Shown here: positions 1 to 58,240 of the stretch, piece by piece
How positions within the stretch are numbered: position 1 is the stretch's first letter
How the letters are laid out: the number at the start of each line of letters is the position of its first letter
The notes under the pieces: generated by a model
The model's input: only the letters and a program-made list of their open reading frames with translations
Databases searched by the model: none
What the model was told of the DNA's origin: nothing
Translations under genes and position numbers: made by a program
From: Phycisphaerae bacterium
GTDB taxonomy: Bacteria > Planctomycetota > Phycisphaerae > Tepidisphaerales > Tepidisphaeraceae
Direction: 5' to 3'
DNA: 58,240 nt
NCBI GenBank assembly: GCA_025924315.1
Contig: JAICIO010000030.1
Coordinates: 1 to 58,240 of the forward strand

Positions 1-405
1 GGTGGAAACGACTTCCTCTTCGGGAATGACGGAGACGATTCGCTCAGCGGGAACAACGGCCGCGATATTCTGGTCGGCGGCGACGGGACGGACAAACTCT
101 TCGGTGGATCGGGCGATGATCTGCTCGTCGCCGGCGAATTCAAAGCGACCCCGACGGCGTCGCAGCTTTGTTCGATTCAAAAGGAATGGATTCGGACGGA
201 TAAGAGTTATTCGCTCCGCACCTCCCATCTCCAAAACGGCGGCGGATACAACACCGTGAAGCTCAACGCGAGCACGCTCTATAGTTCTGCGTCACTAAAA
301 GATTCGCTGACCGGGAACGCTGACAACGATCTCTTCTTCGCGGCGGTGCCCGGTGACGTCGTCGTCGACAAAGGTTCGGGTGAAACCGTCGTCGATATCG
401 GTTGA
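1..405 (+). CDS. C-terminal end of an RTX-type calcium-binding repeat protein (partial)
   Basis: The reading frame is open from the first base of the window and stops at TGA 403-405, so only the last 134 residues are present. The first ~45 residues are glycine/aspartate nonapeptides of the GGxGxDxLxG type (GGNDFLFG, GDDSLSG, GRDILVGG, GTDKLFGG, GDDLLVAG), the hemolysin-type Ca2+-binding beta-roll. They are followed by a non-repetitive tail ending in VVDIG. Such proteins are usually secreted or surface-exposed. The start and N-terminal domains lie outside the window, so the full function cannot be judged. A strong hairpin terminator follows 24 bases after the stop. Confidence 0.8.
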   Translation, partial: GGNDFLFGNDGDDSLSGNNGRDILVGGDGTDKLFGGSGDDLLVAGEFKATPTASQLCSIQKEWIRTDKSYSLRTSHLQNGGGYNTVKLNASTLYSSASLKDSLTGNADNDLFFAAVPGDVVVDKGSGETVVDIG

Positions 406-428
406 GGAACGAAGTCGGACTTTTTATT

Positions 429-461
429 GGCGCGGCCTGCTTAAGCACGCCGCGCCTTTTT
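429..461 (+). terminator. Rho-independent terminator after the RTX gene
   Basis: GGCGCGGC (429-436) pairs perfectly with GCCGCGCC (449-456) across a 12-base loop that is itself partly palindromic (TGCTTAAGCA), followed by TTTTT. It ends three bases before the first possible start of the next gene, so the two genes are probably separate transcription units. Confidence 0.75.
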
Positions 462-463
462 GT

Positions 464-2071
464 ATGATGCTCCGCATGATTCGAAACATGCTTCTGGGCA
501 TTTCCATTCTCGTGACCGGCGCGGCAGTCGCGCAAGACGCGAAACAGCCGGCGCCTTCCACCGCTCCAAACTACAGCAATCGCATCCTCACGCCGCCCGC
601 GCCGAAGACGCCTCGCATCAATGGTGCGAGCGTTTACGGCGAGCGAACCGGCCGACCGTTCCTTTACACCATTCCGGCGACGGGCGAGCGGCCGATGACG
701 TTTTCGGTCGATGGTTTGCCCGACGGCCTTTCGCTCGATGAAAAGACCGGCCGAATCACCGGCATGGTGAAAGACGCTGGCGAGCATGTCGTTACGCTGC
801 ATGCGAAGAACTCGCTGGGTGACAACGAGAAGAAGCTGCGCATCGTCATTGGTGACAAGATCGCGCTTACTCCCGCGCTCGGTTGGAACAGCTGGAACTG
901 CTGGGCCGGCGCGGTCGATCAGGAAAAGGTGGTGCATTCCGCCAAAGCATTTGTGAACGCGGGCCTCATCAACCACGGCTGGACCTACATCAACATCGAC
1001 GACACGTGGCAAGGCAAGCGCGATCCGCAGACCAAAGGCCTGCTCGGCAATGAAAAGTTCCCGGACATGAAAGGCCTGACCGACCAGATCCACGCGATGG
1101 GCCTGAAGGCGGGGATTTATTCCACGCCGTGGATGACGAGCTATGCCGGGTATCCCGGCTCAAGCGCCGACAACGAAGATGGCAGCTGGACCAAACCCGA
1201 AACGAGGAAAGACGGCCATCACTTCGGTAAATATCCGTTCATTGAGAACGACGCGAAACAATGGGCCGCGGATGGTTTCGACTATCTGAAATACGACTGG
1301 TGGCCGAACGACGAGCCCGCCGTCCGCGCGATGCACGATGCGCTGCTCAATAGCGGCCGCGATATTGTCTACAGCCTCTCGAACAATCTGCCGTTCGATC
1401 ACGCGAAGATGGCGACGGAGCTCGCCAACTCATGGCGCACGACGGGGGACATTCGCGATACGTGGCAGAGCATCACGAGCATTGGCTTCACGCAAAATCG
1501 CTGGGCGCCGTTCGCCGCGCCGGGCCACTGGAACGATCCGGACATGCTGGTCGTCGGCTGGGTCGGTTGGGGACCGAACCTGCATTCGACGAAGCTGACC
1601 GCCGACGAGCAATACACGCACATCAGCCTCTGGTCGTTGCTGAGCGCGCCGATGCTCATCGGCTGCGATCTCGATCGCCTCGATCCCTTCACGCTGAATC
1701 TTTTGACAAACGATGAAGTCCTCGCGATCGACCAGGATGCGCTCGGCAAGGAAGCGACGCTCGTCAGCAAGCAAGGCGGCGATGTCACCGTTTCACCGTC
1801 GAATCCGAAATCGAAAAACAAAGCCGCGACGTACGCCCGCGGGCAAGTGTGGCTGAAGGACCTCGAGGACGGCAATCACGCCGCCGGCCTGTTCAACCTC
1901 GGCGATGAGCCGATGAAGGTGAAAGCGGATTTCTCCGAGCTGAAGCTCGATGGCAAGCAAACGGTGCGTGATGTGTGGAGACAAAAGGACCTCGGATCCT
2001 TCGATGGATCATTCGAAACCGAAGTCCCGCCGCACGGTGTGGTGCTGGTGAAGCTGACCAAGTCGAGCTGA
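464..2071 (+). CDS. Secreted GH27 alpha-galactosidase-like protein with N-terminal Ig-like domain (copy 1)
   Basis: Predicted retaining glycosidase of family GH27, acting on alpha-galactosides outside the cytoplasm. The start is taken at ATG 464 (464, 467 and 476 are all possible); it gives a signal peptide MLLGISILVTGAAVAQ. Residues ~45-125 form a putative Ig domain (LPDGLSLDEKTGRITG). The TIM barrel opens with the family signature LGWNSWNCW. The likely nucleophile lies in YLKYDWW (about residue 278) and the likely acid/base in WRTTGDIRD (about 329). The C-terminal ~90 residues are the usual beta-sandwich. A close paralogue follows directly, separated only by an 82-bp repeat. Substrate specificity is inferred from the family. 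Confidence 0.9.
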   Translation: MMLRMIRNMLLGISILVTGAAVAQDAKQPAPSTAPNYSNRILTPPAPKTPRINGASVYGERTGRPFLYTIPATGERPMTFSVDGLPDGLSLDEKTGRITGMVKDAGEHVVTLHAKNSLGDNEKKLRIVIGDKIALTPALGWNSWNCWAGAVDQEKVVHSAKAFVNAGLINHGWTYINIDDTWQGKRDPQTKGLLGNEKFPDMKGLTDQIHAMGLKAGIYSTPWMTSYAGYPGSSADNEDGSWTKPETRKDGHHFGKYPFIENDAKQWAADGFDYLKYDWWPNDEPAVRAMHDALLNSGRDIVYSLSNNLPFDHAKMATELANSWRTTGDIRDTWQSITSIGFTQNRWAPFAAPGHWNDPDMLVVGWVGWGPNLHSTKLTADEQYTHISLWSLLSAPMLIGCDLDRLDPFTLNLLTNDEVLAIDQDALGKEATLVSKQGGDVTVSPSNPKSKNKAATYARGQVWLKDLEDGNHAAGLFNLGDEPMKVKADFSELKLDGKQTVRDVWRQKDLGSFDGSFETEVPPHGVVLVKLTKSS

Positions 2072-2088
2072 TCGCATCGGTTCGCATT

Positions 2089-2170
2089 TGTCATCCTGAG
2101 CGAAGCGAAGGATCTCGGGGTCGGCAAGTGACTCCGAACTCGGGATCCTTCGCTTTCGCTCAGGATGACA
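2089..2170. repeat. Palindromic dispersed repeat (CATCCTGAGCGAAGCGAAGGATC type), copy 1
   Basis: The ends TGTCATCCTGAGCG and CGCTCAGGATGACA are inverted, each followed by GAAGGATC or its complement, making one long hairpin between the two GH27 genes. A second copy is at 37025..37110. The right end supplies an AGGAT stretch nine bases ahead of the ATG of the second GH27 gene and may serve as its ribosome binding site. Confidence 0.85.
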
Positions 2171-2174
2171 ACTC

Positions 2175-3815
2175 ATGGGGACGTCGCGCAGCATCGGGAT
2201 GTGGGCGAGCGTTGTTCTCGCATTTGCCATTCCCATTTCGGTTCATGCCCAGCCCACTCCGCCCGTGCGGTCAACCGGCCCTTCGACCGCACCGGATTTG
2301 AGCGGAAGAATCCTCACCCCGCCCCCGCCGAAGACCCCGCGCATCAACGGGCCGAGCGTCTTTGGTGCTCGACCGGGACATCCGTTTCTCTACACCATCG
2401 CTGCGACAGGCAAGCGCCCGATGACTTTTGGCGCGCTGGGATTACCGAATGGCTTGTCGCTCGACGAAAGGACCGGACGCATAACGGGAAGAATCGAGTC
2501 GCCGGGCGAATTCACTGTCACGCTCGTCGCGAAGAACGATCTCGGATCGAACGAGAAAAAATTCCACATCATCATCGGCGATAAGATCGGCCTCACGCCG
2601 GCGATGGGCTGGAACAGCTGGAATTGCTGGGCCGAAGCCGTCGATCAGGACAAATGCCTCCGCGCGGCAAAGGCGATGGTCCGCTTCGGCCTGATCGATC
2701 ACGGCTGGACCTATGTGAACATCGACGACACGTGGCAACGCGATCGCGACACGCCCACGCACGCGCTGCGCAGCAACGAAAAATTTCCCGACATCAAAAC
2801 GTACGCCGACCAAGTTCATGCGATGGGCCTCAAGCCCGGCATCTACTCGAGCCCGTGGAAAACAACCTACGAAGGCATGTGCGGCGGAAGCTCGGATGAC
2901 CCGAATGGTGCCTGGACCAAGCCCGACACGAGTTACAAAGGGCACACCGATCAGCCCGGCCCTTGGAGCATCGGAAAATATTCGTTCGCGGATGCCGATG
3001 CGAAACAGTGGGCGGCGTGGGGCTTCGATTATCTCAAATACGATTGGCGGCCGAATCGCGAGCCGGAAACGCGGGAGATGTCCGAAGCGCTGAAGAATTC
3101 CGGCCGCGACATCGTCTTCAGCCTGTCAAATAGCGCGCCGTTCGAAAGCGCCGAGATGCTCGCGAAATACGCCAACTCCTGGCGCACCACCGGCGACATT
3201 CGCGACACGTGGTGGAGCATCGCGACGATCGGCTTTGCCCAGGACCGCTGGGCCCCGTTCGCCGCGCTGGGCCATTACAACGATCCGGACATGCTCGTCG
3301 TCGGCTACCTAGGGTGGAGCAACAAAATCCACTACACGAATCTCACCGCCGATGAACAATACACCCACATCAGCCTCTGGTGTTTGCTCAGCGCACCGCT
3401 GCTGCTGGGTTGCGACCTGGATCGCCTCGATCCGTTCACGCTGAACCTGCTCACCAACGACGAAGTCCTCGCGATTGACCAGGACTCCCTCGGCAGACAA
3501 GCGCGTCTCGTCAGCACACAAGGCGGCGAGGTCACGCTTCATCACCCGACAAGCAAGACGTCAAAACCGCGCGAGCTTCCGCGTGGGCAGGTGTGGTTGA
3601 AAGATCTCGAAGACGGCTCGCACGCGGTCGGCTTGTTCAACCTCGGTGATGAAGCAATGAAGATCAAAACGGATTTTTCGGAGCTGAAACTCGAAGGGAA
3701 ACAGTCCGCACGCGATCTCTGGAGACAGAAAGATCTCGGCACGTTTGAAAATGACTTCGAATCCGAAGTGCCTCCGCACGGTGTAATGCTCGTGAAGCTA
3801 TCGAGCGAAAAGTGA
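2175..3815 (+). CDS. Secreted GH27 alpha-galactosidase-like protein with Ig-like domain (copy 2)
   Basis: Tandem paralogue of the preceding gene with the same architecture: signal peptide (ASVVLAFAIPISVHA), a proline-rich linker, an Ig-like domain (LPNGLSLDERTGRITG), a GH27 barrel beginning at MGWNSWNCW, the catalytic-region motifs YLKYDWRP and WRTTGDIRDTW, and a C-terminal beta-sandwich (GQVWLKDLEDG). It differs by a longer loop after the SSPW segment and by R for W after the KYDW motif. A second possible start is ATG 2199. The pair suggests duplication with possible division of substrate range. No transporter or regulator for galactosides is adjacent. Confidence 0.9.
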   Translation: MGTSRSIGMWASVVLAFAIPISVHAQPTPPVRSTGPSTAPDLSGRILTPPPPKTPRINGPSVFGARPGHPFLYTIAATGKRPMTFGALGLPNGLSLDERTGRITGRIESPGEFTVTLVAKNDLGSNEKKFHIIIGDKIGLTPAMGWNSWNCWAEAVDQDKCLRAAKAMVRFGLIDHGWTYVNIDDTWQRDRDTPTHALRSNEKFPDIKTYADQVHAMGLKPGIYSSPWKTTYEGMCGGSSDDPNGAWTKPDTSYKGHTDQPGPWSIGKYSFADADAKQWAAWGFDYLKYDWRPNREPETREMSEALKNSGRDIVFSLSNSAPFESAEMLAKYANSWRTTGDIRDTWWSIATIGFAQDRWAPFAALGHYNDPDMLVVGYLGWSNKIHYTNLTADEQYTHISLWCLLSAPLLLGCDLDRLDPFTLNLLTNDEVLAIDQDSLGRQARLVSTQGGEVTLHHPTSKTSKPRELPRGQVWLKDLEDGSHAVGLFNLGDEAMKIKTDFSELKLEGKQSARDLWRQKDLGTFENDFESEVPPHGVMLVKLSSEK

Positions 3816-3827
3816 CGAGCAGGTGGC

Positions 3828-3849
3828 GAGTCCCGCTTTAGCGGGACTC
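3828..3849. repeat. REP-like palindrome at the 3' end of RAYT 1
   Basis: GAGTCCCGCTT-TAGCGGGACTC is a near-perfect palindrome overlapping the stop codon of the transposase gene. Its core CCGCTTTAGCGG matches the palindrome on the other side of the gene (4463..4480) and the core of the eight-copy dispersed REP family. Confidence 0.75.
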
Positions 3850-4434
3850 GTTCCGATCCTCATACCGCTTGTAAGGAACATCCTCAAGAAACGCGCCCAA
3901 CTCTATCGCCCGTTTCAGGCCTACATCCAGTTCGATCTGCTTGTGCGTGTGCGAGTACGTCCAATACGATTGCGTGATTCCATGTCTGCGCGATTGCGTT
4001 AAGGTGTAACGATAGGCACGCCTGCATTGCAACTCGTCGCGGATGCACCCGTCGAAGTACTCTTTGCCCTTCGAGTCGCGCCAGAAATCTTCCCTACGCT
4101 CCGGAAGTAAATCGTTCACGAGTTTCGCGACCGAGCCATGAACTCGTTGCATAAAGAACTTCAGGTTCACACCCTTCTTGAGATATCCAAGCGTGTGATA
4201 ATGATTGTCGAGGAGCGTCGTGATCCAAGGGACGTAGCCGAAAAACGCTGCATAGTGATCAAAACGATCCCAGAAGATCGCCTTCGCCTCCTCCGATCCG
4301 AAGGCGGGGAATCGATCTCGACATCGGGCGGTGATGAAATAAACCTGGTTGTCAACGTACCAATGTTCGAACCGGTGCTGATCTCCGAATTTCTCACGAA
4401 TGTTCCGAGAAGACTTTCGGATCCGTCGGTTCAT
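3838..4434 (-). CDS. REP-associated tyrosine transposase (RAYT 1, HUH/Y1 family)
   Basis: 198 residues, the usual size of IS200-like Y1 transposases of the RAYT type. Visible features are the N-terminal strand VYFITARCRDRFPAF, the HUH-type metal motif in LDNHYHTLGYL, and a C-terminal helix with the candidate catalytic tyrosines in RRAYRYTLTQSRRHG. RAYTs nick single-stranded REP hairpins and are thought to spread REP sequences. The gene is bracketed by palindromes sharing CCCGCTTwAGCGGG, the arrangement expected of a RAYT locus. Their core resembles the REP family scattered over this window, so this enzyme is the natural candidate for mobilising it (inference). Confidence 0.85.
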   Translation of the reverse strand: MNRRIRKSSRNIREKFGDQHRFEHWYVDNQVYFITARCRDRFPAFGSEEAKAIFWDRFDHYAAFFGYVPWITTLLDNHYHTLGYLKKGVNLKFFMQRVHGSVAKLVNDLLPERREDFWRDSKGKEYFDGCIRDELQCRRAYRYTLTQSRRHGITQSYWTYSHTHKQIELDVGLKRAIELGAFLEDVPYKRYEDRNESR

Positions 4435-4462
4435 CCCAACAATCTTACCACCCGACGCTGCC

Positions 4463-4480
4463 CGCTTAAGCGGGCACCGC
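4463..4480. repeat. REP-like palindrome at the 5' end of RAYT 1
   Basis: TGCCCGCTTAAGCGGGCA is a perfect 18-base palindrome about 30 bases upstream of the transposase start. It has the same CCCGCTTwAGCGGG core as the 3' flank. Confidence 0.75.
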
Positions 4481-4500
4481 CAATGCGCGACAGAAGCGGT

Positions 4501-5370
4501 TCAATGTAGCGACCGCCCTTCCATGAGATCCTTCGGCACTCCATTTGGAAAGTTCTTTTGCAGGTAATCCTTGATCGCCGCAATGCGTGCGTCGGGATCG
4601 GGGTGCGTCTGCAAGATGCTCGGTCCTCTTCCGCCTCCGGCAACGTTTTTCAGGATTTCCATCACGCCTAGCATCGCCTCGGGCGTATAGCCCGCCTGCT
4701 GCATGTACTTCAGCCCGAGCGAATCGGCCTGAAGTTCGTCGCCTCGCGAATAGTGCAATTGCAGCATCTGATTCGCCATCATCGCGGCGATCGCGGCGGT
4801 CTGGCCTCTTCGCTGATCGTCGCTTGCGCCAACCGCGACCGCGGTCACGAGCGATTGACCGAGTTTCCCCTGCGCCATCTGCACCGCCGCGTGACGCGCG
4901 ATCACGTGGCCAATCTCGTGCCCCAATACGCCCGCGAGCTGCGCTTCATTCTGCAGCTGCACGAGCAGTGCGTGTGTGATGAACACCTGTCCGCCCGGAA
5001 GTGAAAACGCGTTCACCGTTTTCGGATCCGCGAGCACATGAAAATGAAAGTTGTCGGCGTAAGGGCTTTTCCCCGCGTCGCTCGTCGCAACGAGCTTCTC
5101 ACCCATCGACTGCACGAGCTTCTGCTCCGGATCGTCATCCGGCAGCACGCCGCCCATTTCCTGCGCCATCTCCGGCGCCGCTTGCAACCCGAGTGCCTTC
5201 TCCTGATCCACATTCATTCCCACGTGCTGCTTCTCGCCGGTGACCGGATTCGTCTCCGTGTGCGTCATGTACGTGATCACGCCGATAATGGCGATCACGA
5301 TGCCGGCGATGATCCGGAGGTTGAATCGCCGTCCACCACCTCCGCCGCCGTCGCCGTATCCGTAGGTCAT
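4501..5370 (-). CDS. Membrane-anchored M48-family zinc metallopeptidase
   Basis: Predicted zinc protease of the periplasmic M48 (BepA/LoiP-like) type. The zinc motif is HEIGHVIARHA, with the third ligand expected in GDELQADSLG. A glycine-rich N-terminus (YGDGGGGGGRR) precedes one membrane segment (IIAGIVIAIIGVITYM), so the catalytic domain should lie outside the cytoplasm. The start is set at ATG 5370 because AAAGGA stands five bases upstream; a longer frame to 5415 has no such support. The family acts in outer-membrane protein quality control; that role here is inferred. It is divergent from the phosphoribosyltransferase. Confidence 0.88.
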   Translation of the reverse strand: MTYGYGDGGGGGGRRFNLRIIAGIVIAIIGVITYMTHTETNPVTGEKQHVGMNVDQEKALGLQAAPEMAQEMGGVLPDDDPEQKLVQSMGEKLVATSDAGKSPYADNFHFHVLADPKTVNAFSLPGGQVFITHALLVQLQNEAQLAGVLGHEIGHVIARHAAVQMAQGKLGQSLVTAVAVGASDDQRRGQTAAIAAMMANQMLQLHYSRGDELQADSLGLKYMQQAGYTPEAMLGVMEILKNVAGGGRGPSILQTHPDPDARIAAIKDYLQKNFPNGVPKDLMEGRSLH

Positions 5371-5507
5371 GAGAATCCTTTCGCTGGGACGCCCTTTTAA
5401 CACGTCATTGCACATTCAACAGCGCATGCAAATCAAGCGATTTTTGGGGTATTCATCGCTCGCTGCGCGCCTTACGGTGGATTCTGAAGCGAAAACAGGA
5501 GTGCATC

Positions 5508-6200
5508 ATGGATCGCTTCGAAGATCGTCGTCACGCCGGACAGTATCTCGCCCGCGAGCTTGCTCAATACGCCGACCGAAACGATGTGCTGGTGCTTGCC
5601 CTTCCGCGCGGCGGAGTGCCGGTCGCGTATGAAGTCGCCCGCGCGCTGCATGCGCCGCTCGAGGTGTTCATCGTGCGCAAACTCGGCCTTCCGGGGCATG
5701 AAGAACTGGCGATGGGCGCGATCGCCAGCGGCGGCGTGCGTGTGCTGAATGGCGATGTCGTCGAAGAACTGCGCGTTCCACCGAAGATCATCGAACAGGT
5801 CGCGCAGCGCGAAGCGATCGAGCTGAAGCGCCGCGAGAAACTTTACCGCGGCGATCGCGCACCGCTCACGGTCGCAGACAAGATCGTCATCCTGATCGAC
5901 GACGGCTTGGCGACCGGTTCGACGATGCGCGCGGCCGCGGAGGCGCTGCGCAAGCAGCATCCCGCGAAGATCGTTGTCGCGGTTCCGGTGGCGGCCGCGT
6001 CAACATGCGAACAGTTCGAATCGCTCGTCGATGAGGTCATCTGCGCCGTCACGCCCGAGCCGTTCCACGCGGTCGGGCTCTGGTACGAACACTTCGATCA
6101 AACTTCGGATGAGGAGGTTCGCGAATTACTGACGCGTGCGGGGAATGTGCACGGGGAGAATTCGGAGGTGCATCATGTTCAGCACAACCGATCCCGATGA
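5508..6200 (+). CDS. Phosphoribosyltransferase-family protein
   Basis: 230 residues with a type I phosphoribosyltransferase fold. The PRPP-binding loop is [13 protein letters not shown] (about residues 125-137), and the N-terminal [16 protein letters not shown] segment is typical of the stand-alone family seen beside hydrolases or erythromycin esterases in many bacteria. AGGAG lies six bases ahead of the ATG. Substrate base is unknown; the family is not clearly one of the nucleotide-salvage enzymes. The last ~15 residues ([16 protein letters not shown]) look unconserved. A REP element follows 50 bases downstream. Confidence 0.85.
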
Positions 6201-6253
6201 GTGTTCGCGCAGTATTTGCATCACGCCCGCGTGTGAGGTTCCCGACACTTCCC

Positions 6254-6330
6254 GTAGGGTCCGCTTCAGCGGACCGGTTATTCAATGTGGTCCACAGAAA
6301 AAGTAATCGGCCCGTTGAAGCGCGCCCTGC
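6254..6330. repeat. GTAG-type paired REP element, copy 1 (degenerate right arm)
   Basis: The left arm GTAGGGTCCGCTTCAGCGG runs on into ACCGGTTATT. The right arm is worn (TAATCGGCCCGTTGAAGCG, then CGCCCTGC instead of GGACCCTAC). It lies between the phosphoribosyltransferase and glycosyltransferase genes. Eight copies of this element are in the window. Confidence 0.85.
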
Positions 6331-6424
6331 AACAACGCATTATGAGACGTCTGGCGCGCCTGTTTCATCCTCTCGCGAACACCCGATGATTCGCTATGAT
6401 CGGTGACCTTCCTCAGGCCGCGTG

Positions 6425-7693
6425 ATGGATGTCCTTCTCGTAACCGTCGGTTCGCATGGCGATGTTCACCCGTTCATCGGGCTGGGCATGGCGCTGCGCG
6501 CTCGCGGGCACAAGGTGAAGATCGCGGTCAATGCGCACTTCGAGACGCTCGCGAAGCAGGCGGGGCTGGAATACGTCGAGATGGGAAGCGACGAGAGCTA
6601 TCGCGAAATCGCGCAGGATCCGGATCTCTTCAAGGGCATGAAGGCCGCGAATGCGTTGTGCCGGCATCTGGGAAAAAACCTTCGCCGGATGTACGACGCG
6701 ATCACGCCGCACATCACGCCGGGGCAGACCGTGGTGGTGGCTTCGAGCCTCGCGCTCGCGGCGCGCATCGCGCGCGACAAGATGGATTTTCCGCTCGCGA
6801 CGATTCATCTCTCGCCGGCGGTTTTTCGCAGCATCGAAGACCCGGGGGTGATGGCCGGCGGGCCTCCGCGCATGGCGCCGAAGTTCATCCATCGACTGGT
6901 GCGATGGATCGGCGACCGTTTCGTCGTCGATCCTGCCGTGGGGCCGGACCTGAATGGCCTTCGCAAGGACCTCGGTCTTCCGCCGGTGAAGAACATCATT
7001 CGCGATTACTGGCATTCGCCGGATCTCGTGATCGGGATGTTCCCGGACTGGTACGCACACGCGCAAACCGACTGGCCGCCGCAGACAAAGCTGACGGGCT
7101 TTCCACTGTTCGATGAAAGCGGCCTCAACGACCTGCCACGCGAAGTGGCGAAGTTCCTCGGCGAAGGCGAGCCGCCGGTCGTTTTCACGCCCGGGTCGGC
7201 GATGTGGCGAGGCGAGCAATTCTTCCGCACTTGGATCGAAGCCTGCCGCCGCATCCACCGCCGCGGAATCCTGCTCACCCGCCACGCGGAGCAGATTCCG
7301 AAAAACCTCCCGGCGGGCATCATCCATGTGCCGTACGCGCCGTTCAGCCAGCTCCTCCCGCATGTAGCGGCGCTGGTTCATCACGGCGGAATCGGAACGA
7401 GCGCGCAGGCCATGAAAGCCGGTGTGCGCCAGCTGGTGATCCCGATGGCGCACGATCAATTCGACAACGCCGCGAGACTGAAGCGCCTGGGCGTCGCGCG
7501 CGTCATCCCGCATAAGAACTACACCGCGAGAAAAGCCGCCCGCGAATTGCGCAAGCTCATCAGCCGCGAATACGGCATCCGCTGCCATTGGGTGCGTGAG
7601 TGGTTCCGCAACGAGCGCCCGCTCGACGACACGTGCAAGGTTATCGAAGATCTCGCCCCCCAAAACGCCGACGACGCCGCGAACGCGGCGTAG
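6425..7693 (+). CDS. UGT-like glycosyltransferase (GT1 family)
   Basis: 422 residues with a GT-B fold. The N-terminus DVLLVTVGSHGDVHPFIGLGMALRARGH is the acceptor-binding start seen in macrolide and sterol glucosyltransferases. The C-terminal half contains the nucleotide-sugar site (VVFTPGSAMWRG, VPYAPFSQLLPHVAALVHHGGIGTSAQAMKAG) with the conserved HHGGxGT. It likely transfers a sugar from a UDP- or TDP-sugar to a lipid or secondary metabolite in the cytoplasm. ATG 6425 is preferred over GTG 6422. No biosynthetic partners are adjacent, so the acceptor cannot be predicted. Confidence 0.9.
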   Translation: MDVLLVTVGSHGDVHPFIGLGMALRARGHKVKIAVNAHFETLAKQAGLEYVEMGSDESYREIAQDPDLFKGMKAANALCRHLGKNLRRMYDAITPHITPGQTVVVASSLALAARIARDKMDFPLATIHLSPAVFRSIEDPGVMAGGPPRMAPKFIHRLVRWIGDRFVVDPAVGPDLNGLRKDLGLPPVKNIIRDYWHSPDLVIGMFPDWYAHAQTDWPPQTKLTGFPLFDESGLNDLPREVAKFLGEGEPPVVFTPGSAMWRGEQFFRTWIEACRRIHRRGILLTRHAEQIPKNLPAGIIHVPYAPFSQLLPHVAALVHHGGIGTSAQAMKAGVRQLVIPMAHDQFDNAARLKRLGVARVIPHKNYTARKAARELRKLISREYGIRCHWVREWFRNERPLDDTCKVIEDLAPQNADDAANAA

Positions 7694-7717
7694 TGCGATG
7701 TCGCCTCTCGCATTCTC

Positions 7718-7794
7718 GTAGGGTCCGCTTCAGCGGACCGGTTATTCATTCGATTCGGAACGGCAAATAACCGGTCCGCTGAAGCGGACCCTAC
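7718..7794. repeat. GTAG-type paired REP element, copy 2
   Basis: A complete copy. GTAGGGTCCGCTTCAGCGG continues into ACCGGTTATT; after a ~20-base spacer, AATAACCGGTCCGCTGAAGC continues into GGACCCTAC. Each arm is a palindrome and the two arms are inverted to each other. It lies between the glycosyltransferase and the heparinase-like gene. Confidence 0.9.
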
Positions 7795-7827
7795 AACATT
7801 CATCTCTGCTCACGGTACTCTGGCGTG

Positions 7828-10476
7828 ATGCGTACTCTAATTATCGTGCTCTCGTTCACACTTTCCGTGATGACCCAAGCTCAATCGACCACCAGCGCGT
7901 TCTATCCTGCGGACATGGTCGCCCGCGCTCGGGCGAACGCGGAGAAGTCCGAATGGGGCCGCACGATGCGCGATCACTTCATTGCGTGCGCCGAGCCATG
8001 GATGAAGATGAGCGATGACGAGCTGTGGAACCTGATGTTCGGCGCCACGATCACCCGCTCGTGGCAGGTCTGGTCGAGCGGCTTCTGCCCCAAATGCCAT
8101 GAGCCCGTGCCGATGTACAACTGGATCATCAGCGGCGTGGATCATCCGTGGAAAGTCCAGTGCCCGCACTGCCACGAGTTCTTTCCGAAGAACGATTTCC
8201 ACAAATTTTACGAGAGCGGGCTGGATGAGCACGCGGTGTTCGATCCGAAGAAGGCGGACCGATCGCTGCTGTTCAATGAAGAGCATCCCGATCCGAAAGA
8301 TCCGCTGCACATGTTCGGCGTGGATGACGGTGAGGGATACATCGAAGGCAACAATCGCTGGCGGTTCATCGGTACGTATCTGATCTTCGGCCAATGGAAG
8401 CAGGCGATTCTTTCCGGTGCCAAGAACCTCGCCGCCGCATACCTCATGAGCGGCGATGCGAAATACGCGCACAAATCAGCAATTTTGCTCGATCGGATTG
8501 CGGACTTGTATCCCACGTTTGATTTCCACGCGCAGGGGGTGGTTTACGAAATCCATCAGGGCAGCGGTTACGTTTCGATCTGGCACGACGCAAACATCGA
8601 GACGCGGTTCATCGCGCTGACCTATGACGCGATCAAGCCCGCGATCGCGCACGATCAGGCGCTGGCGGACTTTTTGCAGAAGAAGCATGAGCAGTACAAA
8701 ACACCACTGGATAAATCCACGCCGGCGAAGGTGATGGAGAACATCGAGACGCGGATCTTCAAGGATGCGATCGCGCAGACAGACAAGATCCATTCAAACT
8801 ATCCGCAGCAGCCGCTGACGATCGCGCTCATGCACGCGGTGATGGGCTGGCCGGGAAATCGTGAGGCGGTGCTGAAAGAGCTCGACCCAGTGATCGAGCA
8901 ATCGACCGCGGTTGATGGCGTCACCGGCGAGAAGGGGCTGGCGAATTACTCGGCGTATGCAGCGTACAACATGTCGGCGTTCCTCGGCTATTTCGCGCAG
9001 GCGGATCCGAATTTCCTTCCCGACATGGTGAAGCGGCATCCGCGATTGCCGGACATGTGGCGGTTCTTCATCGACACGTGGTGCTTCGGCACGTACTACC
9101 CACTCAGCGGCGACACGGGGATTAATGCGACGCCGATCAAGCAGTACATGGGCGTCGAGGCGTCGCCGGATCATGGCCTGGTGTGGAATGACAAGGGCAT
9201 CTCCTATGCGAACGGCCTGATCGGTCCGTCGATGTATTCATTCCTTTGGCAGCTCTACAAAATCACCGGCGACGAGCGCTTCGCGCAGGTCCTCTACGGG
9301 GTGAACCACGACACGATCGATGGCCTCCCGTGGGATCTGTTCTCGGACGATCCGGCGAAGATGCAGAGCGAAATGAAGTCGCTGATCGACAAGGTCGGTC
9401 CGACGCTTCACACGCCGAGCGTGAACAAACAACAGTGGTGCCTCGCGATTTTGCGCTCGGGCAATGACAAGAATCCGCGCGCGCTGTGGCTCGATTACGA
9501 TGCGGGCGGAACGCACGGCCACTTCGATGGGATGAACCTCGGGCTTTTCGCGAAGGGCCTCGATCTCATGCCCGACTTCGGCTATCCGCAGGTGCAATTC
9601 GGCGGATGGACTTCGCCCAAGGCCCTTTGGTACGTGAGCACGGCGGCCCACAACACGGTGCTCGTCGACGGCGTGAACCAGCAAACTGCGCAAGGCAAGA
9701 CGACCCTTTGGACAACGGGCAAACCCTTCAGCGCGATCACCGCATCAGCTCCTGCACTGATCGGTGGACAGCAATACGAGCGCACGGCGGCGTCGATCGA
9801 TATCGATGACGACGATGCGTACGTGGTCGATATCTTTCGCGTCGTCGGCGGACACGATCACGCGAAATTTTTCCACAGCCATTTCGGCACGATCACGACG
9901 AACGGATTGAATCTGACGAAGGGCGAACAATTTCTCGATCCACAGTTGATGCGGAATTTCCAGACCGATTCGCATCCGCCGGAAGTGTGGTCTGTCGATT
10001 GGAAGATCAACGATCTCTACCACCTCGTGCCTGATCGAAAGGACCTGCACGTCCGCTACACGGATCTCACGCGCGGCGCGACGGCGACGACCTGCGAAGG
10101 CTGGTGCGTGGCGGGGTCATGGGCCACGACGAACGAAATCTGGATTCCTCGAGTGCTCGTCCGGCGAAAATCGACGGACAGCGCGCCGCTCGCATCGACG
10201 TTCGTCAGCGTAATCGAACCGTACGAGGGGAAATCGAAAATCAAAAGCATTCGACGCTTGCCGATCGAAGGTGCCGGCGACAATTGCGTGGCGATTCAGA
10301 TTGATCTGGTCGATGGCCGGTCGGATTTGATCATGAGCCGCGATGTCGAAAACCCGCTGAAGCTGCCGGTGCCGGAGAAGCTCGTTCAACCGGATTGGAA
10401 GGTGACGCTCGATCAGCGATTGGCGTTCGTACGTCGGGATGCGAACGGAAAGGTGCTCGAGAGGTCAATTCATTAA
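7828..10476 (+). CDS. Secreted heparinase II/III-family polysaccharide lyase-like protein
   Basis: 882 residues from ATG 7828 (GTG 7825 also possible), beginning with a signal peptide (LIIVLSFTLSVMTQA). Two CxxC pairs (CPKC and CPHC, about residues 87-115) form a likely zinc ribbon near the N-terminus. An (alpha/alpha)-toroid region follows. The heparinase II/III signature GGTHGHFDGMNLGLFAKG, with the expected catalytic His, lies near residue 565, followed by a C-terminal beta-sandwich. The family (for example PL12, PL15, PL17, PL21) cleaves uronic-acid polysaccharides by beta-elimination; the substrate here is unknown. It converges on the amidase gene, with one REP element between them. Confidence 0.85.
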   Translation: MRTLIIVLSFTLSVMTQAQSTTSAFYPADMVARARANAEKSEWGRTMRDHFIACAEPWMKMSDDELWNLMFGATITRSWQVWSSGFCPKCHEPVPMYNWIISGVDHPWKVQCPHCHEFFPKNDFHKFYESGLDEHAVFDPKKADRSLLFNEEHPDPKDPLHMFGVDDGEGYIEGNNRWRFIGTYLIFGQWKQAILSGAKNLAAAYLMSGDAKYAHKSAILLDRIADLYPTFDFHAQGVVYEIHQGSGYVSIWHDANIETRFIALTYDAIKPAIAHDQALADFLQKKHEQYKTPLDKSTPAKVMENIETRIFKDAIAQTDKIHSNYPQQPLTIALMHAVMGWPGNREAVLKELDPVIEQSTAVDGVTGEKGLANYSAYAAYNMSAFLGYFAQADPNFLPDMVKRHPRLPDMWRFFIDTWCFGTYYPLSGDTGINATPIKQYMGVEASPDHGLVWNDKGISYANGLIGPSMYSFLWQLYKITGDERFAQVLYGVNHDTIDGLPWDLFSDDPAKMQSEMKSLIDKVGPTLHTPSVNKQQWCLAILRSGNDKNPRALWLDYDAGGTHGHFDGMNLGLFAKGLDLMPDFGYPQVQFGGWTSPKALWYVSTAAHNTVLVDGVNQQTAQGKTTLWTTGKPFSAITASAPALIGGQQYERTAASIDIDDDDAYVVDIFRVVGGHDHAKFFHSHFGTITTNGLNLTKGEQFLDPQLMRNFQTDSHPPEVWSVDWKINDLYHLVPDRKDLHVRYTDLTRGATATTCEGWCVAGSWATTNEIWIPRVLVRRKSTDSAPLASTFVSVIEPYEGKSKIKSIRRLPIEGAGDNCVAIQIDLVDGRSDLIMSRDVENPLKLPVPEKLVQPDWKVTLDQRLAFVRRDANGKVLERSIH

Positions 10477-10483
10477 CGGCCTT

Positions 10484-10558
10484 GTTGGGTGCGCTGCTGC
10501 GCACGGGTTTTTTCTTTTCCGCACGATTTAATAACGGGTGCGCTGACGCGCACCCTAC
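10484..10558. repeat. GTAG-type paired REP element, copy 3, between convergent genes
   Basis: The left arm TTGGGTGCGCTGCTGCGCAC and right arm GGGTGCGCTGACGCG + CACCCTAC are variants of the same element with loops changed (CTG and TGA for TTCA). It starts eight bases after the lyase stop. Its right GTAG end provides the TAG stop codon (10555-10557) of the amidase on the minus strand. Confidence 0.85.
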
Positions 10559-12279
10559 AACGGCGGAATCTTCGTCGTATCCGGCCATTGCTTGTGCCAT
10601 TCGGTTGATCGCTCGAATGCGAGGCCGAGACAGAGAATCGCATCTTCGCGGTAGAGATCGCCGACGAACTCTATCGACAGCGGCAGGCCTTCGAACATTC
10701 CACAGCGTGTCACGAGCGACGGATGTCCTGTGAGGTTCGTATACGACACCGTTGGTCCCGCGTACGGAAATGTCACGTAACAATCGACGTCTTTTAAGGC
10801 TTCATGCATCTCGAGCTGAAGCTGAGTACGAACCTGCTGAGCTCGCAGGTAATCCGCGGCGGGGATCGTTGATCCGACGCGGAAGACGTTCGGCCAGCTG
10901 CCGGCGTCCTGCTGGACGAGTTCGTTGATCTGATCGCTGTCGATGAGCTCCATGAAGTTGCACGCCGATTCGCATGCGATCGTGAGGCTCGCGAGACCCG
11001 TGTAGTTTTTCGTCGGCGGACGTGTAATTGGTTTCAGCTCGCCGACAAGCTCGCGCACATGATCGATCGCCGCGCGCATTGTCTTGTTTTTCTCTTCGTT
11101 CTTTCCCTTGAGCGCGTTGTCGACGTCCGCCAGTGCGATGCCGACGCGAAGCTTTTTCAAATTCGTCGAGGCGCTCCAATTGAACGGAACGCTCGCGGCC
11201 GTCGAATCACGGCCGTCGGGACCGTGAATCGCGCTGAGGATGAGTGCGCAATCTTCGACCCCGCGGGCCATGGGTCCGAGCTTGTCCATTGTTCGGGCCA
11301 GCGCCATCGCGCCGAAGCGAGACACACGGCCGTACGTCGGGCGAAGACCGGTCAAGCCGTTGGTGATGCACGGACTGATGATGCTGCCGAGCGTTTCGCT
11401 GCCGACTGCAAACGCGACGAGGCCCGCGGCCGTCGCGGCGCCTGGGCCCGCGGATGATCCGCTCGATCCCGTCGAAGGCTTCCACGGATTGCGCGTCATC
11501 CCGCCGAACCACACATCTCCCATCGCCAGCTCACCCATCGACAACTTCGCGATGAGCACCGCCCCGGCTTCTTCAAGCCGCTTCACGACCGTCGCGTCTT
11601 CGTCGAACCTGCGATCGGCATACGGCTTCACACCCCACGTTGTCGGAACGCCTTTCGTCGCGAGCAGATCTTTCGCGCCCCACGGAATACCGTGCAACGG
11701 ACCGCGCGATTTGCCGCCAGCCAGTTCTGCATCGGCCCGCTTCGCCTGCGCGAGCGCGAGTTCTTCGGTCAACGTGATCACGCAATTCAATCGCGTGCCG
11801 AAGCGCTTGAGGCGATCAAGATACATCTTCGTCAGCTGCGTCGAGGTGATCTTCTTCGCGAAAATCAGGCGCGAGAGATCGACAACGGTGGCGAAGGCGA
11901 GGTGTTCGATGTCGCCGTCGTAATCAGGAACTGGTCCGTCGCTCATCGTGCAGCTCGATGACCCAGTCGGATATGAAACGCCCGCAATTCGCGGATCGAA
12001 ATGGACGGCGGGTTCGATGTTCGGGTCGATCTTGCGATTGCGGAGGTTGACGAGGACTTCGCGCTTCGCGGTAGCGTTCTCGACCATCATCTCGCGCTGC
12101 TTCGGCGTGAAATGCCGGCCTGTGACTTTCTCGATTGAGGCGAAATCATCGGGCGTGATGGCGTCGGCATGTGTTGTAGAAGTGGTCGTGGTGGTCGCGG
12201 CGCGAAGTCCGCCTGTGACGCCGAGGACCCCGGTTGTCATGATGCCCTTTACGACTTTCCGTCGAGACATCTTCGCCAC
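10555..12279 (-). CDS. Amidase-signature family hydrolase, probably exported
   Basis: Ser-cisSer-Lys amidase. The catalytic Lys is in HGIPWGAKDLL, the serines are in the glycine/serine-rich GSSGSSAGPGAA segment and in GSETLGSI. The frame extends to 12420, but GTG 12279 has AGGAG six bases upstream and gives MAKMSRRKVVKG followed by a hydrophobic stretch, which resembles a twin-arginine or lipid-free signal. ATG 12270 is the alternative. The ~90-residue segment before the amidase core (TPDDFASIEKVTGRHFTPKQRE) is typical of a planctomycete/acidobacterial amidase subgroup. Its natural amide substrate is unknown. The stop codon lies inside a REP element. Confidence 0.88.
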   Translation of the reverse strand: MAKMSRRKVVKGIMTTGVLGVTGGLRAATTTTTSTTHADAITPDDFASIEKVTGRHFTPKQREMMVENATAKREVLVNLRNRKIDPNIEPAVHFDPRIAGVSYPTGSSSCTMSDGPVPDYDGDIEHLAFATVVDLSRLIFAKKITSTQLTKMYLDRLKRFGTRLNCVITLTEELALAQAKRADAELAGGKSRGPLHGIPWGAKDLLATKGVPTTWGVKPYADRRFDEDATVVKRLEEAGAVLIAKLSMGELAMGDVWFGGMTRNPWKPSTGSSGSSAGPGAATAAGLVAFAVGSETLGSIISPCITNGLTGLRPTYGRVSRFGAMALARTMDKLGPMARGVEDCALILSAIHGPDGRDSTAASVPFNWSASTNLKKLRVGIALADVDNALKGKNEEKNKTMRAAIDHVRELVGELKPITRPPTKNYTGLASLTIACESACNFMELIDSDQINELVQQDAGSWPNVFRVGSTIPAADYLRAQQVRTQLQLEMHEALKDVDCYVTFPYAGPTVSYTNLTGHPSLVTRCGMFEGLPLSIEFVGDLYREDAILCLGLAFERSTEWHKQWPDTTKIPPL

Positions 12280-12298
12280 GTGCCTCTCCTGAATTGTT

Positions 12299-12374
12299 TT
12301 GCCACCGATGGGGCACCGATGCACACCGATGAAACGGATTATTATCGGTGTCCATCGGTGTTCATCGGTGGCAA
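12299..12374. repeat. CACCGATG-type inverted repeat
   Basis: TTGCCACCGATGGGGCACCG, continuing as ATGCACACCGATG, is inverted against ATCGGTGTCCATCGGTG + TTCATCGGTGGCAA. The unit CACCGATG recurs three times in each arm. It occupies almost the whole gap between the amidase and the PfpI-family gene. Confidence 0.8.
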
Positions 12375-12380
12375 ATTCTT

Positions 12381-12968
12381 TTACCCGCGCGATGAAGCCG
12401 GGATCATTTCCTTCACCCACTCGGGCGCGATCGGTTTACCTTTCGTCCCGGTGGCTTTTCCTTCGCTGACGAGTTGCAGGATCGCGTTGCTGAAGGCGGG
12501 CAAATCATCGGGACAACGCGACGTGATGATGCTCCCATCGACGACGCATTCTTCATCGACCCACTTTCCGCCGGCGTTGGTGACGTCGTGAATGATCGAC
12601 ATGTAGCTCGTGCAGCGACGGCCTCGTAGCGTATCGGTCGAGCAAAGCATCCACGGCCCGTGGCAGATCGCGGCCATCGGGATCTTCGCACTGGCGGCCG
12701 CGCGGACGAGCTTTACCATGCCTTCATCGCGCCGCATGTGATCGGGTGATGTGCCACCGGGAATCACGATCAGGTCGTAATCCGTCGCCTTCACGTCCTT
12801 CGCGCTCTTCTCCGCCTTCTGCGGATAGCCGTGCTTGCCGACGTACGTTTCACCCGCTTTCGGGCCGATCACTTCGACTGTGTGGCCCGCTTCTTTCAGC
12901 CGTAAGCGCGGATATTGCAGCTCGAGATCTTCGTAAATCTTTTCGACGAGGATTGCGATTTTGGCCAT
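12381..12968 (-). CDS. DJ-1/PfpI-family protein
   Basis: 195 residues of the PfpI class. The nucleophile elbow is AAICHGPWML (Cys followed by His), with the conserved Glu in ILVEKIYEDLE and the family segment DLIVIPGGTSPDHMR. Homologues act as deglycases or stress-related hydrolases in the cytoplasm; the exact activity cannot be told from sequence. ATG 12968 is chosen because AGGG is placed upstream and the family starts here; the frame continuing to 13067 only reads through the adjacent palindromes. Confidence 0.9.
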   Translation of the reverse strand: MAKIAILVEKIYEDLELQYPRLRLKEAGHTVEVIGPKAGETYVGKHGYPQKAEKSAKDVKATDYDLIVIPGGTSPDHMRRDEGMVKLVRAAASAKIPMAAICHGPWMLCSTDTLRGRRCTSYMSIIHDVTNAGGKWVDEECVVDGSIITSRCPDDLPAFSNAILQLVSEGKATGTKGKPIAPEWVKEMIPASSRG

Positions 12969-12994
12969 GAGATGCCCTTCCGGCGTTCGTGCGC

Positions 12995-13073
12995 AACCGC
13001 TTGCTTCCGCAAGCGGCTCGGAAAAACAATGCGGCGTCAGCCTGTTGTGAGCCGCTTGCGGAAGCAAGCGGTT
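12995..13073. repeat. Double-palindrome REP element upstream of RAYT 2
   Basis: Two inverted hairpins: AACCGCTTGC-TTCC-GCAAGCGGCTC (12995-13019) and GAGCCGCTTGC-GGAA-GCAAGCGGTT (13049-13073). The stem is CCGCTTGC, the loop TTCC, the foot AA...CTC. The same design with a different stem follows the transposase at 13608..13690. Confidence 0.9.
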
Positions 13074-13099
13074 GTCCTCGCCGCACTATATTCATTCAA

Positions 13100-13606
13100 A
13101 TGCCCACCTACCACTTTACGTTTCATGCGTATCGTGCTTGGAGAGCCGACAATCCCCGAGGCTACGTAAAGCGAGGAGAAGGGGTTGTACCTCCGAACCC
13201 AGTTGAAGCCGCTTCATGGGGCCGACAAGCAAAGCGCGACGCTGTGCTCTTCAACAACATGATACAGTCGATCTTGATTCGCGGAGCGAAGGATATCTGT
13301 GATCGGCGGCAATGGATTTTGGAAGGCGTAGGAACGGACCTCACCCACCTCCATCTTGTCATCAGTTGGGACGGATTTCTTCCGTGCGATGAGGTGTTGG
13401 CGAAGCTAAAGAACGTGCTGAGCTATCTGCTCGGCAAGTGGAGCGGAAAAAGAGGCAAACGATGGTTTGGGAGGTATGGCGATTGGAAGGTTGTCAATGA
13501 CGCTGACCATCTGGAGTACTTGGTCGGGACGTACTTCCCCGATCATCGAGGGTTATGTTGGCGCGGAGGTCAGGGATTGCCAGAGATACCCACTGGTATC
13601 CTTTGA
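13100..13606 (+). CDS. HUH/Y1 transposase-like protein (RAYT 2)
   Basis: 168 residues. The N-terminal strand YHFTFHAYRAW, the HUH-type motif in DLTHLHLVISW, and the C-terminal YLVGTYFPDHRGLCW are recognisable as a divergent Y1/RAYT-type transposase. The candidate catalytic Tyr lies in DADHLEYLVGTY. Start ATG 13100; the frame reads upstream only through palindromes. It is flanked at 27 bp (5') and 2 bp (3') by matching double-palindrome elements, as expected for a transposase and its own REPs. It is clearly different in sequence from RAYT 1. Confidence 0.75.
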   Translation: MPTYHFTFHAYRAWRADNPRGYVKRGEGVVPPNPVEAASWGRQAKRDAVLFNNMIQSILIRGAKDICDRRQWILEGVGTDLTHLHLVISWDGFLPCDEVLAKLKNVLSYLLGKWSGKRGKRWFGRYGDWKVVNDADHLEYLVGTYFPDHRGLCWRGGQGLPEIPTGIL

Positions 13607-13607
13607 C

Positions 13608-13690
13608 AACCGCAACCTTCCGGTTGCGGCTCAAACGGAACCAGTTCAGTCGATTGTGATTTTCTGAGCCGCAACCGGAAGGTTGCGGTT
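13608..13690. repeat. Double-palindrome REP element downstream of RAYT 2
   Basis: AACCGCAACC-TTCC-GGTTGCGGCTC (13608-13632) and GAGCCGCAACC-GGAA-GGTTGCGGTT (13666-13690). Loop and foot equal those of the upstream element, but the stem is CCGCAACC rather than CCGCTTGC, with both strands changed so that pairing is kept. Confidence 0.9.
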
Positions 13691-13712
13691 GCACAGACGA
13701 CGAAAACAGTGA

Positions 13713-13955
13713 TCAGAACCACTCGATGACGGCAACCAAAACTCCAGCCGCCGTCACCATGCCGATCAGGATCCAGAAGAAGATCACCGTCGCTTCCCAT
13801 GGCACCTGCGACATGGTGTGGCATTTCACGGACTTGTAGGCGATGGAGACGCCGAGGCACAAAGGCAAAAGTAGTAGATACCACTGATCCCAGATCGGCG
13901 GTTGGTTGAGAAACGGGTGCCAGGCATATGCGGCGAGGAGGGAGGCGGGGATCAC
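13713..13955 (-). CDS. Small membrane protein, unknown function
   Basis: 80 residues with two likely membrane segments (WYLLLLPLCLGVSIAY and ATVIFFWILIGMVTAAGVLVAVIEWF). It is the third gene of a coupled cassette: its ATG overlaps the stop of the preceding gene by four bases (ATGA). I do not recognise the family. Coding is supported by the overlap and the coherent membrane topology. Confidence 0.7.
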   Translation of the reverse strand: MIPASLLAAYAWHPFLNQPPIWDQWYLLLLPLCLGVSIAYKSVKCHTMSQVPWEATVIFFWILIGMVTAAGVLVAVIEWF

Positions 13956-14581
13956 GCGGCCTCCGGCGCAGGCGGTTGGGGACTCGGTTCAACCGTCGTT
14001 GTCATCGACTGATAGCGGCCGGCGCGGAAGGACGAGTCGATGATCGCGAGCAGGTTGAGCATTCCGGCGATCGCGGTGTAGAGCGTGCCGATCTCCCACA
14101 GGCGCGCGTGCGATTTGGTGACCTTGGAATAAATGCTGCCGGGATTGGTCGGCTCTGCGGCGTGAAGGGAGATATCCGCGGTGACGATCGTGATCGGACC
14201 GAGCAATACCTGCGCGACAAACCAAGGCTTGTTGGCGACCTCATAGAACGGCCGTTTTTTCAGGGCCCAGTCGCCGGAGGACAACAGGCCATTGGGGATG
14301 GTGTTCCCGCTGTTGTCGAGCAGCACGCGCTCGCCCTGGTCGTTGAACCCCGGCACGTCAATCACGCGAATACCCGCGATGAGGATGCCAGCGGCGAACA
14401 TCAAAAGCACCGTGATGCCGATCGTCAGTCCACGCACACGATGGCCGATGAGCCAGTAACCGAGGCCGGGCAGAGCCCATGCCGCGACGGCGACGATCGG
14501 CGGCGAGGGCGCGTGATTTGCGTTTGCCGAAGACACAGGCGGGATACTGTAGCCGGGCGGGGTTTCCGGGCAAGTAATCAC
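13952..14581 (-). CDS. Polytopic membrane protein of unknown function (DUF6677-like)
   Basis: 209 residues. A proline-rich N-terminus is followed by PGLGYWLIGHRVRGLTIGITVLLMFAAGILIAG, which resembles TM2-type or planctomycete DUF6677 membrane proteins. A second hydrophobic stretch lies at KPWFVAQVLLGPITIV and a third at LWEIGTLYTAIAGMLNLLAIID. Its start overlaps the stop of the upstream gene and its stop overlaps the start of the downstream gene (ATGA both times), so the three are very likely translated together. Family name is from memory and only moderately certain. Confidence 0.75.
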   Translation of the reverse strand: MITCPETPPGYSIPPVSSANANHAPSPPIVAVAAWALPGLGYWLIGHRVRGLTIGITVLLMFAAGILIAGIRVIDVPGFNDQGERVLLDNSGNTIPNGLLSSGDWALKKRPFYEVANKPWFVAQVLLGPITIVTADISLHAAEPTNPGSIYSKVTKSHARLWEIGTLYTAIAGMLNLLAIIDSSFRAGRYQSMTTTVEPSPQPPAPEAA

Positions 14582-14820
14582 GGGACCGCCTGCTCAAGGT
14601 TCGTGACTTGTCCCATCAGAAACGTGACGATCACAGTTTGACCTTCTACCGGCGTGGTGCGCGCCGCGTGCTGTGGGGCGCGGATCGCGAGGACTTGCTC
14701 GGGGTGCTCGGGGCGCGTCACGTGCAGTTCGTAATAAAGATCGCTGTGGATAGTCAAGGGACGGACCGCGTGGATGGTAACGGTCCACGTGCCGATCATG
14801 GGAGGGGTGACGGAAGACAT
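14578..14820 (-). CDS. Small hypothetical protein, first gene of the coupled cassette
   Basis: 80 residues, soluble, rich in beta-type residues (WTVTIHAVRPLTIHSDLYYELHVTRPE). There is no signal peptide and no recognised domain. It leads a three-gene set joined by four-base overlaps with two membrane proteins, so it probably acts with them. Confidence 0.65.
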   Translation of the reverse strand: MSSVTPPMIGTWTVTIHAVRPLTIHSDLYYELHVTRPEHPEQVLAIRAPQHAARTTPVEGQTVIVTFLMGQVTNLEQAVP

Positions 14821-14841
14821 AAAAAGCGAAGGATGAAGGAT

Positions 14842-14889
14842 GAATTATGAAGGATGAAACAATTCTTCAGAATTCATCATTCATAATTT
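14842..14889. repeat. AT-rich inverted repeat
   Basis: GAATTATGAAGGATGAA (14842-14858) is inverted against TTCATCATTCATAATTT (14873-14889) with two mismatches. It lies between the cassette above and the PfkB kinase gene, and GAAGGATGA is also repeated just upstream. Confidence 0.65.
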
Positions 14890-14895
14890 GATTAC

Positions 14896-15828
14896 TCACC
14901 AGATCCGCGCCAGCGTTTCGTCGAAGCTTTTGACGCCGGTACTCGCGCCCAGCGCCGTGCAGCAGTCGGCCGCGGCGCGGTTGGCGAATTGGGCGGCTTG
15001 CTTCAGCGGCATTTGTTTTCTCAGGGCGACGAGCAAGCCACCGAACCACGTGTCACCGGCGCCGGTTGTGTCTACTACTTTTACCTTGTAAGCCGGAGCG
15101 AAAACGGCCTCTTTCCCGTCGTCGAGATAGCACCCCTCGGAATCAAGCTTGACGGCGATCAGGCCTTGCGGCATGTGCTCGCGAAAGGCGGCGACCATCT
15201 TCTTGGGGATTCTTTCGCCGGTGAGCGCGGTTGCTTCGGTGCGGCTCGGCGCAAACAGATCGACCTGGGCGAGAATCGGCCAGAGGAGCTTGGCATCGGC
15301 GGGTGGATTCACGGTGTCGAGCGCAACTTTTGTTCCGGGCGAAGTGGAGCGAAATTCCTTCAATCCCTCAGCAAGGTGCGGCGTGAGCGTTGGTAGGAGG
15401 CCGAAGTATCCGACCTGCATCCACGCGCATTTGCCGAAGATTGGAAAGCACCTGCGGAACGCGTCGAGATCCAACTGCGGCGTCGGGCCGGGCGTGTGAA
15501 AAAACACTCGCTCGCCGCCGGGCTCGACTGCGACGACGGTGGCGCTCGTTTGAGCGGTTTTGCTAGTGAAAATCGCGCTCGTGTCGAGGCCGGAGCTTTT
15601 GAGCTTTTCGACGACGGCGCGGCCGAGCACGTCATCCCCGACCATTCCCGCGACCGCGACGCGCGCGCCGAGCTTCGCCATCGCGACCCCCGTATTGCAG
15701 ACATTTCCGCCGGTCGTGAGCGACAGCGAATTGAGCAGCGCCAGCCCGCCCGGTTTCGGCGGATTGCGCAGATCCATCGGCTCGGCAATCAGGTCGGCGA
15801 CGATCAGTCCGAAAATGGCGGCGTCCAT
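14896..15828 (-). CDS. PfkB-family carbohydrate kinase
   Basis: 310 residues of the ribokinase/PfkB family, phosphorylating a sugar or nucleoside with ATP in the cytoplasm. The N-terminal motif GGNVCNTGVAMAKLGARVAVAG binds the substrate. The C-terminal signature DTTGAGDTWFGGLL contains the catalytic Asp and anion hole. Length matches the family. No sugar transporter or other pathway gene is adjacent, so the substrate is not predicted. Confidence 0.92.
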   Translation of the reverse strand: MDAAIFGLIVADLIAEPMDLRNPPKPGGLALLNSLSLTTGGNVCNTGVAMAKLGARVAVAGMVGDDVLGRAVVEKLKSSGLDTSAIFTSKTAQTSATVVAVEPGGERVFFHTPGPTPQLDLDAFRRCFPIFGKCAWMQVGYFGLLPTLTPHLAEGLKEFRSTSPGTKVALDTVNPPADAKLLWPILAQVDLFAPSRTEATALTGERIPKKMVAAFREHMPQGLIAVKLDSEGCYLDDGKEAVFAPAYKVKVVDTTGAGDTWFGGLLVALRKQMPLKQAAQFANRAAADCCTALGASTGVKSFDETLARIW

Positions 15829-15873
15829 GAGGCGAAGGTTGAAGAATGAATGAGGAACGGTGAAACGATGCGA

Positions 15874-16161
15874 TCACGTGGAAGCCGTCGCGGCCGCCGG
15901 TGGCGCGGAAAGCACTTCCACGACGCTGTACTCGTCGAGATTGAGGGTCGTCTGCTCGCCGTCGTCTTTGCGGATGGCGAGGCGATCGAGCCAGAGTTTG
16001 TCGTCCCGCGAATGGGCGTACCAGCTGCCCGTTTCCTTCTGGGCGTACTCGGTGATCGTGCCGGTCACGGTGGTGGTCCAGGTGTAATCCCGCCCTGCGA
16101 TCTGCTGAGTGACCTTCACCCGCGCACCGGGAACGAGTTTGTTGCGTAAGTCAGGGTCCAT
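15874..16161 (-). CDS. Hypothetical protein
   Basis: 95 residues from ATG 16161 (MDPDLRNKLVPGARVKVTQQ). A beta-rich central part resembles a small OB/SH3-like barrel (ARVKVTQQIAGRDYTWTTTVTGTI), followed by an alanine/threonine-rich tail. It lies 45 bases upstream of the PfkB gene on the same strand and may be co-transcribed with it. I do not recognise the family. Confidence 0.7.
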   Translation of the reverse strand: MDPDLRNKLVPGARVKVTQQIAGRDYTWTTTVTGTITEYAQKETGSWYAHSRDDKLWLDRLAIRKDDGEQTTLNLDEYSVVEVLSAPPAAATAST

Positions 16162-16263
16162 AGAGCGGACATTGTAGGGCAACGTAAGCATTTGTGTAGC
16201 TGGGGAAGCGATCGAATGGCCAATGGCCAAATTCCAATGACCAATCAGACAGGTATCAGTTGC

Positions 16264-16300
16264 TTGACTGGAAGCGACGCTGTACGTACTGTGTACGTAC
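16264..16300 (+). promoter_or_regulatory. Probable promoter and operator of the AbrB-Doc module
   Basis: TTGACT (16264-16269) is followed after 17 bases by TACTGT (16287-16292), a plausible sigma-70-type promoter. Two copies of the palindrome GTACGTAC (16282-16289 and 16293-16300), 11 bases apart centre to centre, overlap the -10 element. Such a position suits autorepression by the antitoxin. Confidence 0.6.
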
Positions 16301-16317
16301 GACAGGAAAGGGCGAAC

Positions 16318-16545
16318 ATGGTGAAGACATTAGCACGCCAAGGGAATTCAGCATGCCTCATTCTCGACCGTTCCATTCTGGATCTACTCGGCTTGGATGA
16401 CGGCTCTGCAGTTCGGATTACGGTTGAGGGCCGAAAGATGATTATGGAGCCGTTGAGCGATGAGGAGCGCGCACAAATGTTCAAAAAGGTCCTTTCGAAG
16501 ACCGGAAAGAAGAACGCTAAACTCTTCCGGAAACTCGCCAAGTGA
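16318..16545 (+). CDS. AbrB/MazE-type antitoxin
   Basis: 75 residues with a SpoVT-AbrB swapped-hairpin DNA-binding domain (VKTLARQGNSACLILDRSILDLLGL, then DGSAVRITVEGRKMIMEPL) and a charged C-terminus for binding the toxin. ATG 16318 follows AGGAAAGGG; the frame upstream reads through the operator. Its TGA overlaps the GTG start of the toxin (GTGA), the usual coupling of antitoxin and toxin. It probably represses its own promoter through the adjacent GTACGTAC repeats. Confidence 0.88.
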   Translation: MVKTLARQGNSACLILDRSILDLLGLDDGSAVRITVEGRKMIMEPLSDEERAQMFKKVLSKTGKKNAKLFRKLAK

Positions 16546-16985
16546 ACGAACCCATCTTTCTGACCCTCAAAGAGGTCTTGGAGATACACGCCTTTCAGAT
16601 CGCCGAATTTGGAGGGTCGGATGAAGTCTTGGACCTGGACCTCTTGGAATCCGCCATTGCGCAGCCGTCGCAGAGGTTTGATGGAAAATTCCTTCATCCC
16701 GACATTGCTTCGATGGCCGCAGCTTACCTTTTTCACATTGTCACGAACCATCCATTCGCGGATGGCAACAAACGAACTGGCACGCACGCTGCGCTCGTTT
16801 TCCTTGGAATGAACGGTATCGACCTGGGCGCGTTGCCCGCGAGCGCTGAAAAGCTCGTGTTGTCTGTAGCAACAGGCGATGGGACCAAAGAGCAAGTCGC
16901 CGACTTCTTCCGCCAACTCATTTCCAAATTCGCACGGCCCAGCCGCTCCCGTCCTGCGAAAAAAAGAAGGAAGAGAAAGCGATAA
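16542..16985 (+). CDS. doc: Doc-type Fic-fold death-on-curing toxin
   Basis: 147 residues. The Fic motif reads HPFADGNKRTG, matching the Doc consensus HxFxxANKR with the Lys/Arg pair. Doc proteins phosphorylate elongation factor Tu and stop translation until neutralised by the antitoxin. The start is GTG 16542, overlapping the antitoxin stop. The last ~18 residues are strongly basic (PAKKRRKRKR), an extension beyond the usual ~125-residue Doc. The partner is AbrB-like rather than Phd. Confidence 0.9.
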   Translation: MNEPIFLTLKEVLEIHAFQIAEFGGSDEVLDLDLLESAIAQPSQRFDGKFLHPDIASMAAAYLFHIVTNHPFADGNKRTGTHAALVFLGMNGIDLGALPASAEKLVLSVATGDGTKEQVADFFRQLISKFARPSRSRPAKKRRKRKR

Positions 16986-17015
16986 AGCATCTTTCGCTCC
17001 GAGGCCGACACTTGG

Positions 17016-17351
17016 TCATAAGCTCTTCTCACCGGAACAAATCTCCCGCAAATAGGTGAACGAATAGATTCCTGTGTCGTGGCCGTCGGAGAAGGCGATC
17101 TTGATCGCGTAGTTGCCGACCATTTCGGCGGACGTGGCCTTCAAGTTGCCGGTGTAATTGCCGGGAAGGATCGTGAGCGAGGTTTTCTTCCGCTTGCTCT
17201 GCTCTTCGCGGACGGTTTTGCACATCGCGCACGGACACATCGAGCGGAGATACGAGATCGTGTAGGTGCAGCGTTGCCCGTCGGCGAATTCGACGTCGAG
17301 CTTTTCGTCTTTCTTCAGGTTGATTTTGCGGGCGGTTGTTGTGGGGTCCAT
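17016..17351 (-). CDS. DUF971 / GBBH-like N-terminal domain protein
   Basis: 111 residues. The DUF971 hallmarks are visible: a D-G-x-x-x-x-Y pattern (FADGQRCTYTISYLRSMCPCAMC), the CPCAxC cysteines, and ending GIYSFTYLREIC. The family resembles the N-terminal domain of gamma-butyrobetaine hydroxylase and is often linked to iron-sulfur protein maturation; its function here is not established. Confidence 0.85.
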   Translation of the reverse strand: MDPTTTARKINLKKDEKLDVEFADGQRCTYTISYLRSMCPCAMCKTVREEQSKRKKTSLTILPGNYTGNLKATSAEMVGNYAIKIAFSDGHDTGIYSFTYLREICSGEKSL

Positions 17352-17372
17352 TGTCTCTGACGCATTGTAGGG

Positions 17373-18452
17373 TCAGAGCAGCTCGCTGGCGCGAAGCGCC
17401 GCGGCGGTGCGGGTTTCTACGCCCAACTTTCCGAAGATGTGCTCGAGATGTTTCTGCACCGTGCGGCGGCTGCCGCCGCAGATGATGGCGATCTCGGGGT
17501 TGGTTTTCCCCTGCACCACCCAATACAGCACTTCGGCTTCGCGATCGGTGAGACCGAGCGGCCGAAGTTTTTCCGCAGCGCTACCGGCGGAGGCTTGCTC
17601 CTGAAGCACGAGCGTCAATTCGCCGTGGATCGCTTTCCCGAGCCATCGCACGAGCAGCCAGCGATCGTCCGCGAAGACGCGCAGCGGCTCGCGCACGGGC
17701 GGCAGCGTCCCCTTGCGCCAGTTGCGCCCGATGTGACGCGCTAACCAGTTTTCGAGTTGGGCCGGCAACTTCGAGCTCTTGCTTCGCGGGCCGAAGAACT
17801 GCGTCAGCACGCCATGCGCTCGCGGAGACGCGAATTTGATTCGGAATTTCGGGTCGATAATGACGACGCACTGCTGAAGCGCCTCGAGCGTTCCGTTCAA
17901 TCGCGTTTGCTCATCCTTCAACTTCTTGAGCGCGAGCGCATTGTGATACGCCTGGCCGATGTGTGGGCGAAGCAGGTTCAGGACCGCGCGATCTTCCTCA
18001 ACGAAATCGACCCCGCTTCGATTCAGCACCACCGCGACGATTTCGTTGCCCGGCGTCGGGATGGTGATCGCCATCTGATATTCGATGTTGAGCGGGCAAT
18101 ACAGCTCAAGATACAGGCCGGTATCGTGGAAATCGGCCTTGGACATGAAGTCGGAAATCTTCCTCGCCGAGCCGTCGCGTGTGGAGTGACAGTGATTGAT
18201 GACGGGATGCTCGTGCATGTGCGTCTCGAGCGGCTCGACGAGGTCTTCCATCTTCCAATCGGGATTGTCGAGCACGCCGATCGCGCGCGAGTGCGCGGGG
18301 TTCACTTCGTTGTACGCGTTGCCGTCGGTTTGAACGCAGGAGCGCGCGGCCGCGAGCAGATGTAGCGGGAGCTCAACGAGATCACATGGCTCGTAAAGAA
18401 ATCGAAGCGACTCGATTAGTTCGATGAGGCGCGCGTTCGAGACGGGATGCAT
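17373..18452 (-). CDS. LuxR-type transcriptional regulator
   Basis: 359 residues. The C-terminal ~65 residues are a GerE/LuxR helix-turn-helix (LTDREAEVLYWVVQGKTNPEIAIICGGSRRTVQKHLEHIF). The N-terminal ~270 residues resemble GAF/PAS-like sensing regions (INHCHSTRDGSARKISDFMS) and carry no receiver aspartate pattern. An excellent ribosome binding site, GGAAGGAGG, lies ahead of ATG 18452. Target genes are unknown. The gene diverges from the PEP-CTERM surface gene, a possible target by position only. Confidence 0.88.
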   Translation of the reverse strand: MHPVSNARLIELIESLRFLYEPCDLVELPLHLLAAARSCVQTDGNAYNEVNPAHSRAIGVLDNPDWKMEDLVEPLETHMHEHPVINHCHSTRDGSARKISDFMSKADFHDTGLYLELYCPLNIEYQMAITIPTPGNEIVAVVLNRSGVDFVEEDRAVLNLLRPHIGQAYHNALALKKLKDEQTRLNGTLEALQQCVVIIDPKFRIKFASPRAHGVLTQFFGPRSKSSKLPAQLENWLARHIGRNWRKGTLPPVREPLRVFADDRWLLVRWLGKAIHGELTLVLQEQASAGSAAEKLRPLGLTDREAEVLYWVVQGKTNPEIAIICGGSRRTVQKHLEHIFGKLGVETRTAAALRASELL

Positions 18453-18592
18453 CGGCCCACCTCCTTCCCTACCTCATACGCCATCTGGCGTATTGTCGCG
18501 AGCGCGTCCACTGCGATATGAAGCGGCTCGCTCGGAACTTAGAGCAACTGTGTCCACATCCTAAAAAGTTTCGGGGGAAGGAGCAAAGCAAA

Positions 18593-19207
18593 ATGCCGAC
18601 AGCAATTCGTTGTCACAAGAGTGGTACCGGAGCGCGCATACTTCGCAGCAAGAATGTGGTTTCGTTTACTTTGGGAACCCTACGTTCCATCGTGGTGGCG
18701 CTGATGGCGCCGCGTGCTTTTGCGACCGATTACACGTGGAATGACGGGACGATTGGTTTCTGGAATGCGGCGGGAAACTGGACGCCGAGCGGTGTGCCGA
18801 ACAGCTCGGGCGACAGCGCGAAGATCGATGGGGGAAACGCCCAGCACACCACGGTCACATTGAACATCACTGCCACGGTCGGCACGCTCATGATCAACAG
18901 TGGCGACGAGTTGGACATCGGCGATGCGCAGACGCTGTTCGTCAGTCAGGCGATCGTGAACAGCGGAACGCTCGCGATCCTTTCCACAGCGAACACGACG
19001 CGCCTGCATCTTGGGGGCGCGAGCGTGAGCCTGAGCGGCGGCGGAACAGTGGCGCTCGCCGGAACGTCCACGGATCTCATTCGCGCGGACTCGGTCAACT
19101 TCCGTCTGGTGAATGTCGACAACACGATCGAGGGCCACGGGCAAATCGGCAATGGCGTGATCAACGTCGACAACCAAGGCAGCGCGCCTGCGGTAGCGGC
19201 GGCGTAG
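18593..19207 (+). CDS. PEP-CTERM autotransporter-like surface protein, N-terminal part (frameshifted)
   Basis: The frame from ATG 18593 (AAGGAG nine bases upstream) encodes a signal-like region (LGTLRSIVVALMAPRAFA) and beta-strand repeats that open with YTWNDGTIGFWNAAGNWTPSGVPN, the common start of autotransporter-type passenger proteins of planctomycetes. It ends prematurely at TAG 19205-19207 after an out-of-family tail SAPAVAAA. The same protein continues without a gap in the next frame (19207..20091). A one-base insertion or two-base loss in the GC-rich stretch ~19175-19204 would explain this. It may be a real null mutation or a sequence error. Confidence 0.8.
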   Translation: MPTAIRCHKSGTGARILRSKNVVSFTLGTLRSIVVALMAPRAFATDYTWNDGTIGFWNAAGNWTPSGVPNSSGDSAKIDGGNAQHTTVTLNITATVGTLMINSGDELDIGDAQTLFVSQAIVNSGTLAILSTANTTRLHLGGASVSLSGGGTVALAGTSTDLIRADSVNFRLVNVDNTIEGHGQIGNGVINVDNQGSAPAVAAA

Positions 19208-20091
19208 TGATGAACAATGGCACGTTCCTGAACAACGGCATCGTCGAAGCGGTTGCTTCGGCGCTGACCGTAAACAGTAGCGTCTCGAACAACTCCGCCG
19301 GCGTGCTCACCGGTGGAACATGGCGCGTTCTCGCCGACACAGGTCCCGCGACGCTTAACCTCAGCAGCAACGTCATCACGAACAACGCGACGATTCTGTT
19401 GAGCGGGACGAATGCGACGTTCCCGCAACTGGCCGGGCTCGCCGTGAACCAGAACCGATTGACGATCCAGAACGGCGCCGCCCTCACAGTCACCGCCGCG
19501 ATTACCAACAGCGGCAGCGTCAATATTGGCGCCAATAGTCACCTGACGATGAACGGCGACTACACGCATTCCGGCAGCAACGCGGTCACGACGATCAACG
19601 GCTCCATCAGCTTCAACACCGGCTCGCTGAACCTCGCCTCCGGCACCCTGAACGGCAGCGGCGAAATCGCGGGCGGCCTGAGCAACGGCGGACACGTCTC
19701 GCCGGGCAATTCCCCCGCCCTTCTCACCGCGACGGGCAATTACGTGCAGCTCGCGAGCGGTGCGCTCGATATCGAGATCGGCGGGCCGACCGTCGGCACG
19801 CAATACGATCAGCTTCACACGAACGGTACTGCCCAACTCGGCGGAACGCTCAATGTCACGCTGATCAATGGCTTCACGCCGACGCAGGACAATTCGTTTG
19901 TCATCCTGCTTTCGGACCTCGGCGTCAGCGGAAACTTCGCGACGACGAACCTGCCGTCAGGCCTGCACGTGGTGTACGACGCAAATGACGTGCGGCTCGT
20001 CGTACCCGAACCGAGCGCGATGATGCTTTGCATGCTCGGAAGTCTCGCGCTGCTCGCTCAGCGCCGACGACGACGCGTTTGGACAGCATAG
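19207..20091 (+). CDS. PEP-CTERM autotransporter-like surface protein, C-terminal part (frameshifted)
   Basis: 294 residues continuing the preceding half: NNGTFLNNGIVEAV, SGTNATFPQLAG, SGTLNGSGEIAGGLSNGGHVSPGNSP repeats of a beta-helix passenger, then VPEPSAMMLCMLGSLALLAQRRRRR, a canonical PEP-CTERM tail (VPEP motif, membrane segment, arginine cluster). This tail is recognised by an exosortase, which is not in the window. The half has no ribosome binding site of its own, so it is unlikely to be a separate gene. Confidence 0.8.
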   Translation: MMNNGTFLNNGIVEAVASALTVNSSVSNNSAGVLTGGTWRVLADTGPATLNLSSNVITNNATILLSGTNATFPQLAGLAVNQNRLTIQNGAALTVTAAITNSGSVNIGANSHLTMNGDYTHSGSNAVTTINGSISFNTGSLNLASGTLNGSGEIAGGLSNGGHVSPGNSPALLTATGNYVQLASGALDIEIGGPTVGTQYDQLHTNGTAQLGGTLNVTLINGFTPTQDNSFVILLSDLGVSGNFATTNLPSGLHVVYDANDVRLVVPEPSAMMLCMLGSLALLAQRRRRRVWTA

Positions 20092-20102
20092 CGCAACAAA
20101 AA

Positions 20103-20153
20103 CGCTTGCGGTTTGGCAGATCTGGAAACCTTCAATCTGCGAAACCGCAAGCG
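20103..20153. repeat. GGTTTCGCAGAT-type inverted repeat, copy 1
   Basis: CGCTTGCGGTTTGGCAGAT and ATCTGCGAAACCGCAAGCG pair with one mismatch over 19 bases around a 13-base loop. It lies 12 bases after the PEP-CTERM gene and before the convergent murA. Two further copies are at 47478..47529 and 54784..54835. Confidence 0.85.
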
Positions 20154-20181
20154 ATGTCTGAACGCCGACTGAGGTCGGCGA

Positions 20182-21489
20182 TTACTTTTCCTTCACGCGT
20201 TCGATATCCGCGCCGACCGCTCGCAGCTTCTGCTCGATCTTTTCATATCCGCGATCGATATGGTAGACGCGATCGATTCGCGTCGTGCCCTTCGCGACGA
20301 GCGCTGCAAGAACGAGCGCCGCCGATGCGCGAAGATCGCTCGCCATCACCGGCGCGCCGTGCAGTTCCTTCACGCCCTGGATGATCGCGGTCGGGCCTTC
20401 TTTGCGGATGCGCGCCCCCATTCGATTGAGTTCGCCGACGTGTAGGAAGCGATCCGGAAAGATGCGCTCGGTGATCACGCTGATCCCGTCGCCGAGGCAG
20501 AGCAACGCCATGAGCTGCGCCTGGAGATCGGTTGGGAAGCCGGGATACGGCTGCGTCGTCATCTCGACCGTATTGAGTCGGCGAACCGAGCTCGTGTACA
20601 TCGTGCCATTTTCGCGTTCCATCTTCACGCCGACTTCATCGAGGCGATCGCTCACCGCAATGAGGTGATCCGCGTTGCACTGCTTGAGTTCGAGTTCACC
20701 ATTCGTGATGGCCGCCGCGATCATGAACGTGCCGCATTCGATGCGATCGGGGATGATGCGGTGCTGTGTGCCGCTGAGCTTCTCGACGCCTTCGATGCGA
20801 ATCTCCGGCGTGCCGTGGCCTTTGATCTTCGCGCCCATCTTGATGAGCAGCTCGGCACAGTCGACGACTTCCGGTTCGCAGGCGGCGCCGACGAGCACCG
20901 TTTCGCCCTCGGCAAGCGCCGCGGCGCACATCACATTGATTGTTCCGAGAACCGTCGGCCCCTGCGCGCCGCCGAGGTACATGCGGCAGCCTTTGAGCCG
21001 GCCTTTCACTTCGCCGACGATGTTGCCGTTTTCGGTGCGGAACTCTGCGCCGAGCTTTTGCAGTCCCCGCACGTGCAGATCGACCGGACGATCGCCGATC
21101 GCGCAGCCACCCGGGATCGAAACGATCGCCTTGCCGCGCGCCGCAAGCAATGGACCCAGCACGCAGATGCTCGCACGCATCGTCTTGACGATGTCATAGC
21201 GCGCTTCGCACTGCTTCTTGTCCGTCACTTCGATGTCGAGTGGGCCGTTGAGCGCCGGCGCGTCGCCGGAGACGGCGCTGGGCGCGTCGTGGCGATACAC
21301 GTGGCAACCGAGCTCGCCGATCAGCTTGATCATCGAGTCGATGTCCGAGAGGCGCGGCACGCTGTGAAGCGTGGTCTTGCCTTCGCCCATCAGACATGCC
21401 GCGAGAATCGGCAGCGCGCTGTTCTTGCTGCCGGAGATCTCAATTTTGCCTTTGAGGCGGCTACCGCCGCGGATAAGAAAGGAATCCAT
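20182..21489 (-). CDS. murA: UDP-N-acetylglucosamine 1-carboxyvinyltransferase
   Basis: First committed enzyme of peptidoglycan synthesis, adding enolpyruvate from PEP to UDP-GlcNAc in the cytoplasm. The start ATG 21489 gives the family N-terminus MDSFLIRGGSRLKGKIEISGSKN. The catalytic Cys is in SIPGGCAIGDRPVDLH, followed by the conserved GADI-type segments and the C-terminal VYHIDRGYEKIEQKLRAVGA. Length (435 residues) fits the family. Presence of an intact murA agrees with peptidoglycan in planctomycetes. A longer frame begins at 21522. Confidence 0.95.
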   Translation of the reverse strand: MDSFLIRGGSRLKGKIEISGSKNSALPILAACLMGEGKTTLHSVPRLSDIDSMIKLIGELGCHVYRHDAPSAVSGDAPALNGPLDIEVTDKKQCEARYDIVKTMRASICVLGPLLAARGKAIVSIPGGCAIGDRPVDLHVRGLQKLGAEFRTENGNIVGEVKGRLKGCRMYLGGAQGPTVLGTINVMCAAALAEGETVLVGAACEPEVVDCAELLIKMGAKIKGHGTPEIRIEGVEKLSGTQHRIIPDRIECGTFMIAAAITNGELELKQCNADHLIAVSDRLDEVGVKMERENGTMYTSSVRRLNTVEMTTQPYPGFPTDLQAQLMALLCLGDGISVITERIFPDRFLHVGELNRMGARIRKEGPTAIIQGVKELHGAPVMASDLRASAALVLAALVAKGTTRIDRVYHIDRGYEKIEQKLRAVGADIERVKEK

Positions 21490-22035
21490 GTTCCGCCCGT
21501 CCTTGGGCTCAGATATCAGCACTGGGAAGCGCCAACACCTGATCGCCCGAAATGCCCGTGGCGATCCGCTACTGTTCGGATCGCTCGTCCATTCGGTCTA
21601 TCGGCCAGTCCATTGGCCGACGATCAATATACGCATACGCCAATTTTCGCCCGGTGCAGAGCCGACGGCCCCGCTCCTCGCATTGTGGTGCGGGAGCATC
21701 CGCTTTTCAAGGCGAACTCACGCAATCCGAGCACTAAGACGCAAACAATTTGCGCGAGGTTCGGACGATGCAAATATTTCTGTGAGGGTCTTTACGGAAT
21801 GATGTGAAGCGCAAAAGAAGACACCGCCTGTTACGGTCGGTGTCTTCCGGAGGGGAGAAAATGCGCCGGTGCGCTTGCTTACTTGAATCTTAACTAACTT
21901 ATCTTAGCCGAGCGACTGTTACGGTCAACGTATGTTTTCTCACTCACGCGTTCCTTCAGAACATCGGTTGAGCTGCTTCGATCTCTACACACATTTTCCA
22001 ATACAATCGCGGATTTTCATTTCTTGCGGCATATT
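21490..22035. other. Gene-poor interval between murA and the acyltransferase
   Basis: About 545 bases with no supported gene. It should contain the murA promoter (near 21500-21650) but I cannot point to a convincing one. A hairpin terminator for the minus-strand acyltransferase is at 21813-21847. The remaining open frames in this stretch are overlaps of the murA region without start signals. Confidence 0.5.
21813..21847 (-). terminator. Rho-independent terminator downstream of the acyltransferase
   Basis: Read on the minus strand: GAAGACACCG, a short loop, then CGGTGTCTTC and TTTT. The ten-base stem is perfect. It stands ~190 bases after the acyltransferase stop codon. Confidence 0.6.
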
Positions 22036-22740
22036 TTAACGCGCGCCCGGGCGTTCGCAACTTCTTTTGGATAAATCAACTATGGCCGTTTTAATTTTCA
22101 TGGTCCGCTCGTCCAATTCGTGACGGGAATTCGCCGATTTTGCCAATCGAAAAGGACGCCCGAATGCGATCGAGGCCTTGTTGGGGGTCAGGATCGACGG
22201 AAGCATCTCCTTCCCGCGCTGCGTTCCATCCAGATATGTCGGATAAACCGGGACCCCAGTTTTCATCGCCATCAGCGCAACGCCCGTCTGAAACGGGAGT
22301 AATTCGCGCGACGTTTCGATCCGCCCTTCCGGGAAGACACCGAGAATCCGCCCGCGGCTTAGGGCGCGCAGGGCTGCGCGCGTCGCCCCTGTATCGCGCC
22401 CGCTCCGGTTGACCGGAATCACTTCGAGGATTGGGAAGATGCTTCGGAGGATCGGCAGGTCGTAATACTCCCCTGCCATCATCCACACGATGAGCCGCGG
22501 CGAGACGGATTGAATCAGCAGCGGATCGAGTGCGCTCGTGTGATTGCAAACCAGAATCCCCGCCCCGCGCCGTGGAAAATGGTGCGGCGCGCGCACCGTC
22601 AGTTGGTGATAGATCCGAGCGAAGCACACATCGAGCGCGCGGAGCATCCGAATGGCGAGCTTGTCTTCCGGCCGCTCGTCATAAATCGTCGCACGCTCAT
22701 GCACGCGAGGTGGAATAACCCAAGCGACCCCATTTCGCAA
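22036..22740 (-). CDS. PlsC-family 1-acylglycerol-3-phosphate acyltransferase
   Basis: 234 residues. The acyltransferase motif I is NHTSALDPLL (NHxxxxD) and motif III is FPEGRIE; motif II is seen in ILEVIPVNRSGRDTGATR. The enzyme likely transfers a fatty acyl group to lysophosphatidate at the cytoplasmic membrane face. The N-terminal ~30 residues (PRVHERATIYDERPEDK) are an unusual hydrophilic extension, so the true start may be internal. A REP element lies 10 bases upstream. Confidence 0.88.
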   Translation of the reverse strand: MRNGVAWVIPPRVHERATIYDERPEDKLAIRMLRALDVCFARIYHQLTVRAPHHFPRRGAGILVCNHTSALDPLLIQSVSPRLIVWMMAGEYYDLPILRSIFPILEVIPVNRSGRDTGATRAALRALSRGRILGVFPEGRIETSRELLPFQTGVALMAMKTGVPVYPTYLDGTQRGKEMLPSILTPNKASIAFGRPFRLAKSANSRHELDERTMKIKTAIVDLSKRSCERPGAR

Positions 22741-22749
22741 AGCGATTCC

Positions 22750-22821
22750 GTAGGGTGCGCTTCAGCGCACCGGTTACTACTTTTGCACACCGAATAACCG
22801 GTGCGCTGAAGCGCACCCTAC
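22750..22821. repeat. GTAG-type paired REP element, copy 4
   Basis: The left arm is GTAGGGTGCGCTTCAGCGC + ACCGGTTA; the right arm is TAACCGGTGCGCTGAAGCGC + ACCCTAC. This is the G-variant (GTGCGC...GCGCAC) rather than GTCCGC...GCGGAC; both strands differ together. It lies between the divergent acyltransferase and ABC ATPase genes and could affect either promoter. Confidence 0.9.
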
Positions 22822-22898
22822 ATTCGCATTCTTTAGATTGATCAGAGACAACTTCACCATCCTGTATTATACTTCCTCCCTATAACGCGAGAGTAACC

Positions 22899-23890
<992 letters not shown>

Positions 23891-23894
<4 letters not shown>

Positions 23895-24388
23895 TCGTCG
23901 GCCTCTTGAGCGATACGCACGATCGCCTCGCCGCGATGGTCGCGGGAATGAACCTTCTTGAGCAGGCCGGCGCTGAAATCTTCATCCACTGCGGGGACGT
24001 CGGCTCCGAACAGATCTTCGATCAACTCGCCGGTCACAAAAGCGTCTTCGTCTGGGGGAACAATGATTGGGATCGAACGACGCTCTCGCGATATGCCAAA
24101 GCGCTGGAAATTCAGAACGGCGACACGTTCGTGGAGCTGGATCTCGACGGCAAGCTCGCCGCCGTCGCGCATGGCGACAACCGCAGCATCGTGCGACAAG
24201 TGCTCGAAGAACAGCGTCACGATTACCTCTTTCTCGGGCACAGCCACGTGATGCGGGACGAAGTCGTCGGCAAGGTGCGCATCATCAACCCCGGCGCACT
24301 GCATCGGGCGAACCCGAAAACCGTAGCCATCCTCGACACGCAGTCAGACATCGTGCGATTCATCACAGTCTCTGGCAGTGGCACTTAA
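23891..24388 (+). CDS. YfcE/MJ0936-type metallophosphodiesterase
   Basis: 165 residues of the calcineurin-like superfamily. Metal-binding motifs appear in order: SDTHD, HCGDVG, WGNNDWD, AHGDN and GHSHV. The family hydrolyses phosphodiesters in vitro, and its natural substrate is unclear. The start overlaps the ABC ATPase stop (ATGA). The stop codon lies within a 24-base palindrome (24375..24398). Confidence 0.92.
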
Positions 24389-24398
24389 GTACCACTGC
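24375..24398. repeat. Palindrome over the stop codon of the phosphodiesterase gene
   Basis: GCAGTGG-CACTTAAGTA-CCACTGC is palindromic with one mismatched pair. The TAA at its centre ends the phosphodiesterase, giving the protein end SGSGT. It stands 38 bases before the GNAT gene. Confidence 0.6.
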
Positions 24399-24435
24399 CC
24401 GTTTCAGTGCCTCTGTGTTAAAGTACCCGCATCCA

Positions 24436-24954
24436 ATGGACTCCTCCGACGACATCCATGCCATCATTCGAAGCTTCCGCGCGTGCGACGCGGCCGCTTG
24501 CAGAAGGCTTTATTCTGAGGGATTGGTGGGCGGGAAAATCGCGGATAACGATACGGGCCTCGATATCGACGACATCGAAAACGCGTACATGACAACGCCC
24601 GGTAACCACTTCTGGGTGGCCGAAGTTCCGAATCGCGAGATCGTCGGCATGATCGGCGTGCAACATCACGAGGAAGGCGTCGGCGAAATTCGTCGCCTGC
24701 GCGTCGGCGAGCATCACCGCCGCAAAGGCATTGGCAGTAAGCTGGTCGAGACGGCGCTCAAATTCTGCCAGGACCAGCACTATCTCAAGATCACGCTCGA
24801 CACCTTCATGGAGCGCGAGCCGGCGATCAAGCTCTTCGAAAAGTTCCGCTTCCGCCACAACCGCACGCGTAACGTCGGCGGAAAAGATTTAATGTACTTC
24901 TACCTCGACCTCTACACGCAAGACGGCGCCCCGCCGCCGCCCAAGAAAGCGTGA
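24436..24954 (+). CDS. GNAT-family N-acetyltransferase
   Basis: 172 residues. The acetyl-CoA-binding motif A is RRLRVGEHHRRKGIGSKLV (RxxGxG form), preceded by the beta4 segment VGMIGVQHHEEGVGEI. The fold and length fit GNAT; the acyl acceptor is unknown. ATG 24436 is the only start that leaves out the antisense-like overlap with the phosphodiesterase gene. Its stop overlaps the next start by one base (TGATG). Confidence 0.88.
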   Translation: MDSSDDIHAIIRSFRACDAAACRRLYSEGLVGGKIADNDTGLDIDDIENAYMTTPGNHFWVAEVPNREIVGMIGVQHHEEGVGEIRRLRVGEHHRRKGIGSKLVETALKFCQDQHYLKITLDTFMEREPAIKLFEKFRFRHNRTRNVGGKDLMYFYLDLYTQDGAPPPPKKA

Positions 24955-25391
24955 TGCAATATTCGCCGGAACTTGAACGCAAGCTTTACCTCGACGGCAT
25001 CACCCTCTTCAACGATCATGAATTCTTCGAAGCCCACGAAGTGTGGGAAGACATCTGGCACATGGCGTTCGGCCTGAAGCACGAGTTTTATCAGGGCATG
25101 ATCCAGTGCGCCGTCGCGCTCGAACACTACCGGCGATCGAATCCGCGCGGCGTCGTGAGCCTCTACAACAGCTACCGCCATCACATGAAAGATGTGCCCG
25201 CGACGTTCATGGGGCTCGACGTAAAGTCCTTTCTTGCGCGAATGCACGCAGTGCTTGAGCCGGTGGTCACCGCCTCGCCCCTTCCGGATCGCGGCCAAAT
25301 CGCACTCGATCCGGCTCTCACGCCTCAAATCCGGCTCCTCTATGACCCATTCGAAAACGGCGAAGCGCAGAAGTACAATCGAGCCACATGA
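24954..25391 (+). CDS. DUF309-family protein
   Basis: 145 residues. The DUF309 signature is clear: LFNDHEFFEAHEVWEDIW followed by FYQGMIQCAVALEHY. This small all-helical family is widespread and its role is unknown. Start ATG 24954 touches the GNAT stop and its own stop overlaps the next start (ATGA), so it is translated as part of the operon. Confidence 0.9.
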   Translation: MQYSPELERKLYLDGITLFNDHEFFEAHEVWEDIWHMAFGLKHEFYQGMIQCAVALEHYRRSNPRGVVSLYNSYRHHMKDVPATFMGLDVKSFLARMHAVLEPVVTASPLPDRGQIALDPALTPQIRLLYDPFENGEAQKYNRAT

Positions 25392-25951
25392 TGGACACGA
25401 TTCTGAAGCGCGCCGCCGCCGAGATGAACGAGCTTCTCTCCAAGCTCGTCGCGATGGAGCCGCAGCTTCATCAGCTTGGCGAGAAGATGATGAGCTGCTG
25501 GGAGGCGCGCGGGAAAGTGCTGACCGCCGGCAACGGTGGAAGCGCCGCCGACGCCATGCACCTCGCGGAAGAGCTGTCGATCCGGTTCTTCAAGAATCGC
25601 CGGGCCCTGGCCGCCATGGCCTTGTGCGATGCATCGGTAATTACCTGTGCGGGGAACGATTTCGGCTTCGATTCGGTGTTTGCACGACAAATCGAGGCGC
25701 TTGGCAACGCAAACGACATCCTCATCGTCTTCTCCACCAGCGGCAATAGCACGAATGTTCTGAAAGCTCTCGAAGAAGCCCGGTCACGAAAGCTCTTCAC
25801 CGTCGGTTTCTTAGGCAACGATGGCGGGAAGGCGAAGGCGATGTGCGATCTAGCGCTGGTCGTCCCGGCTTTCACGCCACATCGGATTCAAGAGGGCCAA
25901 AAGATTCTTTATCATGCGTTATGCGAGTGGATCGACTGCAAAGTCGATTAG
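25388..25951 (+). CDS. gmhA: SIS-domain sedoheptulose-7-phosphate isomerase-type protein
   Basis: 187 residues. The GmhA family motif GNGGSAADAMHLAEEL is present, followed by FSTSGNSTNVLKALEEA of the SIS fold and the C-terminal ILYHALCEWID. The enzyme converts sedoheptulose 7-phosphate to D-glycero-D-manno-heptose 7-phosphate, the first step to heptose for lipopolysaccharide or surface glycans. The other heptose genes are not adjacent, so the paralogue DiaA (a DnaA regulator) remains a less likely alternative. It ends the operon. Confidence 0.85.
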   Translation: MMDTILKRAAAEMNELLSKLVAMEPQLHQLGEKMMSCWEARGKVLTAGNGGSAADAMHLAEELSIRFFKNRRALAAMALCDASVITCAGNDFGFDSVFARQIEALGNANDILIVFSTSGNSTNVLKALEEARSRKLFTVGFLGNDGGKAKAMCDLALVVPAFTPHRIQEGQKILYHALCEWIDCKVD

Positions 25952-26111
25952 GCGTCGGTGGCATCGTGATTATGAGAATCGAATGGTTTTTGAATCCTAT
26001 AAGACTTGCACGCAACTCACCGTAAGCTATCGTTGTGGTGACGTTTTTTCATCGCGGGCTAATTGCGAATCGCTACAATGACTGCAGGTAAAGCAGTCGG
26101 GTCGTTCAGAG

Positions 26112-26495
26112 ATGAAAAAAACTATTCTCGCTTTCATCGATCGGATCAACGCCCACGATGTGGACGGGATCGTTGGCCTCATGGCGGACGATTATCAGTT
26201 CATCAATTCGTCCGGCGATCGCTTCCGCGGACTCGACTTCATGCGCCAGACCTGGCGCACGCAGTTCACGCTGCACCCCGATTTTCACATTCGCGTCGAG
26301 CGCCTTGTCGCGGATGACGAAAGCGTCGGGGTCTTCGGCTGGGCCGAAGGAACCTACAGCCCCGACGGCAGTCTCGATGAAGACAACCACTGGGAAGTCC
26401 CCAGCGCGTTCCTCGGCATCGCGCGCGACGGAAAAATGGTTCACTGGCAGGTCTACTCCGACGCGTCGATCGTCTTCGATCTGATCAAAGTCTGA
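26112..26495 (+). CDS. SnoaL-like (NTF2-fold) protein
   Basis: 127 residues with the NTF2/SnoaL pattern: IDRINAHDVDGIVGLMADDYQFINSSGDRFRG at the start and a C-terminal strand set (HWEVPSAFLGIARDGKMVHWQVYSD). Such proteins are small isomerases or ligand-binding proteins, and the ligand cannot be deduced. A terminator follows 30 bases after the stop, so it is a single-gene unit. Confidence 0.85.
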   Translation: MKKTILAFIDRINAHDVDGIVGLMADDYQFINSSGDRFRGLDFMRQTWRTQFTLHPDFHIRVERLVADDESVGVFGWAEGTYSPDGSLDEDNHWEVPSAFLGIARDGKMVHWQVYSDASIVFDLIKV

Positions 26496-26524
26496 ACCCC
26501 GGCAACAAAACGAAAAATGAGGTT

Positions 26525-26557
26525 AAACCGGCGAATCTATTCCGCCGGTTTTGTTTT
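26525..26557 (+). terminator. Rho-independent terminator after the SnoaL-like gene
   Basis: AAACCGGCG pairs with CGCCGGTTT around a nine-base loop and leads into TTTTGTTTT. Confidence 0.8.
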
Positions 26558-26687
26558 GGATCGGATGCCATCCCTCATTTCTTGCTTTCACTACAAACAG
26601 ATGGCTTGTGACCGAGCGAGCGCTTGCTTATGATCCCGCCTCGTTTCAACTAAGTTCCATTTCAGCTGGGTGTTGAGGGGATAGTTC

Positions 26688-28064
26688 ATGCGTCAGTCGT
26701 ACATTCTGTGCCTGTTCGTCGCTCTTGTTGCGCTCGTGCCGAACGTCATCTTTGCGGAAATGACCTCGCCCACCGGTGGGAATCAACCGCATTCAAATCT
26801 GCAGCCGCTCGTGGGAATGAATTACATCGTTCGCACGAGCACAGGCGATATCGACAACCTTGGCGACATCAAACTCTTCGCCGGAGATTTCGCGCCGGCG
26901 GGTTGGACGTTCGCCAATGGAACACTGCTTTCCACCGCGACGAACCCAACCCTCTTCCAAAGGATTGGCACCACCTACGGCGGCAACGGCATTACGACAT
27001 TTGCTCTCCCTGACCTGCGCGATCGACTCGCGATGCACCAGGGCACTGGCGCCGACCTGACACCGCGCAGCCTCGGAGAACAGGTCGGCGAAATGTCCTC
27101 CGTTCTCACCGTGCAACAGATGCCCGCGCATGCTCACACGCTTTCCGGTGGCATCGCGACCAATTACGTCGGCGGGAACGCGCCGATGCCGATCATGCAA
27201 CCCTCGCTCGCGATTAATTACTCCATCGCCGCTGAGGGCATCTTTCCGACGTCCGGCAGTGGCAACGCAGCGCCGGGTGTGATGCTCGGCCAGGTCAGGA
27301 TGAACGCCAGTAATACGATCTCGAACAGTGATCTCCGAACCGACGGACAAACAATGGCGATCAGTCAGAACGACCAGCTTTACAGCATTTTAGGTACAAC
27401 GTACGGCGGCAATGGCACCACGTCGTTCAAACTGCCCGACCTGCGCGGGCGCGTTCCCCTCGGAGTGGGTCAGGGAACCGGATTGACGAATCGCGTCCTT
27501 GGGCAGCAGCTTGGCGCCGAGGACACAACCCTCACCTTGAATCAGCTTCCGGCCCATGCGCACTCCTACTCGGGCGGAATAACCGGCACGACCGGCGCCG
27601 GTCAGCCATACGACAACATGCAACCGTCGCTCGGGCTCAACTACATCATCGCAACGAACGGCGGGATCTATCCCAGCCGCTCCGGCGACACGCAGGACGG
27701 CATACCCATTCTCGGCGAGGTCGCGCTCTTCGCGGGTAATTTTGTCCCCCAAGGCTGGCATGCCTGCGACGGATCACTGCTCTCTATCCAGTCGAACACG
27801 GCGTTGTACTCGCTGCTCGGCGTCTATTACGGCGGCGACGGCCGAACCACTTTCGCCCTCCCCGACCTCCGCGGTAGTTCCGTCGCCGGGTCCGGCATCA
27901 ACTTCGAAATCGGCTCGGTCGATGGCTTCGAGACGAACACGCTGAACCTGAGCGAGCTCCCCGCCCATGAACATTTCGCCCCGGAGCCCGCAAGCATCGG
28001 GACAATCGGCATCGCGTCGCTCCTCTTCCTCTCACGCCGACGACGAGTGCCCATCGCACGATGA
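26688..28064 (+). CDS. Secreted triple tail-collar domain protein with PEP-CTERM tail
   Basis: 458 residues. After a signal peptide (ILCLFVALVALVPNVIFA) come three phage tail-collar (PF07484-type) repeats, each with GDIKLFAGxFxPxGW, a TTYGGNG(T/I)T(S/T)F segment and LPDLRxR: near residues 60-115, 205-260 and 340-395. Between them are HAHTLSGGI / HAHSYSGGI segments like those of MdpB proteins. It ends with the PEP-CTERM tail PEPASIGTIGIASLLFLSRRRR. GAGGGG precedes the ATG. The combination suggests a domesticated collar protein anchored or sorted by exosortase. Confidence 0.9.
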   Translation: MRQSYILCLFVALVALVPNVIFAEMTSPTGGNQPHSNLQPLVGMNYIVRTSTGDIDNLGDIKLFAGDFAPAGWTFANGTLLSTATNPTLFQRIGTTYGGNGITTFALPDLRDRLAMHQGTGADLTPRSLGEQVGEMSSVLTVQQMPAHAHTLSGGIATNYVGGNAPMPIMQPSLAINYSIAAEGIFPTSGSGNAAPGVMLGQVRMNASNTISNSDLRTDGQTMAISQNDQLYSILGTTYGGNGTTSFKLPDLRGRVPLGVGQGTGLTNRVLGQQLGAEDTTLTLNQLPAHAHSYSGGITGTTGAGQPYDNMQPSLGLNYIIATNGGIYPSRSGDTQDGIPILGEVALFAGNFVPQGWHACDGSLLSIQSNTALYSLLGVYYGGDGRTTFALPDLRGSSVAGSGINFEIGSVDGFETNTLNLSELPAHEHFAPEPASIGTIGIASLLFLSRRRRVPIAR

Positions 28065-28095
28065 TCGACTGAACTTGCCCAGAACCCTCACCAAG

Positions 28096-28120
28096 CCCAC
28101 CGATTCATCGGTGGGTTTTT
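28096..28120 (+). terminator. Rho-independent terminator after the collar gene
   Basis: CCCACCGAT pairs perfectly with ATCGGTGGG over a two-base loop, followed by TTTTT. Confidence 0.85.
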
Positions 28121-28159
28121 CATTTGCACACAACTCGCTCCTAAGAAATCATATTGCGC

Positions 28160-28882
28160 ATGAAATGGCTCAATCTGCTCCTCTGCGCATTCCTCCTCAC
28201 GTCGCTCGTTCGCGCCGACACTCCAACGACTGCCCCCGCATCGACCGAACCCGCGCCCCTCAAGTCTTACATGGGCCGCGAGATCGCGCAGACGATGCAT
28301 TACACGGGCGCCGAGTGGCTCACCCGCGAGTCGCGCGAACGCGAGGAAGACTGCACCACGATGCTCAAACAGCTGGACCTCAAGCCCGGGCAAACGGTCG
28401 TGGATTTCGGCTGCGGAAACGGTTTTTACACATTGAAGATGGCGAAGCTCGTCGCGCCGAATGGAAAAGTCCTCGCGGTCGATATTCAGCCCGAAATGCT
28501 CGACCTCTGCCGCCAGCGCGCGAAAGACGAAAAGATCGACAACGTCGAAGAGATCCTCTGCACCGCCACCGACCCGAAACTGCCCGCCGGCAAGTGCGAT
28601 CTCATCCTCGTCGTGGACGTCTATCACGAATGTTCGAATCCGCCCGACGTCCTCGCCGCATTGCGAAAAGCCCTCGGCCCCCACGGCCGCATCGCGCTCG
28701 TCGAATTTCGCGCCGAAGATCCGAAAGTCCCCATCCGACCACTCCACAAAATGAGCAAAGCGCAAATCCTGAAAGAGTGGCCCGCCAACGGCTTCAAACT
28801 CGTCGATCAATTCGACGGCCTCCCGTGGCAACACCTCATGTTCTTCGAACGAGACGATTCAACAACACAGCCCGCGAAGTAG
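28160..28882 (+). CDS. Exported class I SAM-dependent methyltransferase
   Basis: 240 residues. The signal peptide (WLNLLLCAFLLTSLVRA) is followed by a threonine/proline-rich linker. The methyltransferase has motif I VVDFGCGNGFYTLKMA, an acidic residue at KVLAVDIQPEM and post-I motifs through DLILVVDVYHECSNP. An export signal is odd, since S-adenosylmethionine is cytoplasmic; such proteins are nonetheless recurrent in planctomycetes. ATG 28160 is chosen over TTG 28154. Substrate unknown. Confidence 0.85.
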   Translation: MKWLNLLLCAFLLTSLVRADTPTTAPASTEPAPLKSYMGREIAQTMHYTGAEWLTRESREREEDCTTMLKQLDLKPGQTVVDFGCGNGFYTLKMAKLVAPNGKVLAVDIQPEMLDLCRQRAKDEKIDNVEEILCTATDPKLPAGKCDLILVVDVYHECSNPPDVLAALRKALGPHGRIALVEFRAEDPKVPIRPLHKMSKAQILKEWPANGFKLVDQFDGLPWQHLMFFERDDSTTQPAK

Positions 28883-28986
28883 AACGGACTTGAATCGGCT
28901 TTCGAAATTGAAGCTCGTACCGCCGACGAGTAGCACGAGTTTCCAAGCTGAAAGCCCGTGTCACGTTCAAACTTCTTCTTTCTCGA

Positions 28987-30447
28987 CTATCTCGCTTCCC
29001 CGAGAAGAGGCAGTTGCACTTTGACACTGCGGTCCGCGCCGTCATCGAGACCGGGCGCCGATCCGATGAACTGCTTATCGATCTTCTTCACATTCCGCGT
29101 TCGCGCATTCGGATTCGGGACGAGGTCGGGTGAATCCATGCCGTCGTGGCGCTTCAGCACGTTGTAGTACTGATCGCGCTGCGCGGGGATCCAACCCGCG
29201 TCGCGAATCAATCGGCAGATTTCTCTTGCTTCGAGGCGATAGGTGGTGCCGGCGGCGCTGACGACGTTTTCTTCCATCATCACGCTGCCCATGTCGTTGG
29301 CGCCGAAGAACAGCGCCAGCTGGCCGATCTTCGGGCCCATCGTTACCCAGCTGCTCTGAAGGTTGGGAATGTTGTCTAAAAATAGACGCGAAATCGCAAG
29401 CGTGCGGAGATACTCGTCCGCCCCAGCCATCCGCACGACGCGGCCGCGGAGGATGTCGTCGTTGGTTGACTCGTCAAACGGGCCATAGACGTTCGGGTCC
29501 CATTCCTTTGCGCGCCCGAGCGGCGTGTTCTCGCGCTGGAAAGGCCAATGGATGAAAGCGGTATAGCAACCGAGCGACGAAGCGACGGAGCGACGAAGCG
29601 ACGAAGGGTGAGGGGGAAGCGATTTGGCGAAAACGCCAGGCCATCGGGCCATCACGCGACGAATCACGACGTCGGAATCTTTCCCTCCGTCGCTTCGTCG
29701 CTTCGTCGCTTCGTCGCTTAGCGCGTGTGCATAATCCTGCATGTCCCGCAGCGCCGACATATGCTCGATCCGTTCACGAACGAACTCAATATGCCCGATC
29801 AGCATCGTGCAGCTCGTGTTCATTCCCTCTTCGTGCGCGACGCGCATCACACGAAGCCAGTCGTCGCCCGTGCATTTGCCCAAGCCGATCCTTTTCCTCA
29901 CGCGCGGTGAGAAAATTTCCCCGCCGCCGCCGGGGATTGTCTGCAAACCAGCCGCGCGGAATCTTCGTATGATTTCGCGCACGTCGAGGTTGAAGAATCG
30001 CTCAAATTCGACAAACTCCGGGGGGCTGAAGGCGTGGATGTGAACGGTGGGGAAGTTCGTTCGGATGTAACGCAACAAACCTTCGTACCACTCGATCGGC
30101 AGGCGGTCGTTCATCCCGCCTTGCATGAGGATCTGCGTGCCGTTGATCGCGACGAGCTCGCGGATTTTCTCGCCGATCTTGTCGTACTCCAGCGTGTAGG
30201 CGTCGGCGTCTTCATGATCGCGGCGGAAGGCGCAAAACGTGCACTTGGCGGTGCAGACGTTGGTGTAGTTGATGTTGCGATCGATAACGTACGTGCGGTA
30301 ATCCTCTGGGTGCATCCGCTGGGTCACAGCACTCGCCCACGAGCCGAGATCGTGCAGCGAGGCGTTGTGGTGAAGTTCCAGCGCCTGCTCGTCGGTGAGG
30401 CGCGACTTGCCGGTGATAATGTCGTCGATGTTGAAAGAGAGCTTCAT
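28987..30447 (-). CDS. mqnC: Dehypoxanthine futalosine cyclase (menaquinone biosynthesis) with in-frame repeat insertion
   Basis: Radical SAM enzyme of the futalosine route to menaquinone, converting dehypoxanthine futalosine to cyclic dehypoxanthine futalosine. The cluster motif CTAKCTFC follows DRNINYTNV. The C-terminal half, SSWVTMGPKIGQLALFFGANDMGSVMMEENVVSAAG, is diagnostic of MqnC rather than MqnE. At 486 residues it is longer than the usual ~370: about 49 residues between RDMQDYAH and CYTAFIHWPF come from an inserted palindromic element (29573..29720), and ~40 extra residues form the C-terminus. Other mqn genes are not adjacent. Confidence 0.9.
   Translation of the reverse strand: MKLSFNIDDIITGKSRLTDEQALELHHNASLHDLGSWASAVTQRMHPEDYRTYVIDRNINYTNVCTAKCTFCAFRRDHEDADAYTLEYDKIGEKIRELVAINGTQILMQGGMNDRLPIEWYEGLLRYIRTNFPTVHIHAFSPPEFVEFERFFNLDVREIIRRFRAAGLQTIPGGGGEIFSPRVRKRIGLGKCTGDDWLRVMRVAHEEGMNTSCTMLIGHIEFVRERIEHMSALRDMQDYAHALSDEATKRRSDGGKDSDVVIRRVMARWPGVFAKSLPPHPSSLRRSVASSLGCYTAFIHWPFQRENTPLGRAKEWDPNVYGPFDESTNDDILRGRVVRMAGADEYLRTLAISRLFLDNIPNLQSSWVTMGPKIGQLALFFGANDMGSVMMEENVVSAAGTTYRLEAREICRLIRDAGWIPAQRDQYYNVLKRHDGMDSPDLVPNPNARTRNVKKIDKQFIGSAPGLDDGADRSVKVQLPLLGEAR
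29573..29720. repeat. Palindromic element inserted in frame within mqnC
   Basis: The left arm (29573-29609) consists of GCGACGAA/GCGACGGA units, and the right arm (29684-29720) is its inverted counterpart (GTCGCTTC units). The arms match over ~35 bases around a 74-base core. Within mqnC it is read as SDEATKRRSDGG through HPSSLRRSVASS with no stop codon, which keeps the frame. Confidence 0.8.
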
Positions 30448-30539
30448 GATTCGGTAACCCGGCAGAGTTTAGGGTCTGCGGCCGGTCAGGAAAAGTTGTC
30501 CGCGGGGAAGCGTCGGTTTTCAAAGGAATTGAAACTACA

Positions 30540-31094
30540 ATGACGTTCAAGGTTCAACCACCGATGGCCGTTCGTCACGCTATTTTGACGATTGCGGGCA
30601 AGGATCGCCCCGGCATCCTCGACGAGATCTCGCAATACCTCTTCGAGCGCGGCGGAAACATCCAGGACAGCCGCTCCGTTTCCCTCGGCGGGCAGTTTTC
30701 GATGCTCTTTCAGATTACCGGCACCGAAGACGCGATCGCGAAGATCCAGCGCGATGTGCCACTGCTTGCAGAACAGAGCCGTTTGCAGGTACAGCTGAGC
30801 GATCTCGAGTCCACGGCGCAATCCACCATCGCCACATTCCCCTACCACTTCACCGCCACGGGGAAAGATCAGGCGGGCGTCGTGCACCGCATCTCGCACC
30901 TGATGCGTGTGCTGAATATCAACATCGAAGACATGCACGTGCACGTGGACCACGCCGACGATCCGGAGCTCGCGCGCTATCGCGTGGAGCTGGATCTGGC
31001 GATCCCGAGAAACATCCCCATCACGATGCTCCGCGATTATTTCAATCACCTCTGCGGCGAGATGCAGATGGATTGGACGCTGCGGGAAGTGTGA
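30540..31094 (+). CDS. GcvR-like protein with two ACT domains
   Basis: 184 residues made of two ACT domains: AILTIAGKDRPGILDEISQYL (N-terminal) and YHFTATGKDQAGVVHRISHLM (C-terminal). This is the glycine-cleavage repressor GcvR layout, where ACT domains bind an amino acid and modulate a partner regulator. No gcv gene is in the window, so the amino acid and target are inferred only. It is divergent from mqnC with a 92-base gap. ATG 30564 is an alternative start. Confidence 0.85.
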   Translation: MTFKVQPPMAVRHAILTIAGKDRPGILDEISQYLFERGGNIQDSRSVSLGGQFSMLFQITGTEDAIAKIQRDVPLLAEQSRLQVQLSDLESTAQSTIATFPYHFTATGKDQAGVVHRISHLMRVLNINIEDMHVHVDHADDPELARYRVELDLAIPRNIPITMLRDYFNHLCGEMQMDWTLREV

Positions 31095-31152
31095 TGGTCG
31101 ATTCGCCTTAGTAAGGTGCGCTGATCTTCCATTTTCGGGCTTGTCGGCACAT

Positions 31153-32805
31153 CTAGCGCGTCCTTATATAAAGAAACGTCTCTTCCGGCTGATCGTCGAA
31201 ATCGCCGTCGAGAATCGCTTTACACGAACGAACGGTCTCGTCGCGTCGCACCGAGACGCCCGGACGCTTGCTGAACCGCTCCGCCACGTAAAACGGTTGG
31301 GTGAAGAAGGCTTCGAGCTTCCGCGCCCGCTCGACGATCACGCGATTCTCATTCGATAGTTCGGCCATTCGTCGCGGGACGAATTCCTTCAGTCTCTCCG
31401 AGGCGCGGGCATTCGCGTGGTGCGCCAGGTACTCGAAGAACTTCGCGTCATACATCAGTTCGCGCGCCTGCCCGATCGTCTCGCGAACGCGCTTGGCCAC
31501 TTCGACGTGCTCGCGCCCCACGACCGATTCATCCAGCGCGCGGCTGTGCGAAATCAACGCATCGATCGCCGGCCACAGTCCTTGCACCGCGCGCACGGGC
31601 GAGAGGTAAATCATTGAGTCGAACAGATCCGTATCGCTTGCAAAATCGGGATCGGTTGCGCGATCGTTGATCATCCAGAACACCTGCACGTTGCCGACCG
31701 TGTCGCCGGGATAACCCTCTTCGATCGTCAGCATGTCCTGCACCGCGTTGATGTCCCCGCGGCGCGAGGGGCAGAACATCGAAACGCCGTCCATCGAATT
31801 TTCCAGCCGGTGAAACAATTCCTGCACGAGCACGATTCGCCCGACGCCTTGCATCGAAAAGATGCCAACTGACCCGCCGGCAACGAGCGGGCAGAGCAGA
31901 TCAATCACCTTGATGCCCGTTTCGATTGTTTTCGGCGGCGCGCTGGATCGGGGCGAGAGAATGCGCACTGTTTCTTCGAACTCGTCGTCGGCGATCGGTT
32001 TTACGTGCCCGATTTCAGGCGCGTTCGTCAGCTGAAGCCCGGGCTTCCAGCGCGCCCGTTCCGTTACGACGGCGCAAATCATTCCATCCCCCTTCCGCTG
32101 AACCACCTTTGCCCAACCGTCTTCGCTCGACGTCAGCGAATCGAGAATATGAGGCATTTCCCCGCGGAATTGGGCTTCGATCACCGGACCGCGCACCGAA
32201 AGAATCTCGCCGACGTTCTGTGCGAAGCCATCGGACAACGCGTTGCTGTTGAAAGCTTTCGCGACCATGTGAATCATCCTCCGCTTGAGTTGTTGACGGG
32301 CCGAATGAAGACGGTTGTTGACGATCATGACCGGTATGCCGAGAAACGCCGCGATCTGCTTTTGCGATCGGCCGTGCAGGTAGTACAGCGCGATCGCCTG
32401 CCGAAGTGGTTGCGGAAGCTGTGCGATCGCACGGGTGACCGCGTTTGCCTCTTCGCGATGAACGAGCCGCGAATCCGGCGGCGTATCGTCCGAGGGCACA
32501 TCGAAATCGACGTCCGCTGAGCAGGCCGGCCTCGCACGGCGCAGAATGCGATGACATCGATGATGTGCGATGCGGCGCAGCCACGCCGGCAGCGCGTCCG
32601 CGTTCTTCAGCTTCGCGATATTGGAAAATGCGATGAACAGCGTCTCCTGCGTCACGTCCTGCGCCAAGTGAAAATCGCCCAGCATGCCGAACGCGTAACC
32701 AAGCACGAGGTTCTGATATTCGCGCGTGATCTGCGTAAACGCGGCCGAATTCCCGGCCTTCGCCTCGTCGACGAGCTCCCGCAAACTGGTTTGAATCGCG
32801 TCCAT
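31153..32805 (-). CDS. ECF sigma factor fused to an F1-ATPase beta-like domain with degenerate nucleotide site
   Basis: 550 residues in one open frame. Residues ~15-90 are sigma region 2 (AQDVTQETLFIAF), and ~125-178 are region 4 with its helix-turn-helix (RSQKQIAAFLGIPVMIVNNRLHSARQQLKRR). From ~196 to 550 the protein follows the F1 ATP synthase beta subunit: N-terminal barrel VGEILSVRGPVIEAQF, TGIKVIDLLCPLVAGG, and C-terminal VERARKLEAFFTQPFYVAERFS with SCKAILDGDFDDQPEETF. The Walker A equivalent is SMQGVGRIV (beta: GGAGVGKTV), so Lys and Thr are lost. The catalytic-Glu region reads CPSRRGDIN, and DELSEED reads AELSNEN. Hence an ATPase is unlikely; a regulatory or protein-binding role is inferred. 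It is divergent from L-lactate dehydrogenase (90 bp). Confidence 0.85.
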   Translation of the reverse strand: MDAIQTSLRELVDEAKAGNSAAFTQITREYQNLVLGYAFGMLGDFHLAQDVTQETLFIAFSNIAKLKNADALPAWLRRIAHHRCHRILRRARPACSADVDFDVPSDDTPPDSRLVHREEANAVTRAIAQLPQPLRQAIALYYLHGRSQKQIAAFLGIPVMIVNNRLHSARQQLKRRMIHMVAKAFNSNALSDGFAQNVGEILSVRGPVIEAQFRGEMPHILDSLTSSEDGWAKVVQRKGDGMICAVVTERARWKPGLQLTNAPEIGHVKPIADDEFEETVRILSPRSSAPPKTIETGIKVIDLLCPLVAGGSVGIFSMQGVGRIVLVQELFHRLENSMDGVSMFCPSRRGDINAVQDMLTIEEGYPGDTVGNVQVFWMINDRATDPDFASDTDLFDSMIYLSPVRAVQGLWPAIDALISHSRALDESVVGREHVEVAKRVRETIGQARELMYDAKFFEYLAHHANARASERLKEFVPRRMAELSNENRVIVERARKLEAFFTQPFYVAERFSKRPGVSVRRDETVRSCKAILDGDFDDQPEETFLYIRTR

Positions 32806-32895
32806 TGGCCTCTACCGTAAAGTGCCGCCTTGCGGGCCGGCGCTTTGCGGAAAACTCATGCATTTGTCGAAGGACTTGCGTAAATTGTCGCAGGT

Positions 32896-33846
32896 ATGTC
32901 CGAGCGCACCAACAAAATCGCCATTGTCGGAGCGGGGTCGGTCGGGGCGACGATCGCGTACGCCTGCATGATCCGCGGGGTGGGGAAACACATCGCGCTG
33001 TATGACGCGAACGAGAAAAAGGTCGAGGCCGAGTGCCTCGATCTGAACCACGGGCTGCAGTTTGTCCCGATGGCGACGATCGACGGCTCGGCCGACGTGA
33101 ATGTGTGCAAGGACGCCGACGTCGTCGTCATCACCGCCGGCGCGAAGCAGAAGCCCGGTCAGACGCGGATGGACTTGGCGGAGGCGAACGCGGAGATTTG
33201 CAAATCGCTCGTCCCGCAGCTGATCAAGGTCGCGCCGAATTCGATCCTGCTGCTCGTGACCAATCCGGTCGATGTGATCACGTATATCACGCTCAAGCTC
33301 AGCGGCTTCCCGCGCGAGCGCGTGCTCGGCAGCGGAACGGTGCTGGACAGCTCGCGCTTTCGGTTCCTCATCGCAAAACGCCTGAAAGTTGCAGTGCAGA
33401 ACGTTCATGCGCACATCGCGGGCGAGCATGGCGACAGCGAAATTCCGCTGTGGAGCAGCGCGTCGGTTGCCAACATTCCGCTGCACGATTGGGCGGTCAT
33501 GCACCACGGGAAACTTTCCGTGCGCGACCGCGTCGAAATCTTCCAGAACGTCAAAGAAGCCGCCCAGCAGATCATCGCGGGCAAAGGCGCGACCAACTAC
33601 GCGATCGGTCTCGCCACCGCGAAGATTCTCGAAGCGCTTCTGCACGACGAGAACCGCATTCTCCCGGTGAGTTCTCTCATCGACGATTTCCACGGCATCC
33701 GCGACGTATGCCTGTCGCTTCCCAGCATCGTGAGCCGCAGCGGTGTCGAGCCGCCGCTGCCTGTTCCTCTCAACGCGAACGAAGAAGCCGGCCTGCGCAA
33801 CAGCGCCGATACCATCCGCGCCACCATCCGTTCGCTGGGCTTTTAA
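32896..33846 (+). CDS. ldh: L-lactate dehydrogenase
   Basis: 316 residues, NAD-dependent. The Rossmann motif is IAIVGAGSVGATIAYA, the active-site loop AGAKQKPGQTR, and the catalytic His in HIAGEHGDSEIPLWS. Gln in the KQKPGQTR loop marks lactate rather than malate dehydrogenase, where Arg is expected. It interconverts pyruvate and lactate in the cytoplasm. The gene is divergent from the sigma/F1-beta fusion, with which it may share a regulatory region. Confidence 0.92.
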   Translation: MSERTNKIAIVGAGSVGATIAYACMIRGVGKHIALYDANEKKVEAECLDLNHGLQFVPMATIDGSADVNVCKDADVVVITAGAKQKPGQTRMDLAEANAEICKSLVPQLIKVAPNSILLLVTNPVDVITYITLKLSGFPRERVLGSGTVLDSSRFRFLIAKRLKVAVQNVHAHIAGEHGDSEIPLWSSASVANIPLHDWAVMHHGKLSVRDRVEIFQNVKEAAQQIIAGKGATNYAIGLATAKILEALLHDENRILPVSSLIDDFHGIRDVCLSLPSIVSRSGVEPPLPVPLNANEEAGLRNSADTIRATIRSLGF

Positions 33847-33908
33847 AATTCTTCGGAACTCTTGGCGACGGCGATTGTCTAATGCTTCCGGATCAACCGG
33901 AGGCTTTC

Positions 33909-35231
33909 ATGCGAGCTCGCGTCTCGTTCGCGATTCTGCTCGTCGTCTGTCTTGCATACTTCGCCCAGGCGAACGACCTCAAGTCGCTGGCGAAACGGGC
34001 GACTTCATCTGATAACGACGCCAAATCCGCGATCGCGCAATTGCGCGACGCGGGGCCGGAGGGTTTGTCGGCGATTCTCGAGGCGAACAAAGAACTCATC
34101 GCGCAGCACAAAGCCGCGCGCGATCCGGCGTTTCTCTGCACGGATGAATGGAAACGCGTCGCCAATAGCATCGACACCGTCGCCGCGCAACGTGATGCGT
34201 GGGCAAGCGGGCTGTACTGGTACACCGATCTCGACCAGGCGAAGCGCGCCGCGAAAGCTCAGCACAAGCCGATTCTTTCGTTGCGCTTGCTCGGCAAACT
34301 CAACGAAGAATACAGTTGCGCCAACAGCCGGTTCTTCCGCACCGCCCTTTACGCCAACAAAGACATCTCCGAGTACCTTTCGAAGAACTTCATCCTGCAT
34401 TGGCAGTCGGTTCGCCCGGTGCCGAAGATCACGATCGACTTCGGCGATGGTCGCAAGATCGAGCGCACGATCACGGGCAACAGCATTCATTACGTGCTGT
34501 CGTCCGACGGAGAGGTGATCGATGCAATCCCCGGGCTTTATGGGCCGAAGACATTTCTCTCCCTGATCCAAACCGATGCGGACCTTGCGACGAAACTGGA
34601 AAACAGCGCGGACCGGGCATCGCAGCTCGCGTCGTTTCATCTCAGTGCGATCAGCCTGATCGATGTGCACTACTCAAAAGATCTCGCAGCGGTAAAGGTG
34701 CAGCCCGCAATGTCGATTTCCTCGCTGGACAAGAACGGTGCCGCTCCATCCGCCAAGAAAGCTGCGCCGATTGCGATCGGCAAGGGAAGAGTTGAAGCGC
34801 CGATACTGAATCTGTCGATGCCCGGCGACGCCGTCGCACTGGAAGACGCGACCTGGAAGAAAATCGCCGCCCTGCACGCGGAGGATGCAAAGCTCGATCC
34901 GTCGAGCGTCTCGCTCGTCGCCAGCAAACAAGATCCCGCCGCCGCGATGCGCCGCGCGATGAGCAAGTCCTACGTCGAAAACCCGCTGCTGAAGATTGTG
35001 TCCAACTTCGAGCGCTCGATCGCCGAAGACACCGTACGCAATGAATATGTCCTGCATCGCCAGATTCACACCTGGCTGACGCAGCAACCCCTGGTGAACC
35101 TGGACAGCTTCAATGAGCGCGTCTACGCCGAGCTTTTCCTCACCCCCAGCAGCGACCCCTGGCTCGGCCTCGCCCCCGCGAACACGTACACCGCCCTGCC
35201 GAGCGAAGGATTGATCGTCTCGCAGAAATGA
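33909..35231 (+). CDS. Exported thioredoxin-fold protein without CxxC
   Basis: 440 residues with a signal peptide (VSFAILLVVCLAYFAQA). CGGAGG lies five bases before ATG 33909. A helical N-terminal part is followed by a region resembling the DUF255/thioredoxin-like fold (AKRAAKAQHKPILSLRLLG, ISEYLSKNFILHW, HYVLSSDGEVIDAIPGLYGP), but the redox CxxC pair is missing. The remaining ~200 residues are unrecognised. It is probably a periplasmic protein with a structural or binding role. Confidence 0.8.
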   Translation: MRARVSFAILLVVCLAYFAQANDLKSLAKRATSSDNDAKSAIAQLRDAGPEGLSAILEANKELIAQHKAARDPAFLCTDEWKRVANSIDTVAAQRDAWASGLYWYTDLDQAKRAAKAQHKPILSLRLLGKLNEEYSCANSRFFRTALYANKDISEYLSKNFILHWQSVRPVPKITIDFGDGRKIERTITGNSIHYVLSSDGEVIDAIPGLYGPKTFLSLIQTDADLATKLENSADRASQLASFHLSAISLIDVHYSKDLAAVKVQPAMSISSLDKNGAAPSAKKAAPIAIGKGRVEAPILNLSMPGDAVALEDATWKKIAALHAEDAKLDPSSVSLVASKQDPAAAMRRAMSKSYVENPLLKIVSNFERSIAEDTVRNEYVLHRQIHTWLTQQPLVNLDSFNERVYAELFLTPSSDPWLGLAPANTYTALPSEGLIVSQK

Positions 35232-35239
35232 ACGCCCTC

Positions 35240-35315
35240 GTAGGGGTGCGCTTCAGCGCACCGGTTACTCGTTGTGCCAGAATCGAAATAACCGGTCCGC
35301 TGAAGCGTACCCTAC
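35240..35315. repeat. GTAG-type paired REP element, copy 5 (mixed arms)
   Basis: The left arm has the G-variant GTGCGCTTCAGCGCACC; the right arm has CCGGTCCGCTGAAGCGTACC of the C-type with one worn base. The two arms of one element thus come from different variants, suggesting exchange between copies. Confidence 0.85.
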
Positions 35316-35354
35316 GTCTTCGTGGTTCAAAATTCATTCGCTATCATTCCGCTC

Positions 35355-37037
35355 GTGACGCAGAGCGACCTGACTGATCCGTCGAAAAACCGATCCGAAC
35401 TGTCGCGATGGCTCGCGGCGATCGTTCTTTGCATTCCGGCTCTGTTCCCGTACATCAGCCACTACTTTTACGCCCGCGCGCACGGCTTGATGCCGACCGG
35501 ATTTCTCATTCGCGACATGCCATATTACATGGCCAACGCGCGAGCGCATTTCGCGGGCGGGCATTTTCATCTCCTCTACGCCCTTCCCTTCAGTCCCTAC
35601 GACAACTCCCCGCGGATCTACTTTCAGCCGCATACGCTCTTGCTCGGGCTGATGTGGAAGATTTCGCACCTCGAGATCCACACCGTTTTTCTCATCTTCA
35701 GCGCCATCGCCGCGATCGTCTGTTCGCGCGTGGCGTTGGCGCTGTTCGAATATCTCATCGGGCTCGACACGCGCGCCAAGAAGATCGTTCTCGTGCTTTT
35801 CTTCTGGGGCAGCGGCGTGATCGTTCTCGCGGGACTTCTGAAGCTGCTTCTCGTCGGCGCCGGCGATCTGCCGATGGAGTTCGAGCGCCTCTTCGACTTC
35901 GATCCCTTCCGCGGATGGTGGTTCCTCGACTTCGGGCGCAACCTGCTCTTCGGTACGGAAGCGTACTACCACGCTCTGTTCTTCGGCGCGGTTTTACTCG
36001 CGATGAAGCGCCGGTTCATCGCATCCACCATCGCGGCGCTCGTGCTCTCGATGTCGCACCCGTTTACGGGGATCGAGCTGCTGGCCGTCCTATGCGCATG
36101 GATCGCGCTGGAGCTGGTGCTCCTTGGACGAAAGACAATCCCGATCCATTACGCGATCACGATTGCGCTCATCGCAGCGGCGCATGCGACGTATTACCTC
36201 TGGTTTCTACCGCATGCCTCGCCCGAGCACGCGGCCGTTCAGCAGGTTTGGAGCTCCGCCTTTGTCCTTTCGTGGCAAAGCCTGGTGACAAGCATCGCGC
36301 TCGTGCTTCCGCTGGCGATTTACACCGTGCACACCAGTGAGCGCTGGCGTAAGTATTTCGCGGACGCTTCGAAGCGCCTCCTCGCGGTGTGGTTTGTCGT
36401 GGCGCTGGTGCTGGCGAATCACGATTTGTTCATCACGCCCGTTCAGCCGCTGCATTTCACGCACGGCTACATCTGGACGCCGCTGATGCTGATGGGCGCG
36501 CCGTCGCTCGTCGCGCTGATTTCACATCTGCTGCGAAAGCGATCGATCGGCATTATCGCAGTCGTCGGTATATCTGCATTGTTCCTTCTCGATGACGCGC
36601 TGTGGCTCACGACGACCGCGCTGCGGCGCGACGTGATTACGGATGGCGCGATGATCACGCCCGACCGCTGGGACATTCTGCTTGAATTGCGAAAGCCCGA
36701 ATATGACGACGCGCTCGTACTAAGCCGCGATGTGAACATCGGCGGCGCAGCGCCTGAGATCGATCTAAGTTATCTCGCGACCGCTTACACGCCGCTGCGC
36801 TCGTGGTATTCGCACTGGGCGAACACACCCTATCGCGATCAGCGCGCAAATGAATTGGTCGCATTGTTCAACAAAGGCATTTATCTCGACGAATGGCGAA
36901 AGCGAAAAACCGTAGTGATTCTCCGCAATGATGTGATCCCGAACACGCCGACGTGGCTCGAACAACTTCACGCGCGATTGATGAAGCAGAATGCGAGTTT
37001 CAGCGTGTATCTGCTCGAGCCGAAGATGTCATCCTGA
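35355..37037 (+). CDS. Polytopic membrane protein, unknown function
   Basis: About 560 residues with ten or more hydrophobic segments (for example LAAIVLCIPALFPYISHYFYA, FLIFSAIAAIVCSRVAL, IVLVLFFWGSGVIVLAGLLKLLL, LVTSIALVLPLAIYTV). This resembles GT-C-type glycosyltransferases or planctomycete DUF membrane proteins, with an exposed C-terminal ~140 residues. GTG 35355 is preferred because it gives a short cytoplasmic head; GTG 35322 is possible but abuts the repeat. The final codons and TGA lie inside the repeat at 37025..37110. Confidence 0.75.
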   Translation: MTQSDLTDPSKNRSELSRWLAAIVLCIPALFPYISHYFYARAHGLMPTGFLIRDMPYYMANARAHFAGGHFHLLYALPFSPYDNSPRIYFQPHTLLLGLMWKISHLEIHTVFLIFSAIAAIVCSRVALALFEYLIGLDTRAKKIVLVLFFWGSGVIVLAGLLKLLLVGAGDLPMEFERLFDFDPFRGWWFLDFGRNLLFGTEAYYHALFFGAVLLAMKRRFIASTIAALVLSMSHPFTGIELLAVLCAWIALELVLLGRKTIPIHYAITIALIAAAHATYYLWFLPHASPEHAAVQQVWSSAFVLSWQSLVTSIALVLPLAIYTVHTSERWRKYFADASKRLLAVWFVVALVLANHDLFITPVQPLHFTHGYIWTPLMLMGAPSLVALISHLLRKRSIGIIAVVGISALFLLDDALWLTTTALRRDVITDGAMITPDRWDILLELRKPEYDDALVLSRDVNIGGAAPEIDLSYLATAYTPLRSWYSHWANTPYRDQRANELVALFNKGIYLDEWRKRKTVVILRNDVIPNTPTWLEQLHARLMKQNASFSVYLLEPKMSS

Positions 37038-37110
37038 GCGCAGCGAAGGATCTCGGGATCGGACATGTCTTCCCCGTTTCGAGAACCTTCGCTTCGCTCA
37101 GGATGACATC
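37025..37110. repeat. Palindromic dispersed repeat (CATCCTGAGCG type), copy 2
   Basis: GATGTCATCCTGAGCGCAGC begins the element and CTTCGCTCAGGATGACATC ends it, inverted to each other over more than 25 bases. The left end encodes the last residues (MSS) and the TGA stop of the upstream membrane protein. The other copy is at 2089..2170. Confidence 0.85.
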
Positions 37111-37130
37111 GGTCTCGGTATCCGAGACCG

Positions 37131-38909
37131 TCATGGTTTCATAAACGGGTTCGTAAACGAGTTTCGGATCGACGGCAGGTCACTCTTCATCCGTCTAAAG
37201 CCGTCCGCGTAGTCGATGCTGTCGAGCGAGCCGTCGGATTTGAAAAACCAGCGGCTGATTTCTCCGCTGCCGTTCACTTCGACATCCATGCACCGCAGCG
37301 GCTTTGCATCGGGTTGTCCGGAATGTGCGACATCGCTCGACGGCGTGATGATCAGCTGCATCAGGGAACTCGTCGCCGCGCCTTCGTAGCCGGGAAATGT
37401 GTCGGTTTCGAGAATCATGGGCTTTTCCGGCAGCTTGCCGACGAGCAAGCCGGCCCATCCGCCGGGCAGATAAATCGGCGACGGATCGATGCTTTCCTTG
37501 CTCTCCACATCCGTTCCAGAGGCGCTCAGCTCAATCTTGCCGTTGCGGATCGTCGCCGACAGGCGCAGGTGCGACGTCTCATCGCCATGCGGCTCGAACA
37601 GTTTCCGCTGGACCGAGCAGGCATAGTCGTTCAGCTTTTCGTTGCCTTCCCACTGGTTGAGCACCGATGAATTGCCGCGTTCGGGAAACGTGAACCGCGA
37701 TTCGTTCGACTGCCGCCACACGCCGGGCACCGGCTCTTCATGCAGCCATCCGATCGGATGGTCGGGCGAGACGTAGCAATAGAGCCACCAGCGTTCGGGC
37801 CGAACGTCGCCGAGGAAATTGTTCAGGCCATGTTCTTTGATCTGCGAAACGATCTTCGCGCCGGCGTCGAGTCGCGGCTGAAGATCACTCGACTGCGGGA
37901 ATTTCGTGCCGTCGCCCAGTGCCTTCCACATCGGCTCGATCCAGCTGTCGTCGGAGCCGCTGCCTTCGAAGATCGCCATCAACCCGTGGCCCTGCGGATC
38001 GCCCATCACATAAATCTGGCTGACGGCGTAATCGCTCCACGCTTCGTTCGCGCGCTCGACGCGCCAGCGCCGCGGGCCGAGCAGTTTCGTTTGCGAAAGT
38101 CTCCAATCCGTGTCCCACGCGCTGCAGAGCGTCGCGATGTCGGATGGATCGTCGTTCGGCAGCAGCGTTACTGGAACCAGCGTCACGCCGCGCCACAGAT
38201 TTGCCCCGACGCTTTGCATGCGGATCTCGCGGCTGCTGCGATTCGGATCCTCTGGCGTTATCCCCACCCATCCGTCCGGCACATCAATCGTCGTGCCGCC
38301 GCGCAGGTGCAGGCCCTCGTCGCTCAGCTTCGGCTCGCCGTGGGCTTCGATTGTCGCGGCGATGCGCTTCACGAGATCTTCGTCGAGCTGCGAAGGCGTG
38401 GCGGCGCCAACGATCTGTACCGAGATTGCGTGCCCCGAAGGAAGCACGGTCGCTGCCGCGACGATCTGCACTTCAACCGCATCGCCGGAACCTTCCTGAT
38501 CATCCGAAAAACTCAGCGTCGCACGTGCAATTGAACCAGGCGTCCCCGCGATCATCAGCGGCTCGATCTTCAGCTCCGTCGTCTTGCCGAACGATCGCGC
38601 CAGATACTGCGCCGGCGAGACGAACTCCGGATGCAGTTCGCGGATCACCTGCAGTGTGCGGCGCAGGACAGGGTCCTGCAGCTGAAAAAGAATCGGCGAA
38701 TCCGCGTCGCTCTTTTTCGATGTCCAACCTTCCGGCAATTGAATCGTGAGATTGCGCTTCGTCTGCGGCTTACCAAGTTTTACCTCGAGCGACTTGCGGC
38801 GCTGATGATCCACAAGCCCCGCGGCGCCAACCATCGCAGCCAGCACGCCCCACATCACCGCCTGCATGAGGTAATAGCGCCACCGCGGGTACTGCCACGC
38901 CTTTGCCAT
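37131..38909 (-). CDS. Membrane-anchored protein of unknown function
   Basis: 592 residues. One N-terminal membrane segment (YYLMQAVMWGVLAAMVGAAGLVD) is followed by a large soluble part containing two similar sections that start with a beta-type segment: LTIQLPEGWTSKKSD near residue 54 and TTIDVPDGWVGITPED near residue 205. The repeat suggests two copies of a PsbP/DUF1795-like fold, judged only from the pattern. It converges with the membrane protein and is divergent from the ligase gene. Function unknown. Confidence 0.75.
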   Translation of the reverse strand: MAKAWQYPRWRYYLMQAVMWGVLAAMVGAAGLVDHQRRKSLEVKLGKPQTKRNLTIQLPEGWTSKKSDADSPILFQLQDPVLRRTLQVIRELHPEFVSPAQYLARSFGKTTELKIEPLMIAGTPGSIARATLSFSDDQEGSGDAVEVQIVAAATVLPSGHAISVQIVGAATPSQLDEDLVKRIAATIEAHGEPKLSDEGLHLRGGTTIDVPDGWVGITPEDPNRSSREIRMQSVGANLWRGVTLVPVTLLPNDDPSDIATLCSAWDTDWRLSQTKLLGPRRWRVERANEAWSDYAVSQIYVMGDPQGHGLMAIFEGSGSDDSWIEPMWKALGDGTKFPQSSDLQPRLDAGAKIVSQIKEHGLNNFLGDVRPERWWLYCYVSPDHPIGWLHEEPVPGVWRQSNESRFTFPERGNSSVLNQWEGNEKLNDYACSVQRKLFEPHGDETSHLRLSATIRNGKIELSASGTDVESKESIDPSPIYLPGGWAGLLVGKLPEKPMILETDTFPGYEGAATSSLMQLIITPSSDVAHSGQPDAKPLRCMDVEVNGSGEISRWFFKSDGSLDSIDYADGFRRMKSDLPSIRNSFTNPFMKP

Positions 38910-38999
38910 GATCCAAGCGTACCGAAATTGCCCATTTCACGCACGTTTCGTCGAACTTTCGGCGCAGATGCGCCGGCGGTCGCGCGCCTAAAATCCAAC

Positions 39000-40850
39000 G
39001 TGAGCCAAGCGACCCTTCTCGACTTTGCAAACGCCAACGATCAGGCCGCGGCGACGACGAAAAAGCTTCAGAAGCAAGCGATCCTCGCGAATTACTTCAA
39101 GACCATCGACGACGACTCCGACCTGGCGCTCACAATCCGCTACGCGGGCGGTCGGGCGTTCTCGCCGACGGACGAGCGCGTGCTCGGCGCCAGCGGCGCG
39201 ATTGTGAGCGATGTCGTCATGGGCATCCTCCGCACGGATTGGCATCGCTTCCGTGAACAGATGATTAAGAGCGGTGAGATGGGCGAGGCGCTGGCGATTT
39301 TCTGGCCGGAGCGCGCGATTCGCGCAAGCGAATCCGAGCCAGCGGTAACGTTGAAGGATCTCGCGAAGGCGTTCGACGATCTCGCATCAACCGGGAACCA
39401 GGAGAACAAGAAGGAGATCCTCGGCCGCCTCTTCCTTCGCTGTCGCGACCCACGTGAGGCGGCGTATCTGACGAAGATTATTTTCAGCGATTTACGCACC
39501 GGCGTGCGCGAAGGCGTGCTCCAGGCCGCCGTTGCGGAGGCGTTCGAAAAGCCTCTTGCGCAAGTCCAGCGATGTCAGCTGCTCGTCGGCGATCTCGACG
39601 AAGTCGCCAAGCTCGCCAGGCACGACCAACTCTGCGACGCGACGTTCAAGCTGTTTCACCCGATCCAGTTCATGCTCGCGACGCCGAAAGAGAACGCGAA
39701 CGAATTGGCGGAGGTCTTTGAAGGCCGAACGTTCTACGCGGAGGACAAGCTCGACGGCATTCGCGCGCAGGTGCATAAGTCCGGCGACCGCATCGCCATC
39801 TACACGCGAACGCTCGACCGAATCGACGAAAGTTTTCCCGACGTCGTCGCGAAGCTGTCGAAATTGCCCGGCGAATTCCTGCTCGATGGTGAAATCGTTC
39901 CCTGGCGCGATGGGCGCGTGTTGCCGTTCGCGCATATTCAACGAAGACTCGGGCGAAAGGTGCTGACAAAGAAGATCTTGAGCGAGAATCCATGTGAGTT
40001 CATCGCGTTCGACATTCTCTATCGCGATGGGGAATTGCTGATGGAAAAGCCGCTGGAGGAAAGACGCCGCGCTCTCGCGCAACTCTCGATCCCCTCTCCC
40101 TACGAGGGAGAGGGTAAGGGTGAGGGTGGAGCGTCAGAGTCGAAGGGCGCTGGTTCGCGAAACAAGGCGTCGAATACCTCCGCGCCCGACCCTCACCCTA
40201 ACCCTCTCCCTTCCGGGGAGAGGGGAGAAGGATTGCTGAAGACGACGGTAACCAAAGTTTCCAACGCGATCGACATCGAAGGCGCGTTCAATATCGCCCG
40301 CTCCTGCCGCAACGAAGGGCTCGTCCTGAAAGATCCGCAGTCCATTTATTCCCCCGGCCGTCGCGGGCAGATGTGGTTTAAACTCAAGACGTATCTCCCG
40401 ACGTTCGATTGCGTCGTGACTGCCGCCGAGTTTGGGCACGGCAAGCGGCGTGGGACTTTGAGCGATTACACGTTTGCGGTGTGGAATAGCGACGATCTCG
40501 TGAACGTCGGCAAAGCCTACAGCGGCGTGACGGACGAGGAGATCGCCCAGCTCACGGAGTTATTTCTCAAACTGTCTCGCGGCGACAACGGCCACGTTCA
40601 CGTCGTCGAGCCGAAGGTCGTTCTCGAAATTGCCTGCGACCAGATCCAGAAATCCGAACGGCACGCGAGCGGATATGCCCTTCGCTTCCCGCGGATCAAG
40701 CGCATTCGCTGGGATAAATCGCCCGCCGACGCGGATCACCTCGAGCGGATCGTCGAAATCTACGAAAGCGCCCACAACTTCGCGAAATGCGAAGGGGTGG
40801 AAGAAGCTTCGCCGGCGCCCGAACCAACGCTGTTCGATCATCTCACTTAA
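39000..40850 (+). CDS. ATP-dependent DNA ligase (LigB/archaeal type) with in-frame repeat insertion
   Basis: 616 residues from GTG 39000; no ATG exists nearby in frame. The N-terminal DNA-binding domain is residues ~1-210, and the adenylation domain contains the nucleotide Lys in AEDKLDGIRA. Later motifs are FLLDGEIVPW, CEFIAFDILY, EGLVLKDPQSIYSPGRRGQMWFKLK, and a C-terminal OB domain follows. It seals nicks using ATP. About 45 residues between RRALAQLS and LLKTTVTKV derive from a palindromic element (40089..40233) placed between nucleotidyltransferase motifs. Confidence 0.92.
   Translation: MSQATLLDFANANDQAAATTKKLQKQAILANYFKTIDDDSDLALTIRYAGGRAFSPTDERVLGASGAIVSDVVMGILRTDWHRFREQMIKSGEMGEALAIFWPERAIRASESEPAVTLKDLAKAFDDLASTGNQENKKEILGRLFLRCRDPREAAYLTKIIFSDLRTGVREGVLQAAVAEAFEKPLAQVQRCQLLVGDLDEVAKLARHDQLCDATFKLFHPIQFMLATPKENANELAEVFEGRTFYAEDKLDGIRAQVHKSGDRIAIYTRTLDRIDESFPDVVAKLSKLPGEFLLDGEIVPWRDGRVLPFAHIQRRLGRKVLTKKILSENPCEFIAFDILYRDGELLMEKPLEERRRALAQLSIPSPYEGEGKGEGGASESKGAGSRNKASNTSAPDPHPNPLPSGERGEGLLKTTVTKVSNAIDIEGAFNIARSCRNEGLVLKDPQSIYSPGRRGQMWFKLKTYLPTFDCVVTAAEFGHGKRRGTLSDYTFAVWNSDDLVNVGKAYSGVTDEEIAQLTELFLKLSRGDNGHVHVVEPKVVLEIACDQIQKSERHASGYALRFPRIKRIRWDKSPADADHLERIVEIYESAHNFAKCEGVEEASPAPEPTLFDHLT
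40089..40233. repeat. Palindromic element inserted in frame within the DNA ligase
   Basis: CCCCTCTCCCTACGAGGGAG + AGGGTAAGGGTGAGGGT (40091-40127) is inverted against ACCCTCACCCTAACCCTCTC + CCTTCCGGGGAGAGGGG (40189-40225). It is read as PSPYEGEGKGEGG ... PHPNPLPSGERGEG, the peptide form of a repeat that is widespread in bacterial genomes. The reading frame is preserved across it. Confidence 0.85.
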
Positions 40851-40893
40851 CGGATCGTGCCTTTGCGCGTAGAACGTGCTGAGGAGGATCTTC

Positions 40894-42573
40894 ATGCGCC
40901 TTTGTTTTGTTCTTTTCACGCTTGTGTTCACGACTTTTGCGTCCGCACTCACAATCGTTCGCGACGGAAGGAGCGATTACACGATCGTTCTGCCCGTGGA
41001 GGCGTCGCCCTCGCAAAAACATGCCGCCGAAGAGTTGCAGAAGTTCATCGAGCAGATGTCCGGCGCAAAACTGCCGATTGCGAGCGCGGCTTCGGGTCGC
41101 GCGATCATTCTCGGGCAGAATGCGGATGGACTCGGCGACGAAGGCTTCAAACTCAAAACCGATGGCGACAACCTCATCATCGCCGGCAGCAAAGTTCGCG
41201 GGACGATGTACGGAGTTTATGGGTTGCTCGATCGGCTCGGCGTGCGGTGGTTTACGTCGACGATTTCGCGGGTGCCAAAGATGGCAACGATCGAGCTGCC
41301 GTCGCTCGATGAGACGCAAATCCCCGCGTTCGAATACCGCGAGATGAACTTCAAAGAGGCGATGGAGCGCAATTGGGCGGCGCGCAATCGCGTGAACGGC
41401 GCGGGTTGCGATCTCGATGCGTCCGTCGGTGGAAAGATCACGTACTTTCCGTTCGTGCATAGTTTTGAGCAGCTGATTCCGCGCGATCTGTACAAGACAC
41501 ATCCGGAATACTTTCCGCTGGTGAACGGCAAGCGCAAGGACGGCTACGTCCAGCGCTGCTTGAGCAATCCGGATGTGCTGAAGCTGGCGATTGCGAAGGT
41601 GGAAGAATGGATCAAAGAACATCCTGAAGCGATGATCTATTCCGTCTCGCAGAATGACTGCGGCGACTGGTGCCAATGCGACAAATGTCAGGCGCTGATC
41701 AAGAAGTACGGCTCGATCAGCGGCGAGTACATCTGGTTCGTGAACCAGGTCGCGGCGGCGATTGAGAAGGACCATCCCGACAAGCTGATCGACACGCTCG
41801 CGTATCAGTTCACCGAGGCCGCCCCGAAGAACATCGCCCCGAGGAAGAATGTGCGCGTGCGCTTGTGCCCAATCAGCGTGTGCGAAGCACATCCGTATGC
41901 CGAGTGCATGCATCCGAACACGAAGAACTTCATGAAGGCGCTGAGCAACTGGGGCGCGATCACCAACACGCTGTACATCTGGCATTACAACACGGATTTC
42001 GCGAACTATTTGATGCCGTTTCCAGACTTCAATGAGTTTCCCGCGGACCTGAAGTTGTACAAAAAGAGCGGCGTGAAGGGCGTCTTCTTCGAAGGGGCGT
42101 ACAACACGTTCGGCTCATCGGATTCAGAGTTGCGCTCGTACGTGATGGCGAAGTGCCTGTGGAATGAGAAGGAAGATGCGGACAAGCTCGTGACGGAATG
42201 GATGCAGGGCGTCTACGGGCCGGGATGGAAGCCGATGCGTCAATGGTTCGATCTGCTGCATCAAAAGGTCCGCGATCCGAATAAGCATTTCTTTATTTAC
42301 GATGGGCCGGGGGTTTATTACCTGAGCGGCGATACGACGACAAAGGGCGATCAGCTCTTTGATCAGGCGGAGAAGCTGGCGGCGACGGATGCTTCGGCGC
42401 TGCATGAAATTCAAAAGGCGCGGTTGTGTTTGCGTTATGTTGAGATCGCTCAGAAAGGCGCGGACAACGCGACGCTCGATCAGTTCGCGAAAGATTGCAA
42501 GTCGTTTGGCGTGACGATGCTGACCGAAGGATGGGACACCGATACGTGGATCAATTCGAAGCGGAAGAAATGA
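40894..42573 (+). CDS. Secreted DUF4838 glycosidase-like protein (copy 1)
   Basis: 559 residues. The start ATG 40894 has AGGAGG upstream and gives the signal peptide LCFVLFTLVFTTFASA. The N-terminal ~110 residues resemble the GH67/GH20 non-catalytic domain (AAEELQKFIEQMSGAKLPI, RGTMYGVYGLLDRLGVRWF). The core is DUF4838 (SVSQNDCGDWCQCDKCQAL), a TIM-barrel-like domain with a conserved acidic/cysteine patch. It is likely an exported glycan-active enzyme, but catalysis is unproven. A close copy follows. Confidence 0.88.
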   Translation: MRLCFVLFTLVFTTFASALTIVRDGRSDYTIVLPVEASPSQKHAAEELQKFIEQMSGAKLPIASAASGRAIILGQNADGLGDEGFKLKTDGDNLIIAGSKVRGTMYGVYGLLDRLGVRWFTSTISRVPKMATIELPSLDETQIPAFEYREMNFKEAMERNWAARNRVNGAGCDLDASVGGKITYFPFVHSFEQLIPRDLYKTHPEYFPLVNGKRKDGYVQRCLSNPDVLKLAIAKVEEWIKEHPEAMIYSVSQNDCGDWCQCDKCQALIKKYGSISGEYIWFVNQVAAAIEKDHPDKLIDTLAYQFTEAAPKNIAPRKNVRVRLCPISVCEAHPYAECMHPNTKNFMKALSNWGAITNTLYIWHYNTDFANYLMPFPDFNEFPADLKLYKKSGVKGVFFEGAYNTFGSSDSELRSYVMAKCLWNEKEDADKLVTEWMQGVYGPGWKPMRQWFDLLHQKVRDPNKHFFIYDGPGVYYLSGDTTTKGDQLFDQAEKLAATDASALHEIQKARLCLRYVEIAQKGADNATLDQFAKDCKSFGVTMLTEGWDTDTWINSKRKK

Positions 42574-42638
42574 CCCGTGGCACGGCCTTTCAGGCCGTGT
42601 GAGCGGCACGGCACGGACTAAAAGTCCGTGTCACGGGG
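42574..42638. repeat. CACGG-type double palindrome
   Basis: CACGGCCTTTCAGGCCGTG and CACGGACTAAAAGTCCGTG are two hairpins with a common outer stem (CACGG/CCGTG) but different inner bases (CCT/AGG and ACT/AGT), set inside an outer CCCGTGGCACGG...CCGTGTCACGGGG. It lies between the two DUF4838 genes and ends just before the second start. Confidence 0.8.
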
Positions 42639-42641
42639 AAA

Positions 42642-44342
42642 ATGACTATGCTCAGATCGCTCTTCACATGTTTCTTTCTCGGTGCCTTCTGCGCGACAAC
42701 CTATGCGCTCACACTCGTTCGCGATGGGAGAAGCGATTATGTGCTCGTTCTGCCCGCGAAGGCTTCACTGTCACAACAGAGGGCAGCGAACGAGCTGCAG
42801 AGTTACATCGAGCAGATGTCTGGTGCGAAGCTTCCGATCGTGATGAATGCCACTTCGAACCACGCGATCATTCTCGGTCAAAAGGAGGATGGGCTTGGGA
42901 ATGAGGGATTCAAAATAAAAACCGATGGCGACAATCTCATCATCGCCGGCAGCGAGGTGCGTGGGACGATGTACGGGGCGGATGAACTGCTCGAAAAGCT
43001 CGGCGTGCGCTGGTTTACCGCGTCGGTCACGCGTGTGCCCAAAATGAAGACCATTGAGATTCCGCCGCTCGATGAGACGCAGATTCCGTCGTTCGAATAT
43101 CGCGAGCCCTATTTCGTCGAGGCATGGGACAAGGACTGGGCGGCGCACAATCGCGTCAATGGATCTTCGCCGCATCTCGACGCGTCGGTCGGCGGGAAGT
43201 TTTCGTATTATCCATTCTGCCACACGTTCGACATGCTGGTTCCGCAGGATCTGTTCAAAACGCATCCCGAGTATTTTCCACTGATCAAAGGCAAGCGCAC
43301 CAGCGGATATGTGCAGCGGTGCTTGACGAATCCGGATGTGCTGAAGTTGTCGATTGAGACCGTTGAGAAATGGATGAAGGAGCATCCGGAGGCGTCGATT
43401 TACTCAGTCACGCAGAACGACACCGGCAACTGGTGCGAGTGCGATAAGTGCAAGGCGATCCAGGACAAGTATGGCGGGATCTCAGGCTACAACCTCTGGT
43501 TCGTGAATCAGGTCGCGGCGGCGGTTGAAAAGGATCATCCCGATAAATTGATCGACACGTTCGCGTATCAGGACACCGAGCCCGCGCCGAAGAACATCGC
43601 CCCGCGGAAGAATGTGCGCGTGCGAATCTGCCCGATCTACGCGTGCGAGGCGCATCCGTACGAACACGACAGCGACCCGGGTACGAAAAAGTTTCTCAAG
43701 GCGCTCGATGACTGGAGCACGATCACCGACACGCTCTACGTGTGGCATTACTGCACGAACTTCCAGCACTATTTGATGCCCTTCGCGGACTTCAAGCAGT
43801 TTCCGGATAGCATTCGACTGTACAAACAGCACAAGGTGCGAGGCGTGTTTCTCGAAGGCGACTATGCGGGTCTGGGCGGCGGATCGGACGCGGAGCTGCG
43901 CTCGTATGTGATGGCGAAGTGTCTGTGGAATGACCGCGTTGACTCAGACGCGCTGGTGACCGAGTGGATGCAGGGCGTGTACGGCGCGGGATGGAAGCCG
44001 ATGCGGCAGTGGTTCGATCTCCTGCATGAGAAGGCGAGCGACCCGTCGCATCATCTGCATGTCTATGAAGGCATCGCGTTTTATCTGACGGACGATGTGC
44101 TGACCAAAGGCGACCAATATTTTAACGAGGCCGAGAAACTCGCCGCGAGCCATTCCGCGGCGATGAAGGCGCTGCGGAAGGCGCGATTGTGGCTGCGTTA
44201 CACGAAGATCGAGAAGCACCCCGGCGATGCAAAAGAGCTGGCGGATTTCGTGAAGACATGCCGCGAGTTTGGCATTTCGAATGTCGCGGAGTCCAAGTCG
44301 CTGGACACGTGGGCTGCGGAGAAGGCGAAGACGTCTTCGTAG
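42642..44342 (+). CDS. Secreted DUF4838 glycosidase-like protein (copy 2)
   Basis: 566 residues, colinear with the preceding gene over its whole length: signal peptide (LFTCFFLGAFCATTYA), GH67N-like domain, core DUF4838 (SVTQNDTGNWCECDKCKAI), and the C-terminal helical section (TEWMQGVYGAGWKPMRQWFDLLH). It probably arose by tandem duplication. Its TAG stop (44340-44342) is formed by the GTAG end of a REP element, so the tail KTSS has been set by the insertion. Confidence 0.88.
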   Translation: MTMLRSLFTCFFLGAFCATTYALTLVRDGRSDYVLVLPAKASLSQQRAANELQSYIEQMSGAKLPIVMNATSNHAIILGQKEDGLGNEGFKIKTDGDNLIIAGSEVRGTMYGADELLEKLGVRWFTASVTRVPKMKTIEIPPLDETQIPSFEYREPYFVEAWDKDWAAHNRVNGSSPHLDASVGGKFSYYPFCHTFDMLVPQDLFKTHPEYFPLIKGKRTSGYVQRCLTNPDVLKLSIETVEKWMKEHPEASIYSVTQNDTGNWCECDKCKAIQDKYGGISGYNLWFVNQVAAAVEKDHPDKLIDTFAYQDTEPAPKNIAPRKNVRVRICPIYACEAHPYEHDSDPGTKKFLKALDDWSTITDTLYVWHYCTNFQHYLMPFADFKQFPDSIRLYKQHKVRGVFLEGDYAGLGGGSDAELRSYVMAKCLWNDRVDSDALVTEWMQGVYGAGWKPMRQWFDLLHEKASDPSHHLHVYEGIAFYLTDDVLTKGDQYFNEAEKLAASHSAAMKALRKARLWLRYTKIEKHPGDAKELADFVKTCREFGISNVAESKSLDTWAAEKAKTSS

Positions 44343-44415
44343 GGTCCGCTTCAGCGGACCGGTTATTCGCTTTTCCGGACGGAAGAAATAACCGGTCCGC
44401 CGAAGCGCACCGTAC
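44339..44415. repeat. GTAG-type paired REP element, copy 6
   Basis: The left arm is GTAGGGTCCGCTTCAGCGG + ACCGGTTATT. The right arm is AATAACCGGTCCGCCGAAGC + GCACCGTAC, with two changes. The first TAG is the stop codon of DUF4838 copy 2. The element ends seven bases before the next gene's ATG. Confidence 0.9.
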
Positions 44416-44422
44416 GAGGTCT

Positions 44423-45517
44423 ATGATGCGATACGCCATAATACTGTTTGTATTATTTGCGATCATTCGTGCAGAGGCGCGTACGTTGTACGTCTCAAAG
44501 CTCGGCGATAATTCGGATGGGTCCACATGGGTGAAGGCGTTTTGTACGATCCAATCGGCGCTCGATGCGATTCCGGATGATCGAGGGAGTCACCGCATCG
44601 TCGTCCGCCCCGACACCTACGCCGAAGCAAACCTGTTCACGAAGCACAAAGGCGCGAAGGACGCGTACAACGAGCTCGTCGGCGATTTCGATGGCAAACT
44701 TGGCTCCGGCGCGAAAGGCTGGGTCGTGATCGATTCCGGCGAGACGGGAAAAGGATTCAAGAGCTACGACTGGCATTCGACCATTCGAGCATATTCGCAC
44801 GGCTGGTCGAAGGAGCACACGAGCGAGACATACTCGGCGAACGGATTTGATCGTTGGAAGTTTTCACACCTATACGCGACGGGAAGCGACGCGGGATTGT
44901 TCTTCGATCTGGTGGATAAGCTCGAGCCGTTCACGGTGATCGTCGAAGACTGCGTCGGCATCGGCCGGGCGTTCGGCGGAGGCGTGGCGAATTGTCTTTC
45001 GCGCGCGGATGAGCCGATCACCTTTCGGCGATGTCATTTCTACGCGCTCGACTTCTGGGGCGACACGTCGGCGGCTTATGTGCGGGTCGAGAATAAGACG
45101 ATGCCCGAGAAGCCTGACGTCGTGATCAATGACTGCGTGCTCGTCGGCCCGCAGTGCTCGATTAAGACGAGCAATTTCGGATTTCATTCTCGAACGCACA
45201 TTGCGATCAGCAATTCGAAGCTGATCACGCTGAATTTCTCCCAGCCGCGCGGCACGCCGACGGATGGAATCATTCAGAGCGTTGAGGAAGGAAAGGGATT
45301 GAGCATCGATTTGAAGGATTGCACGCTGATGGGGTACAAAGTTTTCGGCGTGATGGTGCAGAAGGAAACGGTGAAGGACATCGCATTCACGACGAGCGGC
45401 GAGGTGAAGGCGTATGTGCAGTTTCAGCAGGACCTGCCGAAGGGATTTACGCGGTTGGATCGGTGGCCGGTTGAAGTGTTCAAGCTCATCGCGCCGCAAG
45501 AGCCGCGAGATTGGTAG
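44423..45517 (+). CDS. Secreted right-handed beta-helix protein
   Basis: 364 residues with a signal peptide (YAIILFVLFAIIRAEA). The N-terminus TLYVSKLGDNSDGSTWVKAFCTIQSALDAI is the common start of pectate-lyase-like parallel beta-helix proteins. Repeats of the type VVINDCVLVGPQCSIKTSNFGF and HIAISNSKLITLNFS continue through the chain. A glycan-binding or lyase function is plausible, given the two DUF4838 genes just upstream. Its TAG stop (45515-45517) comes from the adjacent REP element. Confidence 0.8.
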   Translation: MMRYAIILFVLFAIIRAEARTLYVSKLGDNSDGSTWVKAFCTIQSALDAIPDDRGSHRIVVRPDTYAEANLFTKHKGAKDAYNELVGDFDGKLGSGAKGWVVIDSGETGKGFKSYDWHSTIRAYSHGWSKEHTSETYSANGFDRWKFSHLYATGSDAGLFFDLVDKLEPFTVIVEDCVGIGRAFGGGVANCLSRADEPITFRRCHFYALDFWGDTSAAYVRVENKTMPEKPDVVINDCVLVGPQCSIKTSNFGFHSRTHIAISNSKLITLNFSQPRGTPTDGIIQSVEEGKGLSIDLKDCTLMGYKVFGVMVQKETVKDIAFTTSGEVKAYVQFQQDLPKGFTRLDRWPVEVFKLIAPQEPRDW

Positions 45518-45588
45518 GGTGCGCTTCAGCGCACCGGTTATTGGCTTTTCACGCGGACAAATAACCGGTCCGCTGAAGCGCACCCTAC
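45514..45588. repeat. GTAG-type paired REP element, copy 7, supplying two stop codons
   Basis: The left arm is GTAGGGTGCGCTTCAGCGC + ACCGGTTATT. The right arm is AATAACCGGTCCGCTGAAGC + GCACCCTAC, a mix of the C and G variants. Both ends serve as stops: TAG 45515-45517 for the beta-helix gene on the plus strand, and TAG (45585-45587, minus strand) for the AHSA1-type gene. Confidence 0.9.
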
Positions 45589-46061
45589 CCAGGCGCAGTT
45601 CGCTCGACGTACGGTTTGAACGCGCCGACGAACAACTCGTTCCAGCCACCCTCGTGCGCTTTCACCGTTCGTTCGACATCGATGCCGCCCCAATGACCAT
45701 CGCGGATGTGAAGCGTGGTCGTTTCGCCTTCGGATTTGAGTGAAAACTCCCACGTGTGAATCGCGAGCGGGCTTTCATAACCGCCGCCGCTGAAGGTGTG
45801 GTTGACGGAGTCGATTTTATAGATCGTCCACCAGAGCCAGCCGTCGCCATCGCCCCAGTCTTCGTACATGCGGCCGCTGAGCTTGAATTCCATATGAAAT
45901 CCGCGGGCGCGCTCCGGATCGAGGCAGAAGCTCTTCGGCCACCAGCTGCTCAGTTCCTGTGTGAGCGCGCGCCAGACTCGGTCTATTGGCGCGGCGATCG
46001 CGATTTCGATTTCGTTTTGGGCGGCGCCGAACGGTTTGGTTGGGTTTGAGCCGGCGGACAT
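45585..46061 (-). CDS. AHSA1/SRPBCC-family protein
   Basis: 158 residues with a START-like SRPBCC fold: EIEIAIAAPIDRVWRALTQELSSWW at the start and the C-terminal helix AHEGGWNELFVGAFKPYVE. The family binds hydrophobic ligands or acts as an Hsp90-activator-like module and is very often paired with an ArsR regulator. Its start lies 79 bases inside the regulator gene, so the two are co-transcribed. The stop is provided by a REP element. Confidence 0.88.
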   Translation of the reverse strand: MSAGSNPTKPFGAAQNEIEIAIAAPIDRVWRALTQELSSWWPKSFCLDPERARGFHMEFKLSGRMYEDWGDGDGWLWWTIYKIDSVNHTFSGGGYESPLAIHTWEFSLKSEGETTTLHIRDGHWGGIDVERTVKAHEGGWNELFVGAFKPYVERTAPG

Positions 46062-46393
46062 GGTCGGTCTCCTTTTTGTTCGATGAAGTTTTTGAGCGCG
46101 GTCGCGGCGCTGGCGGCCGGGCGGGCGTAGCGGCTCACCCAGCGATCGTAAATCATCTGGATCGGAGCGACGTTCAGCTGATTAAACCGCTCGCGACCTT
46201 CTCGGCGCACGATGACGAGCTTCGCCTTTTCCAGCACACGAAGATGTTGCATCACGGCGAAGCGGCTGAGCGAGGGAAACCGCTCAACGAGCGCACCCGT
46301 CGTGAGTGCGTCATCCCGCAGCAGATCAAGCATTCGACGTCGAGCGGCATTCGACAGTGCCCGCCAGACTTTCGCATCGCCGCTTGCCGACAT
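45983..46393 (-). CDS. ArsR-family transcriptional regulator
   Basis: 136 residues with a winged helix: VWRALSNAARRRMLDLLRDDALTTGALVERF, then SLSRFAVMQHLRVLEKAKLV. No metal-binding cysteine pair is present, so it belongs to the non-metal ArsR type paired with AHSA1 proteins. The C-terminal ~35 residues (KTKSKSRSPRQ) overlap the start of the partner and look unconserved. It likely represses its own operon through the palindrome at its start codon. Confidence 0.9.
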   Translation of the reverse strand: MSASGDAKVWRALSNAARRRMLDLLRDDALTTGALVERFPSLSRFAVMQHLRVLEKAKLVIVRREGRERFNQLNVAPIQMIYDRWVSRYARPAASAATALKNFIEQKGDRPCPPAQTQPNRSAPPKTKSKSRSPRQ

Positions 46394-46410
46394 GTGATAA
46401 AATTATCACA
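46393..46410. promoter_or_regulatory. Operator-like palindrome at the ArsR start codon
   Basis: TGTGATAA-AA-TTATCACA has perfect eight-base arms. It overlaps the first base of the ArsR start codon, where a bound repressor would block transcription or initiation. Confidence 0.75.
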
Positions 46411-46449
46411 TATTTTTCCGAATGCAAGCAAACTCGTGCACCTCACGAA

Positions 46450-47433
46450 TTACCAGTTGACGCCTTCGAAGAAATGTTCGAGCAGCTGTTGCGGTGGGCC
46501 GTCGTATTCCGCCCACTGAAGATCTGCGGCGTATTGTTGGATTCCGCCGGTGAAGTAGATGAACGTCTTGCCCTTCCATTCGCAAAGTTCGACGTCGGAG
46601 GCGTTGCATTCTTTCACCTGCGGCGGTTGGAATGGAAGATGATCGTGGGTCGGGTCGAACCTGATGAACGGCCGATCCTTCGGCGCGTCCTGCCAATGCA
46701 CCAGGTCCTTCGATCGCGTAATGTGCGTCTCCCACTTTCCGCCGAGGTCCTCGAGGTAGAGCGTGTAGAACGTGTCGCCGAAGTAGTAGAGCGCCGGCCC
46801 GCCGACGTATTTGTTCTGGCCGTAGAGACCATTCGGCACGGGCGTCCAGTGTGTCAGATCGGTTGACCTGTAATACTTAAACGTGAACGGCACGTACTTT
46901 GGATCGTCCGATTCGTAGAGCATCACAAAGTGATCGCCGGCGCGGCACACGGCGGCGTTGAAAGTGCGCTCGGGCTTTTCGGTTTTGATGATCGTGACCG
47001 GTTCCGTCCAGTGGACCAGATCCGATGAGCTCGTCATGTCGATCGAATACGCAGATCGTGGCAGTGGCCCGTCGACCCACTTCGATGCGAACACATACAC
47101 GCGGCCGTCCCACACAAACGCCGTCGCGAAAGCGTGCTGTTTGAACGCGACGCCGACGATCTGGTTTGTCTCAACATCGATGATGCGCACGGTGTCATTC
47201 TGGTAATTCTTTCCTTCGGGCGCCGGGGCGGGCAGATCCCAATACGCTTGCCACGTTTCGAGGCGATAGAGCTTGTCGTTGAAGACGAAGGGCGAAGCTT
47301 CGCAGACCGGTGAATGCAGATATCCTTTTTTGACGATGGGATTTTTCCATGAGCGCGAAGTCGTCGGTTGCCCATGAGCCGAGCCAGCCATCATCATACC
47401 CACGACGACAATGACGATGATTAATGCACGCAT
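46450..47433 (-). CDS. Secreted GH43/GH32-like five-bladed propeller protein
   Basis: 327 residues from ATG 47433, with the signal peptide LIIVIVVVGMMMAGSAHG. Blades show the glycoside-hydrolase pattern DLVHWTEPV, STDLTHWTPVPNG and SKDLVHWQDAP, typical of the GH43/GH32 superfamily. Acidic residues are present (CEASPFVF, YESDDPKY), but I cannot assign the catalytic triad. It is probably an exported glycan-active or glycan-binding enzyme. Confidence 0.8.
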   Translation of the reverse strand: MRALIIVIVVVGMMMAGSAHGQPTTSRSWKNPIVKKGYLHSPVCEASPFVFNDKLYRLETWQAYWDLPAPAPEGKNYQNDTVRIIDVETNQIVGVAFKQHAFATAFVWDGRVYVFASKWVDGPLPRSAYSIDMTSSSDLVHWTEPVTIIKTEKPERTFNAAVCRAGDHFVMLYESDDPKYVPFTFKYYRSTDLTHWTPVPNGLYGQNKYVGGPALYYFGDTFYTLYLEDLGGKWETHITRSKDLVHWQDAPKDRPFIRFDPTHDHLPFQPPQVKECNASDVELCEWKGKTFIYFTGGIQQYAADLQWAEYDGPPQQLLEHFFEGVNW

Positions 47434-47477
47434 CCGTTCCCCGAAGGTACACCGCTTTTGGGACCCAACGTAATCCT

Positions 47478-47529
47478 CGCTTGCCGTTTCGCAGGACAAA
47501 CGCGTGTTGATCTGCGAAACCGCCAAGCG
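47478..47529. repeat. GGTTTCGCAGAT-type inverted repeat, copy 2
   Basis: CGCTTGCCGTTTCGCAG is inverted against CTGCGAAACCGCCAAGCG. The arms differ from copy 1 by small indels (GCCG for GCGG). It lies in the gap between the divergent propeller gene and sucD. Confidence 0.75.
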
Positions 47530-47582
47530 ACTGGGATCGCTGCTTTTCAAAATCGGCGCTTTGCCCTACTCTGTCCCGTCCT

Positions 47583-48488
47583 ATGAGCATTCTCGTCAAC
47601 AAGAACACGAAAGTCATCTGCCAGGGTATCACCGGCTCGGCGGGGGCGTTCCACACCAGGCAGTGCCTCGAGTACGGAACGAAAATGGTCGGCGGAGTGA
47701 CGCCGGGCAAGGGCGGGCTGAAGGATCCGAACGGCTTGCCGATTTTTAATACCGTGCAGCAAGCGGTCGATGCGACCGGCGCGGACGCGACGATGATTTT
47801 CGTGCCACCGCCTTTCGCCGCGGATGCGATCATGGAAGCCGCCGACGCGGGCATCAAAGTGATCGTCGCCATCACCGAAGGCATTCCTGTGCTCGACATG
47901 GTGAAGGTGAAAGCGTTCTTGAAAGGATTTCCGCAGACGACGCTCATCGGCCCGAACTGCCCCGGCATCATCACGCCGGGCGAATGCAAGATCGGCATCA
48001 TGCCGGGCTACATTCACCTTCCGCCGGCGAAGGCGAAGAGCGGGAAATCAGTCGGCATCATTTCGCGCTCGGGCACGCTCACATACGAAGCGGTATGGCA
48101 ATGTGCATCGCGTGGGATCGGACAAACGACCGCGGTCGGCATCGGCGGCGATCCGGTGAAGGGCATCAACTTCATCGAGTGCCTCGATCTCTTCAACAAA
48201 GACCCCGAAACCGCGGGCATCGTGATGATCGGTGAGATCGGCGGATCGGACGAAGCCGACGCCGCGCGTTACGTCAAAGCAAACGTAAAGAAACCGGTGG
48301 TCGGCTTCATCGCCGGTCGCACCGCCCCGCCGGGCAAACGCATGGGCCACGCCGGCGCGATCATCTCGGGCGGCGACGACACGGCCGATGCGAAACTCAA
48401 AACCTTCAAAGAATGCGGCATCCACGTCAGCGAAAGCCCCGCGACGATGGGGGAAGCGATGGCGAAGGCACTGGGAATTAACACCTGA
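47583..48488 (+). CDS. sucD: Succinyl-CoA ligase, alpha subunit
   Basis: 301 residues of the TCA-cycle enzyme making succinate and ATP or GTP from succinyl-CoA. The CoA-binding Rossmann domain is at the N-terminus ([24 protein letters not shown]). The phosphorylated His is in [12 protein letters not shown]. The middle segment [20 protein letters not shown] is diagnostic. The beta subunit gene sucC is normally adjacent but is not in the window near it. Confidence 0.95.
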
Positions 48489-48544
48489 AGCAAACTCCTT
48501 CCACGGGCTTGCGCCACTTCAGTGGCACGCGGAGCCAGTCATCG

Positions 48545-48907
48545 ATGTCAGATTCGATTGAATATGCATCGCAGACCACGTCGCCATCTCCGCGTCTCAG
48601 CAAACTCGCCGTGATGACTCTATTGGTCTCTCTTCTAGCTTGCCCGTTCCTCACAGGATTCATCGGACACAAGCTGGAAGAGATAAATTTCGTCGGATTC
48701 GGAGTTGCCCGTCCGGCTGTTCTGGCTCTGCTGATGCTCTCACTCATTCTCGCCGTTTTCGCGTTGATTCGAATTCGCACATCACATGGGCAGCTGCGCG
48801 GATCCGATCTCGCATACTACGCGCTTGCACTTTCCGTGCTGTGGATTGCTTTATCCTTCGCGATCTATTTTGCCCTCCGCAACGCGAAATTCGGGCCGGG
48901 TGATTGA
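48545..48907 (+). CDS. Small DUF4190-like membrane protein
   Basis: 120 residues with three membrane segments (LAVMTLLVSLLACPFLTGFIG, PAVLALLMLSLILAVFALIRI, LAYYALALSVLWIALSFAIYF). The motif 'loop-RGSDLAYYALALS' suits DUF4190-type proteins. The start is set at ATG 48545, as the upstream part of the frame has no hydrophobic leader or binding site. Function unknown. Confidence 0.75.
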   Translation: MSDSIEYASQTTSPSPRLSKLAVMTLLVSLLACPFLTGFIGHKLEEINFVGFGVARPAVLALLMLSLILAVFALIRIRTSHGQLRGSDLAYYALALSVLWIALSFAIYFALRNAKFGPGD

Positions 48908-48954
48908 AATCTAGGGCCCCCCATTGTTCTCTAGTCGTTATGTTTTTATATCCC

Positions 48955-48977
48955 AACGCTGCCGGAGGCGTTTTTTT
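48955..48977 (+). terminator. Weak terminator after the DUF4190-like gene
   Basis: AACGC pairs with GCGTT over an eight-base loop and runs into seven Ts. The stem is short, so efficiency is uncertain. Confidence 0.5.
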
Positions 48978-48994
48978 AGCGAGAGGAGAAGCCC

Positions 48995-49234
48995 ATGCCC
49001 GCGAGTGAAGAAGAATTGAAGAAGGCGCTGAAGGCGTTTAAGAAGCGGTTGAAACTGACGCAACTGGAGGACGATTCGAAGCTGGGGCACAGCCCGCTGA
49101 CCGGATCGAAATCGACTGTGCTGGCAATTCAACCACCCGCCGGATTCACGCGCGCGATCTGGGAAGAGCTGGCGGAGAAGGGGTATCTGAAAAACGACGG
49201 GGGTGGGTTTTATCAGCTCGTGCCAGGAAAATGA
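48995..49234 (+). CDS. Small conserved-looking hypothetical protein
   Basis: 79 residues; AGGAG lies six bases before ATG 48995. The N-terminus is a lysine-rich amphipathic helix (ELKKALKAFKKRLKLTQLEDDSKLG), and a second section reads PPAGFTRAIWEELAEKGYLKNDGGGFYQLVPGK, like a small winged-helix fold. I do not recognise a named family. The strong ribosome binding site and even codon use support coding. Confidence 0.75.
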   Translation: MPASEEELKKALKAFKKRLKLTQLEDDSKLGHSPLTGSKSTVLAIQPPAGFTRAIWEELAEKGYLKNDGGGFYQLVPGK

Positions 49235-49241
49235 GCGACGT

Positions 49242-49316
49242 GTAGGGTGCGCTTCAGCGCACCGGTTATTTCTCTTTTCACACACGTATTACCGGGGGCG
49301 CTTACGCGCACCCTAC
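49242..49316. repeat. GTAG-type paired REP element, copy 8
   Basis: The left arm is GTAGGGTGCGCTTCAGCGC + ACCGGTTATT. The right arm is changed (ATTACCGGGGGCGCTTACGC + GCACCCTAC), keeping palindromic pairing in GCGCTTACGCGC. It lies between the small gene and the TIGR03118-like gene. Confidence 0.85.
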
Positions 49317-49333
49317 ACATCCACTCACACGTC

Positions 49334-50473
49334 TTATTCGAGAACTGACTTCAAGTCATTACCGATCGTCGCACCGCTCGAGAACACCGACGCCGTGCTG
49401 CTCGACGCGAGAGACGACGTTGTCGACGGCGAGAACTTCACCTCCGCGATGAGGCCATCGGCTTCATCGTTTGTGCCGGCGGCGACGTACAAGCGATCGG
49501 TTCTCACGCCGCCTGCTCCTGTGCCGAAGCCGATGCCCCACAGGCCGTTGACGTGAATCGTGTGGCCGTTGGTGCCTTTCAGTTGGCCGAGGAATTTGCC
49601 CGTCGCGTAATTGAACGCGTTGATCGCGCCGTCGCCGAAGTTTCCGACGAGCAAATCTCCGCCGAAGGTGCCGAAGCTGTCGGGCGCGATGGTCATTCCC
49701 CACGGCGCATTGAGCGTCCCACCGCTCGCGAGCCGCCGCACGAACTCGCCGTCGTTGTTGAAGACATCGACGACGCCCAGGCCCGGGCCGTCGGTTTCGT
49801 CGTCTGCACCGGCTTCCTTCTTCGCGTACGTGACGAGGAGCTGGCCATTGATTTCGGAAATGTTGAACGGCGAATAACCGCTGGGCAGATGCGGATCGTG
49901 AAATCCGCCGGGCAAATCCGCGTCTGCGAAGCTGCTGTTGTAGACGTTGATACGGCGATTGCCGAAGTCGGCGGCGTAGAGGTAGTTGTGTCCGCCGGTG
50001 CGCGCGATCGTCACGCCCTTGTACAGCGCACCTTCATCGGAACTGTCTTCGACCGTCTTGGCATTCGTCGAAACACTTTTGTTCCACGCGCTGATGTCGC
50101 CGTCTTCGTTCACGAAGATGTACGACGCCGGGCCGGAATTGGCGCCGTTGTGATAGACGAATGAACTCGTCGTATTGCGCACGACGCCGTCCGGATTCGA
50201 CGGGCTGTCGCCGGTCGCGCTGTGCGGGATCGTGACGACCGAGCCGTTCGCTTTGCCGCTGCCGTTGTAGGCCGTCGACACGCCCATGCCGTTGTCCGCG
50301 ACGCGCATGCCGAAGTCCGTGAAAACGATGCCCCATGGGTTCACGAGGTTCTTGTCCGTGAAGTTCGCTTTCACGGCGCCGTCGGACACAAGATTCGTCA
50401 CCACGTAACCGGCCGAGAACAACCGCCGCGGTTCAAGTTCATCCATCAAGCCGCCAGAGAGATTGCGCCACAT
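49334..50473 (-). CDS. TIGR03118-family surface protein with N-terminal LEPRRLFSA motif
   Basis: 379 residues from ATG 50473 (AAGGA seven bases upstream). The N-terminus MWRNLSGGLMDELEPRRLFSAG carries the planctomycete-type LEPRR motif. The body matches the TIGR03118 propeller-like family (NLVNPWGIVFTDFGMRVADNGMG, GVVDVFNNDGEFVRRLASGG, LNAPWGMTIAPD). It is probably cell-surface or secreted, with unknown function. It is divergent from the PA14 protein, which has a related N-terminal motif. Confidence 0.85.
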   Translation of the reverse strand: MWRNLSGGLMDELEPRRLFSAGYVVTNLVSDGAVKANFTDKNLVNPWGIVFTDFGMRVADNGMGVSTAYNGSGKANGSVVTIPHSATGDSPSNPDGVVRNTTSSFVYHNGANSGPASYIFVNEDGDISAWNKSVSTNAKTVEDSSDEGALYKGVTIARTGGHNYLYAADFGNRRINVYNSSFADADLPGGFHDPHLPSGYSPFNISEINGQLLVTYAKKEAGADDETDGPGLGVVDVFNNDGEFVRRLASGGTLNAPWGMTIAPDSFGTFGGDLLVGNFGDGAINAFNYATGKFLGQLKGTNGHTIHVNGLWGIGFGTGAGGVRTDRLYVAAGTNDEADGLIAEVKFSPSTTSSLASSSTASVFSSGATIGNDLKSVLE

Positions 50474-50784
50474 AGGAAAATCCTTCCGCGGAGCAGTGAT
50501 GAGACTGCGACTGCAGATGTGGCAACGAGCAGAAGCGATCGCGCGCTCCGCACCGAGCGATGTGCATTCTGTCCGCAGAAAAACCCACGAAGAACAACCT
50601 GAGATCAGTCTAGATCGCTCGGTAAAACCGATGCAAAGATTGCACGCCGCTTCGGTGAAGCCCTTAGGGGAGATTGCCGAAATCATCGCATCGTCATGAC
50701 CCGCACGATCCCACGTGCACACACGTTATCGAACCTTCATTGCCGCAAGGTTGCCTCTAAGGGGGGCCTGCGTGTTCCGAGTTA
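50474..50784. other. Intergenic region between two LEPRR-type surface genes
   Basis: 311 bases that must hold both divergent promoters. I see the minus-strand ribosome binding site near 50480 but no convincing -35/-10 pair. Short hairpins CGGT-AAA-ACCG (around 50610) and CTTC-GGT-GAAG (around 50650) occur on the plus strand. Confidence 0.4.
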
Positions 50785-52494
50785 ATGAACATGCAAAGCC
50801 AGCCATCCAACCTCTTGGAGCGTTTGGAAGTTCGGCAAATGCTCACGGCCGCGGGCCTCACAGGGCAGTATTTCAGCGATCCGTCGCTGCAGAACGTGGC
50901 GGTCACGCGCACCGATTCGCACGTGAGTTTCGATTGGGGAAAGAACGCGCCAATGGCCGGGATGCCCAAGGACGGATTCACCGTGCGCTGGAACGGCTAC
51001 GTTCAGGCGCCCAAGAGCGAAACGTTCACGTTCAGCGCCGTGAGCGACGACGGCGTGCGGCTGTGGGTGAACGGCCAACTCATCATCAATAAATGGCGCG
51101 TGCAGTCGGCTAAGACTTCAAGCGGCTCGATTGCGCTGGAGGCGGGCAAGTACTACGCGATCAAGCTCGAGTATTTCGAGAACCTCGGCTACTCGTCTTG
51201 CAAATTGAAGTGGAGCAGCCCGACGACTCCGCTGCAGATCATTCCGCCGAGTAAGTTCGTTACCACTGGTGCCGCTTCGACGCCAACATCAACCGGCGAT
51301 ACGCCGTCGATTCCCACGCCGGGGCCGCAGCCCGTGCCCGTGACGGGCGACGTTGCCTACAGCGCGCCGATCACGATCAACGCTGGCGGCACGTACACCG
51401 GCAATTGGGAAAGCGATAACAACAACCAACCGGCGGTCATCATCAACACGACACAGCCGGTGACGATCGTGAACTCGAGCATCCGCTCGCGGGGAACGCT
51501 CATCGCGACGTATGTCGATCACGCGAACGTAACGATCGAGAACACGAACGGATACGCGCTCAATCCCGATGTCGCCGGCAAAACGCCCGGCCGGTTTCTC
51601 GACGCGGAAAACTATGACAGTGTCACGGTGCAGAACTGCTACATGGAAGGCACCAGCGGCATTGAACTCGACACCTACGCTGGCGATCACAGCGCGCACG
51701 ATACGGTGAAGATCCTTCACAACAGCGCGATGAATATTGACGGTCGCTACTCCGACGGTCACGAAGGATTTCTCAACTACAACCTGCGGACGAACCTCAG
51801 CACCGGCCTCACCGAGCAAGGTTACGACGACACGCAGTTCGTGCAGGTGGCGAAGGCGTATGGCCTCGCGGGCGTCGAGATCGCCTGGAACGAGGTGATC
51901 AATCAGCCCGGCAACAGCCGCGTCGAAGACAACATCAGCATCTATCGCACCAACGGCACCGCTGCGAGCCCAATCCTCATTCACGACAACTACATCCAAG
52001 GCGCCTACAACGTCGCGCCGTGGCAGACGGATTCGAGCGACAGCACGTATTCCTACGACTGGAGCTATTCCGGCGGCGGGATCATGCTCGGCGACGGTGG
52101 TTCGAAGTCGCTCGCGACCGCGTGCGGATATGTGAAGGCCTACAACAACCAGGTCGTCGGCACGACAAACTACGGCATCGCGGTCACCGCCGGCCACGAC
52201 ATGGAGATCTACAACAACCGCGTGATATCGAGCGGACTGTTGCCGGATGGTCGCGTTGATACGCAGCAAAACGTAGGAATCGCGATTTGGGATTCCAACG
52301 GCGACGGCGCCGCGACCTTCTTCAACAACGTCGGCCACGACAACGTCGTCGGCTGGAACAACGGCACAGGCAGAAATGATTGGTGGACACCGACCGCGGC
52401 GAGCTGGACCAACAACACCAGCCTCTCCGGTCCGATCACCTTGGCGACCGAAGCGACCGAGCTGACGATCTGGCGCGCGAAGCTCGCCGCATAG
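50785..52494 (+). CDS. Surface protein with LEVRQML motif, PA14 domain and beta-helix
   Basis: 569 residues. The N-terminus LLERLEVRQMLTAAGL is a LEPRR-like motif. Residues ~20-160 are a PA14 domain (GLTGQYFSDPSLQ, FSAVSDDGVRLWVNGQLIINKW), usually carbohydrate-binding. A proline/threonine linker leads to a right-handed parallel beta-helix (~195-560; ILHNSAMNIDGRYSDGHEG, EIYNNRVISSG). It probably binds or cleaves glycans outside the cell. The annotated start ATG 50785 has no clear binding site; ATG 50791 is an alternative. Confidence 0.85.
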   Translation: MNMQSQPSNLLERLEVRQMLTAAGLTGQYFSDPSLQNVAVTRTDSHVSFDWGKNAPMAGMPKDGFTVRWNGYVQAPKSETFTFSAVSDDGVRLWVNGQLIINKWRVQSAKTSSGSIALEAGKYYAIKLEYFENLGYSSCKLKWSSPTTPLQIIPPSKFVTTGAASTPTSTGDTPSIPTPGPQPVPVTGDVAYSAPITINAGGTYTGNWESDNNNQPAVIINTTQPVTIVNSSIRSRGTLIATYVDHANVTIENTNGYALNPDVAGKTPGRFLDAENYDSVTVQNCYMEGTSGIELDTYAGDHSAHDTVKILHNSAMNIDGRYSDGHEGFLNYNLRTNLSTGLTEQGYDDTQFVQVAKAYGLAGVEIAWNEVINQPGNSRVEDNISIYRTNGTAASPILIHDNYIQGAYNVAPWQTDSSDSTYSYDWSYSGGGIMLGDGGSKSLATACGYVKAYNNQVVGTTNYGIAVTAGHDMEIYNNRVISSGLLPDGRVDTQQNVGIAIWDSNGDGAATFFNNVGHDNVVGWNNGTGRNDWWTPTAASWTNNTSLSGPITLATEATELTIWRAKLAA

Positions 52495-52655
52495 TTTCGC
52501 GAACGCTCTACTTCTGCCTGGTCACGGACAACCCCTCAGCCCCGCCGCATCCAACAATTCACGTTCTTTGTAATCCCATCTCGCTTGCCGCGAGGGATGG
52601 TTTGACCCACCATCACTTCCGCGCGACGTCACAAACACTGCTCTCAAGGATTTCC

Positions 52656-54359
52656 ATGTCTGCAACGCTGGTTGTTTCTCCGCTGTTTGCCGTGATCGGC
52701 TCGACCACACTCGGCGCCGTGGCGCTGCTTGCTGTCCCGCTGGCGGTTCTGGCCTTTTCGATTCATCGCAAGCATCGACGGAGCCGTCGCATCGAACAAC
52801 TGAGGTCCGAATGGGGAAAAGAATCTCCCCGCTCGCGCGAGGTCGCGACGCTATCCGAATTTCTTCAGGTTGGCCCCCAGGCGGACGCGGCGAATGTCGT
52901 TGACGATCAGACCTGGAACGACCTGAACATGAATGCGATCTTCGCCCGCGTCGATCGCACCATCACCACCGCCGGCGAATGCATGCTGTATCGCGTCCTT
53001 CGAACGCCGGTGATCCGCGGCGAAGAATTGGACCACCGCCGGAGCACCATCGGCCTTTTCGAGCGCGACGTGACGACCCGCCAGACCGTGCAGGTGGAGC
53101 TGACTTCGGTCGGCCGATCTAACGCGCGCGGACTCATTTCGCTCGTCTGGGGTGATGTGCCGGCGCCAGATGAGAATCGCTGGGTTTATTACCTTCTCAC
53201 CACGCTCGCGATCGCGGCGCTCGCGGGCCTTGTGACAATCAGCGGCCCGCTCGCGGCGCTGGGCGCGCTCGTGCTGTTCTTCGTGAACATGTCCGTGCAT
53301 TACCGCACCAAGGCGCGGTTGATGGGAAGGCTCGCCGCGCTGAGGCAGCTCGGCGGAATGATCGACGCCGCCGCTCGCATCGCACATATCGATTCTCCTG
53401 AGCTCGCAAATCACACCGAAACGTTGAGCCGCACCGCGCGTGCGACGCGACGCATCGCGAGAAAAGTTGCACTGCTGACGCCCGAGGGATCCTCGACCGG
53501 CGACCTGGTCGCGACGCTGATCGAATATATCTCGATCTACTTCCTGCACGAGGTGCGCACGTTTCACGCGACGATGAGCGACATCGCCGCGCATCGAAGC
53601 GAATTGCAGAGTCTCTTCAGCGTGATTGGAGAGTTGGATGCATGGCAGTCCGTCGCCTCCTTTCGCGCAGGCGCAACGGCTTATTCGGAGCCCAACTTTA
53701 TCGAAGACGGCCCGCGACTGATGGTGCGCGACGCGTTGCATCCGTTGCTGGACGACGCCGTGCCGAACTCGATCGAGATTCGCGACAATGGAATTGCGGT
53801 TACCGGTTCGAACATGTCCGGCAAGACAACGTTCCTGCGGACGATCGGCGTGAATGTTCTGCTGGCCCAGACGATCGTCACGTGCACGGCCGCCGAGTAC
53901 CGCGCTCGGCCGATGCGGATCATCGCTTCAATGAACGAATCAGACGATCTGATCGAGGGGAAGAGTTATTATCTCGCTGAGGCAGAACGACTGCTGGCAA
54001 TGGTGCGCGCTTCGGAACACGAAGGGGTGCTGCTCGCCCTGATCGATGAGCCGCTGGCCGGTACGAATTCGCCGGAGCGGCTCGCGGCATCACGAGAGAT
54101 TCTTCGCTATCTCGCCAGCCATAATGGATTGGTCATCGCGTCGACGCACGATGTTGAGCTGGTGTCGCAACTGCAGGCGAATGAGCAGTACGAGGCGTAT
54201 CACTTTTCTGATCAGGCGGACGAACAGGGCATTCGGTTCGATTACAAGCTTCGCCCCGGGCTCGACTATCACGGCAATGCAATCAAAGTCCTGAAGTATC
54301 TGGGCTATCCTCAAGTGATCATCGAGAATGCGCTGGCGAGCATGACCGCATCTCAATGA
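52656..54359 (+). CDS. Membrane-anchored MutS-like ATPase
   Basis: 567 residues from ATG 52656 (AAGGA five bases upstream). One hydrophobic stretch at ~9-35 and two more at ~178-215 (TLAIAALAGLVTISGPLAALGALVLFF) anchor it. The C-terminal ~200 residues are the MutS family V ATPase: P-loop GSNMSGKTTFLRTIG near residue 384, Walker B LALIDEPLAGTNSPER near 463, ASTHD near 495. Mismatch-recognition domains are absent, so it is not a classical MutS. It belongs to a poorly characterised family found in several bacterial phyla. Confidence 0.88.
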   Translation: MSATLVVSPLFAVIGSTTLGAVALLAVPLAVLAFSIHRKHRRSRRIEQLRSEWGKESPRSREVATLSEFLQVGPQADAANVVDDQTWNDLNMNAIFARVDRTITTAGECMLYRVLRTPVIRGEELDHRRSTIGLFERDVTTRQTVQVELTSVGRSNARGLISLVWGDVPAPDENRWVYYLLTTLAIAALAGLVTISGPLAALGALVLFFVNMSVHYRTKARLMGRLAALRQLGGMIDAAARIAHIDSPELANHTETLSRTARATRRIARKVALLTPEGSSTGDLVATLIEYISIYFLHEVRTFHATMSDIAAHRSELQSLFSVIGELDAWQSVASFRAGATAYSEPNFIEDGPRLMVRDALHPLLDDAVPNSIEIRDNGIAVTGSNMSGKTTFLRTIGVNVLLAQTIVTCTAAEYRARPMRIIASMNESDDLIEGKSYYLAEAERLLAMVRASEHEGVLLALIDEPLAGTNSPERLAASREILRYLASHNGLVIASTHDVELVSQLQANEQYEAYHFSDQADEQGIRFDYKLRPGLDYHGNAIKVLKYLGYPQVIIENALASMTASQ

Positions 54360-54380
54360 TCTCGAGAGTCTCCAATCGCT

Positions 54381-54578
54381 CTACGACAGGCCATCCCATC
54401 GCTCGAGGTCCTCTTCCACAAGCACGAGCGCCGCGCACGGCGAATCGTTCTCGTCGCGTCGCTCGATGTGGATTGGGAGTTCGGTCGCCGCGCGCGGCAG
54501 CCCGCATCGCTCGGAGATCGTGCGCGTCACCGGCGGCAGGAATAGTTCTGGCGTCGCAAGGAGGGAAAGCGTGCTCAT
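54381..54578 (-). CDS. Small hypothetical protein
   Basis: 65 residues, MSTLSLLATPELFLPPVTRTI at the start, then SERCGLPRAATELPIHIERRDEND. AAAGGA is eight bases before ATG 54578. Without homologues in view, the coding call rests on the binding site. It converges with the MutS-like gene, 21 bases away. Confidence 0.5.
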   Translation of the reverse strand: MSTLSLLATPELFLPPVTRTISERCGLPRAATELPIHIERRDENDSPCAALVLVEEDLERWDGLS

Positions 54579-54783
54579 GGTTTTGATCCTTTCGATCACA
54601 GATTCGCGTCCGAACGTCGGCCGTGAACTTGCTTATCGGCGTTACCGAACAAAAACCTAAATTATCTCCGCAACACCTACCCGTAGGATCGGTGCGGAAG
54701 CTGTCGCACCATTAGTTGGGGTGGCTGGGTTCAGCTGCGTCCGATAATGCGCGACGTGCCAGAGTCAGAAAACGATGAGCAAC

Positions 54784-54835
54784 CGATTGCGGTTTCGCAG
54801 ATCAAGACGCCTCAGATCTGCGAAACCACAAGTGC
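54784..54835. repeat. GGTTTCGCAGAT-type inverted repeat, copy 3
   Basis: CGATTGCGGTTTCGCAGAT is inverted against ATCTGCGAAACCACAAGTG, with the GGTTTCGCAGAT core exact on both sides. It lies ten bases after the stop region of the MoaD/ThiS gene (minus strand), in a 250-base gap with no other feature. Confidence 0.85.
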
Positions 54836-54846
54836 GTGGATGAGAA

Positions 54847-55143
54847 TCATCCTCCCGCGATTGCGCCGAGAATGATAAACGGCTCAGCGCCGATGGTCAC
54901 TTTCTCCGGCACAGGCGCATCCGGCGATTCGTGCGAGAGGTCTTCTTCGCACGCGAAGAAACGAACGAGCGGCCGGCGCTGCTTCGTGTGATGGTCGCGA
55001 ATGGTTCCTTTGAGCACAGGATACCGTGCTTCGATCGCATCGATAATCGTCCGCTGCGTGACGGGCGACGCGACATCGATCTGAACCTCGCGATCGATGT
55101 TCGCGAGCACGCGCAGATGTTGGGGAAGCACCACTCGGATCAT
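54847..55143 (-). CDS. MoaD/ThiS-like ubiquitin-fold protein
   Basis: 98 residues. The fold is suggested by [23 protein letters not shown] at the start, the central [19 protein letters not shown], and the C-terminal IAGG, the double glycine typical of sulfur-carrier proteins. Its ATG overlaps the stop of the propeller gene by four bases (ATGA). MoaD and ThiS carry sulfur for molybdopterin and thiamine, but no such genes are here. A link to the propeller protein is more likely. Confidence 0.82.
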
Positions 55144-56315
55144 GGCAGTGTTTGCACCTCCACCGAGCAGACCGCCGGTAGATCGTGTGCGATCGTGGTC
55201 CAGTTGTCGCCGCCATCGGGCGAGCAATACACCTGTCCGCCGGTCGTGCCGAAGTAGATGCCGCACGAATCGAGCTTATCGACCGCCATCGCGTCGCGCA
55301 GCACGTTCACGTAGCAATCCTTCTGCGGAAGGCCGTTGGTCAACGGTTCCCACTCGTTGCCGCCGGTCTTGCTGCGGTAAACGCGCAGCTTTCCTTCCGG
55401 CGGATAGTGCTCGCTGTCGCTCTTGATTGGCACAACGTAAATCGTCTCGGGCTCGTGCGCGTGCACATCGATCGGAAAACCAAAATCCGTCGGCAGATTT
55501 CCACTGACCTCGCGCCAATTTTCGCCGGCGTCATCGGTGCGCATCACGTCCCAGTGTTTCTGCATGTAAACGGTGTTCGGCCGCGCAGGATGCATCGCGA
55601 TGCGGTGCACGCAGTGACCGATCTCCGCCGTCGGATTGGGAATGTACAGCGAGTGCAAACCCTTCGTGATCGTCTTCCACGTCTTTCCGCCATCGTCGGT
55701 CCGAAAGCAACCCGCCGATGAAATCGCGATGTAAATGCGATCCGGATTCGTCGGGTCGATGAGGATCGTGTGCAATCCCATCCCACCGGCGCCCGGCGCC
55801 CATTTCTCGCCCTGCGCGAGTCTCAGGCCAGACATCTCATGCCAGTTTTTCCCACCGTCGGTTGATTTGAAAAACGCCGCATCTTCGACCCCTGCGTACA
55901 CCGTCTCCGCATCGGTCAGGGAAGGCTCGACGTGCCATACGCGCTTGAACTCCCACGGGTGCTGCGTGCCGTCGTACCACTGGTGCGTCGTGAGCGGCGT
56001 GTGCTGCGTGTCGTAGACGAACTTGTTGCTGTCGACTTTCGGCATCCCTTCGGGCGTGGTCTTCGCTTCGCCCGCGGGAGTGCCTGGCTGCTGCCAGGTT
56101 TTTCCGCCGTCGTCGGACCGCTGAATGATCTGGCCGAACCATCCGCTCGATTGCGAAACGTAGATTCGGTTCGGATCGACCGGCGAGCCCTTCATGTGGT
56201 AGATCTCCCACCCGCCGAAGAACGGCCCGGTGATGTCCCACTTCTTGCGCGTGCCATCCGCCGTCGCGACGAAGGCCCCTTTCCGCGTGCCGATGAGAAC
56301 TCGTACTCCAGCCAT
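55140..56315 (-). CDS. Asp-box (BNR) beta-propeller protein, sialidase-like
   Basis: 391 residues from ATG 56315 (AAGGAG six bases upstream). At least five Asp-box repeats are visible: [32 protein letters not shown] and SPDGGDNW, spaced as in six- or seven-bladed exo-sialidase or photosystem-assembly-like propellers. No signal peptide is visible, so it may be cytoplasmic. It is translationally coupled to a MoaD/ThiS-like gene, a recurrent pairing in soil bacteria as far as I recall. Confidence 0.88.
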
Positions 56316-56360
56316 TGTTTGCTCCTTGTTGGTCGGTTGTTGGAGGGCGAGGATCGTCAT

Positions 56361-56463
56361 TGGTGGCACAGACATTCTTGTCTGTGGTGCGGCGAGGTAC
56401 TCTTCGACGCACATCGACCGCCCATTAGGGCGTCCGATCACCGACAGGAATGTCGGTGCCACC
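56361..56463. repeat. GGTGGCAC-type double palindrome
   Basis: CACAGACATTCTTGTCTGTG and CACCGACAGGAATGTCGGTG share outer CA..GACA...TGTC..TG pairs but differ in paired inner bases (AG/CT and CG/CG). The outer TGGTGGCA...TGCCACC is inverted. It lies upstream of the propeller gene. Confidence 0.8.
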
Positions 56464-56483
56464 GATCGCCTTGCGCTCCCAGT

Positions 56484-56849
56484 CTACCTATCTGGCAATC
56501 CTTCGATTTCAAGAATCGGACGAACTTCCACGCCGCCGAACTTCGCCCCCGGATGCCGCGCCGCGATCGCGAGCGCTTCATCGCGATCTTTCACATCGAT
56601 AATGTAAAAACCGCCGAGGACTTCGCGCGTCTCCGCGTACGGCCCGTCCGTCACCAGTCGTTTGCCTTCCCGCACGCGAACGTTTGATGCACTCTTTGGC
56701 GAATGAAGCGGCGAGGCGAGCACGTATTGTCCCTTCGCCGCGAGTTCGTGCGTCAGCGCAATGGCTTCGCGCATCGCGCTTTCCATCGCCGCGTTCCCCG
56801 CGCGCTCCCATTTCTGCTCGTCGTCATAGCACAACAGCATGAACTTCAT
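56484..56849 (-). CDS. YCII/DGPF-domain protein (third of three)
   Basis: 121 residues. The YCII family signature is LVTDGPYAETREVLGGFYIIDVKDRDEALAIAARHPGAKFGGVEVRPI, with N-terminus MKFMLLCYDDEQKW. The start overlaps the preceding gene by four bases (ATGA). In other bacteria these genes sit next to an ECF sigma factor; none is adjacent here. Confidence 0.9.
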   Translation of the reverse strand: MKFMLLCYDDEQKWERAGNAAMESAMREAIALTHELAAKGQYVLASPLHSPKSASNVRVREGKRLVTDGPYAETREVLGGFYIIDVKDRDEALAIAARHPGAKFGGVEVRPILEIEGLPDR

Positions 56850-57232
56850 CGCTGCGCTCCGGTCAGCTGCGCATCAGACGGATTCGGCAGATTCGGAATC
56901 TCAACGACCGGGCGGATTTCCACTGTTCCCTTCTTCGCCGCCGGAATGCGCGACGCGATGTTAATAGCGGCATCGAGATCCGGCGCGTCGATCATGAAGA
57001 ATCCGCCGAGCTGTTCGCGCGTTTCGGCGAACGGGCCGTCCGTCACCATGCGGCGGTTTTCGCGGACGCGCACACTCGTCGCCGTCGTCACGGATTGCAA
57101 CGGGCTGGCGGTGATGAACTGGCCGGCCGTCGCCAGATCGTGACACAGTTGTGTCGAGTCCTTGTAGCACTGCTCGCGCTCGCTCTGGTTCATCGCGTTT
57201 TCGGTCATGTAGATCAAAAGCAGATATTTCAT
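56846..57232 (-). CDS. YCII/DGPF-domain protein (second of three)
   Basis: 128 residues from ATG 57232 (GTG 57238 would overlap the previous stop as GTGA). The signature is MVTDGPFAETREQLGGFFMIDAPDLDAAINIASRIPAAKKGTVEIRPV. Like its neighbours it is a small dimeric ferredoxin-like domain with an active-site His/Asp in related YciI proteins. The middle gene of the operon. Confidence 0.88.
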   Translation of the reverse strand: MKYLLLIYMTENAMNQSEREQCYKDSTQLCHDLATAGQFITASPLQSVTTATSVRVRENRRMVTDGPFAETREQLGGFFMIDAPDLDAAINIASRIPAAKKGTVEIRPVVEIPNLPNPSDAQLTGAQR

Positions 57233-57234
57233 GT

Positions 57235-57600
57235 TCACTCCGTCGTAATTGGTTCACCGCTCATCGGCCGAATCTCAATGCTTCCGCCGACGCGCATGCA
57301 CGGCGATTGAGACAGCAATTGAATCGCGCGGTTCAAATCCATCGCCTCGATCACGAGGATTGCGCCGAGCTGTTCTCGCCCGACCGCGACCGGACCCTCG
57401 CTGATCGACACACTGCCCTTTTCAAATCGCAACGTCGTGGCGGTTTGAAAGCTGGGCAGCGCCTTTACTTCGACGCACGAACCATTGTGACGAAGAAGCT
57501 CATGGTAGTCGATCATTTCCCGCCGCAGCGCCTGCCGCTGGCCGATCGGCAGCTCGCTCCAGGCTCGTTCATCGCGATAGCGGAGGCAAAGGTACTTCAT
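57235..57600 (-). CDS. YCII-family protein (first of three)
   Basis: 121 residues from ATG 57600; the frame further upstream is only an overlap with the VOC gene. It is more divergent: the DGPF segment reads ISEGPVAVGREQLGAILVIEAMDLNRAIQLLSQSP, followed by the same EIRPM end. The three copies probably arose by duplication. Confidence 0.85.
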   Translation of the reverse strand: MKYLCLRYRDERAWSELPIGQRQALRREMIDYHELLRHNGSCVEVKALPSFQTATTLRFEKGSVSISEGPVAVGREQLGAILVIEAMDLNRAIQLLSQSPCMRVGGSIEIRPMSGEPITTE

Positions 57601-57635
57601 AGCGAACGATTCTCTGGCAATGCCGTGACGATGGC

Positions 57636-58049
57636 TTACTGCTGAACGAGCACCATCCATCCCAGTCCGAACTTGTCCGCCAGCATTCCGAACTTCGGCG
57701 AAAAGAACGTCTTCCCCAGCGGCATGCGCACCTGTCCGCCCTCTGCGAGCGCGTTGAACCGCTTGTCCGCTTCCGCCTCGTCCTTGCACTGCAGCGTGAG
57801 CGAAAAACCACCGAAGGTCGCCTTTCCGCCGCAGTGTCCATCGGAAAGGTTCACCACCGAATCGCCAATCTTGATGCTCGAGTGCATCACCTTGTTTTCC
57901 GATCCCGCCGGCATCGATCCCGGCGGCGGCGGCTGCGGCGCGTCCTTGTAACGCATCAGCATCTGCACCTGCGCGCCGACGGCCTTCTTGTAAAACTCGA
58001 TCGCTTCTTCACAACGCCCTTCGAACATCAGATACGGTTGAACTTGCAT
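57636..58049 (-). CDS. PhnB-like VOC-family protein
   Basis: 137 residues with the glyoxalase/VOC fold: VQPYLMFEGRCEEAIEFYKKAVGA, MHSSIKIGDSVVNLSDGH, and the C-terminal FGMLADKFGLGWMVLVQQ, the PhnB/3-demethylubiquinone-methyltransferase-like subset. AAGGAG lies seven bases ahead of the ATG. It leads the operon with the three YCII genes, and the frequent joining of these families suggests a common but unknown detoxification or regulatory role. Confidence 0.9.
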   Translation of the reverse strand: MQVQPYLMFEGRCEEAIEFYKKAVGAQVQMLMRYKDAPQPPPPGSMPAGSENKVMHSSIKIGDSVVNLSDGHCGGKATFGGFSLTLQCKDEAEADKRFNALAEGGQVRMPLGKTFFSPKFGMLADKFGLGWMVLVQQ

Positions 58050-58067
58050 GACGATGCTCCTTACGTG

Positions 58068-58176
58068 TTGTCAGTGGTCCGTATTTAGCCGCGGGGCTTG
58101 CCCCGCGCGAATACCGCCCCGGCGAAAGACGTCTAGCGCCGGGCAACCCCCCCGGCAAAATACGGACCACTGACAA
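58068..58176. repeat. Composite inverted-repeat element upstream of the VOC/YCII operon
   Basis: TTGTCAGTGGTCCGTATTT (58068-58086) is inverted against AAATACGGACCACTGACAA (58158-58176) exactly. Inside are further hairpins: CGCGGGG-CTT-GCCCCGCG and CCGGCG...CGCCGG. The element sits within 20 bases of the operon's first ATG and its ribosome binding site, so it likely lies in or near the promoter. Confidence 0.85.
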
Positions 58177-58240
58177 AACCTAAGGATCAACCTCAAGCAA
58201 AATCAAACGAATATGATTTTCGAATGGCGTTGTTAAGAAA

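Follow-up and report, generated by a model that had tools for sequence, protein, structure and literature searches.

Inverted short-tandem-repeat arms in two variable linkers of a planctomycete mqnC gene and around S23 genes

The palindromic feature in mqnC is, in our view, probably a pair of inverted 8-bp tandem arrays lying in two hypervariable linkers, on either side of a native segment (RWPGVFxKS) of a family-specific protein loop, with the frame read through both arrays; it would be a member of a class of hairpins, built of inverted short tandem repeats (ISTR), that are dispersed in genomes. Both in the source genome and elsewhere among bacteria, hairpins of this kind surround S23 genes, lie empty in intergenic DNA or occupy linkers of protein genes.

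Materials and Methods

The window is the whole stretch of DNA that was analysed (58,240 nt). G000 designates its source genome, other G-numbers the genomes of relatives, L-numbers loci and C-numbers contigs. The MqnC alignment covered 15 genera of the source genome's family; the sixteenth, G006, was fragmentary and was left out. The left mqnC linker was compared with the inverted right linker, the 99% level of cross-genus pairings being a score of 31. Inverted arrays of 6–10-bp units were sampled in 458 kb of G000 (7% of the genome), consisting of the window and 20 further stretches.

Two sets of S23 loci were used: the family/class set held 33 of 92 matches (the better-scoring ones and all 5 of G000), and the named set, from many phyla, held the best 80 of 583 loci, with n = 79 since L161 was too short for the arm test. 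Inverted-arm scores at S23 loci were compared with those at 2000 control positions and, as a second control, with cross-locus pairing of arms. Arms were called periodic if their 7/8-bp self-match was at least 0.6.

Results and Discussion

The mqnC gene and its arms

The features of the gene, by position in the window, are:

28987..30447, minus strand: mqnC (cyclic dehypoxanthinyl futalosine synthase), 486 aa, intact frame; from ORF and profile match
29569..29727, minus strand: entire family-specific MqnC loop, residues 241-293; from comparison with relatives
29573..29608, minus strand: 3' arm (mqnC strand), inverted copy of the array, translated SSLRRSVASSLG; from repeat and tandem analysis
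29620..29667, minus strand: native core of the family-specific loop, VIRRVMARWPGVFAKS; coordinates counted from residue numbers
29683..29718, minus strand: 5' arm (mqnC strand), GCGACGAA tandem array, translated SDEATKRRSDGG; from repeat and tandem analysis

A preliminary description had placed here a palindromic element inserted in frame in mqnC. It named the gene correctly (the product matches the MqnC equivalog TIGR03699 with 436.1 bits, cut-off 428.1, in two stretches), the frame is indeed open throughout, and the arms lie within two bases of where it put them. They are 36 nt each, 94% complementary, spaced by 74 nt, and each consists of tandem copies of the octamer GCGACGAA. The repeat core has 7 matches in the window against 0.16 expected, a count reached in 0 of 100 shuffles; the RNA of the palindrome folds with −100 kcal/mol (z −9.8). 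There are zero stops across all six frames of (GCGACGAA)n, and since 8 has no common factor with 3, a single array is translated in each of the three frames in turn.

A second functional mqnC, which the same description had named as a finding that would speak against it, did not appear: of the other MqnC-like matches in the genome one, on C1, is a paralogue with 34% identity and one is a fragment at a contig edge. In an alignment of MqnC to MqnE 6xi9 the loop fell within an unaligned stretch (query residues 239 to 344), and AlphaFold run on the single MqnC sequence, with no alignment, gave a pLDDT of 36.5, too low to be of use.

The window holds a second in-frame palindrome, at 40094-40222 on the plus strand (translated SPYEGEGKGEGG ... 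PHPNPLPSGERGEG), within an ATP-dependent DNA ligase ORF at 38535-40847.

A conserved core between variable linkers

A loop bounded by QDY and YTAFIHWPF (or a close variant) is present in each of the 15 family proteins that could be read. Its central part, ...RWPGVFAKS... or a variant of this (RWPGVFxKS), is conserved and coincides with the middle of the supposed element; seven of the 15 genera have the loop without any tandem repeats. By this alignment, the core VIRRVMARWPGVFAKS is native to the family and only the two variable linkers carry arrays. Since the core is native, the 148 bp are not one inserted unit, and the claim of a ∼148-bp element that interrupts MqnC and adds ∼49 residues was not confirmed; what stands is an in-frame palindrome in a variable loop. 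Relatives having the same residues but no repeat, the outcome that had been named as adverse to an insertion, do exist for the core; they do not exist for the arms. The segment from QDY to Y measures 60 aa in G000 versus 45–57 aa in the 7 repeat-free genera, so the arms occupy both linkers more than they lengthen them.

In the relatives read from outside the family the loop is absent. The corresponding stretch reads QDETGGFVAFICWTF and QDSGGGFLSFIAWPF in two outside relatives, with no loop, and the search matches of four others (G027, G028, G029 and G032) skip it. Other families of the class have a few residues at this position, and only against these is the entire loop extra. This absence of the loop, core included, favours a different history, in which a complete palindromic mobile element (arms and core, resembling a Rickettsia palindromic element, RPE, or a MITE) entered mqnC a single time, in the ancestor of the family; its core would then have been recruited into the protein, and in most genera its arms would have degenerated or given way to others. 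Inverted arrays of one motif were found in five of the 15 genera, and they represent four motif types: GCGACGAA-type in G000 and G005, GATTGCC in G010, GGACTGA in G001 and AAGGATG in G008. The same core flanked by four motif types is not what the decay of one ancestral element would give.

The inverted left–right linker score exceeded the 99% cross-genus level in exactly those five genera. Both linkers of G003 and G004 carry tandem arrays, with motifs that are different and do not match, and G014 has an array in the left linker only; pairing of the arms is therefore not obligatory. Unpaired and mismatched arrays are what one would see under ordinary microsatellite growth in two unconstrained linkers, where the inverted match arises by chance or as a by-product of motifs common in the genome. 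The motif of G010 is in fact dispersed (GATTGC-type heptamer arrays gave 59 pattern hits genome-wide, with 0 for the reversed control), and both linkers could thus draw on one genomic pool. Still, microsatellite growth would have to yield, in five genera, a match that is inverted and exceeds the 99% level of cross-genus pairings; it would also have to account for arms that change their unit together at the dnaE2 site and for the same arrangement, with locus-specific motifs, at S23 loci (both described below). We regard it as quite unlikely.

The mqnC motif of G008 is dispersed as well (9 pattern hits). In G010 and G008 no listed S23 match adjoins the mqnC motif, as far as coordinates compared by eye can tell, and S23 is thus not needed nearby; an S23 locus having the same motif as the mqnC arms is present in G000 and G005 (GCGACGAA) and in G001 (GGACTGA). 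Between G000 and G005 the mqnC arms (identity 41/45 and 37/44) are more alike than the core (39/58) or the upstream coding DNA (230/300).

Further copies in the source genome

The expectation that the repeat would recur in the genome was borne out. Arms of GCGACGAA occur at four further sites of G000, one of them inside metH. The metH copy lies in frame in the variable stretch that links the homocysteine domain to the pterin domain, and the frame is open through its arms; G005 has a diverged version of the arms in this linker, and most family members have neither version. Apparent extra inserts in metH of G005 turned out to be runs of X (unresolved bases) and were dropped. The copy on C102 has its arms in an intergenic gap. 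On C125 the arms enclose a 121-aa ORF, inside dnaE2, that matches PF05635 (23S-rRNA-intervening-sequence protein S23) with 115.9 bits. At the start of C195 (L058 1-114) an arm lies directly against the start codon of hisF; on its far side a diverged core resembling that of mqnC, VIARVWKRWPGVFEKSL, continues past the contig end.

A search of the genome with the 148 bp returned only arm-sized matches at other sites, and the bodies between the arms differ among the complete copies. The complete mobile element considered above could claim that G000 and G005 have arms in the same three genes (mqnC, metH and dnaE2), and that C195 joins an arm to an mqnC-like core upstream of hisF. The latter arrangement is 73 bp from the contig end, across a repeat of ∼40 bp, and may be either an assembly artefact or another copy of this core; the cores in the metH, C102 and dnaE2 copies, for their part, are unrelated to that of mqnC. 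On balance, a single insertion of arms and core together seems rather unlikely.

Such palindromes had been thought to be seldom noted in planctomycetes, which understates their number: 18 inverted tandem-array pairs were found in the 458-kb sample of G000, window included, and at 6 of the 18 the frame stayed open 90 bp past both ends. The motif AGAAGCC was common to one S23 locus on C4 and two pairs without S23 on C7.

One of the six open-frame pairs, an in-frame inverted pair of GGGTTCA, lies in a leucyl aminopeptidase gene (L243 2649-4364, minus strand) just before the VGKSITFDSGG stretch.

Arms around S23 genes

Inverted arms proved frequent at S23 loci. In the family/class set the arm score was above the maximum of the 2000 control positions at 32 of 33 loci (median 44 versus 18). 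In the named set (best 80 of 583, n = 79) it passed the control 99% level at 57 loci and the control maximum at 13; 22 loci stayed below the 99% level, with nothing visible in Bowmanella, Faecalibacter and Methanophagales. Against cross-locus pairing, a locus's own score was above the 95% level in 32/33 and 64/79 cases and above the 99% level in 21/33 and 54/79. Arms taken from different loci score much lower when paired, so that the arm motif is largely specific to the locus.

Inverted flanks alone are not special to S23, because Y1-transposase loci have them too (14 of 19, non-tandem). One could therefore think of REP-like hairpins moved by a Y1 (RAYT) transposase; Y1 transposase matches were present in 8 of the 9 genomes searched, 10 of them in G000. 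The structure of the arms tells the two apart: a clear 7/8-bp periodicity was seen in 28/32 S23 arms of the family/class set and in 44/57 of the named set versus 0/14 at Y1 loci, and the arms studied here are thus not like those at Y1 transposase genes. Mobilization by RAYT is highly improbable. The 5' arm of S23 genes was purine-rich in 26/32 and 48/57 cases.

Arms that change together at the dnaE2 site

A linker of dnaE2 carries an S23 gene in G000, G005 and G013 (the last a one-contig genome), and the same linker also contains S23 in L160 (Planctomycetota) and L161 (Phycisphaerales), two contigs from named MAGs. Among the S23 proteins of G000, G005 and G013, 85, 80 and 70 of 121 residues are shared; the three cases are related and not independent events. 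The units of the arms at this site are:

G000: GCGACG, 4 left and 4 right
G005: GCGACG, 4 left and 4 right
G013: GGCACG, 4 left and 4 right
L160: GAGACG, 6 left and 6 right

Both arms differ together between genomes while the enclosed S23 gene is the same. Stray units are one GAGACG in the left arm of G005 and one GCGACG in the right arm of L160. Seven other genomes have short or unrelated linkers at the site; G003 has another repeat-like linker and G014 a repeat-like run; the site was unreadable in G010, G011 and G012.

Relation to known elements

RPE, as a review on MITEs describes them, are palindromes of ∼150 bp, located in frame in genes, whose families have a shared body and encoded peptide (PMC10969869). 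The feature in mqnC is likewise a palindromic stretch of ∼150 bp, in frame in an unrelated metabolic gene and repeated in the genome, and the frames of both mqnC and metH are open through the arms. Unlike in RPE, only the 8-bp tandem arms are common to the copies; their bodies differ, and that of mqnC is native host sequence. With no common body among the copies the feature is, by these comparisons, not an RPE, and it is better described as a read-through, concertedly evolving inverted-repeat hairpin that is RPE-like in effect.

In intervening sequences (IVS) of 23S rRNA, e.g. of Coxiella, complementary borders form a stem with an S23 ORF inside, and S23/IVS proteins are said there to have no known function (PMC4990558). 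The C125 copy in dnaE2 agrees with this plan (∼450 bp, complementary borders forming a stem, S23 ORF inside), and complementary stem borders were found for the mqnC arms and the S23 loci in general. In contrast to IVS, the host is a protein gene with an open frame rather than an rRNA gene, the arms are short-tandem arrays, and the mqnC copy has no S23 ORF (the dnaE2 copy with the same arm motif has one); moreover, excision by RNase III at mqnC would cut an mRNA. We classified the mqnC feature as a variant of short-tandem-repeat hairpins, neither RPE nor IVS.

Head-to-tail units of 7–8 bp dispersed in the genome, as in STRR and heptamer arrays, are present. Vioque in 1997 reportedly described a cyanobacterial STRR inside a functional RNA gene. 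Two Xanthomonas genomes contain 70 and 75 pairs of arrays of the heptamer GGGAATC in convergent (inverted) orientation; they have one motif and are mostly intergenic (89% and 93%) (PMC4692102). The inverted pairing of short-tandem arrays is shared, while here several motifs occur and they lie within genes too. The main text of that paper lacks the word ‘intervening’, and its passages show no link to S23 or IVS, nor do they describe units changing in concert at a given site or arrays transparent to a host frame (PMC4692102).

S23 and Avd, a protein of diversity-generating retroelements (DGR), are described as homologous four-helix bundles (PMC10053308). The S23 gene scored 32.4 bits against bAvd, below the cut-off of 40, with a weak match to NF033474. 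Unlike in DGR systems, no DGR reverse transcriptase was found in G000, and as its single RVT_1 match is retron-like, a DGR source of the arms was set aside.

RPE, IVS with S23 and inverted heptamer arrays in Xanthomonas are thus each already known from these sources (PMC10969869, PMC4990558, PMC4692102). Titles, abstract beginnings and passages of the open-licence literature yielded no report tying S23 genes to inverted short-tandem arrays, and none of a joint arm difference or of a host frame open through S23.

A possible mechanism

We suggest that the arms act as one unit by hairpin pairing in single-stranded DNA. Slippage would add or remove units; with the arms paired, template switching would copy the units of one into the other, so that anything in between, be it native codons, an S23 gene or a few bases, would be kept. 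Pairing, slippage and template switching together would explain the inverted orientation, the locus-specific units, the joint difference of the arms and the indifference to the enclosed sequence. As the array has no stop in any frame and 8 is not a multiple of 3, it could expand within a coding linker provided that its overall length is suitable; arms would persist in genes only at tolerant linker sites and with a stop-free array. The weakest step is a possible role of S23, as a relative of Avd, in creating or spreading the arms. Neither an insertion event nor an excision or a template switch was seen.

Should this be so, repeat DNA would have a route for adding sequence to protein loops with the gene unbroken. 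The frequent wrapping of S23 genes by inverted 7–8-bp arrays, with a locus-specific unit and both arms changing together, also offers a concrete, testable handle on S23.

S23 genes nested in open host frames

The S23 genes in dnaE2 and, as described below, in pglX provide naturally occurring examples of one gene lying within another gene's open frame. In three genera (G000, G005 and G013) the dnaE2 frame is open through S23 as its +2 frame, and shuffling of synonymous codons in the three S23 genes kept it open in 1.0%, 0.35% and 4.4% of cases. At third positions where T would form a stop in the host frame, T was found at 0/52 in these three genes versus 59/197 elsewhere in them (P = 1e-7) and versus 108/623 in 31 other S23 genes (P = 8e-5). 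The three genera diverge most at the third codon position of S23 (0.55-0.60), which indicates that protein selection acts on the S23 frame; of the host frame only openness seems to be required.

A scan of 113 S23 loci for an open host frame gave seven: G000, G005, L160, L161, L083, L195 and L166. In L195 (Clostridia MAG CALXBD010000146.1) S23 is nested, with short 7-bp inverted arms, in an open frame of the BREX-1 methyltransferase gene pglX, which is matched in two stretches; that host frame was open in 0.5% of shuffles, and the one of L160 in 0.8%. L166 has S23 in an N6_N4 DNA methylase gene, with a Pfam match on one side only. The open +2 frames of L166 (11% of shuffles) and L161 (32%; the contig ends ∼35 bp past S23) are not surprising by the shuffle test. 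L083 was not counted as a host gene, its frame through S23 being open but in a low-complexity context.

One could go further and take S23 genes and the inverted short-tandem arrays around them for one bacterial system, in which the Avd-like S23 would drive the making, spreading and homogenizing of paired arrays. The IVS of 23S rRNA would be only its ribosomal form, protein genes (dnaE2, BREX pglX, the DNA methylase) would be colonized by translation-transparent, dual-coding inserts, and the mqnC arms would be a trace devoid of S23. We put this forward tentatively, as a possibility we would not bet on.

The dnaE2 region of G005 (L158) shows more pairs of this kind. On the reverse strand of contig C66, just upstream of dnaE2, a 691-aa ORF, which from its resemblance may be ImuB-like, contains several in-frame ARRHGGTEARRH / CLRASVP pairs, and in dnaE2 itself another GCGACGAA pair encloses what looks like native sequence.

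Follow-up and report, generated by a model that had tools for sequence, protein, structure and literature searches.

An ECF sigma factor joined to an F1-ATPase beta-derived pseudo-enzyme domain in distantly related planctomycetes

The window, a 58,240-nucleotide stretch of a Phycisphaerae contig, carries on its minus strand a frame of 550 codons that runs without interruption through an ECF sigma factor and a domain derived from the F1-ATPase beta subunit (Table 1). The ORF list and the translation bear out this single frame, as read in the first-pass annotation, which gave no strand, and the plus strand over the same positions is broken by stops. The neighbouring genes are mqnC (28990-30447, minus strand), an ACT-domain protein (30540-31091) and an L-lactate dehydrogenase (from 32896 on). 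The dehydrogenase had been proposed as a candidate target of the sigma factor. The window locus shares no neighbours with the loci of the three homologous fusions described below (G042, G027 and G065), and scans, which are weak for such signals, found neither a sigma-70 nor an AAC...CGT-type signature upstream of the sigma gene or of the dehydrogenase (gap 32806-32895). As synteny and promoter scans gave nothing, only adjacency speaks for this target, which we regard as unsupported.

Three further features of the window were observed. The radical-SAM gene mqnC contains, between its two profile matches, an in-frame dispersed element of about 160 bp (29560-29720), whose inverted arms of 36-41 bp recur on contigs C48, C102, C125 and C195. 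At 26688-28061 (plus strand) lies the gene of a secreted-looking protein that contains three phage tail collar domains and ends, by eye, in what seems a PEP-CTERM-type sorting tail. A tandem duplicate of a secreted-looking protein of about 565 aa, its copies 64% identical, occupies 40876-42570 and 42642-44339 (plus strand).

Table 1. Features of the sigma-F1 beta fusion gene in the window
Feature	Residues	Positions	Strand	Basis
Whole gene, ECF sigma + F1-ATPase beta-derived pseudo-enzyme domain (550 aa)		31156..32805 (stop codon 31153-31155)	-	ORF, translation; homologous fusions L007, L008, L009
Sigma region 2	28-92	32530..32724	-	Pfam Sigma70_r2, 1.5e-12
Sigma region 4	122-173	32287..32442	-	Pfam Sigma70_r4_2, 2.1e-12
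Linker, like that of PheS/HEAT/T2SSF sigma fusions ('RRM..MV......P...F')	174-195	32221..32286	-	Alignment
F1 beta-like N-terminal beta barrel, least conserved part	196-290	31936..32220	-	Alignment, subdomain identities, model strands
Degenerate P-loop FSMQGVGRIV (Lys to Arg, Thr to Ile)	316-325	31831..31860	-	Residue mapping
Deletion scar	~345-365	31711..31773	-	Alignment, residue mapping; low pLDDT stretch in models
Trp at adenine-pocket Tyr345 position	411	31573..31575	-	Residue mapping
Insertion of ~21 residues preceding the DELSEED-equivalent AELSNEN	~459-479	31369..31431	-	Alignment
Adenine-pocket segment FYVAERF (Phe418, Ala421, Phe424 equivalents kept)	505-511	31273..31293	-	Residue mapping
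F1 beta-like C-terminal helical domain	426-550	31156..31530	-	AtpD identity; model pLDDT mostly 70-97

In the window protein the Pfam domains Sigma70_r2, Sigma70_r4_2 and ATP-synt_ab (2.2e-9, starting at residue 297) all exceed their cut-offs, and sigma and ATP-synthase domains are the only ones that do so. Sigma regions 2 and 4 are found and region 3 is absent, which is the domain composition of ECF (group 4) sigma factors. The sigma domains are also above cut-off in G042 and G027, and a role at RNA polymerase and promoter is predicted for them. The tail matches the NCBIfam atpD model (TIGR01039) at 9.8e-48, with 163.1 bits against an equivalog cut-off of 462.85, which it does not reach, and the best PDB sequences for the protein are F1 beta subunits (~1e-41). 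SctN and FliI profiles are far weaker (best 48 bits, against 166 for atpD) and the Rho profile is absent from the matches listed, so that neither replaces AtpD as the best profile; nothing points to the docking on Rho-like hexamers that had been suggested. These matches, together with the homologous fusions, confirm the first reading of the gene as that of an ECF sigma factor with a degenerate F1 beta module attached.

AlphaFold models had a pLDDT of 67 and a pTM of 0.56 for the full-length protein, and 79 and 0.70 for the F1 beta part alone. The barrel and the C-terminal bundle are modelled confidently, the scar is undefined, and the models are weak where the RecA-like sheet is partly deleted. 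As the sigma part is poorly modelled (pLDDT mostly under 60), its arrangement relative to the F1 beta part cannot be read from the model. The top structural matches are F1 beta chains (Foldseek E 1e-23; VIA-align Z 23-26, with an rmsd of about 12 Å that reflects shifted domains) and agree with a fold of barrel, incomplete RecA-like core and helical bundle; this match is no independent proof of the fold, because the models were themselves built from alignments of AtpD.

The same genome encodes a separate, ordinary AtpD (contig C29) with intact GGAGLGKT, GERTREG and LLFIDNIFRF motifs. The fusion tail keeps the barrel, the P-loop segment and the C-terminal helical domain in AtpD order, with the lowest identity to AtpD in the barrel (24%) and the highest likeness in the C-terminal stretch, where about 68 residues (480-547) are 50% identical to the protein of its own genome. 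It differs from AtpD in lacking about 93 residues, including the catalytic Glu and Walker B, in the loss of the P-loop Thr, and in an extra insertion of about 21 residues before the DELSEED position, which the window protein has in common with G065 and G042; G027 is shorter in this region and has lost the DELSEED equivalent.

A search of 392 genomes of the phylum, along a line the first-pass annotation had proposed, found the same fusion in three others, G042, G027 and G065, which belong to classes other than that of the window genome. The window protein is 37% identical to that of G042 over residues 28-547 and 35% identical to that of G027. In G065 the sigma and F1 beta halves lie head to tail, separated at the junction by an assembly gap of ten Ns. 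The junction is the same in all four genomes, and the frame is open in three and broken in the fourth only at this gap. The proteins of G042 and G027 are 57% identical, and by codon position their genes differ at 31% (first), 24% (second) and 57% (third); between homologues, changes at third positions outnumber those at second positions by a factor of about 1.5 to 2.4, hence the protein is under constraint.

In a likelihood tree the F1 beta parts are monophyletic (support 100/99) and stand on long branches outside 31 AtpD sequences. Together with the common scars, this clade indicates that the F1 beta parts arose once and then evolved independently for a long time, rather than being a recent copy; a recent duplication of the genome's own AtpD is ruled out, as all four F1 beta parts branch together outside all AtpD. 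No further members were found in a second phylum sample of 394 genomes (overlapping the first), in the class (397 genomes) or family (25 other genomes) of the window organism, or in the small classes of G042, G027 and G065. Of two wider contig scans, the first gave no matches at all and the second no sigma fusion among 80 loci taken from the matches listed. The weak matches G576 and G275 were rejected, both being ordinary beta subunits. The fusion is thus rare and patchy in the genomes searched. Because three further, distantly related planctomycetes have conserved it, we consider the joined protein a real kind of regulator, apparently undescribed.

For the anatomy of the tail, residue numbers such as Glu188 are those of bovine F1 beta; equivalents were mapped by motif, and we take the bovine numbering of AtpD-equivalent positions from general knowledge. 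About 93 residues (77 + 16 in the alignment) are missing from all four homologues, from the strand after the P-loop helix onward, and with them the equivalents of Glu188, Arg189, Glu192, Asp256, Asn257 and Arg260; another gap, of about 24-27 residues, lies before ETGIK in the alignment with AtpD. The tail is therefore not the near full-length F1 beta domain it had been taken for, having lost about 93 residues from its nucleotide domain and some 25 ahead of ETGIK. Likewise, CPSRRGDIN, previously read as the catalytic-Glu loop, is the scar of a deletion that took both this loop and Walker B. The earlier identification of Walker A with SMQGVGRIV and of DELSEED with AELSNEN was right, according to residue mapping and alignment.

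The P-loop keeps G159, G161 and V164 in all four homologues, position 162 is Lys or Arg, and Thr163 is replaced throughout (I, I, V, M). That of the window protein is the most degenerate, with Gly156 changed to Ser, Lys162 to Arg and Thr163 to Ile. Measured against the Walker A pattern GxxxxGK[ST], the catalytic Glu and the Walker B Asp, every homologue has T163 replaced and E188 and D256 deleted, and because the catalytic residues are lost in all four, F1-style catalysis by the tail would not be expected. Tyr311 is Trp in all four. Around the base, position 345 is always aromatic (Trp or Tyr), Pro346 and Phe418 are invariant, Ala421 is kept in three and Phe424 in two. Judged from these residues, the nucleotide pocket retains its base side largely or in part, and its Mg/phosphate/catalytic side is gone. 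The equivalent of the catch-loop Asp319 is also invariant among the four.

The sigma factor can be compared with known ECFs bearing extensions. At least 26 non-canonical ECF groups have N- or C-terminal extensions that replace the missing anti-sigma factor and act by ligand-driven conformational change, protein contact or proteolysis (PMC8999054). They typically occur without an anti-sigma factor, the extension taking over the sensory or regulatory role (PMC8999054). The window protein is like them in its sigma2-sigma4 core without sigma3, in having no adjoining anti-sigma gene seen, and in a large C-terminal domain presumed to be an in-cis regulator (PMC8999054). Such a domain is present in all four genomes, and among the neighbours scanned at the four loci, which at the window locus include the adjoining ACT-domain and dehydrogenase genes, none is anti-sigma-like. 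The difference lies in the module, since ECF41, ECF42, ECF57 and ECF238 carry a SnoaL-like, TPR, WD40 or Cys-rich extension, whereas the window protein has a 365-aa pseudo-enzyme derived from F1-ATPase beta, with no SnoaL-like, TPR or WD40 domain above Pfam cut-off and no Cys-rich tail. The first-pass annotation knew of no F1 beta module on an ECF sigma factor, and our search of open-access papers likewise gave none that describes a sigma factor with F1 beta or PheS attached. An ECF with a regulatory extension is thus a known kind, of which the F1 beta extension appears to be a new variant.

According to Pfam and alignments, the proteins with the closest sigma part are fusions as well, in which sigma4 is followed by a similar linker. 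Two of them, L010 and L013, join an ECF sigma factor to a PheS-like class II synthetase core (tRNA-synt_2d, 1.5e-19 and 8e-27), a sister architecture that is apparently undescribed, L012 is a sigma-HEAT fusion and L011 a sigma-T2SSF one. Somewhat more distant relatives carry ankyrin repeats (contigs C17, C90 and C1 of the window genome, and G171; most called by reading the sequence) or, in G198, a second sigma factor of flagellar type, likewise called by reading. These sister fusions (PheS-like, HEAT, T2SSF, and the ankyrin loci L036, L167, L168 and L171) have a similar sigma domain, and those with PheS, HEAT and T2SSF share the linker of the window protein, from which all differ in bearing C-terminal modules other than F1 beta. 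A common domain-swapping sigma lineage is no more than suggested, since the sigma-tree grouping of the fusions is weak (83/59). The window genome has about 50 region-4 matches.

Several of these loci deserve separate mention. The sigma-PheS fusions lie at L010:859-2199 (minus strand) and L013:853-2136 (minus strand) in two planctomycetes, both with the FHQ motif kept, and in L011:1423-2727 (plus strand) the ECF sigma factor is joined to one type II secretion F (T2SSF) domain only. The ankyrin-bearing sigma factors of the window genome are at L036:7619-9130 (minus strand), L167:22-1503 (minus strand) and L168:2008-3699 (plus strand); the first has what seems, by eye and without confirmation by Pfam, a GyrI-like (AraC effector-binding) end. 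In G198, a double-sigma protein (L170:1672-3198, minus strand) appears, by sequence reading, to combine an ECF with a second complete sigma factor of the flagellar (FliA/WhiG) type.

Based on these observations, we think it probable that the window protein is a one-component ECF sigma factor whose fused, non-catalytic pseudo-F1 beta tail serves as an in-cis regulatory domain for sigma2 and sigma4. This is the simplest reading, the logic of extended ECFs with a new domain. By analogy with the extensions of ECF41, ECF42 and ECF238, the tail would gate the access of the sigma factor to RNA polymerase or to the promoter. Energy or nucleotide sensing by the tail is possible, and we tentatively suggest, with more doubt than confidence, that a nucleotide (ADP, ATP or AMP, for example) acts as the signal and is not hydrolysed when bound. 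It would be held between the kept P-loop glycines and the aromatic base pocket, and transcription of the regulon would respond to adenylate status. Since the Mg, phosphate and catalytic residues are selectively lost and the base pocket is partly kept, we slightly favour such binding over protein docking. On the other hand, two homologues deviate at F424 and one at A421, the kept residues could be structural, and the P-loop of the window protein is so degenerate that its nucleotide affinity may be nil.

It is also conceivable, though we hold it unlikely, that the tail docks on a protein with which the real beta subunit interacts (F1 alpha, gamma/epsilon, an assembly or an inhibitor protein), the sigma factor sensing free subunits or the state of the ATP synthase by protein contact instead of through a nucleotide. 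The barrel and the C-terminal domain, the parts that touch neighbouring subunits, are kept, as are the catch-loop Asp and the strongly AtpD-like C-terminal stretch, and TPR extensions of ECF42 have been proposed to act through protein contact (PMC8999054). However, conservation is lowest in the barrel, the DELSEED motif has not been retained and is mostly gone from G027, the insertion alters the bottom domain, and the large deletion takes part of the catalytic face and likely interface material. Far less probable is an integrated target mimic, in which the tail would be a bait for an inhibitor, toxin or phage protein attacking F1 beta, the PheS-like sister domains would be baits for attackers of PheRS, and binding of the attacker would free the sigma factor for protection. 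The nearest sigma relatives do bear another essential-enzyme domain and the fusions are patchily distributed, but the idea is drawn purely from analogy with integrated decoys, the HEAT, ankyrin and T2SSF modules of other relatives fit plain interaction modules, and no defence genes were noticed at the fusion loci. Hardly credible at all is read-through or mis-assembly of two genes, or a decaying pseudogene, as the degenerate active site and long F1 beta branches might suggest: three independent fusions exclude the missing stop that had been raised as an alternative, the split in G065 is a gap of 10 Ns, and the common junction and scars, the codon-position divergence and the otherwise open frames all speak against it.

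Returning to in-cis regulation by the tail, its widest form is one about which we are rather doubtful: the sigma factor would read adenylate (energy) status via the pseudo-F1 beta domain, within a planctomycete ECF lineage that recruits the cores of essential enzymes (F1 beta, PheS) as sensors, so that, with no anti-sigma factor involved, the specificity of RNA polymerase would follow the state of the core machinery. The fusion itself links, within one polypeptide, the fold of the ATP-synthase catalytic subunit to transcription initiation. If the tail senses a nucleotide or parts of the ATP synthase, this would be a very direct wiring from energy state to promoter choice. The family as a whole suggests that planctomycete ECF sigma factors may be a domain-swapping platform, which reuses housekeeping enzymes as regulatory modules.
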